64,000 bases of DNA, taken from contig NZ_JRWG01000006.1 of assembly GCF_001573155.1 (NCBI RefSeq), positions 62,001 to 126,000 on the forward strand, written 5' to 3'. The stretch comes from Aequorivita aquimaris (GTDB taxonomy: Bacteria; Bacteroidota; Bacteroidia; Flavobacteriales; Flavobacteriaceae). Positions 1-64,000 of this stretch are shown here, one piece after another. Made by a program: the position numbers and the translations under genes. The stretch's first letter is position 1; each line of letters opens with the position of its first letter. The notes under the pieces are model-generated. The model ran no database searches. It was given only the letters and a program-made list of their open reading frames with translations, and was not told the origin of the DNA.

Positions 1-2850
1 AGTTATGTAGGTTTTGACACCAAGGAAGTAAAAGTAGGTGCCCAGAATAAAATTGATGTTACTTTACAACCAGGTGAAAGCTTGAGTGAGGTAGTTGTAA
101 CTGGGTATTCTACACGAAACCAAACAGTGCAAACTTCGGCAGTTGTGTCAATTTCTGCCGCAGAACTTTCACAAATGGCTCCAACTACTAGTATAGATAA
201 TATGCTACAAGGTAAAGCCGCTGGTGTACAGGTAACTGCTGCAAACGGAAAACCGGGGCAGGGAGCTTTTGTTCGTATTCGTGGAACAGGATCTCTTGTT
301 GCAGGTGCTTCATCGCCATTATACATTGTTGACGGTGCGCCCATTAGAGAAGTAGATCTTGCTAGTATTCCAAACGAGGATATCGAGAATATCACTATCT
401 TGAAAGATGCTGCAATGACTGCTCGTTATGGTTCTAGAGGATCTAACGGGGTTGTGGTTATTACTACAAAGAGTGGTAACCGTAATAAAGACGCTAAAAT
501 CCGTTTTAGTTCTCGTTATGGTACAGTTACAAGAGTAAACCCTAACTTCACAATGATGACAGCTGCCGAAAAAATGCAATATGAAGCTGAGCTTTATGCG
601 TTAGGTGTTACTGGTGCATCAGGTTTGCCAGGTGTAACTACACAACCGGGATCTCCAGAGCGTCAATTTCTTTTAGATAATGAAGTGGACTGGCAGGACT
701 TGATTTTAAAAGATGGAGTTATTCAAAATAACAGTATCTCTATTTCTGGTGGTTCTGAAAAAATGGACTATTACTTCTCTGTAACTAATGATAGAAACAC
801 AGGTATTATTGATGATATTGATGGTTTCGAAAGAACTGGTGCTCGTCTTAACGTTAACTTTGATGCTAAAGATTGGTTATCATTAGGTGTAAACGTTGGT
901 TACTCAAGATCTATGAGTGATGAGCCAAGAGATAGAAATAACACGCAGAACCCATTTAGGGGTATGCTAGACTATAATGGTTACGAAACTGAATTTGTTC
1001 TTGATGAAGACGGTAATATTGTATTGGACGAAAACGGAAATCCAATTTACAACCCAACTCACACCACATTCCCAGTTAGAGGGGCACTTTTAACTGAGCC
1101 AAGTGAAGATATAAATAATACAACTCTTGGAAGTATTGATGCATTGGTAAAGTTTGATAAGCATTGGACTTATAACTTTAATGTTGCTGTTAACTGGCTT
1201 GCCAGACGTAGAGAAAGCTATTCTAAACCAGGAGGTATTTTGGATGCTCTTATTGGTGATCCAACTAAACCAGGTAACAAATTTGATGACCAACAACACA
1301 GATTAGACCTAACTATAAGTAACCGTTTAAATTATAACCTTACTACTGAAGCACATACTTTAAACGTATTAGGTCTATATGAATATAACATGAATGAGTT
1401 TAACCGTGCTTTCGTAAGAAGTATTGGTTTCCCTTCAGCTTTATTAACAACTCAAGTGAATGCCGCTGAACTTACTGATGGATTCACAAATAGAAGTAGA
1501 TTGACATTGGTTTCTTATGGTGTGTTTGCAGATTACGATTACAAACAGCGTTACTTGCTTCAAGCATCTGTACGTCGTGATGGTTCTTCTAACTTCGGTT
1601 CAGATGTACAATATGGTACTTTCTATAGTGCGAGTGTTGGTTGGAACCTGGCCAAGGAAAACTTTTTCCAAGTTGACTTTATTGATGACTTAAAACTTAG
1701 AGGTTCATACGGATCGGTAGGTAACAGATTAGGATTAACTAATTATGCTTCACAAGGTACAGTTGGTTTTGGATCATATCCTGGAGGGTCAAGTACTATT
1801 CCTGATAACGTAGCAAACCCTGATTTGAGCTGGGAGACAACTACTACAACAAACATAGGTCTTGAATTGAATATGTTCAACGATAGAGTTCGTTTGGTAT
1901 CAGATTACTTTATTAGAAATACTACCGACCTATTGTTTGCTATTCCTACCGCAGACGAAGCTGGTGTAGGAAGTATCAATGGTAACGTTGGTGATATTCG
2001 CAACAAAGGTTTAGAAGTTTCATTGCAAGCTGATTTATTCCGCAGCAACGACTTCAAATGGACATTGGGAGGAAATATTATCTTCTTAGATCACGAAATC
2101 GTAAAATTACCTGATGGAGAACCAATTGATCCTACAGCAAATACATTCTTTATCCGTTGGGAAGAAGGACGTTTGATCAATGAGCATTTCTTGATTCGTT
2201 ATGCAGGTGTTGACCCAGCTACTGGTAGAGCTCAATTCTATGGTGGTGACGGAAACGTCTATTTCGCTAACGAACTTCCAGAAGGTGAAGAACACCGTGT
2301 ATTCCAAGGGAAATCCACAATTGCTGATAAGGAAGGTGGATTCTTCTCTAACATTACTTACAAAGGCTTTGGACTTCGTACAGACTTCGTTTTCAAATAC
2401 GGAAACTGGATTAACAATTTTGTGCGTTCTGATCGTGAATCAGATGGTTTAGCGATAGCAGATAACCAAGCTGTAGGTGCATTCAACTACTGGCAACAAC
2501 CTGGAGATACAGATGTATTGCCAAGCCCTATATACTCAGCTACTGATGCAACCGTTATGGGCAATTCAGACAGATGGTTAGAAAGAGGTGATTATATACG
2601 TATGCGTAACGTAACGCTTTCCTATACTTTCCCAAGCAAAACTTTGGAAAAAACACCTATCAGTTCATTAAGAATTTATCTACAAGGCCAAAATTTATTG
2701 ACCTTTACCAAATTCTGGGGAGATCCTGAAGTTGGACTTTCTTCTGGAGAAACCATTTCATATGCAAATGCAGTTGCTCCAGGTGAAGCCACACTATATA
2801 GCTATCCAAACACTAAATCTTACCAAATAGGTTTGGACCTTAGTTTCTAA
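1..2850 (+). CDS. SusC/RagA-type TonB-dependent outer-membrane transporter (5' end outside window)
   Basis: Outer-membrane active transporter of the SusC/RagA family, which imports oligosaccharides or peptides together with a SusD lipoprotein and TonB energy. The reading frame is open from base 1, so the signal peptide, the carboxypeptidase-like domain and the true start lie upstream. Base 82 (TTG) is only an internal codon. After the linker SLSEVVVTGY comes the plug domain with the SusC/RagA signature SSPLYIVDGAP (about 105 codons in). It is followed by a long barrel rich in aromatic, alternating strands, ending in a terminal Phe (GLDLSF), as expected for BAM insertion. The susD gene follows after 20 bp. 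The substrate cannot be told from the sequence and no glycan-degrading enzyme lies nearby. Confidence 0.95.
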   Translation, partial: SYVGFDTKEVKVGAQNKIDVTLQPGESLSEVVVTGYSTRNQTVQTSAVVSISAAELSQMAPTTSIDNMLQGKAAGVQVTAANGKPGQGAFVRIRGTGSLVAGASSPLYIVDGAPIREVDLASIPNEDIENITILKDAAMTARYGSRGSNGVVVITTKSGNRNKDAKIRFSSRYGTVTRVNPNFTMMTAAEKMQYEAELYALGVTGASGLPGVTTQPGSPERQFLLDNEVDWQDLILKDGVIQNNSISISGGSEKMDYYFSVTNDRNTGIIDDIDGFERTGARLNVNFDAKDWLSLGVNVGYSRSMSDEPRDRNNTQNPFRGMLDYNGYETEFVLDEDGNIVLDENGNPIYNPTHTTFPVRGALLTEPSEDINNTTLGSIDALVKFDKHWTYNFNVAVNWLARRRESYSKPGGILDALIGDPTKPGNKFDDQQHRLDLTISNRLNYNLTTEAHTLNVLGLYEYNMNEFNRAFVRSIGFPSALLTTQVNAAELTDGFTNRSRLTLVSYGVFADYDYKQRYLLQASVRRDGSSNFGSDVQYGTFYSASVGWNLAKENFFQVDFIDDLKLRGSYGSVGNRLGLTNYASQGTVGFGSYPGGSSTIPDNVANPDLSWETTTTTNIGLELNMFNDRVRLVSDYFIRNTTDLLFAIPTADEAGVGSINGNVGDIRNKGLEVSLQADLFRSNDFKWTLGGNIIFLDHEIVKLPDGEPIDPTANTFFIRWEEGRLINEHFLIRYAGVDPATGRAQFYGGDGNVYFANELPEGEEHRVFQGKSTIADKEGGFFSNITYKGFGLRTDFVFKYGNWINNFVRSDRESDGLAIADNQAVGAFNYWQQPGDTDVLPSPIYSATDATVMGNSDRWLERGDYIRMRNVTLSYTFPSKTLEKTPISSLRIYLQGQNLLTFTKFWGDPEVGLSSGETISYANAVAPGEATLYSYPNTKSYQIGLDLSF

Positions 2851-2870
2851 TTTTAAAAAAAATTGATACA

Positions 2871-4319
2871 ATGAAAAAAATATTTTATAAAATAGCATTT
2901 TTTACCTTAATCGTTGGAGCTCTTACTTCCTGCGATAAGGAACTAGATCAGGTACCATTCGATTCTTTCGGTACTGAAAATGCATATGTTACAGCGGCAG
3001 ATTTTGAAAATGCCATCAGAGGTGTATATTCAAACTTGACTTCTGCAGGATTTTACGGCGGTAGTGATGCTGGCGGGATGCTTGATGCTCCTGATGTATT
3101 GTCAGATAACGTAACTTTCGCACAGAAAGGTCGTGGAACAAGAAGAACACTTCATAACTGGCAATATGGCCCTGCTGATGGGACATTGTTAGGACTTTAC
3201 ACAGCTGCATACAGCACCATCTATAGAGCGAACTTATTGCTAGCCAACAGCGAAGGATTCGAAGGTGAAAACAAAGAGAATATAGTTGCTGAAGCAAAAG
3301 CACTTAGAGCATTGGCTCATTTTAATGTTGTAAGTTTCTTTGGGAAAATACCTACGCAATCTGGCGATGCCAACGGAAGTCTTGGAGTTGCTTACGTAAC
3401 TGAACCAGATCCTACTATTGAACCAGCAAGAGAAACTGTTGGTACTACTTACGATTTAATCGTTCAAGATCTTACAGATGCAGCTGCCGGAATTAATGTA
3501 ACTAATGATGCAGGACGTATGAATAGAGATGCTGTAAATACTCTTTTATCAAGAGTTTATTTATACATGGGGCAATGGCAAAAAGCAGTTGATGCTGCTA
3601 ACCTTGTAACCACTCCAGTTGCACCACGTTCAGATGTTGTGGATGTTTGGACCGATTCAAGTAGATCAGGACTCTTGTTCTACATTCCGAATGAAATTCC
3701 TGTATTAGGTATCAGTGTAGGAGTAACTTGGAGCCAAGGTGGACTTACTAACTTGATTCCAGAATATGTGGTGTCTTATGAATTCTACAATTCATTTGCA
3801 GAAGATGATATCCGTAAAGAAGCATATACTTTGCAAGCAGCCAATAATCAACCACCAAATGGCCCCGTTTTAAATTTTAATGCAATTAAGAAACTATACG
3901 GAAGAGAAGGTCAATCTAACGGTCAGGTAGACATTAAAATTCTTCGTGCTGCAGAAGCTTATTTGAACAAAGCTGAGGCTTATTTCAACTTAGGAAACGA
4001 ATCTGCTGCAAGAACTGCCTTGGATGCGGTTAGAACAAAAAGATACACTACTCCTCCAAGTGGAGAAACCGGGAGTGCACTTCGTGATGCAATTAGACTT
4101 GAAAGAAGATTTGAATTTGCTTTTGAATATCAAAGATTTTTCGACCTAAAACGTTGGGGCTTGAGTATTGATCGTGATGGTTTTGGAGACCTTGCTGATG
4201 GTACAGGTACACCTTCAGACCAACAATCTCTAACAGCAGGCAACAATAAGTTCCAGTTGCCAATTGCTCAAAGTTCATTGGATCAAAACCCTAATCTTGT
4301 TCAAAACCCTGGGTATTAA
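2871..4319 (+). CDS. SusD/RagB-family nutrient-binding lipoprotein
   Basis: Surface lipoprotein that caps the SusC barrel and binds substrate. Residues 1-21 form a lipoprotein signal (MKKIFYK start, hydrophobic stretch, lipobox LTSC with Cys21). The rest fits the SusD family: an N-terminal TPR-like part with the AKALRALAHFNVVSFFG motif near residue 145, and a C-terminal part with LRAAEAYLNKAEAYFNLG and ERRFEFAFEYQRFFDLKRWG. The length of 482 aa is normal for the family. It lies 20 bp after the susC gene and 21 bp before a small lipoprotein gene, so all three are probably one transcript. Confidence 0.95.
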   Translation: MKKIFYKIAFFTLIVGALTSCDKELDQVPFDSFGTENAYVTAADFENAIRGVYSNLTSAGFYGGSDAGGMLDAPDVLSDNVTFAQKGRGTRRTLHNWQYGPADGTLLGLYTAAYSTIYRANLLLANSEGFEGENKENIVAEAKALRALAHFNVVSFFGKIPTQSGDANGSLGVAYVTEPDPTIEPARETVGTTYDLIVQDLTDAAAGINVTNDAGRMNRDAVNTLLSRVYLYMGQWQKAVDAANLVTTPVAPRSDVVDVWTDSSRSGLLFYIPNEIPVLGISVGVTWSQGGLTNLIPEYVVSYEFYNSFAEDDIRKEAYTLQAANNQPPNGPVLNFNAIKKLYGREGQSNGQVDIKILRAAEAYLNKAEAYFNLGNESAARTALDAVRTKRYTTPPSGETGSALRDAIRLERRFEFAFEYQRFFDLKRWGLSIDRDGFGDLADGTGTPSDQQSLTAGNNKFQLPIAQSSLDQNPNLVQNPGY

Positions 4320-4340
4320 TAAATCTTAAAATCTATCAAA

Positions 4341-4769
4341 ATGAAAAAAGTTAATATATTAATTGTTATTCTTACTATAGCCATCGTTGCTGTTTCTTGC
4401 GAAACATATGATGATTATAATACAGATCGTAAAACTGTGGTAGGTTTTACTACCGCTACCAAGAACATTAACAACATTCCAGAAGGCGGAACTAAAAGTA
4501 CTACTGTTGATTTATTTGTTTCTGACTTGTCAAGTGCAGCTAGAACATTTACTATTGTAGCTATTCCTGCTGACTCACTTGCTACAGCACCTGAAAACTA
4601 CACTTTTGACAGTACGGTAACTTTTCCAGCAAACGAGCGCTCTGCAAGTATCGAAGTAATTGCAGTAGATAATTCTATTACAGAAGAGAGAGCTTTTTTT
4701 AAGCTTGCTGTTGAAGGAAGCACAGATATAGTTTCTGGTGGTATTGTTCTTATGGGTGTTAAAAATTAA
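4341..4769 (+). CDS. small lipoprotein with Calx-beta-like fold, third gene of the Sus locus
   Basis: A 142-aa predicted lipoprotein: Lys-rich N-terminus, hydrophobic core and Cys20 in VSC, followed by acidic and polar residues. The mature part is all-beta in character, with ...STVTFPANERSASIEVIAVDNSITEERAFFKLAVEG. This resembles the repeating edge of Calx-beta or DUF4843-type surface domains. The position behind susC/susD and before a strong terminator suggests an accessory surface protein of the same uptake system, comparable in position to SusE/SusF but far shorter. The family assignment is tentative and no catalytic residues are visible. Confidence 0.7.
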   Translation: MKKVNILIVILTIAIVAVSCETYDDYNTDRKTVVGFTTATKNINNIPEGGTKSTTVDLFVSDLSSAARTFTIVAIPADSLATAPENYTFDSTVTFPANERSASIEVIAVDNSITEERAFFKLAVEGSTDIVSGGIVLMGVKN

Positions 4770-4792
4770 TTTTTAAATAGCCATTATCTTAT

Positions 4793-4823
4793 AAAACACC
4801 CCTTATTAAAGGGGTGTTTTTTT
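4793..4823 (+). terminator. intrinsic terminator of the susCD operon
   Basis: A perfect 10-bp stem (AAAACACCCC / GGGGTGTTTT) with an 8-nt loop runs into a further T-run. It sits 24 bp after the stop codon of the third Sus-locus gene. Confidence 0.9.
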
Positions 4824-4861
4824 ATATCTAATTTTAATCACAGTAGAAGAATTATTCTATT

Positions 4862-4869
4862 TACCTTTG
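4862..4869 (+). promoter_or_regulatory. -7 box of rlmB
   Basis: TACCTTTG matches the Bacteroidota -7 consensus TAnnTTTG and lies 31 bp before the rlmB ATG and after the susCD terminator. No TTG -33 element is seen at the expected 17-23 bp spacing. Confidence 0.6.
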
Positions 4870-4900
4870 TTTAAATTCAACAAGAAATTAACAGAAACCC

Positions 4901-5641
4901 ATGCAAGATAAAACAAACACTATATTTGGAATTTATCCAATAAAAGAGGCTTTAGCCTCTCAAGTTGTTTTTGACAAAGTATATATTCAAAAAGGAATAG
5001 AAAGCGATAAAATTGAGATGCTTATTAAAGATTTGGAAAAGGCCAATGTCCCTGTTAACATTGTTCCTTTTGAAAAACTCAATAGGCTCACAAAAGGTAA
5101 TCACCAAGGTATTGTAGCACTTACTTCGCCAGTGGCTTTTCAATCATTAGAAACTGTTGTGGAAAGAGCATTGGAAAGAGAAAAAAAACCTCTGTTTTTA
5201 GTGTTGGACCAAATTACAGATGTCCGTAATTTTGGAGCCATCCTTCGTACCGCTGAATGTACTGGCGTTGACGCTGTAATAATCCAAAAATCTGGAGGCG
5301 CTCCCGTATCGGGCGATACCGTAAAAACTTCTGCAGGTGCTATTTTCAAAATTCCAATTTGTAAAGTAGAGCATATTAAAGATGCAATATTTTATCTACA
5401 GGGCTCAGGTATTACTACCATTGCAGCTACCGAAAAAACTAAAACTGAAATATATTCCGTAGATTTAAATAAGCCTTTAGCCATAATTATGGGTTCTGAA
5501 GGTAAAGGTGTATCAAAGTCAGTACTTGGCTTAGTAGATGAAAAAGCCTCGCTACCCCTGCTGGGTGAAATTAACTCTTTGAATGTTTCTGTTGCTTGTG
5601 GTGCTTTTTTATATGAAGTAACAAGACAAAGACGCATATAG
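4901..5641 (+). CDS. rlmB: 23S rRNA (guanosine-2'-O)-methyltransferase RlmB-like (SpoU family)
   Basis: TrmH/SpoU-family 2'-O-ribose methyltransferase, most like RlmB, which methylates G2251 of 23S rRNA using SAM. The 246-aa protein has an N-terminal substrate-binding part (IFGIYPIKEAL..., the family's usual opening). The SPOUT knot motifs follow: DVRNFGAILRTAECTG near residue 107, IIMGSEGKGVS near residue 199 and LPLLGEINSLNVSVACGAFLYE at the C-terminus. The TrmH-like Asn-Phe-Gly-Ala-Ile-x-Arg-Thr-Ala block and the Glu-Gly pair are intact. It has its own promoter and converges with the rhomboid gene. Confidence 0.92.
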   Translation: MQDKTNTIFGIYPIKEALASQVVFDKVYIQKGIESDKIEMLIKDLEKANVPVNIVPFEKLNRLTKGNHQGIVALTSPVAFQSLETVVERALEREKKPLFLVLDQITDVRNFGAILRTAECTGVDAVIIQKSGGAPVSGDTVKTSAGAIFKIPICKVEHIKDAIFYLQGSGITTIAATEKTKTEIYSVDLNKPLAIIMGSEGKGVSKSVLGLVDEKASLPLLGEINSLNVSVACGAFLYEVTRQRRI

Positions 5642-5652
5642 CGTTTATTTAG
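5630..5652 (+). terminator. probable short terminator at the rlmB/rhomboid junction
   Basis: AGACGC-ATATA-GCGTTT forms a 6-bp stem that includes the rlmB stop codon and is followed by a T-rich run. It fits the 3-bp gap between two convergent genes, and the short stem keeps confidence moderate. Confidence 0.5.
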
Positions 5653-6427
5653 ATTTGTCTTTATCTTTTTTCTTAAGGCTGTATACTATTTTTACAACTT
5701 TCCTATTTTCCTCCGCTAATTTTTCCTTTATGGATGATGGAACAGGATTTTCTACAGGTTCTTTTGGCAATTCGATAAAATTTCCATTTTCGTCAAACTG
5801 TTGTAAAAAAGGATCATTCTCTGGAACATAATCATCTCGCTCCCACTCATATTTTTTTCTTTCAATAGGATTTCCTTTAAACAAAAATGCAAAGACAAGC
5901 CCAACAAAGAAACCAGACAAATGGCCCTCCCAAGATATATCTGGGTTTACAGGAAAAACATACCAAAGCATTCCTCCGTAAAGAAACACTACCGCCAATG
6001 CCAATGCTGTAAGCTGATACTGTTTTGAAAAAATTCCTTTGAAAAACAAAAAAGAAGCAAGTAGATATACCACGCCACTCGCCCCAATGTGAAGCGATGG
6101 CCTGCCAATGGCCCAAGTAGCTATACCAGTAAATAAAAGCCCTAATAATAAGACCTTCCAGCGTATATCCCTATAAAAATAGAATAACGCCGCCGTCAAA
6201 ACGAATAGCGGAACTGAATTGTTAAAAAGATGTTTCAAACTGCCGTGAATAAAAGGACTGAAAATAATCCCCCGCAAGCCTGATACGGTTCGCGGATAAA
6301 TTCCATAAGGATTAAAGTTTATATTGAAACGCGCCTCAAACCAATATACAATCCAAAGAACCAATACAAAGAGTAATGGATACCCAAAAACCTCGGGGCT
6401 AAATTTTAATTGGTTTTGCTGTGACAT
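5645..6427 (-). CDS. rhomboid-family intramembrane serine protease
   Basis: Integral-membrane serine protease of 260 aa with about six hydrophobic segments. The rhomboid signatures are present: the HGSLKHLFNN segment (residues 61-70), the catalytic Ser in GASG (Ser117) and the catalytic His in GHLSGFF (His169). A charged cytoplasmic C-terminal tail of about 75 residues is Lys/Glu/Pro rich. I chose the ATG at 6427 (MSQQNQ) over the longest frame, which would start at 6556 inside rarA. Hydrophobic sequence begins just after this Met, and a TAAATTTG -7 box sits at 6460-6467 between the two candidates. The substrate is unknown. Confidence 0.88.
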   Translation of the reverse strand: MSQQNQLKFSPEVFGYPLLFVLVLWIVYWFEARFNINFNPYGIYPRTVSGLRGIIFSPFIHGSLKHLFNNSVPLFVLTAALFYFYRDIRWKVLLLGLLFTGIATWAIGRPSLHIGASGVVYLLASFLFFKGIFSKQYQLTALALAVVFLYGGMLWYVFPVNPDISWEGHLSGFFVGLVFAFLFKGNPIERKKYEWERDDYVPENDPFLQQFDENGNFIELPKEPVENPVPSSIKEKLAEENRKVVKIVYSLKKKDKDKSK

Positions 6428-6459
6428 ATTGCTCTGCTTACAAAAAACACTCCCAAGTC

Positions 6460-6467
6460 CAAATTTA
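6460..6467 (-). promoter_or_regulatory. -7 box of the rhomboid gene
   Basis: TAAATTTG on the minus strand, 32 bp before the chosen ATG at 6427. It supports that start over the upstream in-frame codon. Confidence 0.55.
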
Positions 6468-6503
6468 TGATAAATTGTCAGTGAAAGCGATTTATTAAAA
6501 TTG

Positions 6504-6511
6504 TAATTTTG
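6504..6511 (+). promoter_or_regulatory. -7 box of rarA, 7 bp from its ATG
   Basis: TAATTTTG matches TAnnTTTG. Only 7 bp separate it from the rarA ATG at 6519, so a normally placed transcript start would give an almost leaderless mRNA. Confidence 0.55.
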
Positions 6512-6518
6512 AAAAACT

Positions 6519-7796
6519 ATGAACGCACCCCTCGCCGAACGTATCCGCCCCACCACCCTCGAAGGTTATTTAAGCCAGCAGCATTTGGTGGGACCCAAAG
6601 GTTCCCTCACTTCACAATTGGGAACGGGGATGATTCCCTCCATGATTTTTTGGGGGCCTCCGGGCACGGGCAAGACAACACTCGCAAATATAATTGCCAA
6701 TGAAAGCGGCAGGCCTTTTTATACCCTGAGCGCGGTGGATAGTGGCGTTGCCGCGGTTCGGGAAGTAATTGAAAAAGCAAAGAAAAGCGACAACCTCTTC
6801 TCCACCAAAAACCCCATTCTTTTTATAGATGAAATTCACCGTTTCAGTAAATCGCAGCAGGATTCGCTTTTGGGCGCAGTAGAAAAAGGTTGGATAACAC
6901 TTATTGGTGCTACTACAGAAAATCCCAGTTTTGAGGTAATTCCCGCACTATTATCACGCTGTCAGGTTTACGTATTGCAATCTTTCAGTCGTGAAGATAT
7001 GGAAGCTCTATTGAAAAGAGCTTTAAAGGAAGATAAAATTCTTTCCCAAAAAAAAGTGACCCTAAAGGAAACCGAAGCTCTAATTCGTCTATCGGGCGGT
7101 GATGCGCGCAAGTTATTAAACATTTTGGAGTTGGTTGTGCTATCGGAAAAAGCCGATAAACTCACCATTACGAATGATTTGGCAATGCAGAAAGCACAGA
7201 AAAATACGGTGCTGTACGATAAGACCGGCGAGCAACATTACGATATTATTTCCGCATTTATAAAATCCATTCGTGGTAGCGACCCAAATGCGGCCGTCTA
7301 TTGGTTGGCCCGGATGATTGAGGGTGGCGAAGATATCAAGTTCATTGCGCGAAGAATGGTGATATTGGCTTCCGAGGATATTGGGATGGCAAACCCAAAC
7401 GCCCTTTTGCTTGCTACCAGTACTTTTCAGGCGGTTAATACTATCGGCTATCCCGAAGCACGCATCATTTTAAGCCAGTGTGCCATTTATTTGGCAACTT
7501 CCCCGAAGAGCAATGCTTCGTATAAAGCAATTGGCGAGGCACAACAGCTGGTTCGGCAAACGGGAGACTTATCGGTGCCGCTATCTATCAGAAACGCGCC
7601 TACAAAGCTTATGAAGCAATTGGGCTATGGTAAGGAATATGAATATGCCCATAATTACGAAGGCAATTTTGTTCCCCACGAGTTCCTGCCCGAAGAAATT
7701 AAGGGCACCACATTTTACAAACCCGGAAACAATCCCAAGGAAAATTCCTTAAAAAGTTATTTGAAACAGCTCTGGCAGGACAAATACGATTTTTAA
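6519..7796 (+). CDS. rarA: replication-associated recombination protein A (RarA/MgsA AAA+ ATPase)
   Basis: Clamp-loader-like AAA+ ATPase of the RarA/MgsA/WRNIP1 family, acting at stalled replication forks. Of the 425 residues, Walker A is GPPGTGKT at 46-53 and Walker B is FIDEIHRF around 102-109, followed by the sensor-1 region [21 protein letters not shown]. The C-terminal MgsA tetramerisation part contains the conserved [23 protein letters not shown] block. Length is typical. It is expressed away from the rhomboid gene. Its last 4 bp overlap the end of the convergent gene. Confidence 0.95.
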
Positions 7797-8584
7797 TTCA
7801 CGGAAGTATAAACAGTGGTTGACGCGCCATCATTTATCGTAAGATTTCCCGAAGCATCAAAGGAGGCATTTGCCACATTTCCCGAAGTATCCATAAATTT
7901 CACCACATTATCCATTACTATTATTTTTCCCTTTAGCAGCAATCCGTCCTCAGCGCTGGCAGTTTCTTCGTATAAAGAATACCCTTCTGAAGTTTTTCTG
8001 AGCAGAAATGTCTTTCCTTCACGGCTGTAGTTTGAAAATTTTGCATCGGGAAGCAAATTGCCCGAAACCGTGGATGTTTTCGGTTTTGAAGATGCAGATA
8101 TTTGGGACTTCGGCTGTCTTTCTTCGGAAGAAGCTACTTGCGAAGTGCCCAACAACACAACCTCTCTCTGTTTAACATTCAGCAACTCTACACTACTGAA
8201 AGCCTTGCGGAGTGCATCTTGATAGCTTTTGTCAAATTCCTTATACTTGCTTTTTCCTTCTTGGCTCCTATAAATTTCATTGTCCTTACAATCTTTCAGA
8301 ACCACTTGTAGTTTTGTGCCAAATAATGTTTTCAATTCTTCCACATTGGCATAAAGGCCATCACAACGGTTTGCGTTTGGGGCCGAATCTGCCAAATAAG
8401 CATTGAAACCGCTTTTTTCAAAATAAAACTTGGTCATTGAATTTAATTGAAATTGATCCTTTGATTTAAGAAAATCAAACTGATCAGGAATGATTACGTA
8501 ACTATAATCGTTCAAGTTTGTTTGTTGTGCATGTAAGTTTATCGATAAAAATAAGGCGGTTACTAGCAGGAAAAATCGTGTCAT
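7793..8584 (-). CDS. secreted protein of unknown function
   Basis: 263 aa with a clear signal peptide (MTRFFLLVTALFLSINLHA, cleavage probably before QQ). I do not recognise the family. The first mature part reads SYVIIPDQFDFLKSKDQFQLNSM and resembles small Bacteroidota proteins that assemble at the cell envelope. A Ser/Lys/Thr-rich linker (about residues 155-170) leads to a beta-rich C-terminal domain of repeating short strands. Its start overlaps the stop of the DUF5723 gene by 4 bp (ATGA), so the two are translated together and may act together at the envelope. Confidence 0.75.
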   Translation of the reverse strand: MTRFFLLVTALFLSINLHAQQTNLNDYSYVIIPDQFDFLKSKDQFQLNSMTKFYFEKSGFNAYLADSAPNANRCDGLYANVEELKTLFGTKLQVVLKDCKDNEIYRSQEGKSKYKEFDKSYQDALRKAFSSVELLNVKQREVVLLGTSQVASSEERQPKSQISASSKPKTSTVSGNLLPDAKFSNYSREGKTFLLRKTSEGYSLYEETASAEDGLLLKGKIIVMDNVVKFMDTSGNVANASFDASGNLTINDGASTTVYTSVN

Positions 8585-9996
8585 TCTTCGTCAATTATAA
8601 TGTTAAACCCTAATTGCAAAGATACACTTTTTGCTTTTGCTAAATTGCCATACCTTATAAGATTGTCAGCAGCGAGATAAAAGTTAAGTTTACCAATGTC
8701 AGTAGAAACCCCTAACCCAACATTTGAAAACGAATATGAATCTACTGTATATGTTGCTTTTGCAGATAAATAGTCAGTAATTCTTCTGTGATAGAACAAG
8801 GTTCCTGCCATTTGGGCTCCTTTGGGTCTAAACATAGCGTAAAATTGCAAACCTACATTTTGCTTGTGAAGCTTTCCTCCACCCATATTTAAACAATCAC
8901 AATCGCCCGCGCTATTGAATCTTCCAAAACCGAAACTTAGCCCAGCATTCAATTTTGTAGGACGAAACTGTGTATATGAATTATGAAGCGTATCAATAGG
9001 AATTTCACGTTCTATTTCATCTTCGAGGTCATCATAATACGGAAGTGTGGAATCTCCTTCATTAAGCGGTGGAAAAATTAAGTTAATCCCGTCCAAAGTA
9101 TAAGTTCCATGCGCCCGATAGCTTTCCACATCCTTTGAGTGAAAAATTGCTCCCACATCAAGCGCACTGGCAGAAAGTGTTAATGCTTCGTTGATATCAT
9201 AAGTAAAACCCAGGTCCACCCCTACTCCAATATTTCCTCCAAAAAAGGCGCGGCCCAAGATTTCACTGGTTACTTGTGATGCACCATCTAAATCCCTCAA
9301 GGACGCGTAGCCCGAAGTTTGAACACTAACATCAGCATCCTGAACAATGTGCTCGTAAATATTTTCTGAATCGTTATCTCCCAATCGGGTCACAAAACTT
9401 CCGGTATTGTTTACACTTCGGTAGCTGAACATACTCGAATACAGCTTCAATCGCCCACCCACGGTTAGTTTATCACTGATTTGTTTATTCAACCCAAAAT
9501 GATATACTGTCATAAAATCGCCTGTAGTGCTTATTTCCCCCAAATCAAATGGATAATCCAGATAATCCCGGTTTCCTTCCCAAGCGAGTACGGCCAAATC
9601 TTTCGGAAAATAGACTATAAAGTCAAATTCCTGGTAAATTCCGCCAGAAAAATAGATATCATTTTTTGCTCGCCAACCGAAATTGATAAGTTCCAATTGC
9701 TGGGTAGCGGTAAAGAAATCGGTATGTTTCATTTTAAATAACTGCCGCGTAATACGGTCGTTGATATTGTCATTGCCATCCTTAAAAATATCATAAGCAG
9801 AAACGCCCGACGAACCGCCATTGAAATGGATTTGTGATAAAAAAGGAATTCCGTAATGTTTCTTTTGGGTAACCTCGCTACCGGGATTCAACATCAGTGA
9901 TTGGGGAATGTCGTCAAAACCGTAGAGTATTTGCTTATTTTGGGAAAAAGCAAATAATCCCACGAGGGAAAATATGTAGGTAAATAAATTTCGCAT
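8581..9996 (-). CDS. DUF5723-family outer-membrane beta-barrel protein
   Basis: 471-aa secreted protein with an N-terminal signal (MRNLFTYIFSLVGLFAFS). Its alternating beta-strand pattern and the opening ILYGFDDIPQSLMLNPG are typical of DUF5723 proteins, a Bacteroidota family related to PorP/SprF or OmpP1-type barrels. A DCDCLN segment near residue 370 holds two Cys. The function of the family is unknown to me. It lies 4 bp after a lipoprotein gene and overlaps the next secreted gene by 4 bp, forming an envelope trio. Confidence 0.8.
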   Translation of the reverse strand: MRNLFTYIFSLVGLFAFSQNKQILYGFDDIPQSLMLNPGSEVTQKKHYGIPFLSQIHFNGGSSGVSAYDIFKDGNDNINDRITRQLFKMKHTDFFTATQQLELINFGWRAKNDIYFSGGIYQEFDFIVYFPKDLAVLAWEGNRDYLDYPFDLGEISTTGDFMTVYHFGLNKQISDKLTVGGRLKLYSSMFSYRSVNNTGSFVTRLGDNDSENIYEHIVQDADVSVQTSGYASLRDLDGASQVTSEILGRAFFGGNIGVGVDLGFTYDINEALTLSASALDVGAIFHSKDVESYRAHGTYTLDGINLIFPPLNEGDSTLPYYDDLEDEIEREIPIDTLHNSYTQFRPTKLNAGLSFGFGRFNSAGDCDCLNMGGGKLHKQNVGLQFYAMFRPKGAQMAGTLFYHRRITDYLSAKATYTVDSYSFSNVGLGVSTDIGKLNFYLAADNLIRYGNLAKAKSVSLQLGFNIIIDEE

Positions 9997-10000
9997 GGTA

Positions 10001-10546
10001 TTAGTATTCCAAAAAGTAGGTTGTTTTGGATTTTAAATTTAAAATGCCTTCCAAATTTTCTTCGGAAGAGGCTATGGTTACGGAAACCACAACCTTATTG
10101 GCCTGAGTAAGGCGAAGAATATCATCCCCCTCAACGTTTTCAATATATTCGGTAATCACGGGAGCCGTGGGCAAGCCTTCAGAAACAGAGGTTCCCGCCA
10201 CATAGGTTGTATCGTTTGCTTCATTTAAAAACTGAAAATCTACTTGGAAATTTCTGGGAATACCGTTCGTGAACTTAAAATAGAACTCCGCACGCTTTAA
10301 GCTTTCCTGAAGGGTACTATCATCCAGGAATTTAATTTCGGTAGTGTCTGTAACGGTAAGTACGGGGTTTGAATTTATAGTGTCATAAAACTGTCTGGCG
10401 TCTAAATTGAAATATATTAAGTCCAATTCAACCACTGGGGTAAGGGCAATATCTTCGGCTTGGTCAAAATCAGTATCCTTTATGCAGGCCGTTAAAAATA
10501 GGCAAGCACAGACCATAATTATGGAACGGGATAGGGTTTTATTCAT
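10001..10546 (-). CDS. lipoprotein of unknown function
   Basis: 181-aa predicted lipoprotein: basic N-terminus, hydrophobic stretch and lipobox LTAC with Cys21. The mature region begins with an acidic spacer (IKDTDFDQAEDI) and continues as a beta-rich domain, ...VELDLIYFNLD..., ...YFKFTNGIPRNFQVDFQFLNE. I do not recognise a family. It stands 4 bp upstream of the DUF5723 barrel gene, so an outer-membrane lipoprotein partner of that barrel is a reasonable inference. Confidence 0.72.
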   Translation of the reverse strand: MNKTLSRSIIMVCACLFLTACIKDTDFDQAEDIALTPVVELDLIYFNLDARQFYDTINSNPVLTVTDTTEIKFLDDSTLQESLKRAEFYFKFTNGIPRNFQVDFQFLNEANDTTYVAGTSVSEGLPTAPVITEYIENVEGDDILRLTQANKVVVSVTIASSEENLEGILNLKSKTTYFLEY

Positions 10547-10596
10547 ATGTGGGGATAATTTACCTGTTGTTAACGCACTTTTATGCAGGATTATTA

Positions 10597-11286
10597 CTAC
10601 AAATGCTTTTTAATTTCAGAAAGTTCGCTAATGGCAAAATGTGGTGCCGTAACCATTTCATTGCGATAATTAAAAAACAAAGTATGCATTCCCGCTTTTT
10701 GGGCCCCAATAATATCTGCTTCCAAGCTGTCGCCAATCATAACACTCTGTGTTGATGCAACCGAAGCTTTCATTAGGGCAGTTTCAAATATAACAGGATG
10801 GGGCTTCTTTAACCCTACCTCTTCCGAAGTGGTTACCGTACTGAAATATTTTTTTATACCACTGTTGTGAAGTTTAAGATGCTGTACTTCCTCAAACCCA
10901 TTGGTGATGATATGAAGTCTATAATTGGCCGAAAGATAATCGAGAATGTCAACGGCCCCGGTAAATAGATGGTTGTCGATGGGCAATTCTTCAATATAGC
11001 AATGGGCGAGCGAATCGATCGTTTCCAATGGAAATTTCAATTTGAAACAATCGAAGGTTTCCGTCAATCGGCCCCGACGAAGTTGTTCCTTGCTTACGCG
11101 GTCCTCGCGATATTTTTTCCAATAATCGAGGTTTATGGGTTCATATACCCTTAAAAATTCGGCTAAGGGCAATTCAATTTTATGTTTTCTGAAAACCCTT
11201 TCAAACGCCAAACCTGAGTTTTTATCAAAATCCCAAAGGGTGTGGTCCAAATCGAAAAAGACATCCGTTATTCCATTATTCTGCAT
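10597..11286 (-). CDS. yjjG: YjjG-family noncanonical pyrimidine nucleotidase (HAD superfamily)
   Basis: Haloacid-dehalogenase-type phosphatase, 229 aa, best matched to the YjjG group. That group removes phosphate from non-canonical pyrimidine nucleotides such as 5-substituted dUMP. Motif I is DLDHT (nucleophile Asp12, Asp14). Motif II is HIITNGFEEVQ, where the Asn-Gly pair is typical for the group. Motif III Lys is in GLKKPHPVIFE and motif IV is GDSLEADIIGA. The helical cap contains the WKKYREDRVSKEQLRRGRL segment. Its start overlaps the upstream deacetylase-like gene by 11 bp. Confidence 0.88.
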   Translation of the reverse strand: MQNNGITDVFFDLDHTLWDFDKNSGLAFERVFRKHKIELPLAEFLRVYEPINLDYWKKYREDRVSKEQLRRGRLTETFDCFKLKFPLETIDSLAHCYIEELPIDNHLFTGAVDILDYLSANYRLHIITNGFEEVQHLKLHNSGIKKYFSTVTTSEEVGLKKPHPVIFETALMKASVASTQSVMIGDSLEADIIGAQKAGMHTLFFNYRNEMVTAPHFAISELSEIKKHL

Positions 11287-12571
11287 ATTCCTGTAATTTT
11301 TCAGCTAAAATCTTGCGCCAAACTTTGTTGTTTTCCTCGGAAGAAAAATCGCTGTTTGAAAAAATCATCGTAAAAGTTCCATTCACCTTTTCAACTGCCG
11401 CGAGGGTATTGTTAACCGTTTTTTCGATATCCGATGCATATTTCTTCTGAAATGCCAAAGTTGTCATTGCTATGGGATGCACAACCAGGGGCGTTTTTAT
11501 CTCATAATCCAAATCATAAAAAAGAAACGGGGTGCAGGTTCCGGCGCGAAAGCCCACAGTGTCCCGGAATACCATCGTAAAATCCCGCTTTACCTCCAAC
11601 TCTACCAAATGCCGATAAATATCGGGCAAGTTTACCAAAAATTCCGAATTCATGGAGCTGCTTAGCGCACGGTTTGTTATTTCCTCCATTCGGCGCTTTT
11701 CGGTTTTTAAAATTTCATAATTGCTCAACGCCCCAAACGAAAAAATAAGCCCTACTTCTTTATAATCCGCCACAAATTTGATGAGCATCTTAAACTTTTG
11801 GCGGTGCGTGTTCATACTCTCGTTAAAGGACAGGGCATTGCCCAATAGAAAGAATACCGTCAAATTAAAATTTCTCCTCGTGGCCTTGTTTATGAGCCAT
11901 TTAAAAGTATCCAGCGGGTCGCGCTTCAAGCCCAAAATAACTTGTGTCCTATTTAATATATTGCGAAATTTTCCGTGGAAAAAACTATCCAAATACCCAA
12001 TAACGGAACGGAATACGCCCTTCTGCTTATACGCATACGGTTGCGAGGCAACAATAACGGGATGGATTGTAATTTTTTTTTCGGGAAATTCCATCTCGGG
12101 AAAGGTTTCCAATAGTTTTGCCTTAAACAAATGCGCCCAAATATCAACAATGGGCTGCTGCAAAAACCCGTGCTTGAACGCCAAGCTCTCCGAAGCCATA
12201 AAACGCCCAACCTCATCCTTTACGTGGGGCAGATACTCCTCATAACGCGTAATCATAAAAAAGCTGGAGGCAAAAATGTCAAAAGGAAGCGCACTATTGT
12301 TGGAGACTGAAAAGAAGCCAAAGGTGTCGCCCCATTTTTTCACCGACACGTCAATCGCCTCAAGCCCTTGCTGCTCCAAGAGCCCATAACTTTGAAAGAA
12401 AAGTTCGTTGCCCAACGGTTTCTTGCCATATGAAATTTTGGGGCCAATGTGCGCAATGAATTCTTCTATTTCAGAAGTAAACGCAACCTCAATCCCCAAG
12501 ATTCGCAGACAAATATGCTTAAAAATATAGGAAATACGGGGAGTGGATTTTTGGGCGTAAATTAACAACAT
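11276..12571 (-). CDS. DUF7033/polysaccharide-deacetylase-like protein
   Basis: 431-aa cytosolic protein. The N-terminal about 90 residues (KSTPRISYIFKHICLRILG...) match the region called DUF7033 in Bacteroidota. The remainder resembles the polysaccharide-deacetylase (NodB) scaffold, with short hydrophobic strands, DPLDTFKWLINKATRRN and a VGFRAGTCTPFLFYDL block near residue 350. The classical metal-binding HxxxH is not obvious, so activity on a polysaccharide is uncertain. There is no signal peptide. It lies 6 bp downstream of radC and overlaps the nucleotidase gene. Confidence 0.75.
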   Translation of the reverse strand: MLLIYAQKSTPRISYIFKHICLRILGIEVAFTSEIEEFIAHIGPKISYGKKPLGNELFFQSYGLLEQQGLEAIDVSVKKWGDTFGFFSVSNNSALPFDIFASSFFMITRYEEYLPHVKDEVGRFMASESLAFKHGFLQQPIVDIWAHLFKAKLLETFPEMEFPEKKITIHPVIVASQPYAYKQKGVFRSVIGYLDSFFHGKFRNILNRTQVILGLKRDPLDTFKWLINKATRRNFNLTVFFLLGNALSFNESMNTHRQKFKMLIKFVADYKEVGLIFSFGALSNYEILKTEKRRMEEITNRALSSSMNSEFLVNLPDIYRHLVELEVKRDFTMVFRDTVGFRAGTCTPFLFYDLDYEIKTPLVVHPIAMTTLAFQKKYASDIEKTVNNTLAAVEKVNGTFTMIFSNSDFSSEENNKVWRKILAEKLQEYAE

Positions 12572-12577
12572 AGCGGG

Positions 12578-13273
12578 TTACAGCATATTTTCATCGGCGA
12601 AGCTAAAGTACGCTTTTTCAGTAATTATAAGGTGATCCAGCACCTTTATGTCCAGACTATCGCCCGCCGTTTTTAGCTTTTTGGTAAGCTGGATGTCTGC
12701 CTGGCTGGGCTTCAACGTGCCCGAGGGATGGTTGTGTGCCAAAATTATACCCACGGCGCCCAACTGCAGCGCATCCTTAAAAGCGAGGCGTACATCTACT
12801 ACCGTCCCCGTAATTCCACCCTTGCTAAGCTGTGCGCTTTTAATGATTTTATTTGAATTGTTTAGATAAAGTATCCAAAACTCCTCGTGCGGAAGTTCGC
12901 CAATTATAGGCTGCACATATTCAAAAACGGAATTGCTGGAAGTAATTTTTTTTCGCTCCAATGCTTCGCCCGTTCTTCTTCTTCGGCCCAGTTCCATTGC
13001 GGCGGCTATGCAAATTGCCTTGGCCTCGCCAATGCCCTTGAACTCCATCAGTTCTGGGATGGAAAGCCTTCCCAATTCACTTAAATTGTTGCTAACTGAA
13101 GCTAAAATACGTTGGCTTAGCGATACTGCACTTTCGTTCCGGCTACCGGAACCAATCAGGATGGCAATCAGTTCGGTATCGCTCAATGCCGTTCGGCCTT
13201 TCAGCAGCAATTTTTCGCGCGGCCGGTCGTCTTCGTTCCAGTTTTTTATGGAAAAGGAGTTGTTTTCTTCCAT
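12578..13273 (-). CDS. radC: RadC-family JAB-domain protein
   Basis: 231-aa member of the RadC/UPF0758 family. The N-terminal half has a helix-hairpin-helix-like region (LIAILIGSGSRNESAVSLSQ, MEFKGIGEAKAICIAAA). The C-terminal JAMM/MPN+ metalloprotease-like domain carries AHNHPSG and the downstream Ser-x-x-Asp (PSQADIQLTKKL), completing the zinc-binding set. Despite its old name, a DNA-repair role is not proven for the family. It is the first gene of the minus-strand cluster that runs to 7793. Confidence 0.93.
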   Translation of the reverse strand: MEENNSFSIKNWNEDDRPREKLLLKGRTALSDTELIAILIGSGSRNESAVSLSQRILASVSNNLSELGRLSIPELMEFKGIGEAKAICIAAAMELGRRRRTGEALERKKITSSNSVFEYVQPIIGELPHEEFWILYLNNSNKIIKSAQLSKGGITGTVVDVRLAFKDALQLGAVGIILAHNHPSGTLKPSQADIQLTKKLKTAGDSLDIKVLDHLIITEKAYFSFADENML

Positions 13274-13399
13274 ACTTTAGCTTTTCACTAAAGATAATAA
13301 TGTATGCCCAAACGGCATAAAAAATTGAAAACAATATTCTTAAATGAAGATTTCATATTTATTGAATAAATTTATATTCGGAACCAAGCAAATTTTTAT

Positions 13400-13840
13400 A
13401 TGAAATCACTTTTTGAAGAAGCCGCATTTTCCGAAATTAACGACAGGATAGATAACCTTTCCGCAAACTCGGAGAAACTTTGGGGCAAGATGAGCGTGGG
13501 CCAAATGTTAAGACATTGTCAGGAACCGCTAAAGGTTACCTTGGGAAAGGGGAAGATAAAAAAGCAGTTTTTTCCGCTTGCCTTTTTATTCAAGAAATCA
13601 TTATATAATGACAAACCGTGGAAGCGAAATCTACCGACGGCAAGCTCATTTAGAGTTTTGGAAGACAAGGATTTTGCAACGGAAAAAGTAGTGCTCAAAA
13701 AATTGATTGCTGAATTTCATACCAAGAAAAACCAAACGCTCTGGGAGCCACACCCTATTTTCGGGAAATTTTCTGCCGAGCAGTGGGGCAAGATGCAGTA
13801 CAAGCATTTGGACCACCATTTACAGCAATTTGGCGTATAG
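13400..13840 (+). CDS. DUF1569-family protein
   Basis: 146-aa cytosolic protein of the DUF1569 group, which belongs to the DinB/YfiT-like four-helix-bundle superfamily. The segments SVGQMLRHCQEPL, PHPIFGKFSAEQWGKMQYKHLDHHLQQFG and KSLYNDKPWKRNLPTA are the usual anchors, and the spaced His residues (His in MLRHC, and LDHH) would bind a metal in DinB-like folds. Function is unknown. It is single and divergent from radC, and a terminator follows its stop. Confidence 0.82.
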   Translation: MKSLFEEAAFSEINDRIDNLSANSEKLWGKMSVGQMLRHCQEPLKVTLGKGKIKKQFFPLAFLFKKSLYNDKPWKRNLPTASSFRVLEDKDFATEKVVLKKLIAEFHTKKNQTLWEPHPIFGKFSAEQWGKMQYKHLDHHLQQFGV

Positions 13841-13845
13841 AATCA

Positions 13846-13867
13846 AGCCTAACAATAGGCTCTTTAT
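13846..13867 (+). terminator. terminator after the DUF1569 gene
   Basis: A 6-bp stem AGCCTA / TAGGCT with loop ACAA is followed by CTTTATT, between two convergent genes. Confidence 0.6.
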
Positions 13868-14223
13868 TGTTCCTTTAGCCAATTTATTGCCTCCTGTCTT
13901 TCGGAAAGCTCAAAACCCTTGACTTTCATCCCTGGGATAATAGCGCCAAAGGCTTCCATGGATTTTTCGAGCCATTCTTTATCTGTCACGATGGCTACGG
14001 CTTTAATGTCCTTCCAGTAATGTAGGTCTGTTTTTAAATCTTCCCACATGGCCTTGACGGTATAATTTAACTCGTCAATTTCGGCAAAAAGCTTTATTTC
14101 GCCGTGCTCCATTTTGTGTTTTTCCATTAATGGATTCAGTTGGTCGTAATCCGTTTCGGTGGTTTTTCCGGAGATTATGATTCCAAGAATATCTGCCGGA
14201 AGACCGTTCACGATGGTAAACAT
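13864..14223 (-). CDS. STAS/SEC14-type (SpoIIAA-like) small protein
   Basis: 119-aa cytosolic protein. Its start MFTIVNGLPADILGIIISGKTTETDYDQL and the later KLFAEIDEL, WKDIKAVAIVTDKEW and MKVKGFELSERQEAINWLKEQ blocks match the SpoIIAA-like (STAS/SEC14) family. These proteins are often produced in response to stress and may bind small hydrophobic ligands. That role is family-level inference only. It appears to be a single gene. Confidence 0.82.
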   Translation of the reverse strand: MFTIVNGLPADILGIIISGKTTETDYDQLNPLMEKHKMEHGEIKLFAEIDELNYTVKAMWEDLKTDLHYWKDIKAVAIVTDKEWLEKSMEAFGAIIPGMKVKGFELSERQEAINWLKEQ

Positions 14224-14473
14224 AATGTATATTTTAAGTTTAACTTTTCTTGAGATTTGAAGTTAAAAATTATTGAGGGCTATCGATATTAAAGATGTAT
14301 TAATTAACACATTTTTAATGTGGGAAAATTTGCTGGAGATTCTTCGTAAACGGTATAGGAAGAGGAAAGAAAGTTTTTTTGGACGAGGTTAGAAATTAAC
14401 CACGAATTGACGAATGGGATTCTCTACGTGCATCCCTAAAAGCTCCTCCCGATAGCTATGGGGATTGAAAATG
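14224..14473. other. non-coding stretch
   Basis: No supported gene lies between the STAS/SEC14-type start and the hairpin before tRNA-Arg. The stretch is AT-rich. The only structure seen is a near-palindrome, CCCGATAGCTATGGGG at 14448-14463, nested inside a looser CATCCC / GGGATTG pair. Short open frames here have no family resemblance. Confidence 0.6.
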
Positions 14474-14525
14474 AAAAGGAAGAAAAAAGTTTCTTGAGCA
14501 AGCTCAAAACTTTTTTCTTCCTTTT
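14474..14525 (-). terminator. long inverted repeat, probable terminator of tRNA-Arg
   Basis: Two perfect 17-nt arms (AAAAGGAAGAAAAAAGT and its complement) flank an inner TTGAG/CTCAA stem. On the minus strand this places a hairpin with a U-rich 3' arm about 10 nt after the tRNA-Arg 3' end. The arms are symmetric, so termination in both directions is possible. Confidence 0.65.
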
Positions 14526-14534
14526 ATTTATTCG

Positions 14535-14608
14535 TGACCGCGGAGGGATTCAAACCCCCAACCCTCAGAGCCGAAATCTGATGCGCTATTCAGTTGCGCC
14601 ACGCGGCC
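14535..14608 (-). tRNA. tRNA-Arg (anticodon TCG)
   Basis: 74 nt on the minus strand. The acceptor stem is GGCCGCG pairing with CGCGGTC (one G-U pair), with discriminator A. The anticodon stem TCAGA / TCTGA encloses the loop TTTCGGC, giving anticodon TCG, which reads CGA. The T arm has GGTTTGAATCC. CCA is not encoded. It lies 79 bp after the yqeY-like gene on the same strand and is followed by a long hairpin. Confidence 0.95.
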
Positions 14609-14645
14609 GTGTTCAATGTTCAAAAATATTTAATTTCGAATCATA

Positions 14646-14691
14646 TTAACCTAATAACCCAATAACTTATTAACCAATAACTAGAAATTAG
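14646..14691. repeat. degenerate AATAAC-word repeat
   Basis: TTAACC, AATAACCC, AATAACTTA, TTAACC and AATAACTAG follow one another between the tRNA and the stop codon of the yqeY-like gene. It belongs to the class of junction repeats described in the findings. Confidence 0.5.
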
Positions 14692-15137
14692 GAAAGTCTC
14701 TTCTTCACTGCGGTGGAAATGGTTTTACCATCGGCTTTGCCCGCTATTTTTGCGGTGGCCAATCCCATTACCTTTCCCATATCGGCCATAGAGGAAGCTC
14801 CCGTTTCAGCGATGATTTCATCCACAATCTTGCCCACCTCATCCTCGCTTAACTGTTGTGGCAAAAACTGCTCTATTACCTTTGCCTGGGCCAATTCCGG
14901 TTCTGCAAGATCCTCGCGCCCCTGTTCCTTATAAATTGCAGCACTGTCCTTACGTTGCTTTACCTGCTTTTGCAGCAATTTTATCTCTTCCTCCTCGGTC
15001 AAATCTGCCTTTGAACCCGTTTCGGTCTGTGCCAGAAGCAGGGCAGATTTCACGGAACGCAATGCCTCCAAAGACTGGGTGTCCTTCGATTTCATCGCGG
15101 TTTTCATTGCATCCATTATCTTTTCCTGTAAGCTCAT
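14688..15137 (-). CDS. GatB/YqeY-domain protein
   Basis: 149-aa cytosolic protein consisting of the YqeY domain, a helical fold shared with the tail of GatB and thought to bind tRNA. Recognisable parts are LQEKIMDAMKTAMKSKD, LRSVKSALLLAQTETG, LLQKQVKQRKDSAAIYKEQGR and the closing KIAGKADGKTISTAVKKRL. Stand-alone YqeY proteins have no firmly known role. The gene follows ftsZ after a terminator, an arrangement I regard as common in this family. Confidence 0.9.
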   Translation of the reverse strand: MSLQEKIMDAMKTAMKSKDTQSLEALRSVKSALLLAQTETGSKADLTEEEEIKLLQKQVKQRKDSAAIYKEQGREDLAEPELAQAKVIEQFLPQQLSEDEVGKIVDEIIAETGASSMADMGKVMGLATAKIAGKADGKTISTAVKKRLS

Positions 15138-15224
15138 TCCTTTGTTTTTAATAGCGTACGAAGATACTTAATTCAGCCGAAATGCGAAAAACTATTGCAA
15201 GTTTTATAAGATGAAAATACGCAT

Positions 15225-15258
15225 AAAAAAGCCCAAACTCAATTAAGAAATTCGGGCT
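15225..15258 (-). terminator. terminator after ftsZ
   Basis: On the minus strand the stem AGCCCGAA / TTTGGGCT (one G-U pair) is followed by a T6 run. It sits 27 bp after the ftsZ stop and ends the division cluster. Confidence 0.85.
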
Positions 15259-15284
15259 TCTGCTTTAAGTGAAAAAAATATCAC

Positions 15285-17258
15285 TTAGTCAACATTGTCG
15301 TGCAAAAACGAATTGTTCTTGCGCAATTCAATCTCATCATCTTCAGTATTTACCGAGGTTCTGGAGATGTTGGGTTCGTTTTTTGTTTCGTTAAGATCAA
15401 TTCCCATACGCTTGTAGGCAGGTTGTTTTTCAATCTCATCGATTCGCGAAGGACTGTTTTTAAATTTATAATTGAACTCTTTCATTTTCCGTTTGCGCTC
15501 CTCGGTACGCTCGCTCAATATTTTGGAGATGGGCGAATTCATGGGGTCCTCCTCAATTTGGGTTTCTACCTCCTTCGCATTGGGCTCTGCAACTGTTCTT
15601 TTTTCAAAAACAATTTCTTCGTCCTCTATTTCCTCCGCAACCAATTTTGAGGGTTTGGCGCTGTTCAGCCGATTCTCAACTTCTTGATAATCGTCCAGAC
15701 TGTAACGCTTTATTCCTTCACCCGAAACTTCTGTAATGGGAATAACTTCTATGTGATCCTGTACCTCGATTTCGCCCAGATCAAAGAAAACCGTTTCATC
15801 CTTGTCTTTCTTTTCGGGTTTTTTGGGGGCCGAATTGATAGGGAGATCAAACATCAATATTTGGTCATCGTTCTCTTCGGAAGTTGGGGTAGCGATATTC
15901 GAATCTTTTTCGGCTTCCTTATTGGGCGCCTCAACAATTACGAATTCGTTCACGTTCATTTTATTTACCTCGACTTGGTTGAATTCCTCTATATTTCCAA
16001 CTTTGACTTCTTCATAGGAAACGTTTAGGTTTTTCAATAATTCCGAAGTTTTGATATAACCGTCAAAAGGAAGTTTTTCTTCTATTTCGGCATCGTCAAA
16101 AAGTGTGTGCTTTACAACCGGAGCCTGCGCTTTCGGTTGTTGGCCCAAGGGCTTTTCCGGCAATTTTACCGTACTTGCAGTAGCCTTTGGGGTTAGGTCG
16201 TGCTCGGCCTTTTGTTCGTCTTCCAGGGTGTGGATTATCTTTTTGGTTTCGGTATTTACTATTTCATTCTGTTGCTCCACGTTAAAACCTGTGGCAATCA
16301 CGGTAATAGCGATGGAACCTTCAAGGCTTTCTTCTTCGCCCACACCCATAATGATGTTTGCGCTATGACCGGCTTCATTCTGAATATGGTCACTTATTTC
16401 GCCAATTTCATCTATGGTAATTTCATCTGTTCCAGAAACGATAAGCAGCAATACGTTTTTGGCACCTTTTATTTTATTGTCGTTTAGCAAAGGCGAATCC
16501 AATGCCTTACCGATGGCTTCTTTGGCCCTGTTGGCGCCAGAAGCGGTAGCGCTTCCCATAATGGCGGTCCCGCTATTGGCAAGTACGGTCTTTGCATCGC
16601 GAAGGTCAATGTTTTGGGTGTAGTGGTGCGTAATTACTTCGGCAATACCACGAGCAGCGGTGGCCAAAACCTCATCAGCTTTTGAGAAGCCTGCCTTAAA
16701 ACCGAGGTTTCCATAGACTTCGCGCAATTTATTGTTGTTGATAACCACTAACGAATCCACATTTTGGCGCAGTTTTTCAACACCAATCTGTGCTTGGTCG
16801 TTTCGGGTTTTTCCTTCAAATTGGAATGGAATGGTTACAATACCAACCGTTAAAATATCCATATCCTTGGCCATTTTGGCAATAATTGGCGCAGCACCGG
16901 TACCTGTGCCACCGCCCATTCCGGCCGTGATAAAGATCATTTTTGTATTGGTGGTAAGCATATTGCGGATTTCTTCCATACTTTCCACGGCAGACTGCTC
17001 CCCTACTTTAGGGTTGGCACCAGCTCCCAGGCCTTCGGTGAGGGAAACCCCCAATTGGATTTTGATTGGCACCGGACTGTTCTCCAAAGCCTGTGCATCT
17101 GTGTTGCATATTACAAAGTCAACTCCCTTTATGCCCTGGCTGAACATATGGTTAATGGCGTTACTTCCTCCGCCACCCACGCCAATAACCTTAATCACAT
17201 TGGATTGGTTCTTTGGCAGATCGAAGGAAATGTTGTCAAATTCTGTTTTGCTGCTCAT
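15285..17258 (-). CDS. ftsZ: cell division protein FtsZ with very long C-terminal tail
   Basis: Tubulin-like GTPase that forms the division ring. Of 657 residues, the first about 330 are the GTPase core. The nucleotide-binding GVGGGGSNAINHM is near residue 26, the tubulin signature GGGTGTGAAP near 114, and the T7-loop catalytic region ends in NNNKLREVYG onward. The rest is an unusually long acidic and Glu/Lys/Pro-rich tail of about 300 residues. It includes a basic Arg/Lys-rich patch (SERTEERKRKMKEFNYKFKN) and a conserved-looking end (RKNNSFLHDNVD) that should bind FtsA. It lies 63 bp after ftsA. A terminator follows. Confidence 0.98.
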   Translation of the reverse strand: MSSKTEFDNISFDLPKNQSNVIKVIGVGGGGSNAINHMFSQGIKGVDFVICNTDAQALENSPVPIKIQLGVSLTEGLGAGANPKVGEQSAVESMEEIRNMLTTNTKMIFITAGMGGGTGTGAAPIIAKMAKDMDILTVGIVTIPFQFEGKTRNDQAQIGVEKLRQNVDSLVVINNNKLREVYGNLGFKAGFSKADEVLATAARGIAEVITHHYTQNIDLRDAKTVLANSGTAIMGSATASGANRAKEAIGKALDSPLLNDNKIKGAKNVLLLIVSGTDEITIDEIGEISDHIQNEAGHSANIIMGVGEEESLEGSIAITVIATGFNVEQQNEIVNTETKKIIHTLEDEQKAEHDLTPKATASTVKLPEKPLGQQPKAQAPVVKHTLFDDAEIEEKLPFDGYIKTSELLKNLNVSYEEVKVGNIEEFNQVEVNKMNVNEFVIVEAPNKEAEKDSNIATPTSEENDDQILMFDLPINSAPKKPEKKDKDETVFFDLGEIEVQDHIEVIPITEVSGEGIKRYSLDDYQEVENRLNSAKPSKLVAEEIEDEEIVFEKRTVAEPNAKEVETQIEEDPMNSPISKILSERTEERKRKMKEFNYKFKNSPSRIDEIEKQPAYKRMGIDLNETKNEPNISRTSVNTEDDEIELRKNNSFLHDNVD

Positions 17259-17321
17259 GTCTTTTATTTTTTATTACAATTTTTTATTGCCTATTTTTAC
17301 TTTCTACCGCTACTAAACACT

Positions 17322-18674
17322 TTATTCGGCATTGTCCAAAAATTCCTTGAACTTTTCCGCCCATTTATCAAAAAACCGCTTGGAGGTTTTTTGCTCTTTT
17401 TCTTTATTCTTTTCTTTCTTTTTTTCTTCTTCAACTTCGGTCTCTTCAGCCTTTTCCACTGTTTCTTCGGAAGTGATTTCATGTGAAAAACGCTTCATCA
17501 ACGAAGATTTCTCCTTACTTTCCAAGCTGTTAAGCACCAAGCCCACTGCGGTCGCATACATAGGGCTGGTGGTTTCGGCATCGCTGTCACCAGCCAAATG
17601 CTCGTTGGGATAACCTATGCGGGTGTCCATTCCCGTGATGTATTCCACCAATTGCTTTATATGCTGCAGCTGTGCGCCGCCGCCCGTAAGTACGATTCCC
17701 GCGATAAGTTTCTTTTTTTGGTCCTCGTGCCCGTAGTTTTTTATTTCCATATACACCTGCTCGATAATTTCGATAACGCGGGCGTGGATTATTTTTGAAA
17801 GGTTTTTTAAGCTGATTTCCTTGGGCTCTCTCCCTCTCAGGCCAGGAATTGAGACTATTTCGTTGTCTTTATTTTCCCCAGGCCAAGCGGAGCCAAATTT
17901 TATTTTCAGAAGTTCGGCTTGTTTTTCAATAATGGAACAGCCTTCCTTTATGTCTTCGGTAATTACATTTCCACCAAAAGGAATTACGGCAGTATGGCGA
18001 ATAATGCCATCCTTAAAAATCGCTAAATCTGTAGTGCCGCCACCTATATCAATTAAGGCTACACCTGCTTCTTTTTCCTCTTGGCTCAGTACCGCTTTTG
18101 CCGAAGCCAAAGGCTCCAAAGTGATTGCGGAAAGCTCCAGACCGGCGCTTTTAATACATCTGCCCACATTTCTAATGGAGGAAACCTGCCCTACCACCAC
18201 GTGAAAGTTGGCTTCCAATCGTGCGCCGTACATGCCGATAGGTTCTTTTATTTCGGCCTGCCCATCAACCTTAAAATCCTGCGGCAGTACGTGCAAGATT
18301 TCTTCTCCCGGAAGCATAACCAGTTTGTGTACTTGGTTGCAAAGACGGTCTATATCTTCTTCCTTTATTACATCCTCGCCATTGGGACGGGTAATGTAGT
18401 CGCTATGCTGAAGGCTTCTTATATGCTGGCCGGCAATGCCCACCACAACTTCCTTAATCTTCATTCCGGAAGAGGTCTCGGCATCCTGCACCGCCTGCTG
18501 AATGGACTGAATGGTCTGCGTAATATTGTTTACCACGCCACGGTGCACCCCGAGGCTTTTGGCTTTGCCAATCCCCAATACCTCCATTTTGCCATAATCG
18601 TTCTTTCTCCCAATCATGGCAACTATCTTGGTAGTTCCAATATCCAATCCTACAGCAATGTTCTCGTTTTCCAT
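17322..18674 (-). CDS. ftsA: cell division protein FtsA
   Basis: Actin-family ATPase that ties FtsZ to the membrane. Of 450 residues, the phosphate-binding start is VGLDIGTTKIVAMIG, the SHS2/1C domain includes DFKVDGQAEIKEPIGMYGARLE, the phosphate-2 loop is GVALIDIGGGTTDLAIF and the adenosine motif is IAGIVLTGGGAQL. A Glu/Lys-rich linker leads to the C-terminal amphipathic helix KRFFDKWAEKFKEFLDNAE, the membrane-targeting sequence. Stop and start are 4 bp apart from ftsQ. Confidence 0.97.
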   Translation of the reverse strand: MENENIAVGLDIGTTKIVAMIGRKNDYGKMEVLGIGKAKSLGVHRGVVNNITQTIQSIQQAVQDAETSSGMKIKEVVVGIAGQHIRSLQHSDYITRPNGEDVIKEEDIDRLCNQVHKLVMLPGEEILHVLPQDFKVDGQAEIKEPIGMYGARLEANFHVVVGQVSSIRNVGRCIKSAGLELSAITLEPLASAKAVLSQEEKEAGVALIDIGGGTTDLAIFKDGIIRHTAVIPFGGNVITEDIKEGCSIIEKQAELLKIKFGSAWPGENKDNEIVSIPGLRGREPKEISLKNLSKIIHARVIEIIEQVYMEIKNYGHEDQKKKLIAGIVLTGGGAQLQHIKQLVEYITGMDTRIGYPNEHLAGDSDAETTSPMYATAVGLVLNSLESKEKSSLMKRFSHEITSEETVEKAEETEVEEEKKKEKNKEKEQKTSKRFFDKWAEKFKEFLDNAE

Positions 18675-18678
18675 GACC

Positions 18679-19395
18679 TTACTTTTTTGTGGCTATTACC
18701 TGACTTTCAAATTTCAGATTCACCATATTGTACCCATACAGCGTACTGTCCTGTTTAGTTTTCTTGTAAAATGCTTTAAAGTTTTGAAACTTTTTCTCAA
18801 TGTTATCCGGCTTCCCAAAAAGCACTTTAAAATTCATTTTTCGCAGCTCCAATTCTATCTCGCCGTTCATTTTTCTGTTTAACCCCACCACGCTTTGTTT
18901 CATAAATTCGTCGTCATTGATTTTTAGCAGCAATTGGGTAACTTCATTAAAATTATTTTTTGAAGTTCCCGTAATTATTGGCACTCTTGCCGAGTACACA
19001 TCAGAGAGCGGCATCTTTTTACCATCGGCATCCAGATAATAATCAGGCGAAGCGGATACTCTGCCTATTGGTTTGCGCTGCTCAATTTTTGCCCCCAACG
19101 TACCGTCCACCGATACATACACCTGAACATCACGAACCATAGGGTTTTCCTGAAGCCGCTGCTCCATCTTCTTCAAAACTAAAGCTTCTTTGCCTATGCT
19201 CGTAACCTTGTCTTGATTTTGTATCAACAATTTATTAACTGTGTTGTAGGTGATAAAAGGACTGTTTTCATCCACAAATTCTACGTCCACCTTCTTGATT
19301 TTACGGGCGTCATTTCGCTTTTTTGTAAAGCTGAAAAGAAACGCCATAATACCCAGCAAAATGATAAATTTGATGATTTCAATACTACGTTTCAT
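18679..19395 (-). CDS. ftsQ: cell division protein FtsQ
   Basis: 238-aa bitopic membrane protein with one N-terminal transmembrane segment (IIKFIILLGIMAFLFSF, about residues 7-23) after a short basic start and before KKRNDARKIKK. The periplasmic part contains a POTRA-like region, QNKDKVTS...LEKRLQENPMVRDVQVYVSVDGTLGAKIEQRKP style, followed by a beta domain. FtsQ links the early ring to FtsL/FtsB. Similarity to proteobacterial FtsQ is weak, so the call rests on size, topology, the POTRA motif and position. Its start overlaps murC by 11 bp. Confidence 0.9.
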   Translation of the reverse strand: MKRSIEIIKFIILLGIMAFLFSFTKKRNDARKIKKVDVEFVDENSPFITYNTVNKLLIQNQDKVTSIGKEALVLKKMEQRLQENPMVRDVQVYVSVDGTLGAKIEQRKPIGRVSASPDYYLDADGKKMPLSDVYSARVPIITGTSKNNFNEVTQLLLKINDDEFMKQSVVGLNRKMNGEIELELRKMNFKVLFGKPDNIEKKFQNFKAFYKKTKQDSTLYGYNMVNLKFESQVIATKK

Positions 19396-20740
19396 TTTTC
19401 AATTTTTTGGTTAACTTATTCACTTCAACGCCTATATCTCCTGCCCCTACGAGCAATTTTATTCTGCATTTTGACTTCAGCAGAACCTCGGGCAGGGCAG
19501 ATTTAACAACCAACCGCTTGTTTTTTGCAATCACTTGGTCCAAAAGCCATTTGGAAGTAATTCCTTCAATGGGCTCTTCCCTTGCGGGATAAATATCCAG
19601 CAGCACTACCTCGTCAAATTGTGGCAGACTTTTGGCGAAACCTTCAGCAAAATCGCGCGTTCTGCTGAAAAGATGCGGCTGAAAGACAATCTGTTTGTGA
19701 TCGTTGGGGTACATTTCGTCCACGGCCTGAAATAGCGCATCAATCTCTGTGGGATGGTGCGCATAATCGTCTATCAAAACCAATTCATCGGTTTTTATTT
19801 TATAGGAAAAGCGGCGCTTCACCCCTTTAAATGATGCCAATGCTTTGGGCAGACGATCGGTTGGGGAGCCTGCTAAAATCGCCATACCCAAAGCCATGAT
19901 GGCATTTGTAAGATTGTGGTGCCCGGGAAGAAGGAAGGTCAAGTTTTCCAAAGTTCCGTTCGGAGTTCTTAAATCGAAAAGATATGCACCGTTCTTTATT
20001 TTAACATTTTGGGCCGAATAATCCGCGGCTTCTTCAACGCCAACGGTCATCCCGTCCAACGAAAGGTTCTTTTTTATGAAAACATTTTCTTCTTTTTCCA
20101 CCAATCGCGCGAAAGCCCTAAAGGCATTCTCTATTTCTGAGGCATCGCCATAAATGTCCAAATGGTCTGCGTCCATTGAGGTTACGCAGGCAATATCTGG
20201 ACGAAGCTGCAGAAAGGAACGGTCAAATTCATCTGCCTCAACAACGGTTATTTCGTTGCCTTTATAAATAAAATTTGAATTATAGTTTTCCGCAATCCCA
20301 CCCAAAAACGCGGTTACCGGCATATTGCATTCCGCCAATAAATGCCCCAAAATGGCCGAAGTCGTAGTTTTTCCGTGCGTTCCGGCAACGGCGAGGCAAA
20401 GTGTGTTTTTGGAAACCTCGCCCAAAAGCTGGGCACGTTTTACGATTTGAAAATCTTCTGAAAAGAAATAATTTAAAATCTTGTTGCCCTTTGGAATGGC
20501 GGGCGTGTAAACCACCAAAACATTCTCTTTTGAAAGAACTTCTTTTTGAATTTCAGAAATTTCATCAATAAAAGTAACCGGGATGCCTTCCGAAATCAAT
20601 TCCTCGGTCAAATCGGTTGAAGTTCTATCGTACCCAAAAACAGCCTTCCCCTGCATTTTGAAATAGCGTGCAAGCGCACTCATCCCAATGCCGCCTATGC
20701 CGACGAAGTAGAAGGTTTGTATGTCTTTTAGGTTATTCAA
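19385..20740 (-). CDS. murC: UDP-N-acetylmuramate--L-alanine ligase MurC
   Basis: Mur ligase that adds L-Ala to UDP-MurNAc using ATP. The 451-aa protein has the N-terminal Rossmann motif FVGIGGIGMSALARYF, the ATP loop AGTHGKTTTSAILG, the metal-binding EADEFDRSF and CVTSMDADHLDIYG in the central domain, and YAHHPTEIDAL in the C-terminal domain. These are diagnostic for MurC rather than MurD/E/F. It lies between murG and ftsQ in the cluster. An 80-bp gap with inverted repeats separates it from murG. Confidence 0.98.
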   Translation of the reverse strand: MNNLKDIQTFYFVGIGGIGMSALARYFKMQGKAVFGYDRTSTDLTEELISEGIPVTFIDEISEIQKEVLSKENVLVVYTPAIPKGNKILNYFFSEDFQIVKRAQLLGEVSKNTLCLAVAGTHGKTTTSAILGHLLAECNMPVTAFLGGIAENYNSNFIYKGNEITVVEADEFDRSFLQLRPDIACVTSMDADHLDIYGDASEIENAFRAFARLVEKEENVFIKKNLSLDGMTVGVEEAADYSAQNVKIKNGAYLFDLRTPNGTLENLTFLLPGHHNLTNAIMALGMAILAGSPTDRLPKALASFKGVKRRFSYKIKTDELVLIDDYAHHPTEIDALFQAVDEMYPNDHKQIVFQPHLFSRTRDFAEGFAKSLPQFDEVVLLDIYPAREEPIEGITSKWLLDQVIAKNKRLVVKSALPEVLLKSKCRIKLLVGAGDIGVEVNKLTKKLKNET

Positions 20741-20764
20741 AATTTAATGTTTCAGGTTTAATTT

Positions 20765-20830
20765 AGTCGATGGGTTGATGTGTTTAGAAGTTTAGCCACT
20801 ATACTCATCGACTTCTCAACTCATCGACTT
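20765..20830. repeat. mixed inverted/direct repeat at the murG-murC junction
   Basis: AGTCGATGGGTTGATG on the left faces two copies of CTCATCGACTT (20804-20814, 20820-20830) on the right. The second copy contains the murG stop codon and the last murG codons. The words AGTCGATGAG and TTTAGAAGTTTAG recur at 24561-24590. Confidence 0.7.
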
Positions 20831-21915
20831 TTTTCTAATAATTTCTCAATCTCTTCAACTATATCTTTTGTGGCATTTGGTCTTGCCAGTTTTTTTATGT
20901 TTTCAGAAAGTGTTTTCTGCTTTTCTTCGGAAGCGAGCAATGCTGAAAACTCGTTTTCGAAATTGGCATCCAGTTCACTTTCCTTAATCAATAACGCGGC
21001 ATTTTTTTCTGAAATTGCCAGTGCGTTTTTGGTTTGGTGGTCTTCGGCAACGTTTGGCGAGGGAATGAAAATCACGGGCTTGCCCACCAAACACAGTTCA
21101 GAAACCGAAAGTGCTCCCGCACGCGAAATGATGAAATCTGCCGCCGCGTATGCCAAATCCATTCGGTTTAAAAAGGGATGGATTTGGACCGTTTGGGAAC
21201 CTTTGTTTTTATAGGTTTCTTCGTAAAATTTACCGCATTGCCAAATAACCTGCAAATTGTTCTTTTCAAAAAACGGCAATGATTTTTCAATCAACTGGTT
21301 GATACGGCGTGCACCGAGACTTCCGCCCAAAACCAACAACGTTTTCTTTTCTTTTTTCAAGTTGAAGAAAGCTACTGCTTCTTCCCTTTTTAAAGAAATA
21401 TCCAGCAAATCCTGCCGCACGGGATTGCCCGTTATTCTTACTTTTTCCGAAGGAAAGAATTTTTCCATTCCTTCATAAGCCACACAAATCTTCTGAACTT
21501 TACTGCTCAACCATTTGTTGGTTATTCCTGCGTGGCTGTTCTGCTCTTGAATTAAGCAAGGAATCCCTTTTAAAGCCGCCATTCGCAACAAGGGAGCACT
21601 GGCATAACCGCCCGTACCGATTGCAACATCGGGTTTGAAGTTTTTAAGAATTTTAAGCGATTTTCCAAGACTGGAAACAAGTTTCAACGGAAACGCCAAA
21701 TTCTGCAATGATAAACTCCGTTGCAGCCCAGAAATCCACAGGCCTTTTATTTTATAACCTGCCTGTGGCACCTTTTCCATTTCCATTCTATCCTTTGCGC
21801 CAACGAACAAAAATTCAGCATCGGGAAAACGGGTTTTTAACTCGTTCGCAATGGCAACCGCCGGGTAAATATGACCTCCGGTGCCTCCGCCTGATATGAT
21901 GAATTTATATTTCAA
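20821..21915 (-). CDS. murG: MurG UDP-GlcNAc:undecaprenyl-PP-MurNAc-pentapeptide transferase (TTG start)
   Basis: Membrane-associated glycosyltransferase that makes lipid II. The G-loop [17 protein letters not shown] opens the protein. [29 protein letters not shown] and the second G-loop [14 protein letters not shown] are all present. I start at TTG 21915, giving 364 aa, the usual length, beginning [11 protein letters not shown]. The longer frame to 22026 adds a Gly/Arg-rich stretch read from within ftsW and is unlike any MurG. This TTG overlaps the ftsW stop as TTGA, so translational coupling is likely. The stop codon falls inside a junction repeat. Confidence 0.95.
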
Positions 21916-23102
21916 ATTGCTTCGCTTAATATATCCAATGGATTTTCTTCCTTTTCTTCTTTGGCAACCACCTCCCGTTTTGCGCTCACGCTTAAAATCA
22001 TTCCAAGTGCCAGACACGTCATCCAAATTGAAGTACCCCCACTGCTTATCAATGGTAAATTTTGTCCGGTTACCGGAAACAGTTCCACAGCCACCGCCAT
22101 ATTTATCATCGCCCTAAAAACAATGGGCAAGCCTACGCCAATAACCAACAACTTTCCAAAAACGGAGGTTGATTTATGCGCGACCACCACGATCCTAAAA
22201 AGCAGAAACAAATACAAAACCATCAAAAACATGCCGCCCAAAAGGCCAAATTCCTCAACAATAATTGCATAAATAAAATCGGAGGAGGACTGTGGCAAAA
22301 AGTTCTTTTGAACACTTTTGCCTGGTCCCAAACCTGCCACACCGCCTGAAGCAATTGCTATTTTTGCTTTTTCGATTTGGTAATCGGCTTCGGTATCTTT
22401 ATCATCACTGAAATTTTCAACACGACTTATCCAAGTATCCACACGATTTGGGAAAACGCCCGGAAATGCTTTTGCGGTAAGCACGAAGAGCGTGAGGAAA
22501 ATCAATCCGGCTCCTAGGATTATCCCTAAATACTTCAATGGATACCCACCTACGAAAACGAGCATTACAATCATTGAAAAAAAGATTGCAGTGGTAGAAA
22601 AGTTAGCAGGAAGTATTAATGCGAGCACTATAAATACAGGTACCCAGAGCGGTAAAATGGTTTCCTTGAAGGTAACGGTTTTGTCTTTTATGCGCGAAAG
22701 ATAACGCGCCACATAAGTCATCAAAACCACGCCAGCCAGTGTTGAAGTCTGAAATGTTATACCCACAAACGGCAAGCGTATCCACCTACTTGCGTTTGCG
22801 CCGTCAATCGTGGTGCCTTCCGCCATTGTGATAATCAACAGCAGGATAATAACGGGCATGGCGATAATGGAAAGCCCCCGGAAATAGTGATAAGGTATTT
22901 TATGAACGCCATACAAAATTCCAAAGCCCAATACAAGGTGTGAAAAATGACGGAGCAAATAAGGCAGCGTGCTTCCATCTCCGTACAAATACGCCAGATT
23001 ACTACTGGAGCTATATACCGGCAAAAAGGAAAATAGTGCCAAAAGACCTACAATTCCCCAGATTGCTTTATCACCCTGTATGTAATGGAAAATGTTTTTC
23101 AC
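21912..23102 (-). CDS. ftsW: FtsW, lipid II polymerase/flippase-family SEDS protein
   Basis: Polytopic membrane protein (396 aa, about ten hydrophobic segments) of the SEDS family, the peptidoglycan glycosyltransferase partner of FtsI. The SEDS region [17 protein letters not shown], the periplasmic loop with [20 protein letters not shown] and [17 protein letters not shown], and [22 protein letters not shown] near the C-terminus are diagnostic. It is placed between murD and murG, which favours FtsW over RodA. Confidence 0.96.
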
Positions 23103-23108
23103 TTGAAA

Positions 23109-23153
23109 TGTTTCTGGTTTCTAAAATTTCGTATTTCCGTTTTCGTATTTCGT
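23109..23153. repeat. degenerate TTTCGTATT-word repeat between murD and ftsW
   Basis: GTTTCTGGTTTCT is followed by TTTCGTATTTCCG and TTTCGTATTTCG. It fills the 55-bp gap and is another junction repeat. Confidence 0.5.
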
Positions 23154-23157
23154 TTTT

Positions 23158-24495
23158 TTACAAATTTCTAACTGCATCTTTAAATTGTCTTCCGCGGTCT
23201 TCATAGTTTTCAAAAAGATCAAAACTTGCACAGGCCGGGGAAAGCAAAACCGTGTTATTTCTTTCAGCCAATTTGTAGGCAACCTGCACCGCCATTGCCA
23301 TGGAATCGGTTTCAATTATTGTATCCACAACGTTTCCGAAGGCATTGATTATTTTTTCGTTATCAACTCCCAAGCAGATAATCGCCTTTACTTTTTCGTT
23401 TACCAACGGCAACAGTTCACTGTAATCGTTGCCTTTATCCACCCCGCCCACAATCCACACGGTTGGGTTTTCCATACTATCAAGTGCAAAAAATGTAGCA
23501 TTTACGTTGGTGGCTTTGGAATCGTTTATGTACATCACATTGTTGATTTTTAAAACCTTTTCCAACCTGTGCTCCACGCCCTGAAATCCTTCCAGACTTT
23601 CACGGATTGTCTGTTTTCTGATTCTCAATAATGTAGCTACCGTTGATGCAGCCATGGCGTTCTTTACATTGTGTTCCCCTTGTATTCCGATTGTTGCGAT
23701 TGGCATAGTAAATTCTGTATTATTTATTTTTATTATTATTTCGTTATTTCTTTTAAAAGCTCCCTGGTTCAGTTCCTTTTTTACCGAAAAAGGCAGCGGT
23801 TGTGATTTTATGGAATTTTGCGAAAGCCACTTTATTATTTCAACATCATCTGCATCATAAATGAAGTAATCCTGCGAGGTTTGGTTCATCGTTATCCGAA
23901 ATTTTGAAGCGATATAATTTTCATATTTATAATCATATCGGTCCAAATGGTCCGGACTCAGATTGGTCAAAACTGCGATTTGCGGCGCAAAGGTTTCAAT
24001 GCCGTCAAGCTGAAAACTGCTGAGTTCGAGTACGAAGTTTTCGTACTTCTCTTCGGAAACCTGCTCTGCGAAACTCTTCCCGATGTTTCCGCCCAACGCC
24101 ACATTAAGTCCGCCGTCTTTCAGCAATTTATAGGTCAAACTTGCGGTGGTTGTTTTTCCGTTGCTTCCGGTTATTCCTACAATTTTTGCCTTTGTATATT
24201 TTGAAGCAAATTCAATTTCAGAAATAACCTTCACTCCCTTTTCGCGCAACTTTTTAACGATTGGTGCGTTATCGGGAATTCCCGGACTTTTCATCACTAT
24301 GTCTGCCAAAAAGATTTTGGCTTCGGAATGGCCTTCCTCTTCCCATTCAATTCCATTATTTATAAGAACTTGTTTGTACTTTTCCTTTATTTTTCCGAAG
24401 TCTGAAACAAATACTTCAAACCCCTTTTTCAATCCTAAAATGGCTGTGCCTACTCCACTTTCACCTCCTCCGAGAATTACGATTTTCTGCTTCAT
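23158..24495 (-). CDS. murD: UDP-N-acetylmuramoylalanine--D-glutamate ligase MurD
   Basis: Mur ligase adding D-Glu. Of 445 residues, the N-terminal nucleotide fold opens with IVILGGGESGVGTAILGLKKG. The ATP loop is GITGSNGKTTTASLTY, the central block is LELSSFQLDGIETFAPQIAVLTNLSPDHLDRY, and the C-terminal domain contains GVEHRLEKV and NDSKATNVNATFFAL, a MurD hallmark. It ends with LLSPACASFDLFENYEDRG, also diagnostic. Confidence 0.98.
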   Translation of the reverse strand: MKQKIVILGGGESGVGTAILGLKKGFEVFVSDFGKIKEKYKQVLINNGIEWEEEGHSEAKIFLADIVMKSPGIPDNAPIVKKLREKGVKVISEIEFASKYTKAKIVGITGSNGKTTTASLTYKLLKDGGLNVALGGNIGKSFAEQVSEEKYENFVLELSSFQLDGIETFAPQIAVLTNLSPDHLDRYDYKYENYIASKFRITMNQTSQDYFIYDADDVEIIKWLSQNSIKSQPLPFSVKKELNQGAFKRNNEIIIKINNTEFTMPIATIGIQGEHNVKNAMAASTVATLLRIRKQTIRESLEGFQGVEHRLEKVLKINNVMYINDSKATNVNATFFALDSMENPTVWIVGGVDKGNDYSELLPLVNEKVKAIICLGVDNEKIINAFGNVVDTIIETDSMAMAVQVAYKLAERNNTVLLSPACASFDLFENYEDRGRQFKDAVRNL

Positions 24496-24519
24496 AGTTC
24501 AGTCAAATTATTTTTCCCT

Positions 24520-24590
24520 CGCAAAGCCGCAAAGGCGCAAAGTGTTTTCATATTATTCTAAACTTCTAAACTCATCGACTCATCGACTTT
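24520..24590. repeat. junction repeat between mraY and murD
   Basis: CGCAAAGCCGCAAAGGCGCAAAG (three GCAAAG words) is followed by AACTTCTAAACTCATCGACT and CATCGACTTT, ending exactly at the mraY stop codon. It shares long words with the repeat at 20765-20830. Confidence 0.65.
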
Positions 24591-25832
24591 TTATCTAATT
24601 TTCAACGTAACAATCGTAATGATTGCCAAAAAAATTCCCACAATCCAAAACCGCGTAACAATTTTACTTTCGTGGAAACCCTTTATTTGATAGTGGTGAT
24701 GCAATGGCGACATTCTGAAAATGCGCCTGCCTTCACCAAATTTCTTCTTTGTGTATTTAAACCAGCTTACCTGTAAAACCACCGAAAGATTTTCCATCAG
24801 AAATATTCCACAGAGAATGGGTATAAGCAGTTCTTTCCGAACTGCAATTGCAATTACGGCGATGATTCCGCCAATGGTCAAGCTGCCCGTATCGCCCATA
24901 AATACTTGGGCGGGATAGGTATTGTACCATAAAAACCCGATAAGCGCTCCTACGAACGCGGTGATGAAAATCGTCATCTCACCGGTGTTTGGGATGTACA
25001 TAATGTTGAGATAATCCGCAAAAATTACGTTGCCCGACACCCAAGCAAAAAGCGCAAGCGTAAGACCAATGATGGCCGAAGTACCCGCGGCGAGGCCGTC
25101 AATTCCATCGGTGAGATTGGCTCCGTTTGAAACCGCCGTGATTATAAAAATCACGATGGGAATGAAAATGAGCCAGACATAGCTCTTATAATTTTCGCCC
25201 GCCCAGCTTATAAGTTCAGCATAGTTGAATTCGTTTTCCTTCACAAAGGGAATGGTGGTAAGCATTGCCTTATCCTTCACATAAAAAGTATTGGTGGATT
25301 CCTTGGCAATGACTTCCGTTATTTGTGTTTCAGTTTCAGGATTTTCAATGGTTCGCTGCACAATGATGTCTGGGTGCAAATACATAGTTACGCCCACAAA
25401 AAGGCCCAAACCTATTTGGCCTATTACCTTAAATTTTCCCGGTAATCCCTGCTTATCATTTTTAAATTTTTTAATGTAATCGTCAATAAAACCGATGGTC
25501 CCCATCCAAACGGTTGTAACAATCAAAAGGATTACGTAAATATTTTCAAGTTTCGCAAAGAGTAAAACAGGAACCAATGTGGCGAGAATGATAATGATTC
25601 CGCCCATAGTCGGCGTTCCCGCTTTTTCGTTTTGACCTTCCAAACCAAGATCACGGATAGATTCGCCTACTTGCTTTTTCTGCAGATAATTGATTATTTT
25701 TTTACCGTAAACCGTGGCGATAAACAGCGAAAGGATAACCGCCAAAATCGCCCGGAACGTAATAAAATTGAACAGCCCCGCACCTGGCACGTCGTATGTT
25801 TTATCCAAATATTCAAAAAAATAGTAAAGCAT
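24591..25832 (-). CDS. mraY: MraY phospho-MurNAc-pentapeptide translocase
   Basis: Integral-membrane enzyme moving phospho-MurNAc-pentapeptide to undecaprenyl phosphate (lipid I). The 413-aa protein has about ten membrane segments. The motifs are [72 protein letters not shown] and the [11 protein letters not shown] of the catalytic loop. An extra hydrophilic stretch of about 50 residues between the Asp-Asp-Tyr region and the next membrane span explains its length, above the common 360 aa. Such an insertion is known to me from Bacteroidota MraY. Confidence 0.98.
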
Positions 25833-25835
25833 TGG

Positions 25836-27299
25836 CTATTTGTTTAGGGCGGTTAAAAGTTGGTTTACTATTTTAAAATCATCAAAATCGAAGCGCTCTC
25901 CGTTTATTTCCTGATAGCTTTCGTGGCCTTTTCCGGCAATCAAAATGATGTCGTTTTCCTGCGCCATTTGGCAAGCCGCTTTTATGGCTTCCTTTCTATT
26001 TATTATTGAAATCGTCTTTTTATAATGCTCGGCAGGCACGCCTTTTTCAATCTGTTCAATAATTTTTTCGGGATTTTCGGTGCGCGGATTGTCGCTGGTA
26101 AAAACCACTTTGGTGCTCAACGAAGCGGCAATGTTTCCCATAACCGGGCGCTTCTGCGCGTCACGGTCGCCGCCGCAGCCTACCACGGTTATAACTTCTT
26201 CGTTACCCGTGCGGATTTCATTTATGGTTTCCAAAACATTTTTCAGGGCATCGGGCGTATGTGCATAATCCACAATGGCAGTGATTTTCTTTTCTGAAAT
26301 TAAATATTGAAACCTGCCGCCCACACTGTCCAATGTGCTCATTATTTGAAGAATTTCAAGTTCCTTCAACCCCAAAAGATATGCGGTACCAAAAATTGCA
26401 AGTAGATTATAAGCGTTAAATCCGCCAATCAATTTCACCCACAATTCCTGATTGTTTATTTTCAGAAGTTGCCCTGTGAACTGGCTTTCCAAAATTTGGG
26501 CTTTATAGTCGGCGTAGGTTTTTAGGGCGTAGGTATATTTTCTCGCTTTGGTATTCTGAAGCATTACCAAGCCGTTTTTGTCATCTACATTTACCAATGC
26601 AAAAGCAGATTTCGGCAAAGCATCAAAAAAGGATTTTTTCACATCGCGGTATTCCGCAAAATCTTTGTGATAATCCAAATGATCGTGCGAAAGATTGGTA
26701 AAAACGCCTCCGGTGAAATGAAGCGCCTCGGTACGTTTTTGGTGAATTCCGTGCGAACTCACTTCCATAAAGCAATATTCCACGCCATCGGCCACCATTT
26801 CGCGCAGATATTTGTTGATGGTCAACGAATCCGGCGTAGTGTGAGTGGCTTTAAATTCTGTATCGCCCACCATTATTTTTACCGTGGAAAGTAAGCCAGC
26901 TTCCAAGCCCGCTTTTTTAAAAAGTTGATATAAAAGAGAAGAAACCGTTGTTTTCCCGTTGGTTCCGGTTATACCGACAAGCTTCAGTTCTTCCGAAGGG
27001 TTTCCGTAGTAATTGGCGGCCATTATCGCCAACGCCTTATGCGAATCCGCAACCTGTACGTAGGTAATTCCGTTGATGATATTTTCCGGCAAGGTTTCGC
27101 AAATAATTGCCAAGGCACCTTGGTCAGCAGCTTTTTTTATGAATTGGTGCCCGTCTGAAACGGTTCCTTTTATGGCGATAAAAACATCGTTCAAAGAAAC
27201 ATTTCGGGAATCAAATTCCAGATTGTTTATGGCCACGGAAGTACTGCCCACGACGCTTTCGATGGTAACTTTGTACAATATGTCCTTTAACAATATCAC
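25836..27299 (-). CDS. murE: UDP-MurNAc-tripeptide synthetase MurE (meso-DAP type)
   Basis: Mur ligase adding the third peptide residue. Of 487 residues, the ATP loop is GTNGKTT at 112-118. The central block is EVSSHGIHQKR and TNLSHDHLDYH (near 180-211), followed by VDYAHTPDALKNVLE. DNPRTENP at 403-410 is the motif that selects meso-diaminopimelate. This predicts A1-gamma peptidoglycan, as expected for this phylum. It overlaps the end of ftsI by 4 bp. murF is not in this cluster. Confidence 0.97.
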   Translation of the reverse strand: MILLKDILYKVTIESVVGSTSVAINNLEFDSRNVSLNDVFIAIKGTVSDGHQFIKKAADQGALAIICETLPENIINGITYVQVADSHKALAIMAANYYGNPSEELKLVGITGTNGKTTVSSLLYQLFKKAGLEAGLLSTVKIMVGDTEFKATHTTPDSLTINKYLREMVADGVEYCFMEVSSHGIHQKRTEALHFTGGVFTNLSHDHLDYHKDFAEYRDVKKSFFDALPKSAFALVNVDDKNGLVMLQNTKARKYTYALKTYADYKAQILESQFTGQLLKINNQELWVKLIGGFNAYNLLAIFGTAYLLGLKELEILQIMSTLDSVGGRFQYLISEKKITAIVDYAHTPDALKNVLETINEIRTGNEEVITVVGCGGDRDAQKRPVMGNIAASLSTKVVFTSDNPRTENPEKIIEQIEKGVPAEHYKKTISIINRKEAIKAACQMAQENDIILIAGKGHESYQEINGERFDFDDFKIVNQLLTALNK

Positions 27300-29296
27300 G
27301 ATAAATTCAAGGTTATGGTTTGTCCCTTTTTTAAAGTTTCGCCAGACTTTATGGATTGGCTGGCAACGGTGCCATTGCCCACAACCTGCACTCGCAGCCC
27401 GAGATTTTCAAGTAAGGAAACGGCGTCCATTCCTGCCATTCCGGTTACATTCGGAATTGTTTTGGCGGGTTGTTGCAACTTGGCATAATATCTTTCAAAA
27501 TCCTTCTCAATAGTTGGGTCGGGCCGTTCTATGGCTTCAACTTTGTCGATATTTCGGGACTCGGTAAAAATTTTCTGGGCAATTCTTTTAAAAACAGGTC
27601 CCGAAACATCAGCACCGTAAAACCCTTTTTTCGTACTCGGTTTGTGGATAATCACGATACAGGAATACTTTGGGTTTTCCGCGGGAAAAAAGCCTGCGAA
27701 AGAAGAAATATACCGGCGATTGCTTTTCCAGTCTGGCATCCAATATTCGGTTTGTGCAGTCCCAGTTTTCCCCGCCATTGAAAAATCTGGGGAATAAAGC
27801 GATTTACCCGTACCACGTATTACCGTGTTCTTCATAATTTCCTTGATTTTCGCCAAGGTTTCATCAGAGCAGATTTTAGGGTTTATAACTTTGGTGTCGT
27901 AGGTCGTTACTTTTTCATTCCAAGCGCGGACTTCTTTTATAAAACGAGGTTTTACCATTACGCCATTATTGGCAATGGCATTGTAAAAATTTAAGGTTTG
28001 GAGTGGAGTGAGACGTAAGTTATACCCATAGGCCATAGAAGGTAGTGCATTCTTGCTCCACTTTTTATCCCCAGGCTGTGGAATCATTGGTACGCCTTCA
28101 CCCTTAATGGCAACGCCTGTTTTTTCGGTAAGATGCCAGCTTTTTAAACGATTGATGAATTTGTTGGGATTTTTGGAATAGTTATCATTTATAATTGTAG
28201 CCAACCCAATGTTTGAGGAAACTTCCAAAGCTTTCGCCGCAGATATTTTTCCGTAGCCGCCGCGGTGCGAATCGTAAATTTTTCTTCCGTAGAAAACCTT
28301 TACGCCGTTGCCTGTATCAACCACGGTACTGGTGTCTATTACCTTATCTTCCAAAGCGGCCATCATTGCCATTACCTTAAAGGTAGAGCCCGGCTCGTGC
28401 GATTCGCCGATGGCGTAGTTCAATTTTTCATAATAGGTTCCGTTGGAGGTGCGGCCCAAATTTGAGACGGCTTTTATTTCGCCCGTTGCTACTTCCATCA
28501 CAATTACGGTTCCGTGCTCGGCTTCATAATATTCCAATTGTTTTAGCAAGGCGTGGTGGGCAATGTCTTGAATATTTACATTTATGGTTGAAACGATATC
28601 ATAGCCATCCTGCGGCTCAATCTCATTGTCGTCGGAAATTGGCTTCCACTGGCCCTTGGCTATTTTTTGCTTTAGCCTATGGCCTTCCTTGCCCGTGAGC
28701 AAATCGTTGAATGCCCCTTCCAAACCAACGGCGTAGTATCCCGGACGGTCATAAGCCTCATCGCCCACGGTGCGTTGCGCTATCTTACCAATGGGATGCT
28801 CGCGGACGGTGCGCTGCTCCACAATTATTCCACCCTTGTAGGGGCCTTTGCGGAAAAGCGGCAGGTTTTTTACCTTTATATAATCTGAATAGCCCAGATT
28901 TTTTACGATAAGCAAATACCTGTTTTTATCGGCTCGCGCTTTTCTGAACATATTTTGATAATGCGACACGGGCTTCCCAAACATTTTGCTCAACCCTTCG
29001 GAAAGCGGCTTTAAATTTTCCTTGAAATCTTCCGAAGAAACCGTTACGGCGTCAAAGCGGATGTCATATTTTGGGACTGAAGTAGCCAAAAGACTACCAT
29101 CGTCGGCGTAAACATTTCCGCGGTTTGCAGGAATCACGAAGTTTTTCGTGGTGTTTTCCTTTGCCAATTCGCGATATTTTTCACCATCCACAAACTGGAT
29201 GTTCATCAACTTCACACTAATGGCAAGCGCAAAAAGAAACATGCATCCGGCAACGACGTATAGACGGTTTAATATGTTTTTTTCCTCAAAAGCCAT
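27296..29296 (-). CDS. ftsI: division-specific penicillin-binding protein (FtsI/PBP3) with PASTA domain
   Basis: Bitopic DD-transpeptidase of 666 aa. An N-terminal transmembrane segment (about 12-30) precedes the dimerisation domain. The catalytic motifs are STFK at 304-307, SSN at 360-362 and KTGT at 510-513. A C-terminal PASTA repeat begins near residue 605 (TIPNVTGMAGMDAVSLLENLG) and ends in KKGQTITLNLS. The class B layout and the place between ftsL and murE identify the septal enzyme that works with FtsW. Confidence 0.97.
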   Translation of the reverse strand: MAFEEKNILNRLYVVAGCMFLFALAISVKLMNIQFVDGEKYRELAKENTTKNFVIPANRGNVYADDGSLLATSVPKYDIRFDAVTVSSEDFKENLKPLSEGLSKMFGKPVSHYQNMFRKARADKNRYLLIVKNLGYSDYIKVKNLPLFRKGPYKGGIIVEQRTVREHPIGKIAQRTVGDEAYDRPGYYAVGLEGAFNDLLTGKEGHRLKQKIAKGQWKPISDDNEIEPQDGYDIVSTINVNIQDIAHHALLKQLEYYEAEHGTVIVMEVATGEIKAVSNLGRTSNGTYYEKLNYAIGESHEPGSTFKVMAMMAALEDKVIDTSTVVDTGNGVKVFYGRKIYDSHRGGYGKISAAKALEVSSNIGLATIINDNYSKNPNKFINRLKSWHLTEKTGVAIKGEGVPMIPQPGDKKWSKNALPSMAYGYNLRLTPLQTLNFYNAIANNGVMVKPRFIKEVRAWNEKVTTYDTKVINPKICSDETLAKIKEIMKNTVIRGTGKSLYSPDFSMAGKTGTAQTEYWMPDWKSNRRYISSFAGFFPAENPKYSCIVIIHKPSTKKGFYGADVSGPVFKRIAQKIFTESRNIDKVEAIERPDPTIEKDFERYYAKLQQPAKTIPNVTGMAGMDAVSLLENLGLRVQVVGNGTVASQSIKSGETLKKGQTITLNLS

Positions 29297-29301
29297 TTTT
29301 T

Positions 29302-29347
29302 CAGTATTCAGTAGTCAGTGTTCGGTACGCAGTATTCAGCGCTCAGT
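29302..29347. repeat. degenerate CAGTATTCAG-word repeat
   Basis: CAGTATTCAGTAGTCAGTGTT and CAGTATTCAGCGCTCAG occur between ftsI and ftsL. The same word reappears at 40543-40596. Confidence 0.55.
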
Positions 29348-29432
29348 TTTTTGGTTTTACACCCGATGCCTATATGGAAGGATGACGGCTTCCCTTAGGG
29401 ACGGGGTATTGTTATTCTTTCTTCTTTATTCT

Positions 29433-29759
29433 TTAATCTTTTTTCTCCTCCTTTGTAATCCTAATTCTCTTCGGGGGCGTTGTGGATGGTTGCAACCCAT
29501 GACTTTCCATTGCGGCAATAATTTTGCTCTCCATCCGTGCCTGCATCAACAACATTCGCACGTCAACATATTCGCTTTTCAGTTCTTTTACCTGTGCATT
29601 CAATTTTGAAATTTTATGGACTTTTTTGTCTGCGCTGTGCGAACTGCCAATCATAATCAAAGCCAATACGGAGAGGAAAATGATAAAGCGCCAGTTTTTC
29701 AGCGCGTCGTCGCTCACCAAAAATTTTCCTTTTATTATGTTGTAAAAACCTTCTTTCAA
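29433..29759 (-). CDS. ftsL: FtsL-like division protein
   Basis: 108-aa bitopic protein. The cytoplasmic part is about 22 residues and a transmembrane segment (FIIFLSVLALIMIGSS) is followed by a short coiled coil (KKVHKISKLNAQVKELKSEYVDVRMLLMQ). It ends in a Lys/Arg/Pro-rich tail. FtsL proteins share little sequence, so the call rests on size, topology, the leucine-zipper-like periplasmic helix and the position between rsmH and ftsI. Confidence 0.85.
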   Translation of the reverse strand: MKEGFYNIIKGKFLVSDDALKNWRFIIFLSVLALIMIGSSHSADKKVHKISKLNAQVKELKSEYVDVRMLLMQARMESKIIAAMESHGLQPSTTPPKRIRITKEEKKD

Positions 29760-29762
29760 AAT

Positions 29763-29826
29763 TTGTTAATTCGTTAATTCGGGATTCGTTGATTCGTTAA
29801 TTTAGCGCGCTATGAATCGCGCGCCT
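29763..29826. repeat. TTAATTCG-word repeat with palindromic end before rsmH stop
   Basis: TTAATTCG words (TTAATTCG, TTAATTCGGGATTCG, GATTCGTTAATT) run into the palindrome GCGCGC-tatgaatc-GCGCGC. It fills the rsmH-ftsL gap. Confidence 0.55.
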
Positions 29827-29829
29827 ACG

Positions 29830-30726
29830 TTATATTTTTTCCGCTATGCGAAGCTTGGCGCTTCGGGCACGGTTGTTTTGTTTTATTTCTTCTTTGGAAG
29901 GGATTATAAACTTCCCCACCGCCTTAAATGGAACTTCAAAATGCCCAAAAGCATCCTTCTCCGGTTCCCCCTCAAACAATCCGTTGCGGATATATCTTTT
30001 CACCAACCTATCTTCCAAAGAGTGATAGCTTATTAAACTAAGGCGCCCACCCGGTTTTAAAACTTCGTTCGTTTGAAGCAAAAACTCTTTCAACGCCTCC
30101 AGTTCCTGATTCACCTCGATGCGAATGGCCTGATAAATCTGGGCCAAAATCTTGTTTTCTTTATGCGCTGGCAGAAACCTGCTGAGCACTTTTTTTAATT
30201 GTTCGCTCGTTTTTATCTTTTCGGTCTGGCGCGCTTCCACAATTACGCGGGCCATTCCTGCAGCGCTTCGCAATTCACCGTAATTTGAAAGCACATTTCG
30301 CAATTGGGCCTCTTCATATTTGTTGACCACCGTATATGCCGAAAAATTTGTATCGCGATTCATACGCATATCCAAATCGGCTTCAAAACGGGTTGAAAAA
30401 CCTCTCTCGGCCACATCAAACTGATGCGATGAAACCCCAAAATCGCCCAAAATGCCATCAACGGTCCTAAAACCGTGGAATCTCAAAAATCGCTTCAGAA
30501 ACCGAAAATTTTGGTTTATAAGCAAAAAACGCGTATCGTCGATAGCGTTTTGCAAAGCGTCCTTGTCCTGGTCGAAGGCGATGAGTTTTCCAGTGGGACC
30601 CAAACGCTTCAGGATTTCGCGGGAGTGGCCGCCACCGCCGAAAGTGACATCAACATAAACCCCATCTGGCTTTATGTTAAGCCCTTCAACAGTTTCTTTC
30701 AGCAAAACCGGATTATGATATTCCAT
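29830..30726 (-). CDS. rsmH: 16S rRNA (cytosine-1402-N4)-methyltransferase RsmH
   Basis: SAM-dependent methyltransferase acting on C1402 in the ribosomal decoding centre. Of 298 residues, MEYHNPVLLKETVEGL opens, the SAM motif is VDVTFGGGGHSREIL, and later come GILGDFGVSSHQFD, RGFSTRFEADLDMRMN and LKPGGRLSLISYHSLEDRLVK. I chose the ATG at 30726 because family members begin with this Met-Glu-Tyr-His. Two earlier in-frame Mets add only three residues. It overlaps the 3' end of mraZ by 14 bp. Confidence 0.97.
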   Translation of the reverse strand: MEYHNPVLLKETVEGLNIKPDGVYVDVTFGGGGHSREILKRLGPTGKLIAFDQDKDALQNAIDDTRFLLINQNFRFLKRFLRFHGFRTVDGILGDFGVSSHQFDVAERGFSTRFEADLDMRMNRDTNFSAYTVVNKYEEAQLRNVLSNYGELRSAAGMARVIVEARQTEKIKTSEQLKKVLSRFLPAHKENKILAQIYQAIRIEVNQELEALKEFLLQTNEVLKPGGRLSLISYHSLEDRLVKRYIRNGLFEGEPEKDAFGHFEVPFKAVGKFIIPSKEEIKQNNRARSAKLRIAEKI

Positions 30727-31186
30727 CACCATCATTGCTTTTGTTTCCCATTACTTCTTCGGCCAAATCGGCAAAATCGCTTGCGGCATCGTCAATAGCC
30801 TGTTCGTATTTATCCTTATCCCAAACCTCCACAATGTTTATCGCGGAAGAGAACACAATTTCCTTGTTGATGCCGGCAAAAGAGAGCAAGTCCTTTGGAA
30901 TGAGCAATCGGCCCGTAGCATCAAGCTCCACAGTCTTTACGCCAGCCGTAAACCTTCTTATGAAATCGTTATTTTTTCTGTTGAATCGGTTCAGCTCGCC
31001 CATTTTCAGCATGAGGGCGTCCCATTCCTTCATCGGGTAAATTTCCAGGCAGGGCTGGAAGACCGCGCGCTTGATAACGAAGCCCTCGGGAGCCACGGTC
31101 GCCAACTGCTTTTTCAGCGGCGCAGGTACCATGACCCGTCCCTTTACGTCTGCTTTACATTCGTATGTGCCTATTAGATTGAGCAT
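30713..31186 (-). CDS. mraZ: MraZ, DNA-binding regulator of the division cluster
   Basis: 157-aa member of the MraZ/AbrB-fold family and first gene of the cluster. It contains two swapped-hairpin halves. The first is LIGTYECKADVKGRVMVPAPLKKQL, with the motif Asp-x-Lys-Gly-Arg. The second is VELDATGRLLIPKDLLSFAGI, with Asp-Ala-Thr-Gly-Arg. I start at ATG 31186 (MLNLIGTYE). The longer frame to 31282 would translate the promoter and the repeat boxes. In other bacteria MraZ binds its own promoter, and matching boxes are visible directly upstream. Confidence 0.96.
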   Translation of the reverse strand: MLNLIGTYECKADVKGRVMVPAPLKKQLATVAPEGFVIKRAVFQPCLEIYPMKEWDALMLKMGELNRFNRKNNDFIRRFTAGVKTVELDATGRLLIPKDLLSFAGINKEIVFSSAINIVEVWDKDKYEQAIDDAASDFADLAEEVMGNKSNDGDGIS

Positions 31187-31218
31187 TGTGGAAATTCCCG
31201 ATTTGTAATTTATAGTTT

Positions 31219-31226
31219 CAAATATA
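31219..31226 (-). promoter_or_regulatory. -7 box of the mraZ (division cluster) promoter
   Basis: TATATTTG on the minus strand, 32 bp before the mraZ ATG. The expected -33 region falls on the MraZ boxes, and no TTG is seen there. Confidence 0.7.
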
Positions 31227-31234
31227 TATAACTT

Positions 31235-31285
31235 TTCCCACTTTTTACCACATTCTACCACATTGTTGATAAGTTTTACCACATT
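31235..31285 (-). promoter_or_regulatory. MraZ-box operator array
   Basis: On the minus strand four direct repeats are read: AATGTGGTAAAA, then AATGTGGTAG, AATGTGGTAA and AAAGTGGGAA. The CCAC cores on the plus strand start at 31238, 31248, 31258 and 31279. Three are exactly 10 bp apart and the outer one is 21 bp away, two helical turns. This is the known MraZ operator layout (GTGG cores at a 10-bp period), overlapping the promoter and fitting autoregulation. Confidence 0.88.
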
Positions 31286-31357
31286 GTAGATAACCTAAAA
31301 TGGAACTGGCAATGAACAAAGCCTAACATTAAATAGACCGTATGAAATATTTTTGTT

Positions 31358-31365
31358 TACTTTTG
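31358..31365 (+). promoter_or_regulatory. -7 box of the alpha/beta hydrolase gene
   Basis: TACTTTTG, 26 bp before the ATG at 31392. No TTG was found at -33 spacing. Confidence 0.5.
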
Positions 31366-31391
31366 TCTTTCTAAATTGCACCAACCACAGC

Positions 31392-32156
31392 ATGTCCGAA
31401 AACTTAAAGAAAGAAGGGAAATTTTCATATTTAGAAATAGGTGAAGGCACGCCAATAATCATTCTTCACGGACTAATGGGCGGGTTAAGCAATTTTGACG
31501 GAGTTGCAGATTTCTTTCCGCCAAAGGGATATAAAATCCTTATACCCGAATTGCCCATTTACAAAATGACCCTCTTGCGTACCAACGTGAAAAATTTCGC
31601 GAAATACGTGGGGCAGTTTATAGACCATTTGGGTTATGATGAAGTGATTCTTTTGGGAAATTCGCTGGGTGGGCACATTGGCCTACTCTGCACAAAAATG
31701 TATCCCGAAAAAGTAAAAGCTTTGGTAATCACCGGAAGTTCTGGACTTTACGAGAGTGCCATGGGCGAAAGCTACCCAAAACGCGGCGATTACGATTACA
31801 TAAAGAAAAAAGCCGAAAACGTTTTTTACGACCCTGCTGTGGCTACCAAAGAAATTGTGGACGATGTTTATGAAACCGTAAACGACCGAAACAAATTGAT
31901 ACGGACACTGGCCATTGCAAAAAGTGCCATCAGGCACAATATGGCCAAGGATTTGCCCAAAATGTACACCCCAACTTGTATTATCTGGGGGAAAAATGAT
32001 AACGTAACCCCTCCGGAAGTTGCCGTTGAGTTTGATGAACTCCTACCAGATTCTGAATTATTTTGGATTGATAAATGTGGCCACGCCGCAATGATGGAGC
32101 ATCCCGATGAGTTTAATGAACTTCTTTACGCTTGGTTGCAGAAACGAGGGTTTTAG
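31392..32156 (+). CDS. alpha/beta-hydrolase fold protein
   Basis: 254-aa cytosolic hydrolase. The oxyanion-side motif is HGLMGGLSNFDG. The nucleophile elbow is GNSLGGH (Ser in Gly-Asn-Ser-Leu-Gly), the acid is likely in IIWGKNDNVTPP, and the catalytic His is in DKCGHAAMMEHPDEF. The substrate is not deducible. Start MSENLKKEG was chosen because the upstream extension (MFTFVFLNC) overlaps the -7 box. It is divergent from mraZ, and tandem repeats follow its stop. Confidence 0.88.
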   Translation: MSENLKKEGKFSYLEIGEGTPIIILHGLMGGLSNFDGVADFFPPKGYKILIPELPIYKMTLLRTNVKNFAKYVGQFIDHLGYDEVILLGNSLGGHIGLLCTKMYPEKVKALVITGSSGLYESAMGESYPKRGDYDYIKKKAENVFYDPAVATKEIVDDVYETVNDRNKLIRTLAIAKSAIRHNMAKDLPKMYTPTCIIWGKNDNVTPPEVAVEFDELLPDSELFWIDKCGHAAMMEHPDEFNELLYAWLQKRGF

Positions 32157-32158
32157 TA

Positions 32159-32198
32159 GTTTCAGGTTTCAGGTTTCAAGTTTCAAGTTTCAAGTTTC
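32159..32198. repeat. 7-bp tandem repeat (GTTTCAG/GTTTCAA)
   Basis: Two GTTTCAG units, three GTTTCAA units and a partial copy start 3 bp after the hydrolase stop. Confidence 0.9.
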
Positions 32199-32220
32199 TA
32201 AAAAAACGTATTCTCCCTCA

Positions 32221-32262
32221 TAACCCTTAACCCTTAACCCTTAACCCTTAACTCCTAACCCT
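32221..32262. repeat. 7-bp tandem repeat (TAACCCT)
   Basis: Six TAACCCT units, one of them TAACTCC, end 6 bp before the engB ATG. It resembles telomeric sequence only by chance. It is the second 7-bp array in the same gap. Confidence 0.9.
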
Positions 32263-32268
32263 AAAGCA

Positions 32269-32874
32269 ATGCACATAAAATCGGCAGAATTTGTAATGAG
32301 CAACAGCGATGTTGCCAAATGCCCAAAGGACCGTTTGCCGGAATACGCGTTTATTGGGCGCAGTAACGTTGGGAAATCTTCGCTTATCAATATGTTGATG
32401 CAGCGCAAGAGTTTGGCAAAGACTTCAGGAAGGCCGGGAAAGACTCAGCTTATAAACCATTTTCTCGTAAATAAGAATTGGTATTTGGTGGATTTACCGG
32501 GCTATGGGTATGCACGTGTTTCAAAAAGCAGTAAAAAGACATTTCAGAAATTCATTACCAATTATTTTGAAAAGCGGGAGCAAATGATACTCGCCTTTGT
32601 ATTGGTAGATTGCCGCCACGAACCGCAACCCATCGATCTTGAATTTATGCAGTGGATGGGCGAAAGTGGAATCCCCTTCAACATCATTTTTACAAAAGCA
32701 GATAAGCTGAAGCCAAAAGCCTTGGAAAGAAATATTGCTGCTTACACCGAAAAAATGCTCGAAACCTGGGAAGAAATGCCGCCGTATTTTGTTACCTCAG
32801 CCAGTGATTCCACGGGAAGGGATGAAGTATTGAATTATATTGACGAATTAAATAAAAACCTAACCGGCCTTTGA
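32269..32874 (+). CDS. engB: ribosome biogenesis GTPase EngB/YsxC
   Basis: 201-aa TRAFAC GTPase needed for large-subunit assembly. G1 is [12 protein letters not shown], switch I/G2 follows with [16 protein letters not shown]3 is DLPGYGYA, G4 is TKADK and G5 is SASD. Length and motif spacing are normal for EngB. Its last codons take part in an inverted repeat with the following bases. Confidence 0.97.
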
Positions 32875-32888
32875 GACCTGTTAGGTTT
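32856..32888. terminator. inverted repeat between engB and gldC
   Basis: AAACCTAAC (within the last engB codons) pairs with GTTAGGTTT after the stop, across an imperfect middle. It lies between convergent genes but has only a weak T-run, so termination is uncertain. Confidence 0.45.
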
Positions 32889-32896
32889 AATCAGCC

Positions 32897-33235
32897 TTAT
32901 CCCCGCTTCAGTTCTAGCTTTTCAGCAAAATAATCACAAAAATCGCGCATCGTGGCGCTCATCTTTTCGTCATTGGTGGCACGCTGAAACGTATCGGCCA
33001 TCGCACTTAAGGTTTGGTGGAAGAAAATTTTCATCTCGTCCACGGGCATTTCCTTTGTCCAAAGGTCTATCCGGAGCGACTCCTGGCTTTTGCTGTCCCA
33101 AACCGATAGCATCACCGCTTTGGTTTCCTCGTTTGACACGCCGCCGTCCTCGGCTGTCCAATGAATATTTTCAGGTATTTTATTTTCGTCAAGACCCACT
33201 TTTAGCCTTATTTCTGAAGTATGTTTAATTGCCAT
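32897..33235 (-). CDS. gldC: gliding motility protein GldC
   Basis: 112-aa cytosolic protein. It starts AIKHTSEIRLKVGLDENKIPE and contains WTAEDGG, KAVMLSVWD and RIDLWTKEMPVDEMK, which match GldC of gliding flavobacteria. GldC supports gliding, but its biochemical role is unknown. It shares its first base with the last base of gldB (TAATG), so the pair is co-translated. Confidence 0.92.
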   Translation of the reverse strand: MAIKHTSEIRLKVGLDENKIPENIHWTAEDGGVSNEETKAVMLSVWDSKSQESLRIDLWTKEMPVDEMKIFFHQTLSAMADTFQRATNDEKMSATMRDFCDYFAEKLELKRG

Positions 33236-34191
33236 TATTTCTTTGGTTTGTATTTTGAATTTGTAAATATTTCTTCAGCATCTGTTATCATCAGCCGCTG
33301 TACATCAGTATCGTTTTTTTCCATATAGGCACGGACAATTTTCCAGCCCAAATAGCGCCCCAACATTCCGGGAGATTCGTTGTCTATTTCCAAGTAAAAT
33401 TTTGAAAAAGGCGCGGGATTTATAAACCGTGCGCCCAGTTTCGGGTCGGTGCTGTAGAGCAATTCCTTCTCAATAAAATAGCGCCACATATATTCCTCGT
33501 TTTCTTCCGCCCATTGAAATTCTTCTTCGGTATAGCCTATTTTTTCAGCATCTGAAGCATTTGGAAGCCAAAGATCTTTAAGATAAAGTTGCTTGCCAAA
33601 ATATACAATCTGCCCCAAAAAAGTAGCTTTGCTGGGCGGTTTTATATACTGCCTTGCATAGGTTTCCGAGACATCGGGAGCAATCTGTGATGGTTTCATT
33701 TCCTTCGAAATATATTTATCTATGCCTTCGTAAAAAGGGTGATTGGCCCCCAAATAATTGTCCAGGCCTATCACCAGCATACTGTCCGCAAGGATTACCT
33801 TGTTACGATAATCCACGTCTGAGGTGGTGGTTACAACCAATGGGGTGCTGAATTTCGGAAAATAATATTTTATGTGTTGAAACAACGGGACGAGTTCATC
33901 TTGCAATATTTCGTCATTCGGAAATGTTTTTGCTACTTCTGCTTCAAGCTGGTTTTGGAGCGTATCCGTTAATTTTTCAATCCAAATACTGTCATTGTAT
34001 TGCTTTGGAAAAAATGCCGGGAATTCAGCTTTCAACATTGGAAGTTCGTCAATGGTTGCTGCTGCAAATTCTTTGTCAAAACGGATAATTTCAACATTAA
34101 TAGGAATTTTTTCAATTTCACCTTCAACTTCACTTTTACTATTGCACGAAAAAAGGAAAGCACCCAAAAGGGCCAATACGAAATACTTCAT
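33235..34191 (-). CDS. gldB: gliding motility lipoprotein GldB
   Basis: 318-aa lipoprotein needed for gliding and type IX secretion. The signal MKYFVLALLGAFLFSC has the lipobox Cys16. The body follows the GldB pattern: EIIRFDKEF, FPAFFPKQYNDSIW, the SDVDYRNKVILADSMLVIGLD block and HPFYEGIDKYI. I start at ATG 34191, because the longest frame adds 11 residues before the signal peptide. A TACCTTTG -7 box lies upstream, and gldC follows directly. Confidence 0.93.
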   Translation of the reverse strand: MKYFVLALLGAFLFSCNSKSEVEGEIEKIPINVEIIRFDKEFAAATIDELPMLKAEFPAFFPKQYNDSIWIEKLTDTLQNQLEAEVAKTFPNDEILQDELVPLFQHIKYYFPKFSTPLVVTTTSDVDYRNKVILADSMLVIGLDNYLGANHPFYEGIDKYISKEMKPSQIAPDVSETYARQYIKPPSKATFLGQIVYFGKQLYLKDLWLPNASDAEKIGYTEEEFQWAEENEEYMWRYFIEKELLYSTDPKLGARFINPAPFSKFYLEIDNESPGMLGRYLGWKIVRAYMEKNDTDVQRLMITDAEEIFTNSKYKPKK

Positions 34192-34262
34192 AGCAGAAAA
34201 AATGTTACAGTTGGTTAACGCCATTCCTTTTTATTAATTTTATCTTTAGCAAATTTTGCCTG

Positions 34263-34270
34263 CAAAGGTA
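34263..34270 (-). promoter_or_regulatory. -7 box of gldBC
   Basis: TACCTTTG on the minus strand, 71 bp before the gldB ATG, in the divergent gldB-nadE gap. Confidence 0.55.
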
Positions 34271-34298
34271 TTATTATAAAAGATTAAAAACACAGAAA

Positions 34299-35087
34299 AT
34301 GCACACTGAAAAAGTTATAGATTACATTGTAGATTGGTTAAAAACATACGCTGTAAATGCGAGAATGGAAGGTTTTGTAGTAGGAATTAGCGGCGGAATA
34401 GATTCTGCGGTAACCTCTGCCCTGTGCGCAAAAACCGGAATACGGACCCTTTGTGTGGAAATGCCCATTCACCAAGCACCCAATCAGGTAAGTCGGGGGC
34501 GTGAACATATACAGTTTTTAAAAGAAAAATTTGCAAATGTTAGCAATACCGAAGTGAACTTGACCTCTGTTTTTGAATTGTTTAAAAGCGAGGTGCCACA
34601 AACAACCGATGATAGCTTTCTCGATCTTTCACTTGCAAATACGCGAGCGCGCCTTCGGATGACTACACTTTATTATTTTGCTGGCCTGCATCGTTATTTA
34701 GTTGCAGGAACGGGCAATAAGGTTGAGGATTTTGGAGTAGGTTTTTATACAAAATACGGTGATGGCGGAGTAGACTTAAGCCCCATTGCAGATTTGATGA
34801 AAAGTGAAGTTTACAAACTTGGTGAAGCCCTTGGCATTCCAGAATCAATTATGAAAGCCGCTCCCACAGACGGATTATTTGGCGATAGCCGATCTGACGA
34901 AGACCAATTGGGCGCAAGTTATGACGAACTGGAATGGGCAATGAAAATGATGGAAGAAGGAAAAAACAGCTCAGATTTTTCAGGAAGGGAAAAAGTGGTT
35001 TTTGATATTTACAAAAAATTGAACAGGGCCAACCAGCATAAAATGCTCCCAATCCCTATTTGCGAAATCCCCAAAGAATTGAGATAA
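34299..35087 (+). CDS. nadE: NAD(+) synthase, ammonia-dependent type
   Basis: Adenylating synthase converting nicotinate adenine dinucleotide to NAD. Of 262 residues, the ATP-binding P-loop is GISGGIDSAVTSALCAK (near 30-46). GTGNKVEDFGVGFYTKYGDGGVD carries the substrate residues, and later come IADLMKSEVYKLGEALGIPE and TDGLFGDSRSDEDQLG. There is no glutaminase domain, so free ammonia or a partner would supply nitrogen. It is divergent from gldB. Confidence 0.96.
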   Translation: MHTEKVIDYIVDWLKTYAVNARMEGFVVGISGGIDSAVTSALCAKTGIRTLCVEMPIHQAPNQVSRGREHIQFLKEKFANVSNTEVNLTSVFELFKSEVPQTTDDSFLDLSLANTRARLRMTTLYYFAGLHRYLVAGTGNKVEDFGVGFYTKYGDGGVDLSPIADLMKSEVYKLGEALGIPESIMKAAPTDGLFGDSRSDEDQLGASYDELEWAMKMMEEGKNSSDFSGREKVVFDIYKKLNRANQHKMLPIPICEIPKELR

Positions 35088-35251
35088 TACTGTTATTTAT
35101 CGAATAATTTAACCATTAAACGAAAGGTTTACTTTTCTTCCCTTGTATATTTTATATATCCAAAATGTAGTATTAATATTACGTGTCTAAAACTCATTTG
35201 CTCCCCAAATCTGAAGGTTTTATTCATTCTTGAATTTATAAAAACACTAAG

Positions 35252-35884
35252 ATGAAAAAAGTTGTAATTGCAGACCACCACCCTGTAACCAGAAAAGGCG
35301 CTTCCGTTTTACTAGATAGCACCAATGAATACAATATTGTTGGGAAAGTTTCCCGCGGATCGGAACTATTGAAATGCCTCGAGAAAGAACGTCCCGATAT
35401 TTTAATTTTAGAATTGAACATTCCTGAAATTAATGGTTTTCACGCACTTCGCAGCATTCGCGAAGAGTTCCCAAAAACTCGAATTGCTATATTTTCATCA
35501 CATCCTGAAGAGATTTATGCCTTGCGCTCAGTAAAATCTGGTGCTGCGGGTTATATTCCAAAAACAATTTCTTCCGAATTATTTCTACATGCTATCAAAC
35601 GTATCGCGATGGGCGGTATATTTTTGAATGATGAATTTGCAGCCGCTTTCAACAGCCGTTCTGTAAATGACAATACTCTGGTAGGCAGATATAAGAAACT
35701 TTCCGCAAGGGAAATTGAAGTTCTCAACCTACTATCAAATGGCAAGCGCAATAAAGACATAGCCTCACTTTTGGAAATCAACGAAAAGACCGTAAGCACT
35801 TATAAAACAAGACTTTTAAAGAAATTAAACGTGACAAGTTTGGCAGAGTTGATAAACCAAGCGCGGATGTTTCAATTTTCTTAA
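35252..35884 (+). CDS. NarL-type response regulator with Glu at the phospho-acceptor site
   Basis: 210-aa receiver plus LuxR-type HTH protein. In the receiver, Asp8 (IADHHP), the Ser82 region (IFSSHP) and Lys104 (GYIPK) are kept. The residue that is normally the phosphorylated Asp is Glu54, in LILELNIP. The DNA-binding domain is at about 146-200 (LSAREIEVLNLLSNGKRNKDIASLLEINEKTVSTYKTR). No histidine kinase lies nearby, so it is an orphan. Glu can mimic phospho-Asp, so constant activity or non-phosphate control is possible. It converges with dnaG, with one base between. Confidence 0.93.
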   Translation: MKKVVIADHHPVTRKGASVLLDSTNEYNIVGKVSRGSELLKCLEKERPDILILELNIPEINGFHALRSIREEFPKTRIAIFSSHPEEIYALRSVKSGAAGYIPKTISSELFLHAIKRIAMGGIFLNDEFAAAFNSRSVNDNTLVGRYKKLSAREIEVLNLLSNGKRNKDIASLLEINEKTVSTYKTRLLKKLNVTSLAELINQARMFQFS

Positions 35885-35885
35885 T

Positions 35886-37898
35886 TTACAAAACCCGGTT
35901 AAGTTTATTGGAAAGTACTTTTTTTAAACTTAAATAATCTACAATTTCCTGTAAACCTGATTCTTTTTCAGGGCTGTCCTCATGTTTCATTGTTTCGGAA
36001 AGCTCGTTTATTTTTTGGGAAACCAAATGACGACGCAGGTTCAAAATGGTCTCACTCACCATTTGGGCAATGGTTTGGTCTTTTTCTTTCACGTAGATTT
36101 CCTTTCGTTCCCAATTGTGGAGCACATAGCGCTCCTCTTCCATCAAAATATGTGTGACCGCAGAAGCCATTTCGGGCTCCAGTTCATTAATAAAAGTTTC
36201 AGCCTTCGCTTCAGGGTTTAGGTTAAAACGATTGACCACTTCAAAGTATAGATCCTTGAACTCTGGATTTGTAAATTCAATCTCATCCTCTTGCAAGTCT
36301 AAATATATTTTTTCAAAAACGCGCGACTTGTGGATTTCTGGGCGCAAGGTGATTTCGCCTTTTTCATCTGCCTCCAAAATCAATTCCTCAAAATCTTCCT
36401 CTACATTTCCATAGAGCAACAGCAGTTCAATTAATTTTTGTTCCAACTGTAGCTGAACATCTACTTTTTCAATCTTTTTTTCTGAAGGAATAACCTCAAA
36501 GGCTTCCTGCGGAACAACATTTTTTTTGGCAGCATCCTTTCTGTCTTTCTGAAATATCTGCGCAAGGGTGTTAAAGAGCACCTGTTCCGAAATATCCATA
36601 ATACGCGAACATTCCTTTATGTAAACTTCGCGTTTTATAACATCCGGGATTTTGGCGATGCTATTAACCATATCGTGAATGGTCTCAGATTTTTTTATGG
36701 GATCATTCTTAGCTTCATTTGCTAGTAGCGAAGCCTTAAAGGTGATAAAATCCTTGGCGTTTTCTTCCAAATAAAGGGTAAGTTCCTCCAAAGAGTTTTT
36801 TCGCGAAAAACTATCTGGGTCCTCTCCTTCCGGAAAGGTGCAAATCTTCACGTTCATCCCCTGTTCCAATATCAAATCGATACCGCGAAGCGAAGCGCGA
36901 AGGCCTGCCGCATCACCGTCAAAAAGTACGGTTATGTTTTTTGTAAGTCTATTTATAAGCCGGATCTGTTCCGGGGTCAAGGCCGTTCCCGATGAAGAAA
37001 CTACGTTGTGGATGCCTGTTTGGTAAAACTGGATAACATCGGTATATCCTTCTACCAAATAGCAATTGTCTTCCTTTGCGATGCTCTGTTTTGCGTGAAA
37101 AATTCCGTAGAGCACTTTACTTTTATGGTAAATGTCGCTTTCGGGGGAGTTTAGGTATTTCGCGGCTTTTTTTTCCGAAGTTAAAATTCGCCCACCAAAA
37201 CCCAATGTACGGCCGCTCATACTGAGAATCGGGAACATTACCCTACCTTTAAAACGGTCAAATTGTTTTTCTTCTTTTACAATTGTTAAACCGGTTTTTT
37301 CCAAAAACTCAAGCTTGTAGCCTTTTTTAATAGCGTGGTTGGTAAAGGCATCCCAAGAATCTGGGGAATACCCCAGTTCAAATTTTTTGATAGTTTCATC
37401 GGTAAAACCGCGTTCCTTAAAATAGGAAAGCCCAATAGCCTTGCCCTCCTCGGTTTTGAGCAATGTGTTGTGAAAATATTCTTTTGCGAATTCGCTTACT
37501 AAGTAAAGACTTTCGCGCTCGTTGGCATGTTCCTTTTCTTCGGCAGTCTGTTCGGTTTCCTCTACTTCTATTCCATACTTTTTGGCAAGGTACTTTATGG
37601 CTTCGGGATAGGTGAAATGTTCGTGCTCCATTAAAAAAGCCACCACGTTACCGCCTTTTCCACTACTGAAATCTTTCCAAATTTGTTTAACGGGACTAAC
37701 CATAAAACTCGGGGAGCGCTCATCGGTAAAAGGGCTTAGCCCCTTAAAATTGCTTCCTGATTTTTTCAACTGTACAAAATCGCCGATTACCTCCTCTACC
37801 CGGGCGGTTTCAAAAACATTGTCTATGGTGGTTTTGGAGATCAGATTATTAGATTTTTGATTTGTAAAAATAGGGATATTAAGAAAAGAAACCTGCAC
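35886..37898 (-). CDS. dnaG: DNA primase DnaG with degenerate zinc-binding domain
   Basis: Primase that lays RNA primers for replication. The TOPRIM core is intact: CYLVEGYTDVIQFYQ with the catalytic Glu, then TVLFDGDAAGLRAS. The C-terminal DnaB-binding part is present. The N-terminal zinc ribbon has lost its ligands: the usual CPFH reads SPFT (residues 55-58), and the usual Cys-x-x-Cys reads DFSS (76-79). No ATG is available. The frame opens at GTG 37898, but related proteins begin at the equivalent of ISKTTIDNV (37841), where the codons are CTG ATC. The true start is therefore uncertain. Confidence 0.92.
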   Translation of the reverse strand: MQVSFLNIPIFTNQKSNNLISKTTIDNVFETARVEEVIGDFVQLKKSGSNFKGLSPFTDERSPSFMVSPVKQIWKDFSSGKGGNVVAFLMEHEHFTYPEAIKYLAKKYGIEVEETEQTAEEKEHANERESLYLVSEFAKEYFHNTLLKTEEGKAIGLSYFKERGFTDETIKKFELGYSPDSWDAFTNHAIKKGYKLEFLEKTGLTIVKEEKQFDRFKGRVMFPILSMSGRTLGFGGRILTSEKKAAKYLNSPESDIYHKSKVLYGIFHAKQSIAKEDNCYLVEGYTDVIQFYQTGIHNVVSSSGTALTPEQIRLINRLTKNITVLFDGDAAGLRASLRGIDLILEQGMNVKICTFPEGEDPDSFSRKNSLEELTLYLEENAKDFITFKASLLANEAKNDPIKKSETIHDMVNSIAKIPDVIKREVYIKECSRIMDISEQVLFNTLAQIFQKDRKDAAKKNVVPQEAFEVIPSEKKIEKVDVQLQLEQKLIELLLLYGNVEEDFEELILEADEKGEITLRPEIHKSRVFEKIYLDLQEDEIEFTNPEFKDLYFEVVNRFNLNPEAKAETFINELEPEMASAVTHILMEEERYVLHNWERKEIYVKEKDQTIAQMVSETILNLRRHLVSQKINELSETMKHEDSPEKESGLQEIVDYLSLKKVLSNKLNRVL

Positions 37899-37952
37899 GA
37901 ATTTTAAAAATCCATACAGGTTTTAAACAACGAATAATGAAAGGGGTTATGG

Positions 37953-39023
37953 CTAATCCATATCAAAACGGAGCCCAAGGGAAACGTTGCGTTGGTCTAT
38001 GGGGTTATTCTTGAAAATGGTATTAAGATCATACTTGGCATACAATGCCACGCCCTGCCAACCTATATAACCACTAAGGCCATAAATGAAATTGTTTGTG
38101 TTATAATTCGCTTTAAGTTTAAGTTTTCTGTCTTCACCTTCTTCTTCAAACTTTAGTTTTTGGCGTGTGCTAAGATTGATACCGGCATACCCGCCAAGGC
38201 CAATTTTAATTTTGTTTTCGGTGGAATAACGAAAATAATCATCGTGTTCTATTTTTTTTGAAGGTCCAAATTCAAAGTGGATAGGCACTACGAGATTGTC
38301 CATGCGGAATTTTGATTTATCCAAATCCAATGGGTATTCCTGAAGTTCGGTCTGCTCGCCTGTATCTACATAATAACGGTTGTCAGTAGGTTTTAAGCCA
38401 TTAAATTGAAAAGATAGGCCATACTTAACGCGCACCCAATTTGTATTTTTAAACACGCGGGTTTTCCACGCCCAGCCGAGTTCGACAAAGCGGCTTCCGG
38501 CAACTTTGAAGTCTGAGTCCTGCAAGGATTCGCCTTCTGTAATTGCATTATTGAGACCAAAAGCAAAGACCAGATCTGAGGTGGTTCGGCGATCGTATTT
38601 GCGCTTTTTATTTTTGGGACCAATGTAGAGCACATTGTCATTTTCACTGTCTTTGCCAGAGGAACCGAAGCGTAGAATAATTTGGCCATCTTCGTCTTCG
38701 TCTATGTTTCCGTTTCGTTGTATTAGTGCGACTTTATTGTCTATAATCGCCAAACGGTTCTCAATATTTAAGGCGTGTTTTTCAGCCGCCTCCTGTTTTA
38801 AGTTTTCTGCCTCAGCTTCAGTGATATTACCGCTTTCCAGGCGTTTATTGATATTTTCAACGTCAAGCTTCAATGCGTCTTTTTCTTCTTGGACAATCTT
38901 TTCTTTTAAGGAATTAAGACGCTCCACAGCGGTTTTTGTATCGTGGTCGTTTTCCTGAGCTTGGGTGCAAACCCCTGCAAGTAGCCAAAGGGCAAGGGCG
39001 GTGGTAAAAGTAATTAATTTCAT
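37953..39023 (-). CDS. secreted coiled-coil plus beta-barrel protein
   Basis: 356 aa with signal peptide (MKLITFTTALALWLLAGVCTQA). Residues about 28-100 form a charged helical stretch (VERLNSLKEKIVQEEKDALKLD..., EAEAENLKQEAAEKHALNIENR) that should form a coiled coil. From about 150 on the sequence turns into amphipathic strands typical of an outer-membrane barrel, ending NVSLGLRFDMD. The family is unknown to me. I chose ATG 39023 because the longest frame to 39098 adds repeat-derived residues before the signal. It is downstream of a sigma/anti-sigma pair and may be its target or partner. Confidence 0.75.
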   Translation of the reverse strand: MKLITFTTALALWLLAGVCTQAQENDHDTKTAVERLNSLKEKIVQEEKDALKLDVENINKRLESGNITEAEAENLKQEAAEKHALNIENRLAIIDNKVALIQRNGNIDEDEDGQIILRFGSSGKDSENDNVLYIGPKNKKRKYDRRTTSDLVFAFGLNNAITEGESLQDSDFKVAGSRFVELGWAWKTRVFKNTNWVRVKYGLSFQFNGLKPTDNRYYVDTGEQTELQEYPLDLDKSKFRMDNLVVPIHFEFGPSKKIEHDDYFRYSTENKIKIGLGGYAGINLSTRQKLKFEEEGEDRKLKLKANYNTNNFIYGLSGYIGWQGVALYAKYDLNTIFKNNPIDQRNVSLGLRFDMD

Positions 39024-39062
39024 AACTGTTCGATTTTTGATTAATGATGATGATGAATGTTT

Positions 39063-39107
39063 TTGTTTATTGTTTATTGAAAATTGAGCATTGAGCATTG
39101 AAAATTG
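39063..39107. repeat. degenerate TTTATTG/AGCATTG-word repeat
   Basis: TTGTTTATTG and TTTATTG are followed by AAAATTGAGCATTG, AGCATTG and AAAATTG, ending at the stop codon of the membrane-protein gene. Confidence 0.6.
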
Positions 39108-39902
39108 CTAATCGTTTCTTTCTGAAACCGCGGTCCTGATTTTATTAAAACCTTCGCCGAGGGCATCAAAAACCTTGTCGCGGAAACTTTTTTCCAGCTC
39201 CCACTCTACGTCCTCCAGCAAAGCGGTGGCATCTACCTTTGGACTGCTAAGAATTCGCTGGGTTTGTATATCGTGGCGGGCGCTGTTTAGCAATGCTTCT
39301 ATTTCGCCAACGGTAACTTCGGTGTTATTTTCCTGAAGCTTTTTTACCGAAGCAACCACTTCATCAACCTTAGTATTGAAAATTTTGTCTTCTTCAGGCT
39401 GCAAAGGTTTCTCTGCTTTAATGGGTTGTTTTGTTTCAGTTTTTACGGCAATGGCGTCGGTCTTTTCAATTTTTTCGTCAACGGCAGATTTTTTTGTACC
39501 GTTGGGCTGCGGAAGGAATTGCGGTTTATTTGAACGGGTTGTTTGTTTCTTTTCGGATTGCTTTTCAGAAGTATTTTCCGCTTTCGATTTTTCTTCCGAA
39601 GCGATTTCTTCCTTATTTATAATCTGTGGAATGATTTCAGAATTTTCTTCAACTTTGGTTTTTTCTGTGTTCTCATTTACTATTGGGGTGGCTATTTCCG
39701 AAGTATTTCTACTAAAGAAAATTGATGCTACGATTAGCAATCCCGCAAAACTTGCGGCAGCATAATACCAAAAAAAGTTTTTCTTTCTGGGCTGTTCGGC
39801 ATCCAGTTTTGCTTCCAGTTTTTTCCATGCGTCGGCTGATGGCTTAAGTTCTCTTGCCTCCAGTTTTTCGCGGATGTTGTCTTCTAATTTATAAGGTGCC
39901 AT
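39108..39902 (-). CDS. putative membrane anti-sigma factor
   Basis: 264 aa. A short N-terminal cytoplasmic part (LEDNIREKLEARELKPSADAWKKLEAKLDAEQ) is of the type that follows ECF sigma genes in this phylum. One transmembrane segment (FFWYYAAASFAGLLIVASIFF, near residue 45-64) comes next, then a long Glu/Lys/Thr-rich periplasmic region of low complexity and a helical end. The start overlaps the sigma gene by 14 bp. The anti-sigma role is inferred from position and layout, as no classical zinc motif is present. Confidence 0.7.
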   Translation of the reverse strand: MAPYKLEDNIREKLEARELKPSADAWKKLEAKLDAEQPRKKNFFWYYAAASFAGLLIVASIFFSRNTSEIATPIVNENTEKTKVEENSEIIPQIINKEEIASEEKSKAENTSEKQSEKKQTTRSNKPQFLPQPNGTKKSAVDEKIEKTDAIAVKTETKQPIKAEKPLQPEEDKIFNTKVDEVVASVKKLQENNTEVTVGEIEALLNSARHDIQTQRILSSPKVDATALLEDVEWELEKSFRDKVFDALGEGFNKIRTAVSERND

Positions 39903-40455
39903 AGCTTAGATTATTTTGTTGTTTTACCATATTTTGGAGCATTTTACGTGCTTTGAACAGTTGCGTTTTTGAAGTGTTTTCACTAATCTGCAACAGTTCT
40001 GCAATTTCACCGTGCTTGTAACCTTCTACCGCGTAGAGCACAAAAACCGTTTTATAGCCGTCGGGCAGGTTGTCTATCATTTTTTGGATTTCGGCCTCTT
40101 CAAGTTCGGTCTCTATAAAGGTGGCGTGCGCGGTGCTGTTTTCAATTTCCGTTTCTGAAATAAAATGCAATTTTTTATCTTTCCGAAGTTGCGAAATACT
40201 TTCGTTCACCATAATTCTTCTGATCCACCCCTCAAAGCTGCCTTCGTTTTTGAAGTCCTTTAAATGTGTAAACATTTTGAAAAAACCCGAAAGCATTACC
40301 TCTTCAGCCAAATCGTTGTTTTTTAAATACTGTCTGCAAACGCCCAGCATTTTTGGCGAAAACATTTCAAACAATTGATGCTGCGCACGGCGGTCTCCTT
40401 TGGATGCCTTGGCTATCAATTTTGAGTAGTTTTTATGTAAGGGTATAATTTTCAA
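39889..40455 (-). CDS. ECF-type RNA polymerase sigma factor
   Basis: 188 aa. Region 2 is KASKGDRRAQHQLFEMFSPKMLGVCRQYLKNNDLAEEVMLSGFFKMFTHLKDF with the EGWIRRIMVNESI continuation. Region 4 is DNLPDGYKTVFVLYAVEGYKHGEIAELLQISENTSKTQLFKARKML. Both regions and the lack of regions 1 and 3 define the ECF group. It is the first gene of a three-gene unit with a membrane protein and a barrel protein, implying envelope-stress control. Confidence 0.92.
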   Translation of the reverse strand: MKIIPLHKNYSKLIAKASKGDRRAQHQLFEMFSPKMLGVCRQYLKNNDLAEEVMLSGFFKMFTHLKDFKNEGSFEGWIRRIMVNESISQLRKDKKLHFISETEIENSTAHATFIETELEEAEIQKMIDNLPDGYKTVFVLYAVEGYKHGEIAELLQISENTSKTQLFKARKMLQNMVKQQNNLSYGTL

Positions 40456-40534
40456 AATAAGCTTCGCTGTTAAAGGCTTCTATTTTAATAGACGCAGGTT
40501 TTTGAAAAATGGTTGTCTGATGGGGGAAAAGCTT

Positions 40535-40600
40535 TCAGTTTTCAGTCGCAGTATTCAGTTAGCCACAGAATACTGCGACTGAATACTGAGACTGAGACCT
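40535..40600. repeat. junction repeat with 12-bp inverted arms
   Basis: CAGTCGCAGTAT (40543-40554) and its complement ATACTGCGACTG (40570-40581) flank TCAGTTAGCCACAGA. Further ACTGA and CAGTATTCAG words follow. It shares words with 29302-29347 and could also end transcripts. Confidence 0.7.
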
Positions 40601-40601
40601 G

Positions 40602-41579
40602 CTATTTTTTCCGGTCGATAACATAATTCACCATCAATTCCAGTGATTCTTTGTAGGGCGAAGCAGGATAGGTTTCAAGGAGTTGTAGCGCTTGTTGTTG
40701 GTACTCCTTCATTGTTGTAACGGCATAATCAAGACCGCCATTGTTTTTGACAAAAGTGATGACTTCCTTAACGCGCTGCTTGTCTTTATTGTGGTTTTTA
40801 ACCGAATTGATAAGCCACTTTTTTTCTTCGGAAGACGAATTATTTAGGGCATATATTAAAGGTAGTGTCATCTTTTGTTCCTTAATATCGATACCCGTGG
40901 GCTTGCCGATGCGCTCGTTGCCATAATCAAAAAGATCATCCTTTATTTGGAAAGCAATACCAATGAGCTCGCCAAACTTGCGCATTTTTTCCACTTCCGA
41001 ATCTGGTGCCATCACGGAACGGGCGCCCATGGCACAGCAAGCGGCTATTAAAGTTGCTGTTTTTTGGCGGATGATTTCAAAATAGATTTCTTCGGTAATG
41101 TCAAGCCTTCTGGCTTTTTCAATTTGCAGGAGTTCGCCCTCGCTCATTTCGCGTACGGCTACGGAAATTATTTTTAACAAGTCAAAATCGTCGTTGTCTA
41201 TGGATAGCAGCAAACCTTTTGAAAGCAAATAATCACCAACGAGTACTGCGATTTTGTTTTTCCAAAGTGCGTTTATGGAAAAGAACCCGCGCCTCCGGTT
41301 GCTATCGTCCACCACATCATCGTGTACAAGCGTTGCCGTGTGGATAAGCTCGATAACGGAAGCCCCGCGGTAGGTACGTTCGTTCACTTCGCCATTGCCT
41401 GTCATTTTTGCGATCAGGAATACAAACATGGGGCGCATCTGTTTTCCTTTTCGGTTTACAACGTAATGGGTAATTCTATTTAGCAGGGAAACTTTGGAAG
41501 ACATAGAAGCGGAGAACTTTTTTTCAAAAAGCTCCATTTCGGTTTCAATGGGAAGTTTGATGCGCGAAACTATCTTCAT
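40602..41579 (-). CDS. trans-polyprenyl diphosphate synthase
   Basis: 325-aa all-helical prenyltransferase that extends an allylic diphosphate with isopentenyl units, probably to the long side chain of menaquinone. The first Asp-rich motif is LVHDDVVDDSNRRRG and the second is FQIKDDLFDYGNERIGKPTG. KGKQMRPMFVFL supplies the upstream Lys/Arg pair. Product length cannot be read by eye, and quinone chain synthesis is inferred from the family. A TATCTTTG -7 box sits only 7 bp before the ATG. Confidence 0.92.
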   Translation of the reverse strand: MKIVSRIKLPIETEMELFEKKFSASMSSKVSLLNRITHYVVNRKGKQMRPMFVFLIAKMTGNGEVNERTYRGASVIELIHTATLVHDDVVDDSNRRRGFFSINALWKNKIAVLVGDYLLSKGLLLSIDNDDFDLLKIISVAVREMSEGELLQIEKARRLDITEEIYFEIIRQKTATLIAACCAMGARSVMAPDSEVEKMRKFGELIGIAFQIKDDLFDYGNERIGKPTGIDIKEQKMTLPLIYALNNSSSEEKKWLINSVKNHNKDKQRVKEVITFVKNNGGLDYAVTTMKEYQQQALQLLETYPASPYKESLELMVNYVIDRKK

Positions 41580-41586
41580 AAAGGTT

Positions 41587-41594
41587 CAAAGATA
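41587..41594 (-). promoter_or_regulatory. -7 box of the polyprenyl synthetase gene, 7 bp from ATG
   Basis: TATCTTTG on the minus strand. The distance to the ATG suggests a very short or absent 5' leader. Confidence 0.5.
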
Positions 41595-41857
41595 GTCAAA
41601 TTTGAATGATGGATTTGGAGGTACTATTTTATAAAATCTACCAAAATTAGTTGCTGAAAATTTTCCTTAACAAAATTTTAGCAGTCTGGATTAATTTCCA
41701 AAAAGTAAAAAGCGCAATCAATTATAGGCTTTGCACAGAAATCTTTAAAAAGCTTGTTAATAATTGTGGAGAATACAATATAACCTGTAAACCTTATCAG
41801 AATATTCAAAAATACGTTAAACTCTTGGGATGTACAGTAAAACAGAAGGTCAAAAGT
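41595..41857. other. non-coding AT-rich gap
   Basis: No supported gene lies between the polyprenyl synthetase and the T9SS cargo gene. An imperfect inverted repeat (GCTGAAAATTTT ... AAAATTTTAGC, 41653-41682) has no T-run. A 69-codon frame at 41651-41860 is Lys/Asn-rich and looks accidental. Confidence 0.55.
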
Positions 41858-41865
41858 TAACTTTG
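41858..41865 (+). promoter_or_regulatory. -7 box of the adhesin-like T9SS gene
   Basis: TAACTTTG, 35 bp before the ATG at 41901. Confidence 0.55.
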
Positions 41866-41900
41866 GAACAATAAATTTTAACTCCTTAATTAATATTAAA

Positions 41901-42707
41901 ATGAAAAAAATTACATTATTGGCCGCATTATTTGCTGGCTTTGCTATGAATGCACAGACTATTTTCTTTACAGACGATTTCAATGATGAAGATGTTTCAG
42001 ATTGGACACGTTATGACGAAGATGGAGATGGAAATTTTTGGGCTGATCTATTTGTTGTTGAAGACGGAAACGGAAACCCTGTAACTCCAGTTTCAATTAT
42101 TTCAAGATCTTGGCAAAGTTTTCCATTAACTCCAGACAATTGGATTGTTTCTCCTGCAATTGATTTAACAACTGCAAGTGGTGATGTTCAATTAACTTGG
42201 AAGGTTCAAGCTGCTGCGGCTACTTGGGATTTGGAGAACTACAGTGTATACGTTGGAACTAGTAGCGATATTGCCAATCTAGAATCAGCTACCGTTACTT
42301 TTAATGAAGTTTATGATGACCCAAATGATGAAGGAACTCAATATGAGCGTTCCTTAGATCTTTCTAGTTTAGCTGGTGAAACTGTATATGTAGCGTTCAG
42401 GCATCACGATGTTACTGATCAAGACTTCTTATCAATTGATGACGTAACAGTTTCTGGACTTTTAGCAGTTGGGACAAACGAATTCCAAGGTTTCAAACAC
42501 TTTGTTGCTAACGGTCAATTAAACCTTTCTGCAAACACTGCTATGGAGCGTGTTGCCCTTTACAATATGTTGGGTCAAGAAGTAGTTTCACAAAAACTAG
42601 CTAGCAATAATGAAACTGTAAACATTGCTGGACTTCAGTCTGGTGTTTACATTGCTACCGTTTCTATTGAAGGAGCAAGCAAAACTTTCAGAATTGTAAA
42701 AAACTAA
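41901..42707 (+). CDS. T9SS-secreted protein with choice-of-anchor J (cleaved-adhesin) domain
   Basis: 268-aa exported protein. The signal peptide is MKKITLLAALFAGFAMNAQ. Residues about 22-190 form a jelly-roll cleaved-adhesin domain: TDDFNDEDVSDWTRYDEDGDG, then SRSWQSFPLTPDNWIVSPAIDL, then VAFRHHDVTDQDFLSIDDVTV. The C-terminal about 75 residues are a type A T9SS sorting domain (VALYNMLGQEVVSQKL ... GVYIATVSIEGASKTFRIVKN), so it is secreted and removed or anchored at the surface by PorU. It is probably a cell-surface or extracellular protein. No catalytic motif is visible. Codon use looks AT-rich like the sus genes. Confidence 0.88.
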   Translation: MKKITLLAALFAGFAMNAQTIFFTDDFNDEDVSDWTRYDEDGDGNFWADLFVVEDGNGNPVTPVSIISRSWQSFPLTPDNWIVSPAIDLTTASGDVQLTWKVQAAAATWDLENYSVYVGTSSDIANLESATVTFNEVYDDPNDEGTQYERSLDLSSLAGETVYVAFRHHDVTDQDFLSIDDVTVSGLLAVGTNEFQGFKHFVANGQLNLSANTAMERVALYNMLGQEVVSQKLASNNETVNIAGLQSGVYIATVSIEGASKTFRIVKN

Positions 42708-42729
42708 TTTACATTTTATATTGAATTGA

Positions 42730-42757
42730 AAAGAGCGGCCAAAAGCCGCTCTTTTTT
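42730..42757. terminator. bidirectional terminator between the T9SS gene and rlmN
   Basis: The stem AAGAGCGGC / GCCGCTCTT with loop CAAAA is followed by T6 on the plus strand and has an A/T tract suitable for the minus strand, so it probably serves both convergent genes. Confidence 0.88.
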
Positions 42758-43796
42758 ATTGTTTGTTTGCTAACTGACCACAGGCAGCGTCAATATCTTT
42801 ACCGCGACTTCGGCGGACGGTAACTGGAATCCTGTCGTGTTCCAAAGCCTGAATGTAATCATCAATCACGATGGAAGAAGCTTGTTGAAAATGGCCGTCG
42901 TCTATTGGGTTGTATTCAATGATATTTACTTTGCAGGGAACGTACTTACAAAAGGTTACCAAAGCTTCAATATCGGCCCACTTATCGTTTATATCTTTCC
43001 AAACGATGTATTCGTAAGTAATTTTGCGTTTGGTTTTATTGTACCAGTATTCTAATGATTCTCGCAGATCTGGCAGTGTAAAATTCTTCGCAAAAGGCAT
43101 TATCTGCTCCCGCGTTTCTTGAATGGCGGAGTGCAATGATACAGCAAGATTGAATTTCACCTCATCGTCGGCAAGCTTTTTAATCATTTTTGGCACCCCA
43201 GACGTAGATACGGTGATGCGTTTTGGGGACATTCCCAAACCGTCATCTGAGGTAATCTTTTCAATAGACTCCAAAACATTTTTATAATTCATGAGCGGTT
43301 CGCCCATTCCCATAAAAACAATATTTGAAAGCGGTTTGTCGTGATATAAGCGGCTTTCTTTATCAATTGCCACCACTTGGTCGTAAATTTCGTCGGGGTT
43401 TAGATTGCGCATTCGTTTCAACTTGGCAGTAGCGCAAAACGTACAATCCAAACTACAGCCCACTTGCGAGGAAACGCAGGCCGTGGTTCTTTTTTTAGTA
43501 GGAATTAAAACCGACTCAACTACCAAGTCGTCATGAAGTTTTACAGCATTTTTTATGGTGCCGTCATTGCTTTTTTGAAGATGGTCCACCTTTATATGGT
43601 TGATAACGAAGTTTTCATCCAAGTGTTTACGGGTTTCTTTGGAAATATTGGTCATATCATCAAAACTGTGAATTCCCTTACTCCATAACCAATCATATAC
43701 CTGTGTTCCTCGGAAAGCTTTGTCGCCAATACTCTCGAAAAAACTTCGCAGTTCTTCTTTTGAAAGTGCCCGTATATCTTTTTTTTCTGAAACCAT
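42756..43796 (-). CDS. rlmN: 23S rRNA/tRNA (adenine-C2)-methyltransferase RlmN
   Basis: Radical-SAM enzyme methylating A2503 of 23S rRNA and A37 of tRNAs. Of 346 residues, the iron-sulfur motif is C114-SLD-C118-TF-C121. GMGEPLMNYKNVLESI and SPKRITVSTSGVPKMIKKL are typical, and a C-terminal Cys lies in DIDAACGQLA for the methyl-transfer step. The ATG at 43796 stands 4 bp after a TAATTTTG -7 box. It converges with the T9SS gene. Confidence 0.97.
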   Translation of the reverse strand: MVSEKKDIRALSKEELRSFFESIGDKAFRGTQVYDWLWSKGIHSFDDMTNISKETRKHLDENFVINHIKVDHLQKSNDGTIKNAVKLHDDLVVESVLIPTKKRTTACVSSQVGCSLDCTFCATAKLKRMRNLNPDEIYDQVVAIDKESRLYHDKPLSNIVFMGMGEPLMNYKNVLESIEKITSDDGLGMSPKRITVSTSGVPKMIKKLADDEVKFNLAVSLHSAIQETREQIMPFAKNFTLPDLRESLEYWYNKTKRKITYEYIVWKDINDKWADIEALVTFCKYVPCKVNIIEYNPIDDGHFQQASSIVIDDYIQALEHDRIPVTVRRSRGKDIDAACGQLANKQ

Positions 43797-43800
43797 CGTG

Positions 43801-43808
43801 CAAAATTA
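43801..43808 (-). promoter_or_regulatory. -7 box of rlmN, 4 bp from ATG
   Basis: TAATTTTG on the minus strand, closer to the start codon than a normal transcript start allows for a leader. Confidence 0.5.
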
Positions 43809-43821
43809 CTGTATTTTAAAG

Positions 43822-43856
43822 AAAAAAGCCTCTTTTCCTTTTCAGAATAGAGGCTT
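43822..43856 (-). terminator. terminator after the T9SS protease gene
   Basis: On the minus strand AAGCCTC / GAGGCTT form the stem, followed by a TTTTTCTTT tract, 24 bp after the protease stop. Confidence 0.8.
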
Positions 43857-43879
43857 AATCTACTTAATAGAATTATGGT

Positions 43880-45538
43880 TTATTTATTAATAATAACTTT
43901 TTTGGTTATAGAGTCTTTGCTGTCCTCATCAATTAAGCGAAGAAAATATACACCATCCGCTAGATTAGAAACATTGATAGTGTTCATAGTGTTTGATAGT
44001 GACCCTGAATGGATACGCTGACCCACAACGTTTAAAAACTGAAATGACAGGTGCGGGTATCTATTATTCATAACTGTAATGGTTGAACTTGCAGGATTCG
44101 GGTAGATTTTAAGATCTCCCGTAATTTCAAAATCTGGAATGTTCAATAGATTTTGAAGTGTTTCCACTGTGGTGTGCCCAGAATTGGTAGGGTCTAGCCA
44201 TTCCTTAAGTCGGGTTTGTTGTGTTGTCCCATAATTCCAGGAAATACCGAACCTCCCGTAAATATCGTAATCTCCATTGTTTTCCAACCCGTTGCAGGCA
44301 GATTGCCCCGCGTAAAGCTGCCCAATTATTCTTCCGTTTTCGTCAAAAAGTGGCGAACCCGATGAGCCGCTCTCTGTAGTTCCTATTTCCCAACCATTTC
44401 CGCTTCCGTGGTTACCGCCACCAATTAACCAAACTTGCGTGCCATTGGCATCTATTTTTTCGGCACCGGAATCATCGCGGCAAATTTTCATAATATCACC
44501 ATTGGGGTGATGAATACCAACCTCAAATAATGGATCATTATCTGAATTATCCCAGCCTGCAAAAGCAACATCCCACGATTCTGGTATTTTGTCAAAAAGT
44601 TCAACAAGCGCAAAATCACTTTTTGCATTGTTTGCCCTCAATGCTGCCCCGCTGATGGTAAAATTTGTTTGCAAATCACCACTTTCATCTCCAGTTCCAC
44701 ATACTGGAGTGGGACTTACCCAATTAAACCGAATGGACCAAAGCGAAGGATTGCTGCTTTGAAGACAGTGGTTGGCTGTTAAAAGGTATGGAGTTTTATC
44801 ATTTCTTGTATTATTAATCAAAGCAGCAGAACACAGATAACCATTTCCTAAGTTTAAAAGTGAAACTGCTTTTTTAACCAAATCTTTTTTAGTGTCAAAA
44901 TCACTTCCTACTGGACAGTTTACATCGTAATTACATTCACCTGAGTCGTTAAGTCCACGGTTTCCTTCAAGGAGAGCATTTACCCTGCCCATTCTATATC
45001 CGTGAATTACACTATTTATCTGAAGACGCGCTACATTTTGGGTATTTGCAGGTTGGTAATATTCAATCCAAATAATATTGCCATCAACAAACCAAGTGCC
45101 TAACTGTCCATTATCTCTATTCTGGTTATTATTATAAGTACGGGTAACATCGGTCCTCTCTTGATTGTAAAGTTGAACTTTTGAGCCATGTGGTAAATAA
45201 AAATCACTAAAATTAATGCTCAGGTTTAACGCACCAGTTGATTGAATGGTAGCCTGCCATATTTTAGCCCCGTCGGGAAGTGTAGTCCACAAACCGTCGT
45301 GCTCCATATTTATATTTACGGGAACCTCAATTCCATACCGCCAGGGCATGCTTTTATCCAAATCATTAATGCTATCCTGTTGCACTATCATTTCCAAATC
45401 TAGTGGGGGAAGGCGAATAACTTCTGGCTGTTGTTGTAAATTTAGATCCCAGCTTTCAGGCAAATCATCACCAGCACCTTGTGAAAAGGCAACAAAAAAG
45501 AAAAGTGTGAAAATGAAGAAAAGTAATGTTTTTTTCAT
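43880..45538 (-). CDS. T9SS-secreted trypsin-like serine protease (lysyl-endopeptidase type)
   Basis: 552-aa exported protease. The signal peptide is MKKTLLFFIFTLFFFVAFS, followed by a pro-region to about residue 190. The catalytic triad of the S1 fold is visible: His in LTANHCLQ, Asp in SDFALVELF and Ser in ESGSSGSPLFD. CNYDVNCPVG before the catalytic part and further Cys residues resemble Achromobacter protease I, a lysyl endopeptidase. The C-terminus (IYPNPASSTITV ... GVYFLRLIDEDSKDSITKKVIINK) is a type A T9SS sorting domain. Cleavage specificity is inferred only. Confidence 0.9.
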   Translation of the reverse strand: MKKTLLFFIFTLFFFVAFSQGAGDDLPESWDLNLQQQPEVIRLPPLDLEMIVQQDSINDLDKSMPWRYGIEVPVNINMEHDGLWTTLPDGAKIWQATIQSTGALNLSINFSDFYLPHGSKVQLYNQERTDVTRTYNNNQNRDNGQLGTWFVDGNIIWIEYYQPANTQNVARLQINSVIHGYRMGRVNALLEGNRGLNDSGECNYDVNCPVGSDFDTKKDLVKKAVSLLNLGNGYLCSAALINNTRNDKTPYLLTANHCLQSSNPSLWSIRFNWVSPTPVCGTGDESGDLQTNFTISGAALRANNAKSDFALVELFDKIPESWDVAFAGWDNSDNDPLFEVGIHHPNGDIMKICRDDSGAEKIDANGTQVWLIGGGNHGSGNGWEIGTTESGSSGSPLFDENGRIIGQLYAGQSACNGLENNGDYDIYGRFGISWNYGTTQQTRLKEWLDPTNSGHTTVETLQNLLNIPDFEITGDLKIYPNPASSTITVMNNRYPHLSFQFLNVVGQRIHSGSLSNTMNTINVSNLADGVYFLRLIDEDSKDSITKKVIINK

Positions 45539-45622
45539 TCAACTTGCTGGTTAGTTTACAAAAGGAAGACTAAGGTATATTATTATTTTGACATTTGAAA
45601 ACCAAATGCTTATAAAATAAAA

Positions 45623-45650
45623 AATCCCGATATACATCGGGATTCTTGAC
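45623..45650 (-). terminator. terminator after queA
   Basis: On the minus strand AATCCCGA / TCGGGATT with a 6-nt loop runs into TTTTTTATTTTAT. It sits about 25 bp after the queA stop. Confidence 0.85.
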
Positions 45651-45668
45651 AATTATATTAAACCTGTT

Positions 45669-46718
45669 TTAGATTATTAACATAGCATCACCATAGGTAT
45701 AAAATCTATATTTCTCCTTAATTGCTTCTGCATAGGCTTCCTTAATAAAATCATGACCCGCGAATGCTGAAACCATCATTAACAAAGTAGATTTTGGGGT
45801 ATGGAAATTTGTAACCATGGCATTGGCAATGCTGAAATCATAAGGTGGAAAAATAAATTTATTTGTCCATCCTTTGTATGAATTTAGTGTGTGATTTGAA
45901 GAAACAGAACTTTCCAAAGCACGCATAGCGGTAGTGCCCACGGCGCAAACACGTTTTTTCTTTTGAATCCCAGCATTAATTATATTAACTGCCTGCTGGT
46001 CTATTTCCATCTCCTCAGAATCCATCTTGTGTTTTGAAAGATCTTCTACCTCAACAGAACTAAAAGTTCCCAGACCTACGTGAAGCGTAACTTCGGCAAC
46101 ATTTACTCCTTTAATTTCAAGACGCTTTAAAAGATGTTTTGAAAAATGAAGTCCAGCTGTGGGCGCCGCAACTGCTCCTTCATTTTTAGCAAAAATAGTT
46201 TGGTAGCGCTCCGCATCTTCTGGCTCTACTTCTCTTTTTATATACTTTGGAAGTGGTGTTTCACCCAATTCCGTCAATTTATTTCTGAATTCTTCATAAG
46301 ACCCATCAAAAAGAAAACGCAGTGTTCTTCCGCGCGAAGTTGTATTGTCAATAACTTCTGCCACAAGGGTCTCGTCATCGCCAAAATACAGCTTGTTTCC
46401 AATTCTTATTTTTCGGGCTGGATCTACCAAAACATCCCATAGACGGGTTTCGGGATTTAATTCCCTTAAAAGAAAAACTTCAATACGGGCTCCAGTTTTC
46501 TCCTTGTTTCCGAACAAACGTGCCGGAAAAACCTTGGTATTATTGGTTACCAAAACATCATCTTCCTCAAAATAATCAATCAGATCTTTGAACATTTTGT
46601 GTTCAATGGTTTTATTTTTCCTATCCAATACCATCAAGCGCGATTCGTCACGGTTTGGCGCTGGATATTCCGCCAATAATTCTTCTGGAAGGTTAAAGTT
46701 GAAGTTTGAAAGTTTCAT
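45669..46718 (-). CDS. queA: S-adenosylmethionine:tRNA ribosyltransferase-isomerase QueA
   Basis: Makes epoxyqueuosine from preQ1-modified tRNA using SAM as ribosyl donor. The 349-aa protein has the family opening [28 protein letters not shown], then [18 protein letters not shown]-type spacing in the central part, [23 protein letters not shown] and [19 protein letters not shown] start at Met 46718 (MKLSNFN), leaving off two residues. A strong promoter with both -33 and -7 boxes lies upstream. Confidence 0.96.
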
Positions 46719-46783
46719 TCCCATAATGCGTCGTTTCTTTAAAATTTAAAATGCCCCTTTCAAGGCTTTGGTTTACAAGGGCG

Positions 46784-46815
46784 CAAATATACAACCTCAA
46801 AACAGGCGTTGTCAA
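46784..46815 (-). promoter_or_regulatory. promoter of queA (-33 TTG, -7 TATATTTG)
   Basis: On the minus strand TTG (46815-46813) is followed after 21 bp by TATATTTG (46791-46784). This fits the flavobacterial rule TTG, 17-23 bp, TAnnTTTG. It is the best promoter in the window. Confidence 0.75.
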
Positions 46816-46887
46816 GTAAATGACGGTTTATTATTTTTAAATGTTTGACACTGGGTGTTCGTAGCTTAAAAAATGAGGCAGAAACAG

Positions 46888-48132
46888 CTAATTTTTGAAT
46901 TGTTCAAAAACACAATTAACACCCGTTTTTTCTATATCCTCCCAAAATTTTGGATAGGATTTTGAAACTACTCCGGCGCTGTTGATCGTAATTTCTGTTT
47001 TCAGGGCAAGTGGTGCAAAGGCCATCGCCATTCTGTGGTCCTGATACGTTTCCACAGCAATACCTTTACTAATTTTTAAACTTTTTTCAAGATTTAAGGA
47101 ATTGCTATCAATTTGAACCGAAGCACCCAGTTTCTCCAATTCAGTTTTCAACGCCATGAGCCTGTCCGTTTCCTTAATTTTTAAAGTATGTAGCCCCGTC
47201 AACCTGCAACTTACGCCCAACCCGAAACAACTCACTGCAATTGTTTGTGCCAAATCTGGGGTGTTTGCAAGATTGAGAAGTAATGAATCAGGCAATTCAA
47301 TGGATTTTTTTGACAGAGAAATGGTATCATCGGAAGTATTAAAAACCGTTTCCACACCCAATGAATTATATAGCTGCACCAAAGCGGCATCGCCCTGTAA
47401 GCTTTCTTCCGAAAAATTGCCGAGTGTAATTTGAAGATTTTCAGAAAGAGCTACCAAGCTGTAAAAGTAAGATGCCGAGCTCCAATCAGATTCCACAACA
47501 ATCCTTACATCTTCAATACTTTTTATGGGAGAAATTACAATCGAATTTCCATCAAAATTTCCAGTAACTCCAATATTTTTCAAAAGTTGAAGTGTCATTT
47601 CTATATAGGGAATAGAAGTGATTTTGCCTTCTAAAGATATTATTAGGCCCGTGGGAAGCATTGGAGCAATCAGCATTAATGCTGAAATATATTGGCTACT
47701 GAGGTCAGCTTTGATAGTCACTTCATTCTTTTGAAGATTCTTACCCCTTATCTTTAAAGGGGGGAAACCTTCGTTTTGGGCATATTCAATATCTGCGCCC
47801 AAATTTCTAAGTGCGTTGACTAAAATTTCTATAGGACGATCTTGCATTCGCTGGCTTCCCGTGAGCAGCACATCGGCTCCTTCTTTTGCGGCGAAATAAG
47901 CGGTTAAAAAACGCATTGCGGTACCGGCATGGTGAATATCTACAGTACCTTTTAAAACCTTTAATCCTTTTTGCAGAACAGCTGTATCATCACTGTCTGA
48001 AAGGTTTTCAATAGAAATATTTGGAAATCCTGCTTGCAGAATAAGCAATCGGTTCGATTCACTTTTAGAGCCGCAAATATTGATTTTTATATTTTCTGAA
48101 GGAAGCTCTCCTTTTTTTAAATTGGCGATCAT
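46888..48132 (-). CDS. aroA: 3-phosphoshikimate 1-carboxyvinyltransferase (EPSP synthase)
   Basis: Shikimate-pathway enzyme joining PEP to shikimate-3-phosphate. Of 414 residues, the N-terminal half has GSKSESNRLLIL, HHAGTAMRFLTAYFA (near residue 65) and GSQRMQDRPIEILVNALRNLGADIEY. Later come DLSSQYISALMLIAPML, ESDWSSASYFYSL and LKIKETDRLMALKTELEKLGA. TYQDHRMAMAFAPLAL closes the active site. It overlaps the next upstream small gene by 4 bp. The aromatic DAHP synthase gene lies 6 kb away, not in the same operon. Confidence 0.97.
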   Translation of the reverse strand: MIANLKKGELPSENIKINICGSKSESNRLLILQAGFPNISIENLSDSDDTAVLQKGLKVLKGTVDIHHAGTAMRFLTAYFAAKEGADVLLTGSQRMQDRPIEILVNALRNLGADIEYAQNEGFPPLKIRGKNLQKNEVTIKADLSSQYISALMLIAPMLPTGLIISLEGKITSIPYIEMTLQLLKNIGVTGNFDGNSIVISPIKSIEDVRIVVESDWSSASYFYSLVALSENLQITLGNFSEESLQGDAALVQLYNSLGVETVFNTSDDTISLSKKSIELPDSLLLNLANTPDLAQTIAVSCFGLGVSCRLTGLHTLKIKETDRLMALKTELEKLGASVQIDSNSLNLEKSLKISKGIAVETYQDHRMAMAFAPLALKTEITINSAGVVSKSYPKFWEDIEKTGVNCVFEQFKN

Positions 48133-48371
48133 TGTCCAGAATCATTTTGTTTGAGCTTTGCCCTAAACTTTCCGAAAGTGACAAAAAAACCATAAACAAA
48201 ACCTGCCAAAAAAAGTGTGAGTATAAACATTACAGGATCTCTTTCAGTAAAATACGCAATTTCAAAACCATCAATTGCCCATTTAATCAACGTGAACAAT
48301 AGTGCAAAAGCCACCGCAAGTGAAAACACTGATTTCCAAAAACCCTTTGTATTTATAACTTTTTTGAACAT
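48129..48371 (-). CDS. small two-span membrane protein, unknown
   Basis: 80 aa with two hydrophobic segments (VFSLAVAFALLFTLIKWAI and PVMFILTLFLAGFVYGFFVTF) separated by an acidic loop, and a Lys-rich C-terminus. I do not recognise the family. It overlaps aroA by 4 bp and abuts the MazG-like gene, so it is part of the operon and very likely expressed. Confidence 0.75.
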   Translation of the reverse strand: MFKKVINTKGFWKSVFSLAVAFALLFTLIKWAIDGFEIAYFTERDPVMFILTLFLAGFVYGFFVTFGKFRAKLKQNDSGQ

Positions 48372-48698
48372 TTATTTGAGTTTTTCATTGCTATGGTGCC
48401 TATCGTGATCGCGTTTGATTTTTAGTTTCAATTTTTTTTCAAAAGCCTTTTCAAGATCAACGCCGGTTTGGTTTGCAAGGCAGAGCACTACAAAAACAAC
48501 GTCCGCTAGCTCTTCGCCCAAATCTTTATGTTTATCACTTTCCTTTTCGCTCTGTTCGCCATAACGGCGGGCAATGATACGTGCCACCTCACCCACCTCT
48601 TCCGTGAGTTGCGCCATATTTGTGAGTTCATTAAAATAGCGTACACCGTGCTGTTTTATCCACTCATCAACTACCTCTTGTGCGTTTTTAATATCCAT
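48372..48698 (-). CDS. MazG-like nucleotide pyrophosphohydrolase
   Basis: 108-aa all-alpha NTP pyrophosphohydrolase. The metal-binding motifs are LTEEVGEVARIIARRYGE (Glu-Glu-x-x-Glu) and LGEELADVVFVVLCLANQ (Glu-x-x-Asp), followed by the basic KLKIKRDHDRHH. Single-domain MazG proteins hydrolyse non-canonical or excess NTPs. The exact substrate is unknown. It shares its boundary base with the DUF3857 gene. Confidence 0.9.
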   Translation of the reverse strand: MDIKNAQEVVDEWIKQHGVRYFNELTNMAQLTEEVGEVARIIARRYGEQSEKESDKHKDLGEELADVVFVVLCLANQTGVDLEKAFEKKLKLKIKRDHDRHHSNEKLK

Positions 48699-50719
48699 TA
48701 TGCTTTTGAAAGTACAACTTTTTCGTTTTCTTTTGCAATTAAAAGTTCATAGAACTTTTTCAAATTTCCGTATTCTTCGGCAGCAATGAAAGATTTATTG
48801 ATAGAAAGTTCAACCGAAAGTTGCAATTTGTTACCTATCTGCGAAATCAAGTAACGGAAACTGCCCATATCTTCCCCTAGGTTAAACACGGCATTTTCAG
48901 GCAGGGATTCTACTTTATATCCTTCTGGCAAATCTATATTTACTATGTAACGATCCTTCATAGGATAGCCAAAATCTACAGGATATAACCGGGTATCAGG
49001 CTTGAAAGGGCTTTCTTTGGCCGCCAAGAATACCAACGGTGAAAAATATAGCTTTCCAGCAACGTCTTCAACTGCATCAACCACTTCAAAATCATAGTTT
49101 AAAGAAACAGGTTTACCTAAACTATTGAGGTTTTCAAAACTCAAGTTGGAAAGTTCTGCTTGGTTAGTCTCTTTTTCTACTGCTTTGCGCTGCGCATCTT
49201 CATTCAAACTTTTATACTCATTTCTATATTGAAAAGCATAATTACCGGTGAATCTGCTTTGAGCTTTACCTACAACTTTAAGATCTGGCTTTATTTCTGC
49301 GTTAACCATTGCACTTTTTACAGCTGGAATTTGCGGATTTAATGAGATCCAACTAGAAGATCCATCTTTGGTAATTAAACGACCTTTCCAGTTCATTATA
49401 CTCGTTCTTAAAACTCCAATTTCCGCATCTTTATTGGTTGCGTCAAGAAGCACGATGCCTTGTGGGAGCTCTACGGCGGCAATTACATAGTTAAATCCGT
49501 TACGTGTAGGAAACAGCGGCATACCATGGTTTTTGGTACTCACTAAAACTGGATTGGCATTAAGATTAGCTTTTCGCAACATGGCAATGAGCATTAAATT
49601 GATATCGGCTACATTACCAGAACCTTTTTTATAGGCCTCCCTTACACCTTCGTTGGTATAATAGCCTAGGTAGTTATTCCAAGTCATTTTGTTTAATAAA
49701 AACGAAAAGATCCTAATTACTTTTTCTTCGGGATTGCTGATCCCACTTAATAGATTGTTTAAATCATCTTCGAAATAATTATCTTTTGACAATTCATTTC
49801 CGAACGAATCTACTTCATATATTCCTTTTGAAACATCTTCCCAAGTAGTTGAAAAAATCTGTTGGGGAGAACCCGGAAAATCTACATAACTTAATTCAAA
49901 CTTGAGCCCAGTGGAATAATTATCTATATTTCCTGCGAATGCTTCTTCTTTTAAAGCCGGAACATTGCTTAAATTTATAATGTATATATCTTCTTTAAAC
50001 TTGAAATCTCTTGCGCCACCTTTGCTCGTCAGATTACCATACCTATCATACTCGGTACGGGCATTTGCCAGTGCTACAGTTCTATCCCTACCATCTGTTT
50101 TAACCTTATAGGGCACCCATCCTTTTTGGTGGGTTTTAAAAACGAAATATTCCGGTGAAGCAAAATGAACATCTACATTCTCAACAGGAATGGTTTCCTG
50201 AAAACGAAATTCGTCAATATTGCTTATGAAGGGAGATTTAATACTATATTTATATTCAATCACGCAGCCCTCGCGTATGTCCGGCATAGTAAACTTTAAT
50301 TTGTGGACATATTTGGTTGTTTTTTCTTCAAAAATACCTTCATTTTTAAGTTTTATCTCCTCAATTTTATCGCTGCCGTCCAGATAGTAGGTATATGCTC
50401 TTAGGCCAGAAATTTCATCATTTGAACCCGAGTTGCTTTGATATAGGTCAATTTCTTTTGAAGCCCAATCAAAACCTTCTTTAGTGTAAATTTTGATGCG
50501 CTCAAAAACATTAGTAACCATATAAAATCCTGAATTTGTTGAGTATTCAAAATTTGTATGGACTTCCCTGTATAATATTGCAGCTTCTGCGGTTGGGTCA
50601 GTAGGATGTTCTTTTTGAAGTAATTCTTCTTTGGAAACTTTTCCAAATTTATAATCTTGGGCCAATGATGCGTTAAAAAAACACATAACAGCTAATACGG
50701 GTAGTAAGAACGATTTCAT
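48698..50719 (-). CDS. secreted DUF3857 protein with degenerate transglutaminase site
   Basis: 673-aa exported protein. The signal peptide is MKSFLLPVLAVMCFFNASLA, with ATG 50719 chosen because 8 residues upstream would precede the signal. An N-terminal DUF3857 domain (RIKIYTKEGFDWASKEIDLYQS..., IREGCVIEYKYSIKSPFI) is followed by the transglutaminase-like core. Aligned by eye with the paralogue at 50733, the Cys position is replaced (GSGNVADINLML) and the His position is Tyr (FNYVIAAVEL), while the Asp region LLDATNKD is kept. It is probably non-catalytic. It follows the paralogue closely. Confidence 0.82.
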   Translation of the reverse strand: MKSFLLPVLAVMCFFNASLAQDYKFGKVSKEELLQKEHPTDPTAEAAILYREVHTNFEYSTNSGFYMVTNVFERIKIYTKEGFDWASKEIDLYQSNSGSNDEISGLRAYTYYLDGSDKIEEIKLKNEGIFEEKTTKYVHKLKFTMPDIREGCVIEYKYSIKSPFISNIDEFRFQETIPVENVDVHFASPEYFVFKTHQKGWVPYKVKTDGRDRTVALANARTEYDRYGNLTSKGGARDFKFKEDIYIINLSNVPALKEEAFAGNIDNYSTGLKFELSYVDFPGSPQQIFSTTWEDVSKGIYEVDSFGNELSKDNYFEDDLNNLLSGISNPEEKVIRIFSFLLNKMTWNNYLGYYTNEGVREAYKKGSGNVADINLMLIAMLRKANLNANPVLVSTKNHGMPLFPTRNGFNYVIAAVELPQGIVLLDATNKDAEIGVLRTSIMNWKGRLITKDGSSSWISLNPQIPAVKSAMVNAEIKPDLKVVGKAQSRFTGNYAFQYRNEYKSLNEDAQRKAVEKETNQAELSNLSFENLNSLGKPVSLNYDFEVVDAVEDVAGKLYFSPLVFLAAKESPFKPDTRLYPVDFGYPMKDRYIVNIDLPEGYKVESLPENAVFNLGEDMGSFRYLISQIGNKLQLSVELSINKSFIAAEEYGNLKKFYELLIAKENEKVVLSKA

Positions 50720-50732
50720 GTGGGTTAAGGAT

Positions 50733-52634
50733 TTATTGTACATTTTGTTTTAATAGAATTTTAGTTTTGTCCAATCGGGCAATGGATCGCAAAAAATCAC
50801 GGAAATTTTCATACTCCGAAGGTGGATATTCGCCTTTATTTAGGATCATTTTACGAGTATAGACCAATGTGTCATCTGAGGTTATATTGAAATTAATTTG
50901 ATATTTTCCGAATTTGGTTTCCAAAATTGTTTCATCGGGAAGTCCATCAATTTCAAAATTTTCAGGCACTTCAACAGTAACCGTGTCAATATCAACATAC
51001 CCATTCCCTATATAAAGATTTTGTTTGCGGGTGTCTATCCGCGGCGGAATGTATTGGTTCTGATTAAAAATATTTGCGCAAAACAGATAATCGTTACTTA
51101 CTGGGTTTGCGTAGTTTGGGATATTGAGGGTCAGTTCTTCAGTAAATATTACTTCTTCCTTGTTATTATCAAGCTTTATATCTGTTAACGAAAAACCATT
51201 TATATAATTCCACTTCTTCTTGTAATGTTGATCTATGTCTTCTTGTTTTTCTTTTGGAAGCAGGTATTTATCATCATATTGAAGACCCTTAGAAATACTT
51301 TTTAAAGTTGCGGTTACATTTCCATTGGCATCTACCTTAACCTTGGCTATATTTTCTTGGGTGTTTTCTTCAGTTTCATAAACTTTGGTATGTGCTATTT
51401 TGCCTCCCTCGGGTGTTATTATCAATACATCCCTATCGTTGGTAAATTTACCAATGTATCCATAAGGCGTATCTTGGCTGGTACATTCCAACCAAGTTAT
51501 CTCATCATTATCTGGTATTCCTAAAATTACATGGTTACCTTGCAAAGAAGAAAAATCTTCCATAATATCCCACTTCATTTTATCACCATATACAACGGTA
51601 TAGTAAGAAGGTACGCCAACAGCATCAAGAAGCGTTTTTGTGTAATTCGTCAATGCCTTACAATCACCATAACTGAGTTTGTCCACATCGGAAGCCAGCA
51701 TAGGTTTCCACCCGCCGATCCCTATTTGAATACTAATGTAACGTACTTTGTCTTGCACAAACTGATATATTTTTCGAGCCTTACCTTCATTTGTCGTTTC
51801 ATTGGCAACAAGACTTTTTATACGTGCTAAAGTACCCTCAGGCAAATCACTAACATCTGAAAGTAAACTCTTGTTCATCCAACTTCCAAACTGTTGCCAA
51901 TCCTTGCCCGAACCCAGGGATTCTTTCAATTTAAAATTATTGAGAGCCACATAAACATTTGGAAATATCTTACTCATTAAGGGACCATGCTCTTCATACC
52001 TTATGGCTTTTAAATTTGATGCCGAAAAGATAAGTTCTTCCGGAGTATCAGATATTGTAATATCAAAACCATTTAGATTTTGAGGTTTATACTTGGGTTT
52101 ATTTGCGGGATTATATTTAATCTTTAATACGCTTTTTTGAGCGCTTTCAGCATGTCCATTTAAAGGAAACCAAGGACTTAAAAATGCAGTATCACCCGTT
52201 TCAGTTTCACTATCAAAAACAACAATGTATGGATATGATGTAGGTGTATAATTTAAATAAAGAACACGTGAATCTGCATACATACTGCTGCCCGTTCGAC
52301 TCACATCCATGAAATCTTTCTTTTTAAAGTGTTCAATTTCTTTTCCAAAAGCATTGTAAATTCTAACCTCCACATTCTTGACACGTGAATTTGAATCATA
52401 ATATTCATAAAGCCGTGCATCGCCATCGCCAAGTTTGTTCAATATTGCAATAACACGGTGCGTTTTTTCCTTCATTTTATTGATGTCGGTCACGTCAATT
52501 TCAACCAATTCATCAATCAATACACTATTGGAATATTCAGTTAGTTCTTTTGGAATAGATGCTATGGAATAATCCTTTTGTGAATAAATATGGGCCGTGC
52601 ATATAAGAAATGCAAAGCATAAGATCTTTTTCAT
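50733..52634 (-). CDS. secreted DUF3857/transglutaminase-like protein, catalytic residues kept
   Basis: 633-aa exported protein (signal MKKILCFAFLICTAHIYS). The DUF3857 domain spans roughly residues 50-230 (RVIAILNKLGDGDARLYEYYD, RVKNVEVRIYNAFGKEIEHFK). The transglutaminase core follows, with the likely nucleophile Cys in KLSYGDCKALTNYTKTLLDAVGVP, His in LQGNHVILGIPD and an acidic residue in TWLECTSQD. A beta-rich tail ends the protein. Function is unknown: it may be a peptidase or cross-linking enzyme at the envelope. It is the first gene of the operon that ends with aroA. Confidence 0.85.
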   Translation of the reverse strand: MKKILCFAFLICTAHIYSQKDYSIASIPKELTEYSNSVLIDELVEIDVTDINKMKEKTHRVIAILNKLGDGDARLYEYYDSNSRVKNVEVRIYNAFGKEIEHFKKKDFMDVSRTGSSMYADSRVLYLNYTPTSYPYIVVFDSETETGDTAFLSPWFPLNGHAESAQKSVLKIKYNPANKPKYKPQNLNGFDITISDTPEELIFSASNLKAIRYEEHGPLMSKIFPNVYVALNNFKLKESLGSGKDWQQFGSWMNKSLLSDVSDLPEGTLARIKSLVANETTNEGKARKIYQFVQDKVRYISIQIGIGGWKPMLASDVDKLSYGDCKALTNYTKTLLDAVGVPSYYTVVYGDKMKWDIMEDFSSLQGNHVILGIPDNDEITWLECTSQDTPYGYIGKFTNDRDVLIITPEGGKIAHTKVYETEENTQENIAKVKVDANGNVTATLKSISKGLQYDDKYLLPKEKQEDIDQHYKKKWNYINGFSLTDIKLDNNKEEVIFTEELTLNIPNYANPVSNDYLFCANIFNQNQYIPPRIDTRKQNLYIGNGYVDIDTVTVEVPENFEIDGLPDETILETKFGKYQINFNITSDDTLVYTRKMILNKGEYPPSEYENFRDFLRSIARLDKTKILLKQNVQ

Positions 52635-52782
52635 CTGAATAGAATAATTTGAAAAAAGGAAGACGGAACATCCAATTTTTTAATTTTCAATGACTTAGAG
52701 GAAATTGCTGGATATTACCGGAATTCAAATTTTTTTCGGCAATATATAAAAAATCTGAAAGGTTAAAAAAAAGTTAAAGAGA

Positions 52783-53235
52783 TTATTCTCTTTTTTTTGA
52801 ATCGATCCAGATTGTTACCGGCCCGTCATTGATTAGGGCAACCTCCATCATATCCCCGAACCGTCCCGTCCTTACATTCCTATTTGTTTCATTTTCAAGC
52901 TGAAGCACAAATTTTTCGTAGAGCGGGATGGCAATTTCAGGTTTGGCGGCATTTATGAATGAAGGCCGGTTCCCCTTTTTTGTATTTGCGTGAAGTGTAA
53001 ATTGGCTCACCACCAAACAGTCGCCATTTATATCCTGCACCGACAGATTCATCGCTTCGTTTTCATCTGAAAAAATCCGCAAACGGGCAATTTTTCCCGC
53101 TAACCAGTCAATGTCCTCTTGGGTGTCCGCAGCTTCGATTCCCAATAGAATGAGAAGTCCCTGCTCTATTTCAGAAAAAATTTTTCCTTCAATAGTCACG
53201 GATGCTTTTTTTACTCTTTGGATCAGTGCGCGCAT
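52783..53235 (-). CDS. dtd: D-aminoacyl-tRNA deacylase
   Basis: 150-aa DTD, which removes D-amino acids from tRNA. The cross-subunit motifs are [17 protein letters not shown] near residue 78 and the Gly-Pro motif in [12 protein letters not shown] near the C-terminus. The opening [16 protein letters not shown] is typical. Size is normal. It stands 56 bp downstream of rsgA on the same strand. Confidence 0.96.
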
Positions 53236-53291
53236 CTCTGTTATTTGTTAGGAGTTAAAGGTTATTGAGTGGAATTTGGGATTTGAAATTT

Positions 53292-54242
53292 TTATTTTTC
53301 GTTATATATATCTTTTCTGAAGTGATCCTCTTCCCCTTCCAAAATCTGTAAATAGCTTTTATAGCGGGACCACGCTATTTCCTCGTTTTCCAACGCCTCC
53401 TTTACCGCACATTGGGGTTCTTCCAAATGAAGGCAATTGTTAAATTTGCAATTTTCCTTCAGCTCAAAAAACTCGGGAAAATAATCACCCAACTCTTCCT
53501 TGTCCATTTCCACCACGCCAAAACCCTTAATTCCGGGCGTATCAATGATTTGTCCGCCAAAGGAAAGATCAAACATCTCAGCAAAAGTAGTTGTGTGCTG
53601 CCCCTGCAAATGTTGTTCAGAAATTTTTGAGGTTTTTAAATCCAGGCCGGGCTCTATGGCGTTGATTAAAGTAGATTTCCCCACGCCGCTGTGGCCCGAA
53701 AACATCGTTACCTTGTCTTTCATTATGGCTTTTACCTTGTCAATATTTTTCCCTGTCACTGCCGAAATCCCAATGCACTCGTACCCTATCTTTCGGTAAA
53801 GCGCTGCAAGGAATTTTATCTCTAATAATTCGTCTTCGTTGTAGGTATCAATTTTATTGAAAAGCAAAACGGCTTTTATGTGATAGGCTTCCGCAGTTAC
53901 CAAAAAACGATCGATAAAAGTGGTGAATGTGGGCGGGTTGTTCAACGTTATAAGCAGAAAAGCAACATCAATATTCGCGGCAATGATGTGAGTTTGTTTG
54001 GAAAGGTTTACAGATTTACGGATGATGTAATTTTCACGTTCGTCAATATGTTTTATCACCCCAACGGTTTCATCGCCTTTTTTTTCAATATCAAAATCTA
54101 CGTGGTCGCCCACGGCAACGGGATTTGTGCTTTTAATACCGCCAATTCGGAATTTCCCCTTTATACGGCAATCGTAAAATGTTCCGTTTTCTGCTTTCAC
54201 GGAATACCAGCTGCCGGTAGATTTATAGACGATGCCTTTCAT
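53292..54242 (-). CDS. rsgA: ribosome small-subunit GTPase RsgA
   Basis: 316-aa circularly permuted GTPase that finishes 30S maturation. An OB fold is at the N-terminus (GIVYKSTGSWYSV...). G4 (NKID) comes before G1 (GHSGVGKSTLINAI) and G3 (DTPGIKGFG), as in all RsgA. A zinc knuckle near the end reads CKFNNCLHLEEPQC. I start at ATG 54242; the longer frame adds five residues. It follows the DAHP synthase gene by about 20 bp. Confidence 0.96.
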   Translation of the reverse strand: MKGIVYKSTGSWYSVKAENGTFYDCRIKGKFRIGGIKSTNPVAVGDHVDFDIEKKGDETVGVIKHIDERENYIIRKSVNLSKQTHIIAANIDVAFLLITLNNPPTFTTFIDRFLVTAEAYHIKAVLLFNKIDTYNEDELLEIKFLAALYRKIGYECIGISAVTGKNIDKVKAIMKDKVTMFSGHSGVGKSTLINAIEPGLDLKTSKISEQHLQGQHTTTFAEMFDLSFGGQIIDTPGIKGFGVVEMDKEELGDYFPEFFELKENCKFNNCLHLEEPQCAVKEALENEEIAWSRYKSYLQILEGEEDHFRKDIYNEK

Positions 54243-54263
54243 CTCGCAAAGTTGCAAAACTTT

Positions 54264-55346
54264 TTACTCATTAATAACCTTTTTCTGATGGTTAATGGAT
54301 TCTTGGTGAATGGCTTTGTAAATTTTCAATACAAATTCTTCACTGAGTTTGTTCTGTTCGCCCTCAAGAATCATACGTCCCAAAACTTCATTCCAACGCT
54401 TTACCTGTAAAATGGCTACATTATTCTTCTTTTTCAAAGCGCCAATTCCGTCAACTATTTTCATCCGTTTGCCCAACATGTCCATAATTTGATCGTCAAT
54501 TAAATCAATCTGCGTGCGCATGGTATTTAATTGATTATTGAATTCGGCTTCGTCCCCTTCCACCTTTCGGATTTTTAGATCAACCGTCATTTTTTCCAAA
54601 GCCAGGGGCGTTATTTGCTGTTTCGCATCGCTCCAAGCATTGTCAGGGTCAAAGTGCGTTTCCACCATCAACCCATCATAATTTAAATCGAGCGCAGTTT
54701 GGCAAAGGTCAAAAATAATATCGCGTTTGCCCGCTATGTGTGAGGGATCCAAAATAAGCGGTAAATCTGGAAATGTGTTTTGAAGGTCTATAGGAATCTG
54801 CCATTCGGGATTGTTGCGATAACGCGTTTTTTCATAAGTAGAAAAGCCGCGGTGGATTACCCCAAGCTTGGTAATTCCGGCGGTATAAAATCGTTCCACA
54901 GCACCCAACCACAACGCCAAATCTGGGTTCACCGGGTTCTTCACCAACACAATTTTATCAGTTCCCTTTACCGCATCTGCAATTTCCTGTACAATAAATG
55001 GCGAAACCGTTGTGCGCGCGCCAATCCACAAAATATCCACATCGTGTTTTAGTGCCAAATCCACATGGTTTGCGTTTGCAACTTCAGTGGTTGTGAGCAA
55101 TCCGGTTTCTTCTTTTGCCCTTTGAAGCCATTTTAGTCCCAAGGCGCCAACGCCCTCAAAATTGCCCGGGCGGGTTCGCGGTTTCCAGATTCCGGACCGT
55201 AGCACCGAGGTGTCTGTATCCTTCAATTGATGCGCTATCTTCAGCAATTGCTCCTCAGTTTCGGCACTGCAAGGCCCCGCAATTACAAGTGGATGGTTTA
55301 ATCCAAAAGCATCTAACCAACTGCGCAGTTCTTTTTTGTTTTCCAT
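54264..55346 (-). CDS. bifunctional DAHP synthase/chorismate mutase
   Basis: 360 aa. Residues about 1-265 are a type I-beta 3-deoxy-7-phosphoheptulonate synthase: PLVIAGPCSAETEEQ, SVLRSGIWKPRTRPGNFEG, then DILWIGARTTVSPFIVQEIADA and LILDPSHIAGKRD. Residues about 275-350 are an AroQ-type chorismate mutase (MRTQIDLIDDQIMDMLGKRMKIVDGIGALKKK). It catalyses the first step and the Phe/Tyr branch point of aromatic synthesis. The fusion usually lets prephenate or aromatic products control the synthase. A leader ORF with Trp codons and a terminator precede it. Confidence 0.96.
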   Translation of the reverse strand: MENKKELRSWLDAFGLNHPLVIAGPCSAETEEQLLKIAHQLKDTDTSVLRSGIWKPRTRPGNFEGVGALGLKWLQRAKEETGLLTTTEVANANHVDLALKHDVDILWIGARTTVSPFIVQEIADAVKGTDKIVLVKNPVNPDLALWLGAVERFYTAGITKLGVIHRGFSTYEKTRYRNNPEWQIPIDLQNTFPDLPLILDPSHIAGKRDIIFDLCQTALDLNYDGLMVETHFDPDNAWSDAKQQITPLALEKMTVDLKIRKVEGDEAEFNNQLNTMRTQIDLIDDQIMDMLGKRMKIVDGIGALKKKNNVAILQVKRWNEVLGRMILEGEQNKLSEEFVLKIYKAIHQESINHQKKVINE

Positions 55347-55360
55347 AAAGTCAATTTCAT

Positions 55361-55386
55361 AAAAAAAGCCCCAATATGGGACTTTT
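55361..55386 (-). terminator. leader terminator (attenuator) of the DAHP synthase gene
   Basis: On the minus strand AAAAGTCCC / GGGGCTTTT (one T-G pair) with loop ATATT is followed by T7. It ends 15 bp before the DAHP synthase ATG and so would cut off that transcript unless the stem is prevented from forming. Confidence 0.85.
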
Positions 55387-55417
55387 CAAAAGTATATTTT
55401 AAAATACAATAATCCCA
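55377..55417 (-). promoter_or_regulatory. antiterminator of the DAHP synthase leader
   Basis: TGGGATT (55417-55411), immediately after the leader-peptide stop codon, can pair with AGTCCCA (55383-55377), giving 7 bp with one wobble. The second arm is the same sequence used by the terminator, so the two structures exclude one another. An AT-rich self-complementary stretch (GTATTTTAAAATATAC) lies between. Confidence 0.65.
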
Positions 55418-55418
55418 A

Positions 55419-55484
55419 TTAGCGAATGTTTTGGAACATATGCCACCAAGCCTTGGAAAAATTGTAAATAGGTTTCATAATCAT
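55419..55484 (-). CDS. aromatic leader peptide (tandem Trp) of the DAHP synthase gene
   Basis: A 21-codon frame, or 19 codons if the second ATG at 55478 is used, lies about 70 bp before the DAHP synthase gene. It reads MIM, KPIYNFSKA, WWHMFQNIR, then TAA. It holds two adjacent Trp codons (TGG TGG) plus one Tyr and two Phe, a strong excess of aromatic residues for so short a frame. The stop codon touches the antiterminator arm. A ribosome stalled at Trp would leave that arm free, while one reaching the stop would cover it. A near-consensus -7 box, TACTTTAG (55497-55490), lies just upstream, so the transcript leader may be very short. Confidence 0.8.
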   Translation of the reverse strand: MIMKPIYNFSKAWWHMFQNIR

Positions 55485-55576
55485 AGCCGCTAAAGTAGCC
55501 AATAATTGTGAGCTGGAAAACGTTTTATGAAAAATTTTAAATCGCGAAGTGGAAACACTTCAGAAGAAAATTTATG

Positions 55577-55584
55577 TAGTTTTG
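55577..55584 (+). promoter_or_regulatory. -7 box of gldA
   Basis: TAGTTTTG, 13 bp before the gldA ATG, in the divergent gap with the DAHP synthase leader. Confidence 0.5.
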
Positions 55585-55597
55585 CTATTCTGAAAAT

Positions 55598-56497
55598 ATG
55601 TCGATACAAGTAGAAAATATAACCAAAACCTACGGCGAACAAAAAGCGCTGAACAAGGTTTCCTTCACCATTGAAAAAGGAGAAATCGTGGGGTTTCTGG
55701 GCCCGAACGGCGCCGGAAAATCTACAATGATGAAAATTTTGACCACCTTTCTTCCCGCTTCGGAAGGCGTGGCGATCGTGAATGGTTTTGAAGTAACCAA
55801 GGATGCTATTTCCGTAAAAAGAAGCGTTGGCTATCTGCCGGAACACAACCCGCTTTATTTGGATATGTACGTTCGCGAATATCTTCTTTTTAATGCCGGA
55901 ATTTATAATATTCCCAAAACGGAAGTTGAAAGTGTTATTGAAAAAACCGGTTTAACGCCCGAAGCGAACAAAAAAATAGGCCAACTTTCAAAAGGGTATC
56001 GCCAACGCGTTGGGCTTGCAAATGCGCTGTTGCACGACCCCGAAGTCTTGGTTTTGGATGAACCAACTACCGGTTTGGACCCAAATCAATTGATTGAAAT
56101 CCGTCAGCTTATAAAAAACGTGGGAAAGGAAAAAACGGTTTTGCTTTCCACTCACATCATGCAGGAAGTGGAAGCCATTTGCAATCGCGTAATAATTATA
56201 AACAAAGGTGAAATAGTGCTCGATAAAAAACTTTCAGATTTAAAAAATAATCAGCAACAGATTATTGAAGTGGAATTTGATTATCGCGTGGAAGAAGTAG
56301 CATTACAACATCTTCCGAAGATTCAAAAAGTTGAAAATTCCATCGGTTTTGTGTATCAGCTTTACTTTGAAACCGAACAGGATATGCGCGGAAAGGTCTT
56401 CGATTTTGCACACGATAATGGCTTAAAAATACTTCAGCTCCACCAAAAAAATACAACGCTCGAAAAATTGTTTTCTGAATTGACTATTCAAAAATAA
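55598..56497 (+). CDS. gldA: gliding motility ABC transporter ATP-binding protein GldA
   Basis: 299-aa ATPase. Walker A is GPNGAGKST at 35-43, the Q-loop region is YLPEHNPLYLDMYVREYL, the signature is LSKGYRQRVGLANALL, Walker B is VLVLDEPTTGLDP, and the switch His is in STHIMQEVEAICN. The YLPEHNPLY block and the C-terminal extension match GldA of gliding flavobacteria, which works with membrane proteins GldF and GldG. Those genes are not here. Its last 14 bp overlap the convergent lipoprotein gene. Confidence 0.9.
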   Translation: MSIQVENITKTYGEQKALNKVSFTIEKGEIVGFLGPNGAGKSTMMKILTTFLPASEGVAIVNGFEVTKDAISVKRSVGYLPEHNPLYLDMYVREYLLFNAGIYNIPKTEVESVIEKTGLTPEANKKIGQLSKGYRQRVGLANALLHDPEVLVLDEPTTGLDPNQLIEIRQLIKNVGKEKTVLLSTHIMQEVEAICNRVIIINKGEIVLDKKLSDLKNNQQQIIEVEFDYRVEEVALQHLPKIQKVENSIGFVYQLYFETEQDMRGKVFDFAHDNGLKILQLHQKNTTLEKLFSELTIQK

Positions 56498-57233
56498 GTT
56501 TTCCACGATACAATTCCTCGACCTCAACGATTGCGGGCCTATTTTTTGAAATCACATTGCCCAAACTCACAATTTTTCCACGAATGGCCAATTGTGGATT
56601 TACAACCATTTCGCCTGTACTTCGGTGATAAACATACAGGTTCTGTACGGTTAAATTTTCAGCAAAAATCCTGCAATCGCCTGCGTAGAGCCCAAAATTG
56701 GTATTTGTCGCACTTCCCTTTAAATAAAACTTGGACAGACCATTGGCCACGACGCTTAAACTCTGAACATCCAAATTCAATTTAAAATCGCCGTCAATGT
56801 GATACTGATCCTCGTTTTGCTGATCTTCAGACAAAAGCGTTAATGACGGGTAGCGAAGCACGCCGATACTTTCAATGGCATAACCAGTGCTACTGCGTAT
56901 TTCGGTTATATTTGGAGATGTAATATATATTTTGGTTATTTCGTAATCGCGGACCAAATTGCAACTGTTGTTATTGTGAATTTCAAGTCTACCATCGGTT
57001 ACGGTAACTTCTACATCATTCATAAGGCTTTCTCCTGTTTCAATAACCACTTTTTGCTCTTCACCCTGTTGAATAAATACCTTGGTACGCTCCCAAACCA
57101 ATATTTTAGTAAAGGGCGGCACTGTAACTTCGTTTTGTACGATAGTTCCAGCATTCTGAATACAATCCCAACTCGACTCTGAATTACAGCCCGTAAAAAT
57201 CAAAACCAATATGCAGTAAAATACGTTTTTCAT
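56484..57233 (-). CDS. GIN-domain (DUF2807) lipoprotein, copy A
   Basis: 249-aa lipoprotein (MKNVFYCILVLIFTGC, Cys16) with the GIN/DUF2807 beta-helix domain: FTKILVWERTKVFIQQGEEQKVVIETGESLMNDVEVTV, then NLSKFYLKGSATN-type repeats. These domains form parallel beta-helices of unknown role. A Ser-Ser-Trp-Asp-Cys-Ile-Gln segment follows the lipidated Cys and is shared with the copy at 58399. It forms a pair with the barrel protein upstream and is the last gene of its operon. Confidence 0.85.
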   Translation of the reverse strand: MKNVFYCILVLIFTGCNSESSWDCIQNAGTIVQNEVTVPPFTKILVWERTKVFIQQGEEQKVVIETGESLMNDVEVTVTDGRLEIHNNNSCNLVRDYEITKIYITSPNITEIRSSTGYAIESIGVLRYPSLTLLSEDQQNEDQYHIDGDFKLNLDVQSLSVVANGLSKFYLKGSATNTNFGLYAGDCRIFAENLTVQNLYVYHRSTGEMVVNPQLAIRGKIVSLGNVISKNRPAIVEVEELYRGKLIFE

Positions 57234-57261
57234 AATCTTTTTCTGAAATTTTCAGAATTTT

Positions 57262-58371
57262 TTACAATCTGTAACCTACACCAAACTCAACTGCTTCCGC
57301 TTTTGCCCAATGTGCATGAACGCTTATGGCGGCAAAAATTTTATCGTTGAAAAAATATCGTTTAAGCCCTAAACGGTTATAAATACGGTTTTCAAATTCA
57401 TAAGGCCAATATACATAATAACCCAACTGCGAAATAAACGCAACTTTATTAAAACGCCATTCGTGGCCCACAAAAACCCCAACGCGTTTATAATCTTCAT
57501 CGCCCGAAAGTCCGTCTTCGGGGTAAGCAATGGAGCGATAGTTGATCAATTCCTTTAAAAAAGTAGAAAAGAAAACATCTACCCCAGCGGTAAAGGTGCT
57601 TTTATAGTTAATGCGTTTGTCCACAAAAGCTGAAATCACATAAAACGGCTCCTGCCCTAACCCTACTACATCGCTTTCATTTATACCTGTTCTAAAAGCA
57701 AGGTTGTATTTAAACCTTTCTGCGTGGGTTTTGCTGAGCGAATCTTCTTTATGAATGTATTCTGGAAATTCCTTATAATCCAATTGATAACTTACCCCTG
57801 CATTTAACAAAAATGAATTAGTACTGTTGTTCGGAGCTTTAAAATTGGCATTGCTATAGTGGATAACCGTAAAACCTGCGTGAAGGCCCAGCCCCTTCCA
57901 AATGTTTTCACGCACAAAATTTCCTTTTAAAATAGTTGTACTCAATAAATGTGTGCCATAAGCATTGTTGATGTAATTTGTTTCCTGATCATAAGGGATT
58001 GCAGAATATGCAATTCCCTGCCCCACGCTCAGCATAAGGTGTCTTTTTAAAAAATACCAGTTCATATGACCATAGGCCCCAATTACATTTCCCAAATACT
58101 CGTTGTGCATATTTTGATATGCGAGTGTAAAACCCCAATCGGGATAATTATAACGGCGTTCCCATTCGTTAAACCCATAAGTTTTTCGATTAAAGGAAAG
58201 AATAAAACCTGTGGGATGCCCGGTAATTAAGTGCTCAATATCCGGATTGTGCTCCAGAATACTTCCGTAGAAAAAATCTGCCTCCAGTGAAATTGGTTTC
58301 AATTCTTCTTCTTGGGAAAAAAGCGAAAGACTTATAAATAGGACTGAAATTACGGAAAGAAAGTGCTTCAT
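57262..58371 (-). CDS. PagL-like acyloxyacyl hydrolase barrel protein, copy A
   Basis: 369-aa outer-membrane protein with signal MKHFLSVISVLFISLSLFS. The barrel strands and the active-site-like block VIHYSNANFKAPNNSTNSF match PagL-type lipid A 3-O-deacylases, where His and Ser of His-x-Ser act in catalysis. This version is about twice the size of PagL, as usual for the Bacteroidota group. Lipid A deacylation is a family-based inference. It precedes the GIN lipoprotein by 28 bp. Confidence 0.82.
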   Translation of the reverse strand: MKHFLSVISVLFISLSLFSQEEELKPISLEADFFYGSILEHNPDIEHLITGHPTGFILSFNRKTYGFNEWERRYNYPDWGFTLAYQNMHNEYLGNVIGAYGHMNWYFLKRHLMLSVGQGIAYSAIPYDQETNYINNAYGTHLLSTTILKGNFVRENIWKGLGLHAGFTVIHYSNANFKAPNNSTNSFLLNAGVSYQLDYKEFPEYIHKEDSLSKTHAERFKYNLAFRTGINESDVVGLGQEPFYVISAFVDKRINYKSTFTAGVDVFFSTFLKELINYRSIAYPEDGLSGDEDYKRVGVFVGHEWRFNKVAFISQLGYYVYWPYEFENRIYNRLGLKRYFFNDKIFAAISVHAHWAKAEAVEFGVGYRL

Positions 58372-58398
58372 ATTTTTTTCAACGCCCGTAAAGATAAA

Positions 58399-59151
58399 CT
58401 AATCTTCAAATAATAGCCTGCCCGTGAATAATTCTTTTACATCTACCAGCGGAGGGCGGTTGTGGCTGATAATATCGCCCGTGGCCACGATTTTTCCGAC
58501 GATACTTTGCTGCGGATTTACTATCATTTTGTTCGCACTTCTTTGAAAAACAGTGAGTTCATCCATTGCGAAATTTTCTCCTTCAAACCGCGGCATTTCG
58601 TCTGCAAAACTAAGATTGGCTTTATCAGCGGTGCCCGTAATATAAAAAACACTTTGGCCGTTGGCACTAACGCGGAAATCTTCACAAACAAGGTTCAAAT
58701 AAAAATCGCCGCTCTTTCTGATGGTTTCCGGGCCGGCCGTGGTGTTACTAACCAAAGTGAGTTGCGGAAAGTTCAATATTCCTTCGCCAATCACATCGAA
58801 AGCCGAGCTATTCCTGATTTCGGTGAGGTTCGGCACGGTTACAAAAACTTTCGTGATTCCGTAATCGCGGACCAAATTGCAAGTATTATTATCTTTCACC
58901 ACCAAAGTATTTTCTTCAACACTTACGGAAATATCGCTTATAAGGTTTTCGCCGGTTTCAAGAATTATTTCTGTTGAATCGCCCTGCTTCAAATATAAAG
59001 TCACATCGTCCTCAATCCTGATTTTTGTAAAATCTGAAACAAAATATTCTTTGGAAATTGAATCTCCTGCCACTTGCACACAATCCCAACCGTTTTCGGA
59101 ATCGCACGAAAACAGCAAAAAAACCAAGCCAGCAAAAAATAACTTCTTCAT
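58399..59151 (-). CDS. GIN-domain (DUF2807) lipoprotein, copy B
   Basis: 250-aa lipoprotein (MKKLFFAGLVFLLFSC, Cys16), a clear paralogue of the protein at 56484. The shared blocks are WDCVQVAGDSISKEYFVSDFTKIRIEDDVTLYLKQGDSTEIILETGENLISD, NNTCNLVRDYGITKVFVTVPNLTEIRNSS and a C-terminal RPPLVDVKELFTGRLLFE. The two differ by many substitutions, so the duplication is old. It sits 3 bp after a second PagL-like gene. Confidence 0.85.
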   Translation of the reverse strand: MKKLFFAGLVFLLFSCDSENGWDCVQVAGDSISKEYFVSDFTKIRIEDDVTLYLKQGDSTEIILETGENLISDISVSVEENTLVVKDNNTCNLVRDYGITKVFVTVPNLTEIRNSSAFDVIGEGILNFPQLTLVSNTTAGPETIRKSGDFYLNLVCEDFRVSANGQSVFYITGTADKANLSFADEMPRFEGENFAMDELTVFQRSANKMIVNPQQSIVGKIVATGDIISHNRPPLVDVKELFTGRLLFED

Positions 59152-59154
59152 AAT

Positions 59155-60249
59155 CTATATTCTAATTCCCACGCCAAACTCCACGCCTTCCACTTTCGCA
59201 CCGTGCGATTTTAGAGTAATTGCGCTGAAAAGTTTTTCGGTTAAATAATATTTCAGACCTGCCCGAAAATACGTTCTTCCTTCAAAATCGTAGGGATAAT
59301 ATACATAATAGCCAACTTGTGAAACTACTGCCAATTTATTGATATGAAGTTCGTGCCCCGCAAAAATGCCGACGCGTTTAAAATCCTCATCGCCTTTAAT
59401 GCCCATATTTGGAAAAGCAATGGAAAGGTATTCTATTTCCTTTTTCAGAAATGGCAAATAGAAAAAATCCGCACCCAACTGAAGCGTACTTTTATAGCTC
59501 AACCGCTTGTCCGCAAAGGCCGAAACCACAAAAAACGGATGCTGCCCGAGGTTTAAATAATCGCTCTCGTTCAACCCGCCGCGAAGCACAAAGTTGTATT
59601 TTATAGGTTCCGAAATTTTCTTGGGAATGGAATCGGTAATGTATTCAGAATTCCTTTCATCAGCAACTGAATATTGCACGCCCACATTTAAAGTGAAAGC
59701 ATTCGTACTCGAATTTGGCGCCTTAAAATTTCCGTTGGAATAATGCACCAAAGCAATTCCAGCCTGCACCCCGAAGTTTTTGAAGAGATTTTGTTTGTTG
59801 TAATTCAGCATCAAATAGGTTGAACTCAACAAACGTGTGCCGTAAGCGTTGTTTTTGAAATTGGTCTCCAAATCGAACGGATTGGTGTTATAGGCAATAC
59901 CCTGCCCTATTCGGAAGAAAAGATTTCGTTTTAAAAAGTAAAAATTGAAATGCCCGTACAGCCCATAATTCTCACCCAAAACATCATAATTTGCATTTTG
60001 GTGCACAAATGAAAACCCCCAATCAGGGTAATTGTATTCCTGCTGCCAACGCTCGGCTCCATGGGTTTTTCGGTTAAAACCAATTATAAAACCATCGGGA
60101 TGCGCTTTCACCAAATGTGAAATATCCTTGTTATGCCGAAGAATGGTTCCGTAGAAATAATTGGCGTCCACGAAAAAATCCTTGTTTTTTTCCTGTGAAA
60201 AAACAAAAGGAGTTGTGAGAAAAAACACCAAAAACGCAATTCGGGACAT
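59155..60249 (-). CDS. PagL-like acyloxyacyl hydrolase barrel protein, copy B
   Basis: 364-aa paralogue of the protein at 57262, with signal MSRIAFLVFFLTTPFVFS and the HYSNGNFKAPNSSTNAF block. Shared landmarks include GFIIGFNRKTHG, NYPDWGFSFVHQN, GIAYNTNPFDLETNFKNNAYGTRLLSS and the barrel end EGVEFGVGIRI. I start at ATG 60249 because the longest frame adds six residues before the signal. It lies 20 bp after metF, so lipid-A-like genes and methionine genes share a strand and possibly a transcript. Confidence 0.82.
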   Translation of the reverse strand: MSRIAFLVFFLTTPFVFSQEKNKDFFVDANYFYGTILRHNKDISHLVKAHPDGFIIGFNRKTHGAERWQQEYNYPDWGFSFVHQNANYDVLGENYGLYGHFNFYFLKRNLFFRIGQGIAYNTNPFDLETNFKNNAYGTRLLSSTYLMLNYNKQNLFKNFGVQAGIALVHYSNGNFKAPNSSTNAFTLNVGVQYSVADERNSEYITDSIPKKISEPIKYNFVLRGGLNESDYLNLGQHPFFVVSAFADKRLSYKSTLQLGADFFYLPFLKKEIEYLSIAFPNMGIKGDEDFKRVGIFAGHELHINKLAVVSQVGYYVYYPYDFEGRTYFRAGLKYYLTEKLFSAITLKSHGAKVEGVEFGVGIRI

Positions 60250-60269
60250 CGCCGCAAAATAAAGCAATC

Positions 60270-61226
60270 TTAAAATATCTGCGAAGCGATTTCCTTAATA
60301 TTGCTGCTTTTTCCCATTGAATAGTAGTGAAGAAAGGGCACGCCGGCTTTTACAAGTTCCTTACTTTGCTGTACGCACCAATCAATCCCAATCTGCCGAA
60401 CAGCCTTATTATCCCTGGCTTTCACCACTTCCATCACCAGCGCATCGGGCAAATCTACTTTGAATCTGTGGGGAATTAGGTTGAGATGCGATTTTACCGC
60501 AATGGGTTTCAAACCCGGAATAATGGGCACTGTAATCCCTTCTGCCCTACATTTTTCAACAAACTTGAAGTATTTTTCATTGTCGAAAAACATTTGGGTA
60601 ACGATGTATTCCGCACCGTTTTTTATTTTCTTTTTTAGGAAATGGATATCGCTCTCGCTGCTCGGGGCTTCCATATGTTTTTCGGGATATCCGGCCACGC
60701 CCACACAAAAATCCGTCGGGAAAGTATGTTGAAGCTCGTCATCCAAATAGGTTCCTTTATTTAAAGCATTTATTTGCAAAACAAGATCGCAAGCGTATTT
60801 GTGCCCGTTTTTTTCGGGCGTGAAATAGGTCTCACTTTTTACCGCATCGCCACGCAGGGCCATCACGTTGTCTATCCCCAAAAACTGAAGGTCTATTAAA
60901 AAATTTTCGGTTTCCTCTTTTGAAAAACCCCCGCAAAGAATGTGGGGTACGGCATCTACCTCATATCGGTTTTGGATTGCAGCGCAAATTCCCACCGTTC
61001 CGGGGCGCTTTCGCACGATTTTCTTTTCGATCAACCCGTTGTCCAATTCCTTAAAAACATATTCCTCCCGATGATAGGTAACGTTTATATAGGGCGGGTT
61101 GAAATCCATCAACGGGTCAATATTCTCGAAAATGGAATGTATGTTTTCACCTTTTAAAGGAGGTAAAATCTCGAACGAAAACTGTGTTTTTCCGTTGCCG
61201 TTTTTTATGTGGTCTGTTACTTTCAT
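60270..61226 (-). CDS. metF: methylenetetrahydrofolate reductase MetF
   Basis: 318-aa flavoprotein that makes 5-methyl-tetrahydrofolate, the methyl donor for MetH. QFSFEILPPLKGENIHSIFENID opens, then NVTYHREEYVFKE, VPHILCGGFSKEETENFLIDLQFLGIDNVMALRGD (the folate/FAD block) and GVAGYPEKHMEAPSSESDIHFLKKKIKNGAEYIVTQMFFDN. It is immediately downstream of split metH, with GC-rich hairpins between. One of them ends 5 bp before its ATG. Confidence 0.96.
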   Translation of the reverse strand: MKVTDHIKNGNGKTQFSFEILPPLKGENIHSIFENIDPLMDFNPPYINVTYHREEYVFKELDNGLIEKKIVRKRPGTVGICAAIQNRYEVDAVPHILCGGFSKEETENFLIDLQFLGIDNVMALRGDAVKSETYFTPEKNGHKYACDLVLQINALNKGTYLDDELQHTFPTDFCVGVAGYPEKHMEAPSSESDIHFLKKKIKNGAEYIVTQMFFDNEKYFKFVEKCRAEGITVPIIPGLKPIAVKSHLNLIPHRFKVDLPDALVMEVVKARDNKAVRQIGIDWCVQQSKELVKAGVPFLHYYSMGKSSNIKEIASQIF

Positions 61227-61231
61227 ATTCC

Positions 61232-61251
61232 ATACCCGCGAAGGCGGGTAT
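61232..61251. repeat. hairpin ATACCCGC-GAAG-GCGGGTAT at the metF start
   Basis: A perfect 8-bp stem with a 4-nt loop whose near edge is 5 bp from the metF ATG. It could hinder ribosome loading, or it may be a dispersed repeat unit. Confidence 0.7.
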
Positions 61252-61283
61252 CTTATTATTTATTGTTATTATTTATTTTTTCA

Positions 61284-61320
61284 CAAAAAGTCCCCCTTCG
61301 GGGGATTTAGGGGGCTTCTG
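61284..61320 (-). terminator. GC-rich hairpin repeat overlapping the metH stop
   Basis: On the minus strand TCCCCC-GAA-GGGGGA is followed by CTTTTTG. The left flank contains the last metH codons and its TAA. It looks like a weak terminator made from a dispersed repeat (GCCCCCTAAATCCCCCGAA). Confidence 0.5.
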
Positions 61321-64000
61321 CTATATTGGTTTTCAACCAATCCGTCGCTTCCTCCAAATCCATATTCTTCCGCTTTGCGAAATCTTCCACTTGATCCATT
61401 TTGATTTTTCCAAGTCCAAAATAGCGCGCTTCGGGATTGGCAAAATAATATCCCGAAACCGAAGCTGCCGGCCACATGGCCAAATGTTCGGTGAGTTCAA
61501 CGCCAATGTTTTCTTTCACTTTTAAAACTTCCCAAATGGTTCTTTTTTCCAAATGATCGGGACAGGCGGGATAGCCGGGCGCAGGGCGAATACCTTTGTA
61601 TTTTTCCGAAATAAGGTCTTCGTTGGAAAGATTTTCCTCGGAAGCGTAGCCCCAATAGTTGGTGCGCACTTCTCTGTGAAGGTATTCCGCAAACGCTTCT
61701 GCCAAGCGGTCTGCCAGCGCTTTTACCATTATTGCGTTGTAATCGTCGTGGTCCGTCACATATTTTGCGGCCAATTCCGCAGTTCCAAAACCGGCACTTA
61801 CGCAGAAACAGCCGATATAATCCCGAATTCCGCTTTCCTTTGGCGCGATAAAATCTGCCAAGGCAAGGTTTGGTTTTCCTTTAGCCTTTTGGGATTGTTG
61901 ACGAAGGGTTCGGAATACGGGATTTGAGATTTGGGATTTGAGATTTGGGATTTCCAAAGAAATATCATCGTCATTAATAGTATTTGCTTCAAAAATTCCA
62001 AAAACGGCTCGCGCCTCTAACAGTTTTTCTGAAATAATTTTATGGAGCATTTTTTTTGCATCCTTAAATAATTCCGAAGCTTGTTCGCCCACAATTTCAT
62101 CGGTCAAAATGTTTGGATATTTTCCGTGCAGCTCCCAACTTCTGAAAAAGGGCGTCCAATCTAAATAATCCAGCAATATATTTAAATCGAAATCCTTTAA
62201 AACGTGAACTCCCAGTTTGTTGGGTTTCACTATTTCTGAAGAATTCCAATCAATTTGAAACTTGTTTTTCCGCGCTTCGGAAATGGGCAAATAGGTTTTT
62301 ACCTTTTGACGCTTCAGAAAATCTTGTCGGAAAGTGTCATATTCCTGTTTAATATTTTCTTTATATGCTTCCGAAGTTTCCTTTTTTAGCAAATCGCCAA
62401 CCACCGTAACCGCGCGTGAAGCATCGTTTATATGCACTACGGCACATTCGTACTCGGGATCAATTTTTACCGCGGTATGCGCCCGGCTCGTAGTCGCGCC
62501 GCCAATTAACAATGGCACTTTAAAATTTTGCCGCTGCATTTTCTTCGCCAAAAAAACCATTTCGTCCAGCGATGGCGTAATCAATCCGCTCAAACCAATG
62601 GCATCCACGTTTTGTTCTTTTGCAGTGGCGATTATTTTTTCGGGTGGAACCATTACGCCCAAATCTATTATTTCATAATTATTGCACGCCAAAACCACGC
62701 CTACAATGTTTTTTCCGATATCGTGTACATCGCCTTTTACCGTGGCCATAAGTATTTTTCCAGCGTTTTTTGAATCGCCAATTTGTGGGTTTTTCAGCTT
62801 TTCTTCTTCAATATACGGAAGCAAATAAGCAACTGCTTTTTTCATTACACGAGCAGATTTAACCACTTGCGGCAAAAACATTTTTCCACTTCCGAAGAGG
62901 TCACCCACTACGTTCATTCCAATCATTAAATTGCCTTCAATTACTTCAATTGGTTTGTCGGCATTTTTACGCGCTTCTTCGATATCCTCTAAAATGAACT
63001 CATCAATACCTTTTACCAACGCTCTGGTAATGCGGTTTTGCAATGGTTCTTCCCGCCACGACAGATCAATTTTACTTTCCTTTGTAGTTCCTTTTACGGT
63101 TTCTGCAAAATCCAATAATCGCTCTGTGGCATCTTCGCGCCGGTCGAGCATTACGTCTTCAACGCGTTCCAAAAGATCTTTTGGAATATCGTCGTAAACT
63201 TCCAACATTGCAGGGTTTACAATCCCGATGTTCATTCCCGCTTGAATGGCGTGGTACAAAAACACGGAATGCATCGCTTCACGAACGGGATCATTCCCGC
63301 GAAAACTAAAAGAAACATTGCTCACGCCGCCGCTCACGCTCACGTGCGGCAGATTTTCCCGAACCCAGCGCGTGGCCTCGATAAAATCGATTGCGTTTCT
63401 GCGATGCTCGTCCATTCCCGTTGCAACAGGAAAAATGTTTAAATCGAAAATAATGTCCTCGGGTGCAAATTTTACTTGGTTCACCAAAATATCGTATGAA
63501 CGTTTGGCTATTTCTATCCTTCGTTCATAATTATCGGCCTGTCCCACTTCGTCAAAAGCCATCACGATCACAGCGGCGCCGTAGCGTTTTATGAGTTTTG
63601 CGTGATGGATAAATTCTGCTTCGCCTTCCTTTAAACTTATTGAATTTACAACACATTTTCCTTGTACAACCTGTAATCCGGCCTCAATGATTTCCCACTT
63701 GCTGCTGTCTATCATAATCGGCACTCGCGAAATATCCGGCTCGGCAATAACGAGATTTAGGAATTTCACCATCGCCTCTTTGCCATCAATCAGTCCGTCG
63801 TCCATATTCACGTCGATGATCTGTGCGCCGTTTTCCACCTGTTCGCGGGCTACGGAAAGGGCTTCCTCAAAATTTCGTTCTTTTATGAGTCGAAGAAATT
63901 TCTTTGAACCTGCCACATTGGTGCGTTCTCCCACATTTATGAAATTGCTTTCGGGGGTTATAATCAATGGTTCAAGACCGCTTAATTTTAGATATTTTTT
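61307..64000 (-). CDS. metH: methionine synthase MetH, B12-binding part of a split enzyme (5' end outside window)
   Basis: Cobalamin-dependent methionine synthase lacking the homocysteine-binding first domain, which is expected in a separate gene. The domains in order are pterin-binding ([31 protein letters not shown]), cap, B12-binding ([45 protein letters not shown]) and AdoMet reactivation ([33 protein letters not shown]). The frame is open to the window edge. TTG 63967 is not the start, because upstream codons read [11 protein letters not shown], the usual opening of this protein. A 14-bp repeat interrupts the linker at 61919-61953. Confidence 0.95.
61919..61953. repeat. 14-bp tandem repeat inside metH
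   Basis: The unit GGGATTTGAGATTT occurs 2.5 times. On the minus strand it is translated in frame as [10 protein letters not shown]-like residues between the B12 and AdoMet parts. One unit gained or lost would shift the reading frame. Confidence 0.8.

What the first reader, a model, noticed from the sequence alone, without database searches (positions are those of the whole stretch)
55361..55484. Trp-Trp leader peptide and two exclusive hairpins before DAHP synthase/chorismate mutase
Seen: on the minus strand, a 19-21 codon frame contains adjacent TGG TGG codons plus one Tyr and two Phe. Its stop is followed at once by a 7-nt antiterminator arm, and a strong 9-bp terminator with T7 ends 15 bp before the ATG of the aromatic entry enzyme. 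Known: tandem Trp codons plus competing hairpins define ribosome-mediated attenuation (the trp operon of enteric bacteria). Inferred: stalling at Trp leaves the antiterminator arm free and the gene is transcribed, while reaching the stop covers the arm and the terminator forms. I am not aware of this design being described for a DAHP synthase/chorismate mutase gene in this phylum.
Basis: partly seen in the sequence, partly recalled or inferred. Interest (0 to 1): 0.9.

Follow-up and report, generated by a model that had tools for sequence, protein, structure and literature searches.

The report
Attenuator retargeted to sense tryptophan
A short RNA switch in front of the gene that opens aromatic amino-acid synthesis in a flavobacterium looks like a tryptophan gauge read by ribosomes, and relatives suggest it was converted from a phenylalanine/tyrosine gauge after those pathways were lost.

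Summary
A 21-codon leader (MIMKPIYNFSKAWWHMFQNIR*), an antiterminator arm and a terminator precede a DAHP synthase/chorismate mutase gene in an Aequorivita-like genome. All three helices covary over 27 representative sequences (0 of 20000 permutations each; control region 15163 of 20000).

The surprise is the origin. Relatives that keep prephenate dehydratase (pheA) carry, beside the same divergent gene, a leader rich in Phe/Tyr codons with one Trp (FNFWFFYF). Where pheA and tyrA are gone but Trp synthesis remains, the leader precedes DAHP synthase, Phe/Tyr mostly lost, Trp kept and usually doubled (26 of 27 genomes). Where Trp synthesis is gone too, 2 of 8 keep it. Trees need at least 5 changes between the two states and reject one clade of stand-alone genes.

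I conclude: ribosome-mediated attenuation sensing charged tRNA-Trp, converted from a pheA-operon attenuator, probably repeatedly. No expression data were available. A structured 5' element before pheA is already reported in Flavobacterium psychrophilum.

The parts
55490..55497 (-). -7 promoter-like box TACTTTAG (Bacteroidetes consensus TAnnTTTG); predicted start of transcription about 55485, one nt before the first ATG, so the leader mRNA would be practically leaderless
   Evidence: same box-to-ATG spacing in 9 of the 19 aroF-type sequences scanned, 5 of 19 have another spacing, 5 of 19 no such box; consensus and its position from PMC9723704. Prediction only.
55419..55484 (-). leader ORF MIMKPIYNFSKAWWHMFQNIR* (21 codons; 19 from the second ATG)
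55443..55448 (-). tandem Trp codons TGG TGG (regulatory codons)
   Evidence: automated scan: WW in 23 of 28 distinct Trp-leader upstreams and at least one W in 28 of 28 (a group chosen for this), 0 of 67 operon-type and 0 of 7 other upstreams
55453..55466 (-). arm 1 (TACAATTTTTCCAA) inside the leader ORF, pairs with arm 2
   Evidence: covariation
55405..55418 (-). arm 2 (TTGGGATTATTGTA), just after the stop codon; pairs with arm 1 or, by TGGGATT, with arm 3
55377..55387 (-). arm 3 (GAAAAGTCCCA): 3' side of the antiterminator, 5' side of the terminator
55363..55373 (-). arm 4 (TGGGGCTTTTT): 3' side of the terminator
55361..55367 (-). T7 tract of the intrinsic terminator
54264..55346 (-). regulated gene: DAHP synthase type I fused to chorismate mutase type II (aroF-CM)
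   Evidence: Pfam PF00793 135 bits and PF01817 79 bits
53292..54257 (-). downstream gene, RsgA GTPase; found after aroF-CM in most relatives checked, possibly co-transcribed
   Evidence: PF03193; synteny
55598..56497 (+). divergent ABC transporter ATPase gene (gldA-like, name recalled); marks the same locus in relatives with and without pheA
   Evidence: PF00005; synteny

Best explanation
It is a ribosome-mediated transcription attenuator that senses charged tRNA-Trp and controls aroF-CM. With enough Trp, the leading ribosome runs to the stop codon and covers arm 2, so 3:4 (terminator) forms and transcription stops before the gene. With little Trp, the ribosome stalls at TGG TGG: it sits on or next to arm 1 and leaves arm 2 (26 nt further on) free, 2:3 forms and the gene is transcribed. 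Without translation, 1:2 forms and termination is the default. Shown here: the anatomy, its conservation, covariation of the three helices, and its association with the pathway genes present. Inferred: the dynamics and the response to Trp. Origin (inferred from relatives): genomes that keep pheA have, at the same locus, a leader with Phe/Tyr codons and usually one Trp in front of pheA-aroF-CM. After loss of pheA (tyrA is missing from nearly the whole genus, with or without pheA) that leader came to stand before aroF-CM. Its Phe/Tyr codons were mostly lost and Trp kept and usually doubled, because Trp is then the only aromatic amino acid the pathway still makes. This probably happened more than once.
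For: Anatomy. Helix covariation by swapping arms between 27 representative sequences (13 aroF-type, 14 pheA-type): 1:2, 2:3 and 3:4 each 0 of 20000 permutations as good as the true match; a control region (26 of the 27) 15163 of 20000. In the 13 aroF-type rows alone: 1:2 1, 3:4 40, 2:3 1001 of 20000. Pair counts on 22 aligned leaders: covariation score of 1:2 + 3:4 0 of 500 shuffles; of 2:3 0 of 500, its outer pair being U-A, C-G, A-U or U-G in 13 of the 18 rows with letters. Geometry: last Trp to GGG of arm 2 is 19-26 nt and stop to GGG -1 to 7 nt in 19 of 20. Family scan of 397 genomes: of the 30 loci cut, 10 lie before aroF-CM, among them all 8 with E < 1e-4. Pathway: 35 distinct genomes were found to lack both PF00800 and PF02153; of the 27 with IGPS (PF00218) 26 have a Trp-codon leader with terminator (21 WW, 5 single W), of the 8 without IGPS 2 do (Fisher p 1e-4). 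The window genome: PDT 0, PDH 0, IGPS 1, and a trpE with its own WWW leader. Origin: Phe/Tyr leaders before pheA in 23 of 25 loci (by eye); the codons FWFFYF in 11 of 11 pheA-bearing Aequorivita; FW[FY]F[FY]F in 17 of 18 loci read from the divergent gene, 13 of them new. Repeated: Aequorivita is one clade in both gene sets (support 99/97 and 100/99), supported branches force at least 5 changes in each, and one clade of stand-alone genes is rejected (p-AU 0.008 and 4e-5).
Against: No transcript, termination or Trp-response data. The RNA left when a ribosome stalls at Trp folds only weakly (-4.5 to -10.9 kcal/mol, mean z -0.96 over 20 sequences), the terminator is favoured at equilibrium even without arm 1, and 2:3 covariation within the aroF-type rows is marginal (1001 of 20000; none seen in a first test on 8 lineages, 38885 of 40320); most support for 2:3 comes from pheA-type relatives. 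L018 has no GGG arm 2 in the usual place; the best partner found there for arm 3 lies over the Trp codons. Exceptions to the association: G100 has IGPS, no pheA and no such leader (it has a second DAHP synthase about 3 kb from IGPS); G013 keeps WW without trpE or IGPS; G260 keeps WW with no IGPS found (68% complete). In G015/G023 the leader (one W, still FYF) starts about 270 nt upstream, with a promoter-like stretch in between. The 26 of 27 were assigned with the leader in view, and genomes are not independent, so the Fisher values overstate.
Confidence: 0.86

Rival explanations
1. Same attenuator, but the Trp pair is an accident and the leader still reports general aromatic supply (Phe, Tyr, Trp), as its pheA-type relatives seem to.
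For: The window leader keeps one Tyr and two Phe; G015/G023 keep W..FYF.
Against: Phe+Tyr make up 0-24% of aroF-type leaders against 25-44% of pheA-type (no overlap, 13 and 14 leaders). Leaders without any Phe or Tyr exist (L015, L172, L008). Two Trp codons are present in 10 of the 13 aroF-type representatives and one in the other 3 (L110, L008, L205), against two in 1, one in 7 and none in 6 of the 14 pheA-type; and the Trp leader goes with Trp genes (26 of 27 against 2 of 8).
Confidence: 0.08
2. Attenuation by something other than a translating ribosome: a metabolite-binding riboswitch, a T-box or a Trp-activated RNA-binding protein.
For: Terminator and antiterminator alone do not tell what the sensor is.
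Against: No Rfam family reaches its cut-off at this site; below the cut-offs the match with the lowest E is Trp_leader RF00513 (24.1 bits, E 0.0076). The ORF, its codons and the codon-to-arm spacing are kept while most other letters change; the codon content tracks the pathway.
Confidence: 0.03
3. The hairpin is only a terminator or a 5' RNA end, and the short ORF is unused.
For: Terminators of similar sequence are common downstream of genes in the family (20 of the 30 loci).
Against: The neighbouring gene is divergent, so its transcript cannot end here. Leader and 1:2 helix covary. 0 of 1680 shuffles have such a WW leader with terminator.
Confidence: 0.03

Closest known systems
trp operon attenuator of enteric bacteria (Rfam RF00513 Trp_leader)
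   Same: Leader peptide with tandem Trp codons; arms 1:2, 2:3, 3:4; terminator before the first gene (enteric details recalled).
   Different: 24.1 bits against a cut-off of 41; controls the entry enzyme rather than trpE; arm 1 lies just upstream of the Trp codons; probably a leaderless start.
Structured 5' element upstream of pheA in Flavobacterium psychrophilum and other Flavobacteriaceae (PMC9723704, passages read)
   Same: By position it should be the pheA-type relative described here; that paper reports clues for leader-peptide attenuation before amino-acid operons and, for elements such as the one before pheA, no Rfam match.
   Different: The passages give no sequence or codons, so identity is inferred. 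Here the pheA gene is gone, the element stands before aroF-CM, and the codons are Trp.
aroF leader peptide of Corynebacterium glutamicum (PMC4046766, passages read)
   Same: Putative leader-peptide attenuation before a DAHP synthase gene.
   Different: Phe-Tyr-Phe residues, another phylum; no sequence comparison was made.
trpE leaders (WW or WWW) in the same genus and order
   Same: Trp-rich leader and terminator; 21 of 22 loci show WW or WWW, the other is cut at a contig end.
   Different: Different arms and terminator sequence (in Aequorivita GGCTTGTC...GACAAGCC); a separate switch in the same genome.

Membership tests
ribosome-mediated (leader-peptide) transcription attenuation | short ORF with start and stop just upstream of the gene | tested here: met
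ribosome-mediated (leader-peptide) transcription attenuation | codons for an amino acid made by the controlled pathway | tested here: met
   WW; Trp genes present, PDT and PDH absent in the window genome
ribosome-mediated (leader-peptide) transcription attenuation | intrinsic terminator between leader and gene | tested here: met
   sequence and fold only
ribosome-mediated (leader-peptide) transcription attenuation | antiterminator that excludes the terminator | tested here: met
   2:3 covariation over 27 representatives 0 of 20000; marginal inside the aroF-type rows (1001 of 20000) and not seen in the first 8-lineage test
ribosome-mediated (leader-peptide) transcription attenuation | 1:2 helix that frees the terminator when no ribosome stalls | tested here: met
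ribosome-mediated (leader-peptide) transcription attenuation | stall at the codons frees arm 2, stop codon covers it (spacing) | tested here: met
   19-26 nt and -1 to 7 nt in 19 of 20
ribosome-mediated (leader-peptide) transcription attenuation | read-through depends on charged tRNA-Trp | not testable with these tools
   needs experiment
Rfam RF00513 Trp_leader | score at or above the gathering cut-off | tested here: not met
   24.1 bits against 41
pheA-type leader of Flavobacteriaceae (origin) | same place beside the divergent ABC gene, same arm pattern | tested here: met
pheA-type leader of Flavobacteriaceae (origin) | run of Phe/Tyr codons before arm 2 | tested here: not met
   replaced by Trp codons; intermediate state in G015/G023

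The most novel reading that the evidence does not exclude
An attenuator's amino-acid specificity was rewritten by evolution several times independently: after loss of the Phe/Tyr branch, a Phe/Tyr-reading leader was turned into a Trp-reading leader with the RNA switch itself kept, and it decays when Trp synthesis is lost too. The leader is probably translated from a leaderless mRNA.
Probability: 0.65. Interest if true: 0.75.

Novelty: new variant of a known kind. Interest (0 to 1): 0.66.

Why it matters
It gives a natural series in which gene content predicts which codons a regulatory leader carries. That makes the old question of how attenuators gain and change their specificity testable in close relatives. 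It points to a Trp switch on the entry enzyme of the aromatic pathway in this group, and it turns a short codon run before a gene into a readable marker of which amino acids a genome still makes.

Tried and rejected
Rfam at gathering level gave nothing at the site (one tRNA elsewhere in the window); sub-threshold hits other than Trp_leader and Phe_leader (STnc220, snoRNAs and others) were taken as chance. MAFFT alignments of all leaders misplaced arm 3 in L001 and L004 and arm 1 in Altibacter, so the model was built from 8 of the 12 rows (L001, L004, L008, L009 left out). Model R1 scores L015 and L018 weakly (E 0.15 and 0.25) and did not report L201's genome or G015/G023 in the scans made, so its 10 true loci in 397 genomes are a lower bound; its 20 other inspected loci look like ordinary terminators, and 3 further matches (second one in G017, G338, G185) had no locus cut and were not inspected.

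A first test of 2:3 and 3:4 covariation on 8 lineages with fixed windows showed none (38885 and 25920 of 40320 permutations as good); with arms taken from the folded terminator and 27 sequences both are strong, within 13 aroF-type rows 2:3 is marginal. Some of the 27 share a genus, and arm 2 was taken as the best partner of arm 3, which in L018 is an unlikely place. A quick tree of 102 aroF-CM proteins was too weakly supported to count origins (supported branches force only 1 change of the operon label) and placed the window's group away from pheA-bearing Aequorivita; the careful trees do not. Those used 62 (59 for the two flanking genes) of the 102 distinct rows: 27 of 28 Trp-leader, 3 of 7 pheA-less without W, 32 of 67 operon-type; the long rows L197-L201 were left out, the simpler LG+G4 model was used, and the bootstrap of the flanking-gene tree had not settled. 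Spread of the leader with aroF-CM by recombination: the aroF-CM tree keeps Aequorivita as one clade, which speaks against it at that level, but smaller exchanges are not excluded.

The operon-type group of 67 is all distinct upstreams left after taking out the Trp-leader and the 7 other pheA-less ones; most follow tyrA or pheA by a pattern or by eye, L056 is unsure. Loci from the genome search on the minus strand were first read in the wrong orientation and corrected. The TIGR00564 cut-off was reached in 0 of 36 genomes, so trpE was told from relatives by a score gap, and IGPS was used for the count. Order-level genomes without PDT were not tested for PDH and are in no count. Paper searches bearing on prior description showed no report of this element in the listings; only open-licence PMC papers were searched, listings and passages were seen, no paper was read whole, and supplements could not be read.

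Full report
What is there. On the minus strand a 21-codon frame (19 from the second ATG) with adjacent TGG codons ends at TAA 55421-55419, an arm TGGGATT follows after one base, and a terminator with T7 ends 14 nt before the ATG of a 360-residue protein. Pfam names that protein a DAHP synthase type I (PF00793) with a C-terminal chorismate mutase type II (PF01817); rsgA follows and a divergent ABC ATPase gene stands upstream. Because that neighbour is divergent, its transcript cannot be what the terminator ends. The nearest named relatives of the protein are from Aequorivita (95-96% identity).

A third helix. Folding the leader (-31 kcal/mol, z -3.0, 3 of 200 shuffles as good) shows that arm 2 pairs with TACAAT..TTCCAA inside the ORF, just before the Trp codons. 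So the leader has the 1:2, 2:3, 3:4 logic of the enteric trp leader (recalled). With arm 2 free and arm 4 not yet made, arm 3 pairs upstream in 20 of 20 sequences (3 to 6 of 6 core bases), though these folds are not unusually stable (-4.5 to -10.9 kcal/mol, mean z -0.96).

Conservation and covariation. Stand-alone aroF-CM genes in Aequorivita, Altibacter, Marinirhabdus, Marixanthomonas and others carry the same layout with different letters. The last Trp codon lies 19-26 nt before GGG of arm 2 and the stop -1 to 7 nt before it in 19 of 20 sequences (L018 differs). Swapping arms between 27 representatives (13 aroF-type, 14 pheA-type) shows that true partners fit better for 1:2, 2:3 and 3:4 (0 of 20000 each), not for a control region (26 sequences, 15163 of 20000); in aroF-type rows alone the counts are 1, 1001 and 40. 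An earlier test on 8 lineages gave 192 of 40320 for 1:2 and no signal for 2:3 (38885) and 3:4 (25920). Pair counts on 22 rows fitted to model R1 agree, with the caution that the alignment leans to 1:2 and 3:4. The 2:3 structure was not part of the model: its covariation score is reached by 0 of 500 shuffles, but the number of doubly changed pairs (1) by 452 of 500, because six of its seven pairs vary on one side only or not at all; 5 of 18 rows break the outer pair.

Why Trp. The window's genome has no match to prephenate dehydratase (PF00800) or prephenate dehydrogenase (PF02153), while the same searches ring in all 14 control genomes, and it has trpE and IGPS. A single-contig genome with the same leader (G017) agrees. 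I counted 35 distinct genomes without both: 16 Aequorivita (G007, 69% complete with no aroF-CM found, left out), 9 reached through loci, 5 more from the family scan (G112, G131 and G341 repeat G067, G064 and G061), and 5 found among 44 other family genomes. Of the 27 with IGPS, 26 have a leader with Trp codons and a terminator: 21 with WW, 5 with a single W (G026, G059, G060, G015, G023). The exception G100 has a second DAHP synthase about 3 kb from its IGPS. Of the 8 without IGPS, 2 have it (G013; G260, 68% complete); G002, G008 and G009 show what look like decayed remnants, and G081, G099 and G111 no such leader. The 26 were assigned with the leader in view; an automated scan gives WW in 23 of 28 distinct Trp-leader upstreams (at least one W in 28), and 0 of 67 operon-type and 0 of 7 other upstreams. 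In a fixed sample of 52 family genomes, 8 of 8 with the leader lack PDT, against 5 of 44 others, but three of the 8 repeat genomes named above.

Where it came from. In 11 of 11 pheA-bearing Aequorivita the place between the divergent ABC gene and pheA holds a leader with FWFFYF codons, mostly with the arms CCGGGA / GTCCCGG / CCGGGAC. In one of them (L153) all three arms changed together to CCAGGA / GTCCTGG / CCAGGAC. Reading from the ABC gene in 19 loci (one, L044, lacks it), 17 of 18 leaders contain FW[FY]F[FY]F and the last, L109, TWFYFYFY; 13 of the 18 are new, 4 repeat Aequorivita of the 11 and L109 repeats L157. There the ABC gene lies about 1.1-1.3 kb from aroF-CM instead of about 0.25 kb. 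Two of the 18 (L016, L031) showed no terminator-like stretch behind the leader in the 420 nt read. Over all 25 pheA loci cut, 23 show a Phe/Tyr leader by eye; L142 and L144 do not. G015/G023 look intermediate: LWQFYF, arms like the pheA type, starting about 270 nt upstream. A distant relative, G091, has WW with arms GAGGCT / AGTCTC.

How often. Trees of aroF-CM (62 rows) and of the ABC protein + RsgA (59 rows) both hold Aequorivita as one clade, both need at least 5 changes between stand-alone and operon state on supported branches (6 and 12 on the best trees), and both reject one clade of stand-alone genes (p-AU 0.008 and 3.9e-5). The three proteins together need 7 (bootstrap 7-8). Counting cannot give direction; loss is the likelier one because the pheA operon with its leader is spread through the order.

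How it most likely works. Shown by sequence: arms, spacing, codons, gene content. Inferred from the enteric paradigm: stalling at Trp codons frees arm 2, completion covers it, no translation gives 1:2 and termination. The predicted start, 5 nt after the TAnnTT[TA]G box, is one nt before the ATG in 9 of 19 aroF-type sequences from four lineages (Aequorivita, Altibacter, G136, G260), at another distance in 5, and 5 have no such box, so initiation may be leaderless here; in F. psychrophilum leaderless mRNAs are 5.5% of those examined (PMC9723704, passage).

Known and new. Clues for leader-peptide attenuation before amino-acid operons of a flavobacterium, and an element before pheA conserved in the family, are reported (PMC9723704). 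A putative leader peptide before a DAHP synthase gene is reported in C. glutamicum with Phe/Tyr residues (PMC4046766, passages). Switching between sensing systems at one gene is known (hisS, PMC2965389, passages). I saw no report of a Trp leader on DAHP synthase/chorismate mutase, or of a codon change following pathway loss, in the searches named under Tried and rejected. The mechanism is therefore a known kind; the retargeting is the new part.

Noticed in passing
window 54264..55346: The chorismate mutase domain keeps its likely catalytic residues (R277, R294, K305, R317, S350, Q354; mapping to the E. coli enzyme recalled) in 28 of 28 Trp-leader and 7 of 7 other pheA-less proteins, although no prephenate dehydratase or dehydrogenase was found; it may serve as an allosteric or structural part.
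   Followed up: partly
G000:C4 upstream of 45189 (L120): The same genome has a second Trp attenuator, before trpE, with leader MKTFTQNTWWWKNLRKTS and another terminator.
   Followed up: partly
L142-L166: Phe/Tyr-rich leaders with terminators before pheA in 23 of 25 loci across Flavobacteriales (by eye): apparently a leader-RNA family of its own; these loci were not run against Rfam.
   Followed up: partly
Aequorivita genomes G000-G027: 27 of 28 genomes have no prephenate dehydrogenase match (G004 only a partial 28-bit one), also those that keep pheA.
   Followed up: no
L205, L206: G015/G023 have a promoter-like stretch between the old leader's terminator and aroF-CM, as if bypassing the switch.
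   Followed up: no
window 55515-55524: Palindrome AAAACGTTTT near the -33 region, present in several relatives' upstreams; could be promoter or operator.
   Followed up: no
G100:C8:82543-83253: A second DAHP synthase about 3 kb from IGPS in the one pheA-less, IGPS-bearing genome without the leader.
   Followed up: no
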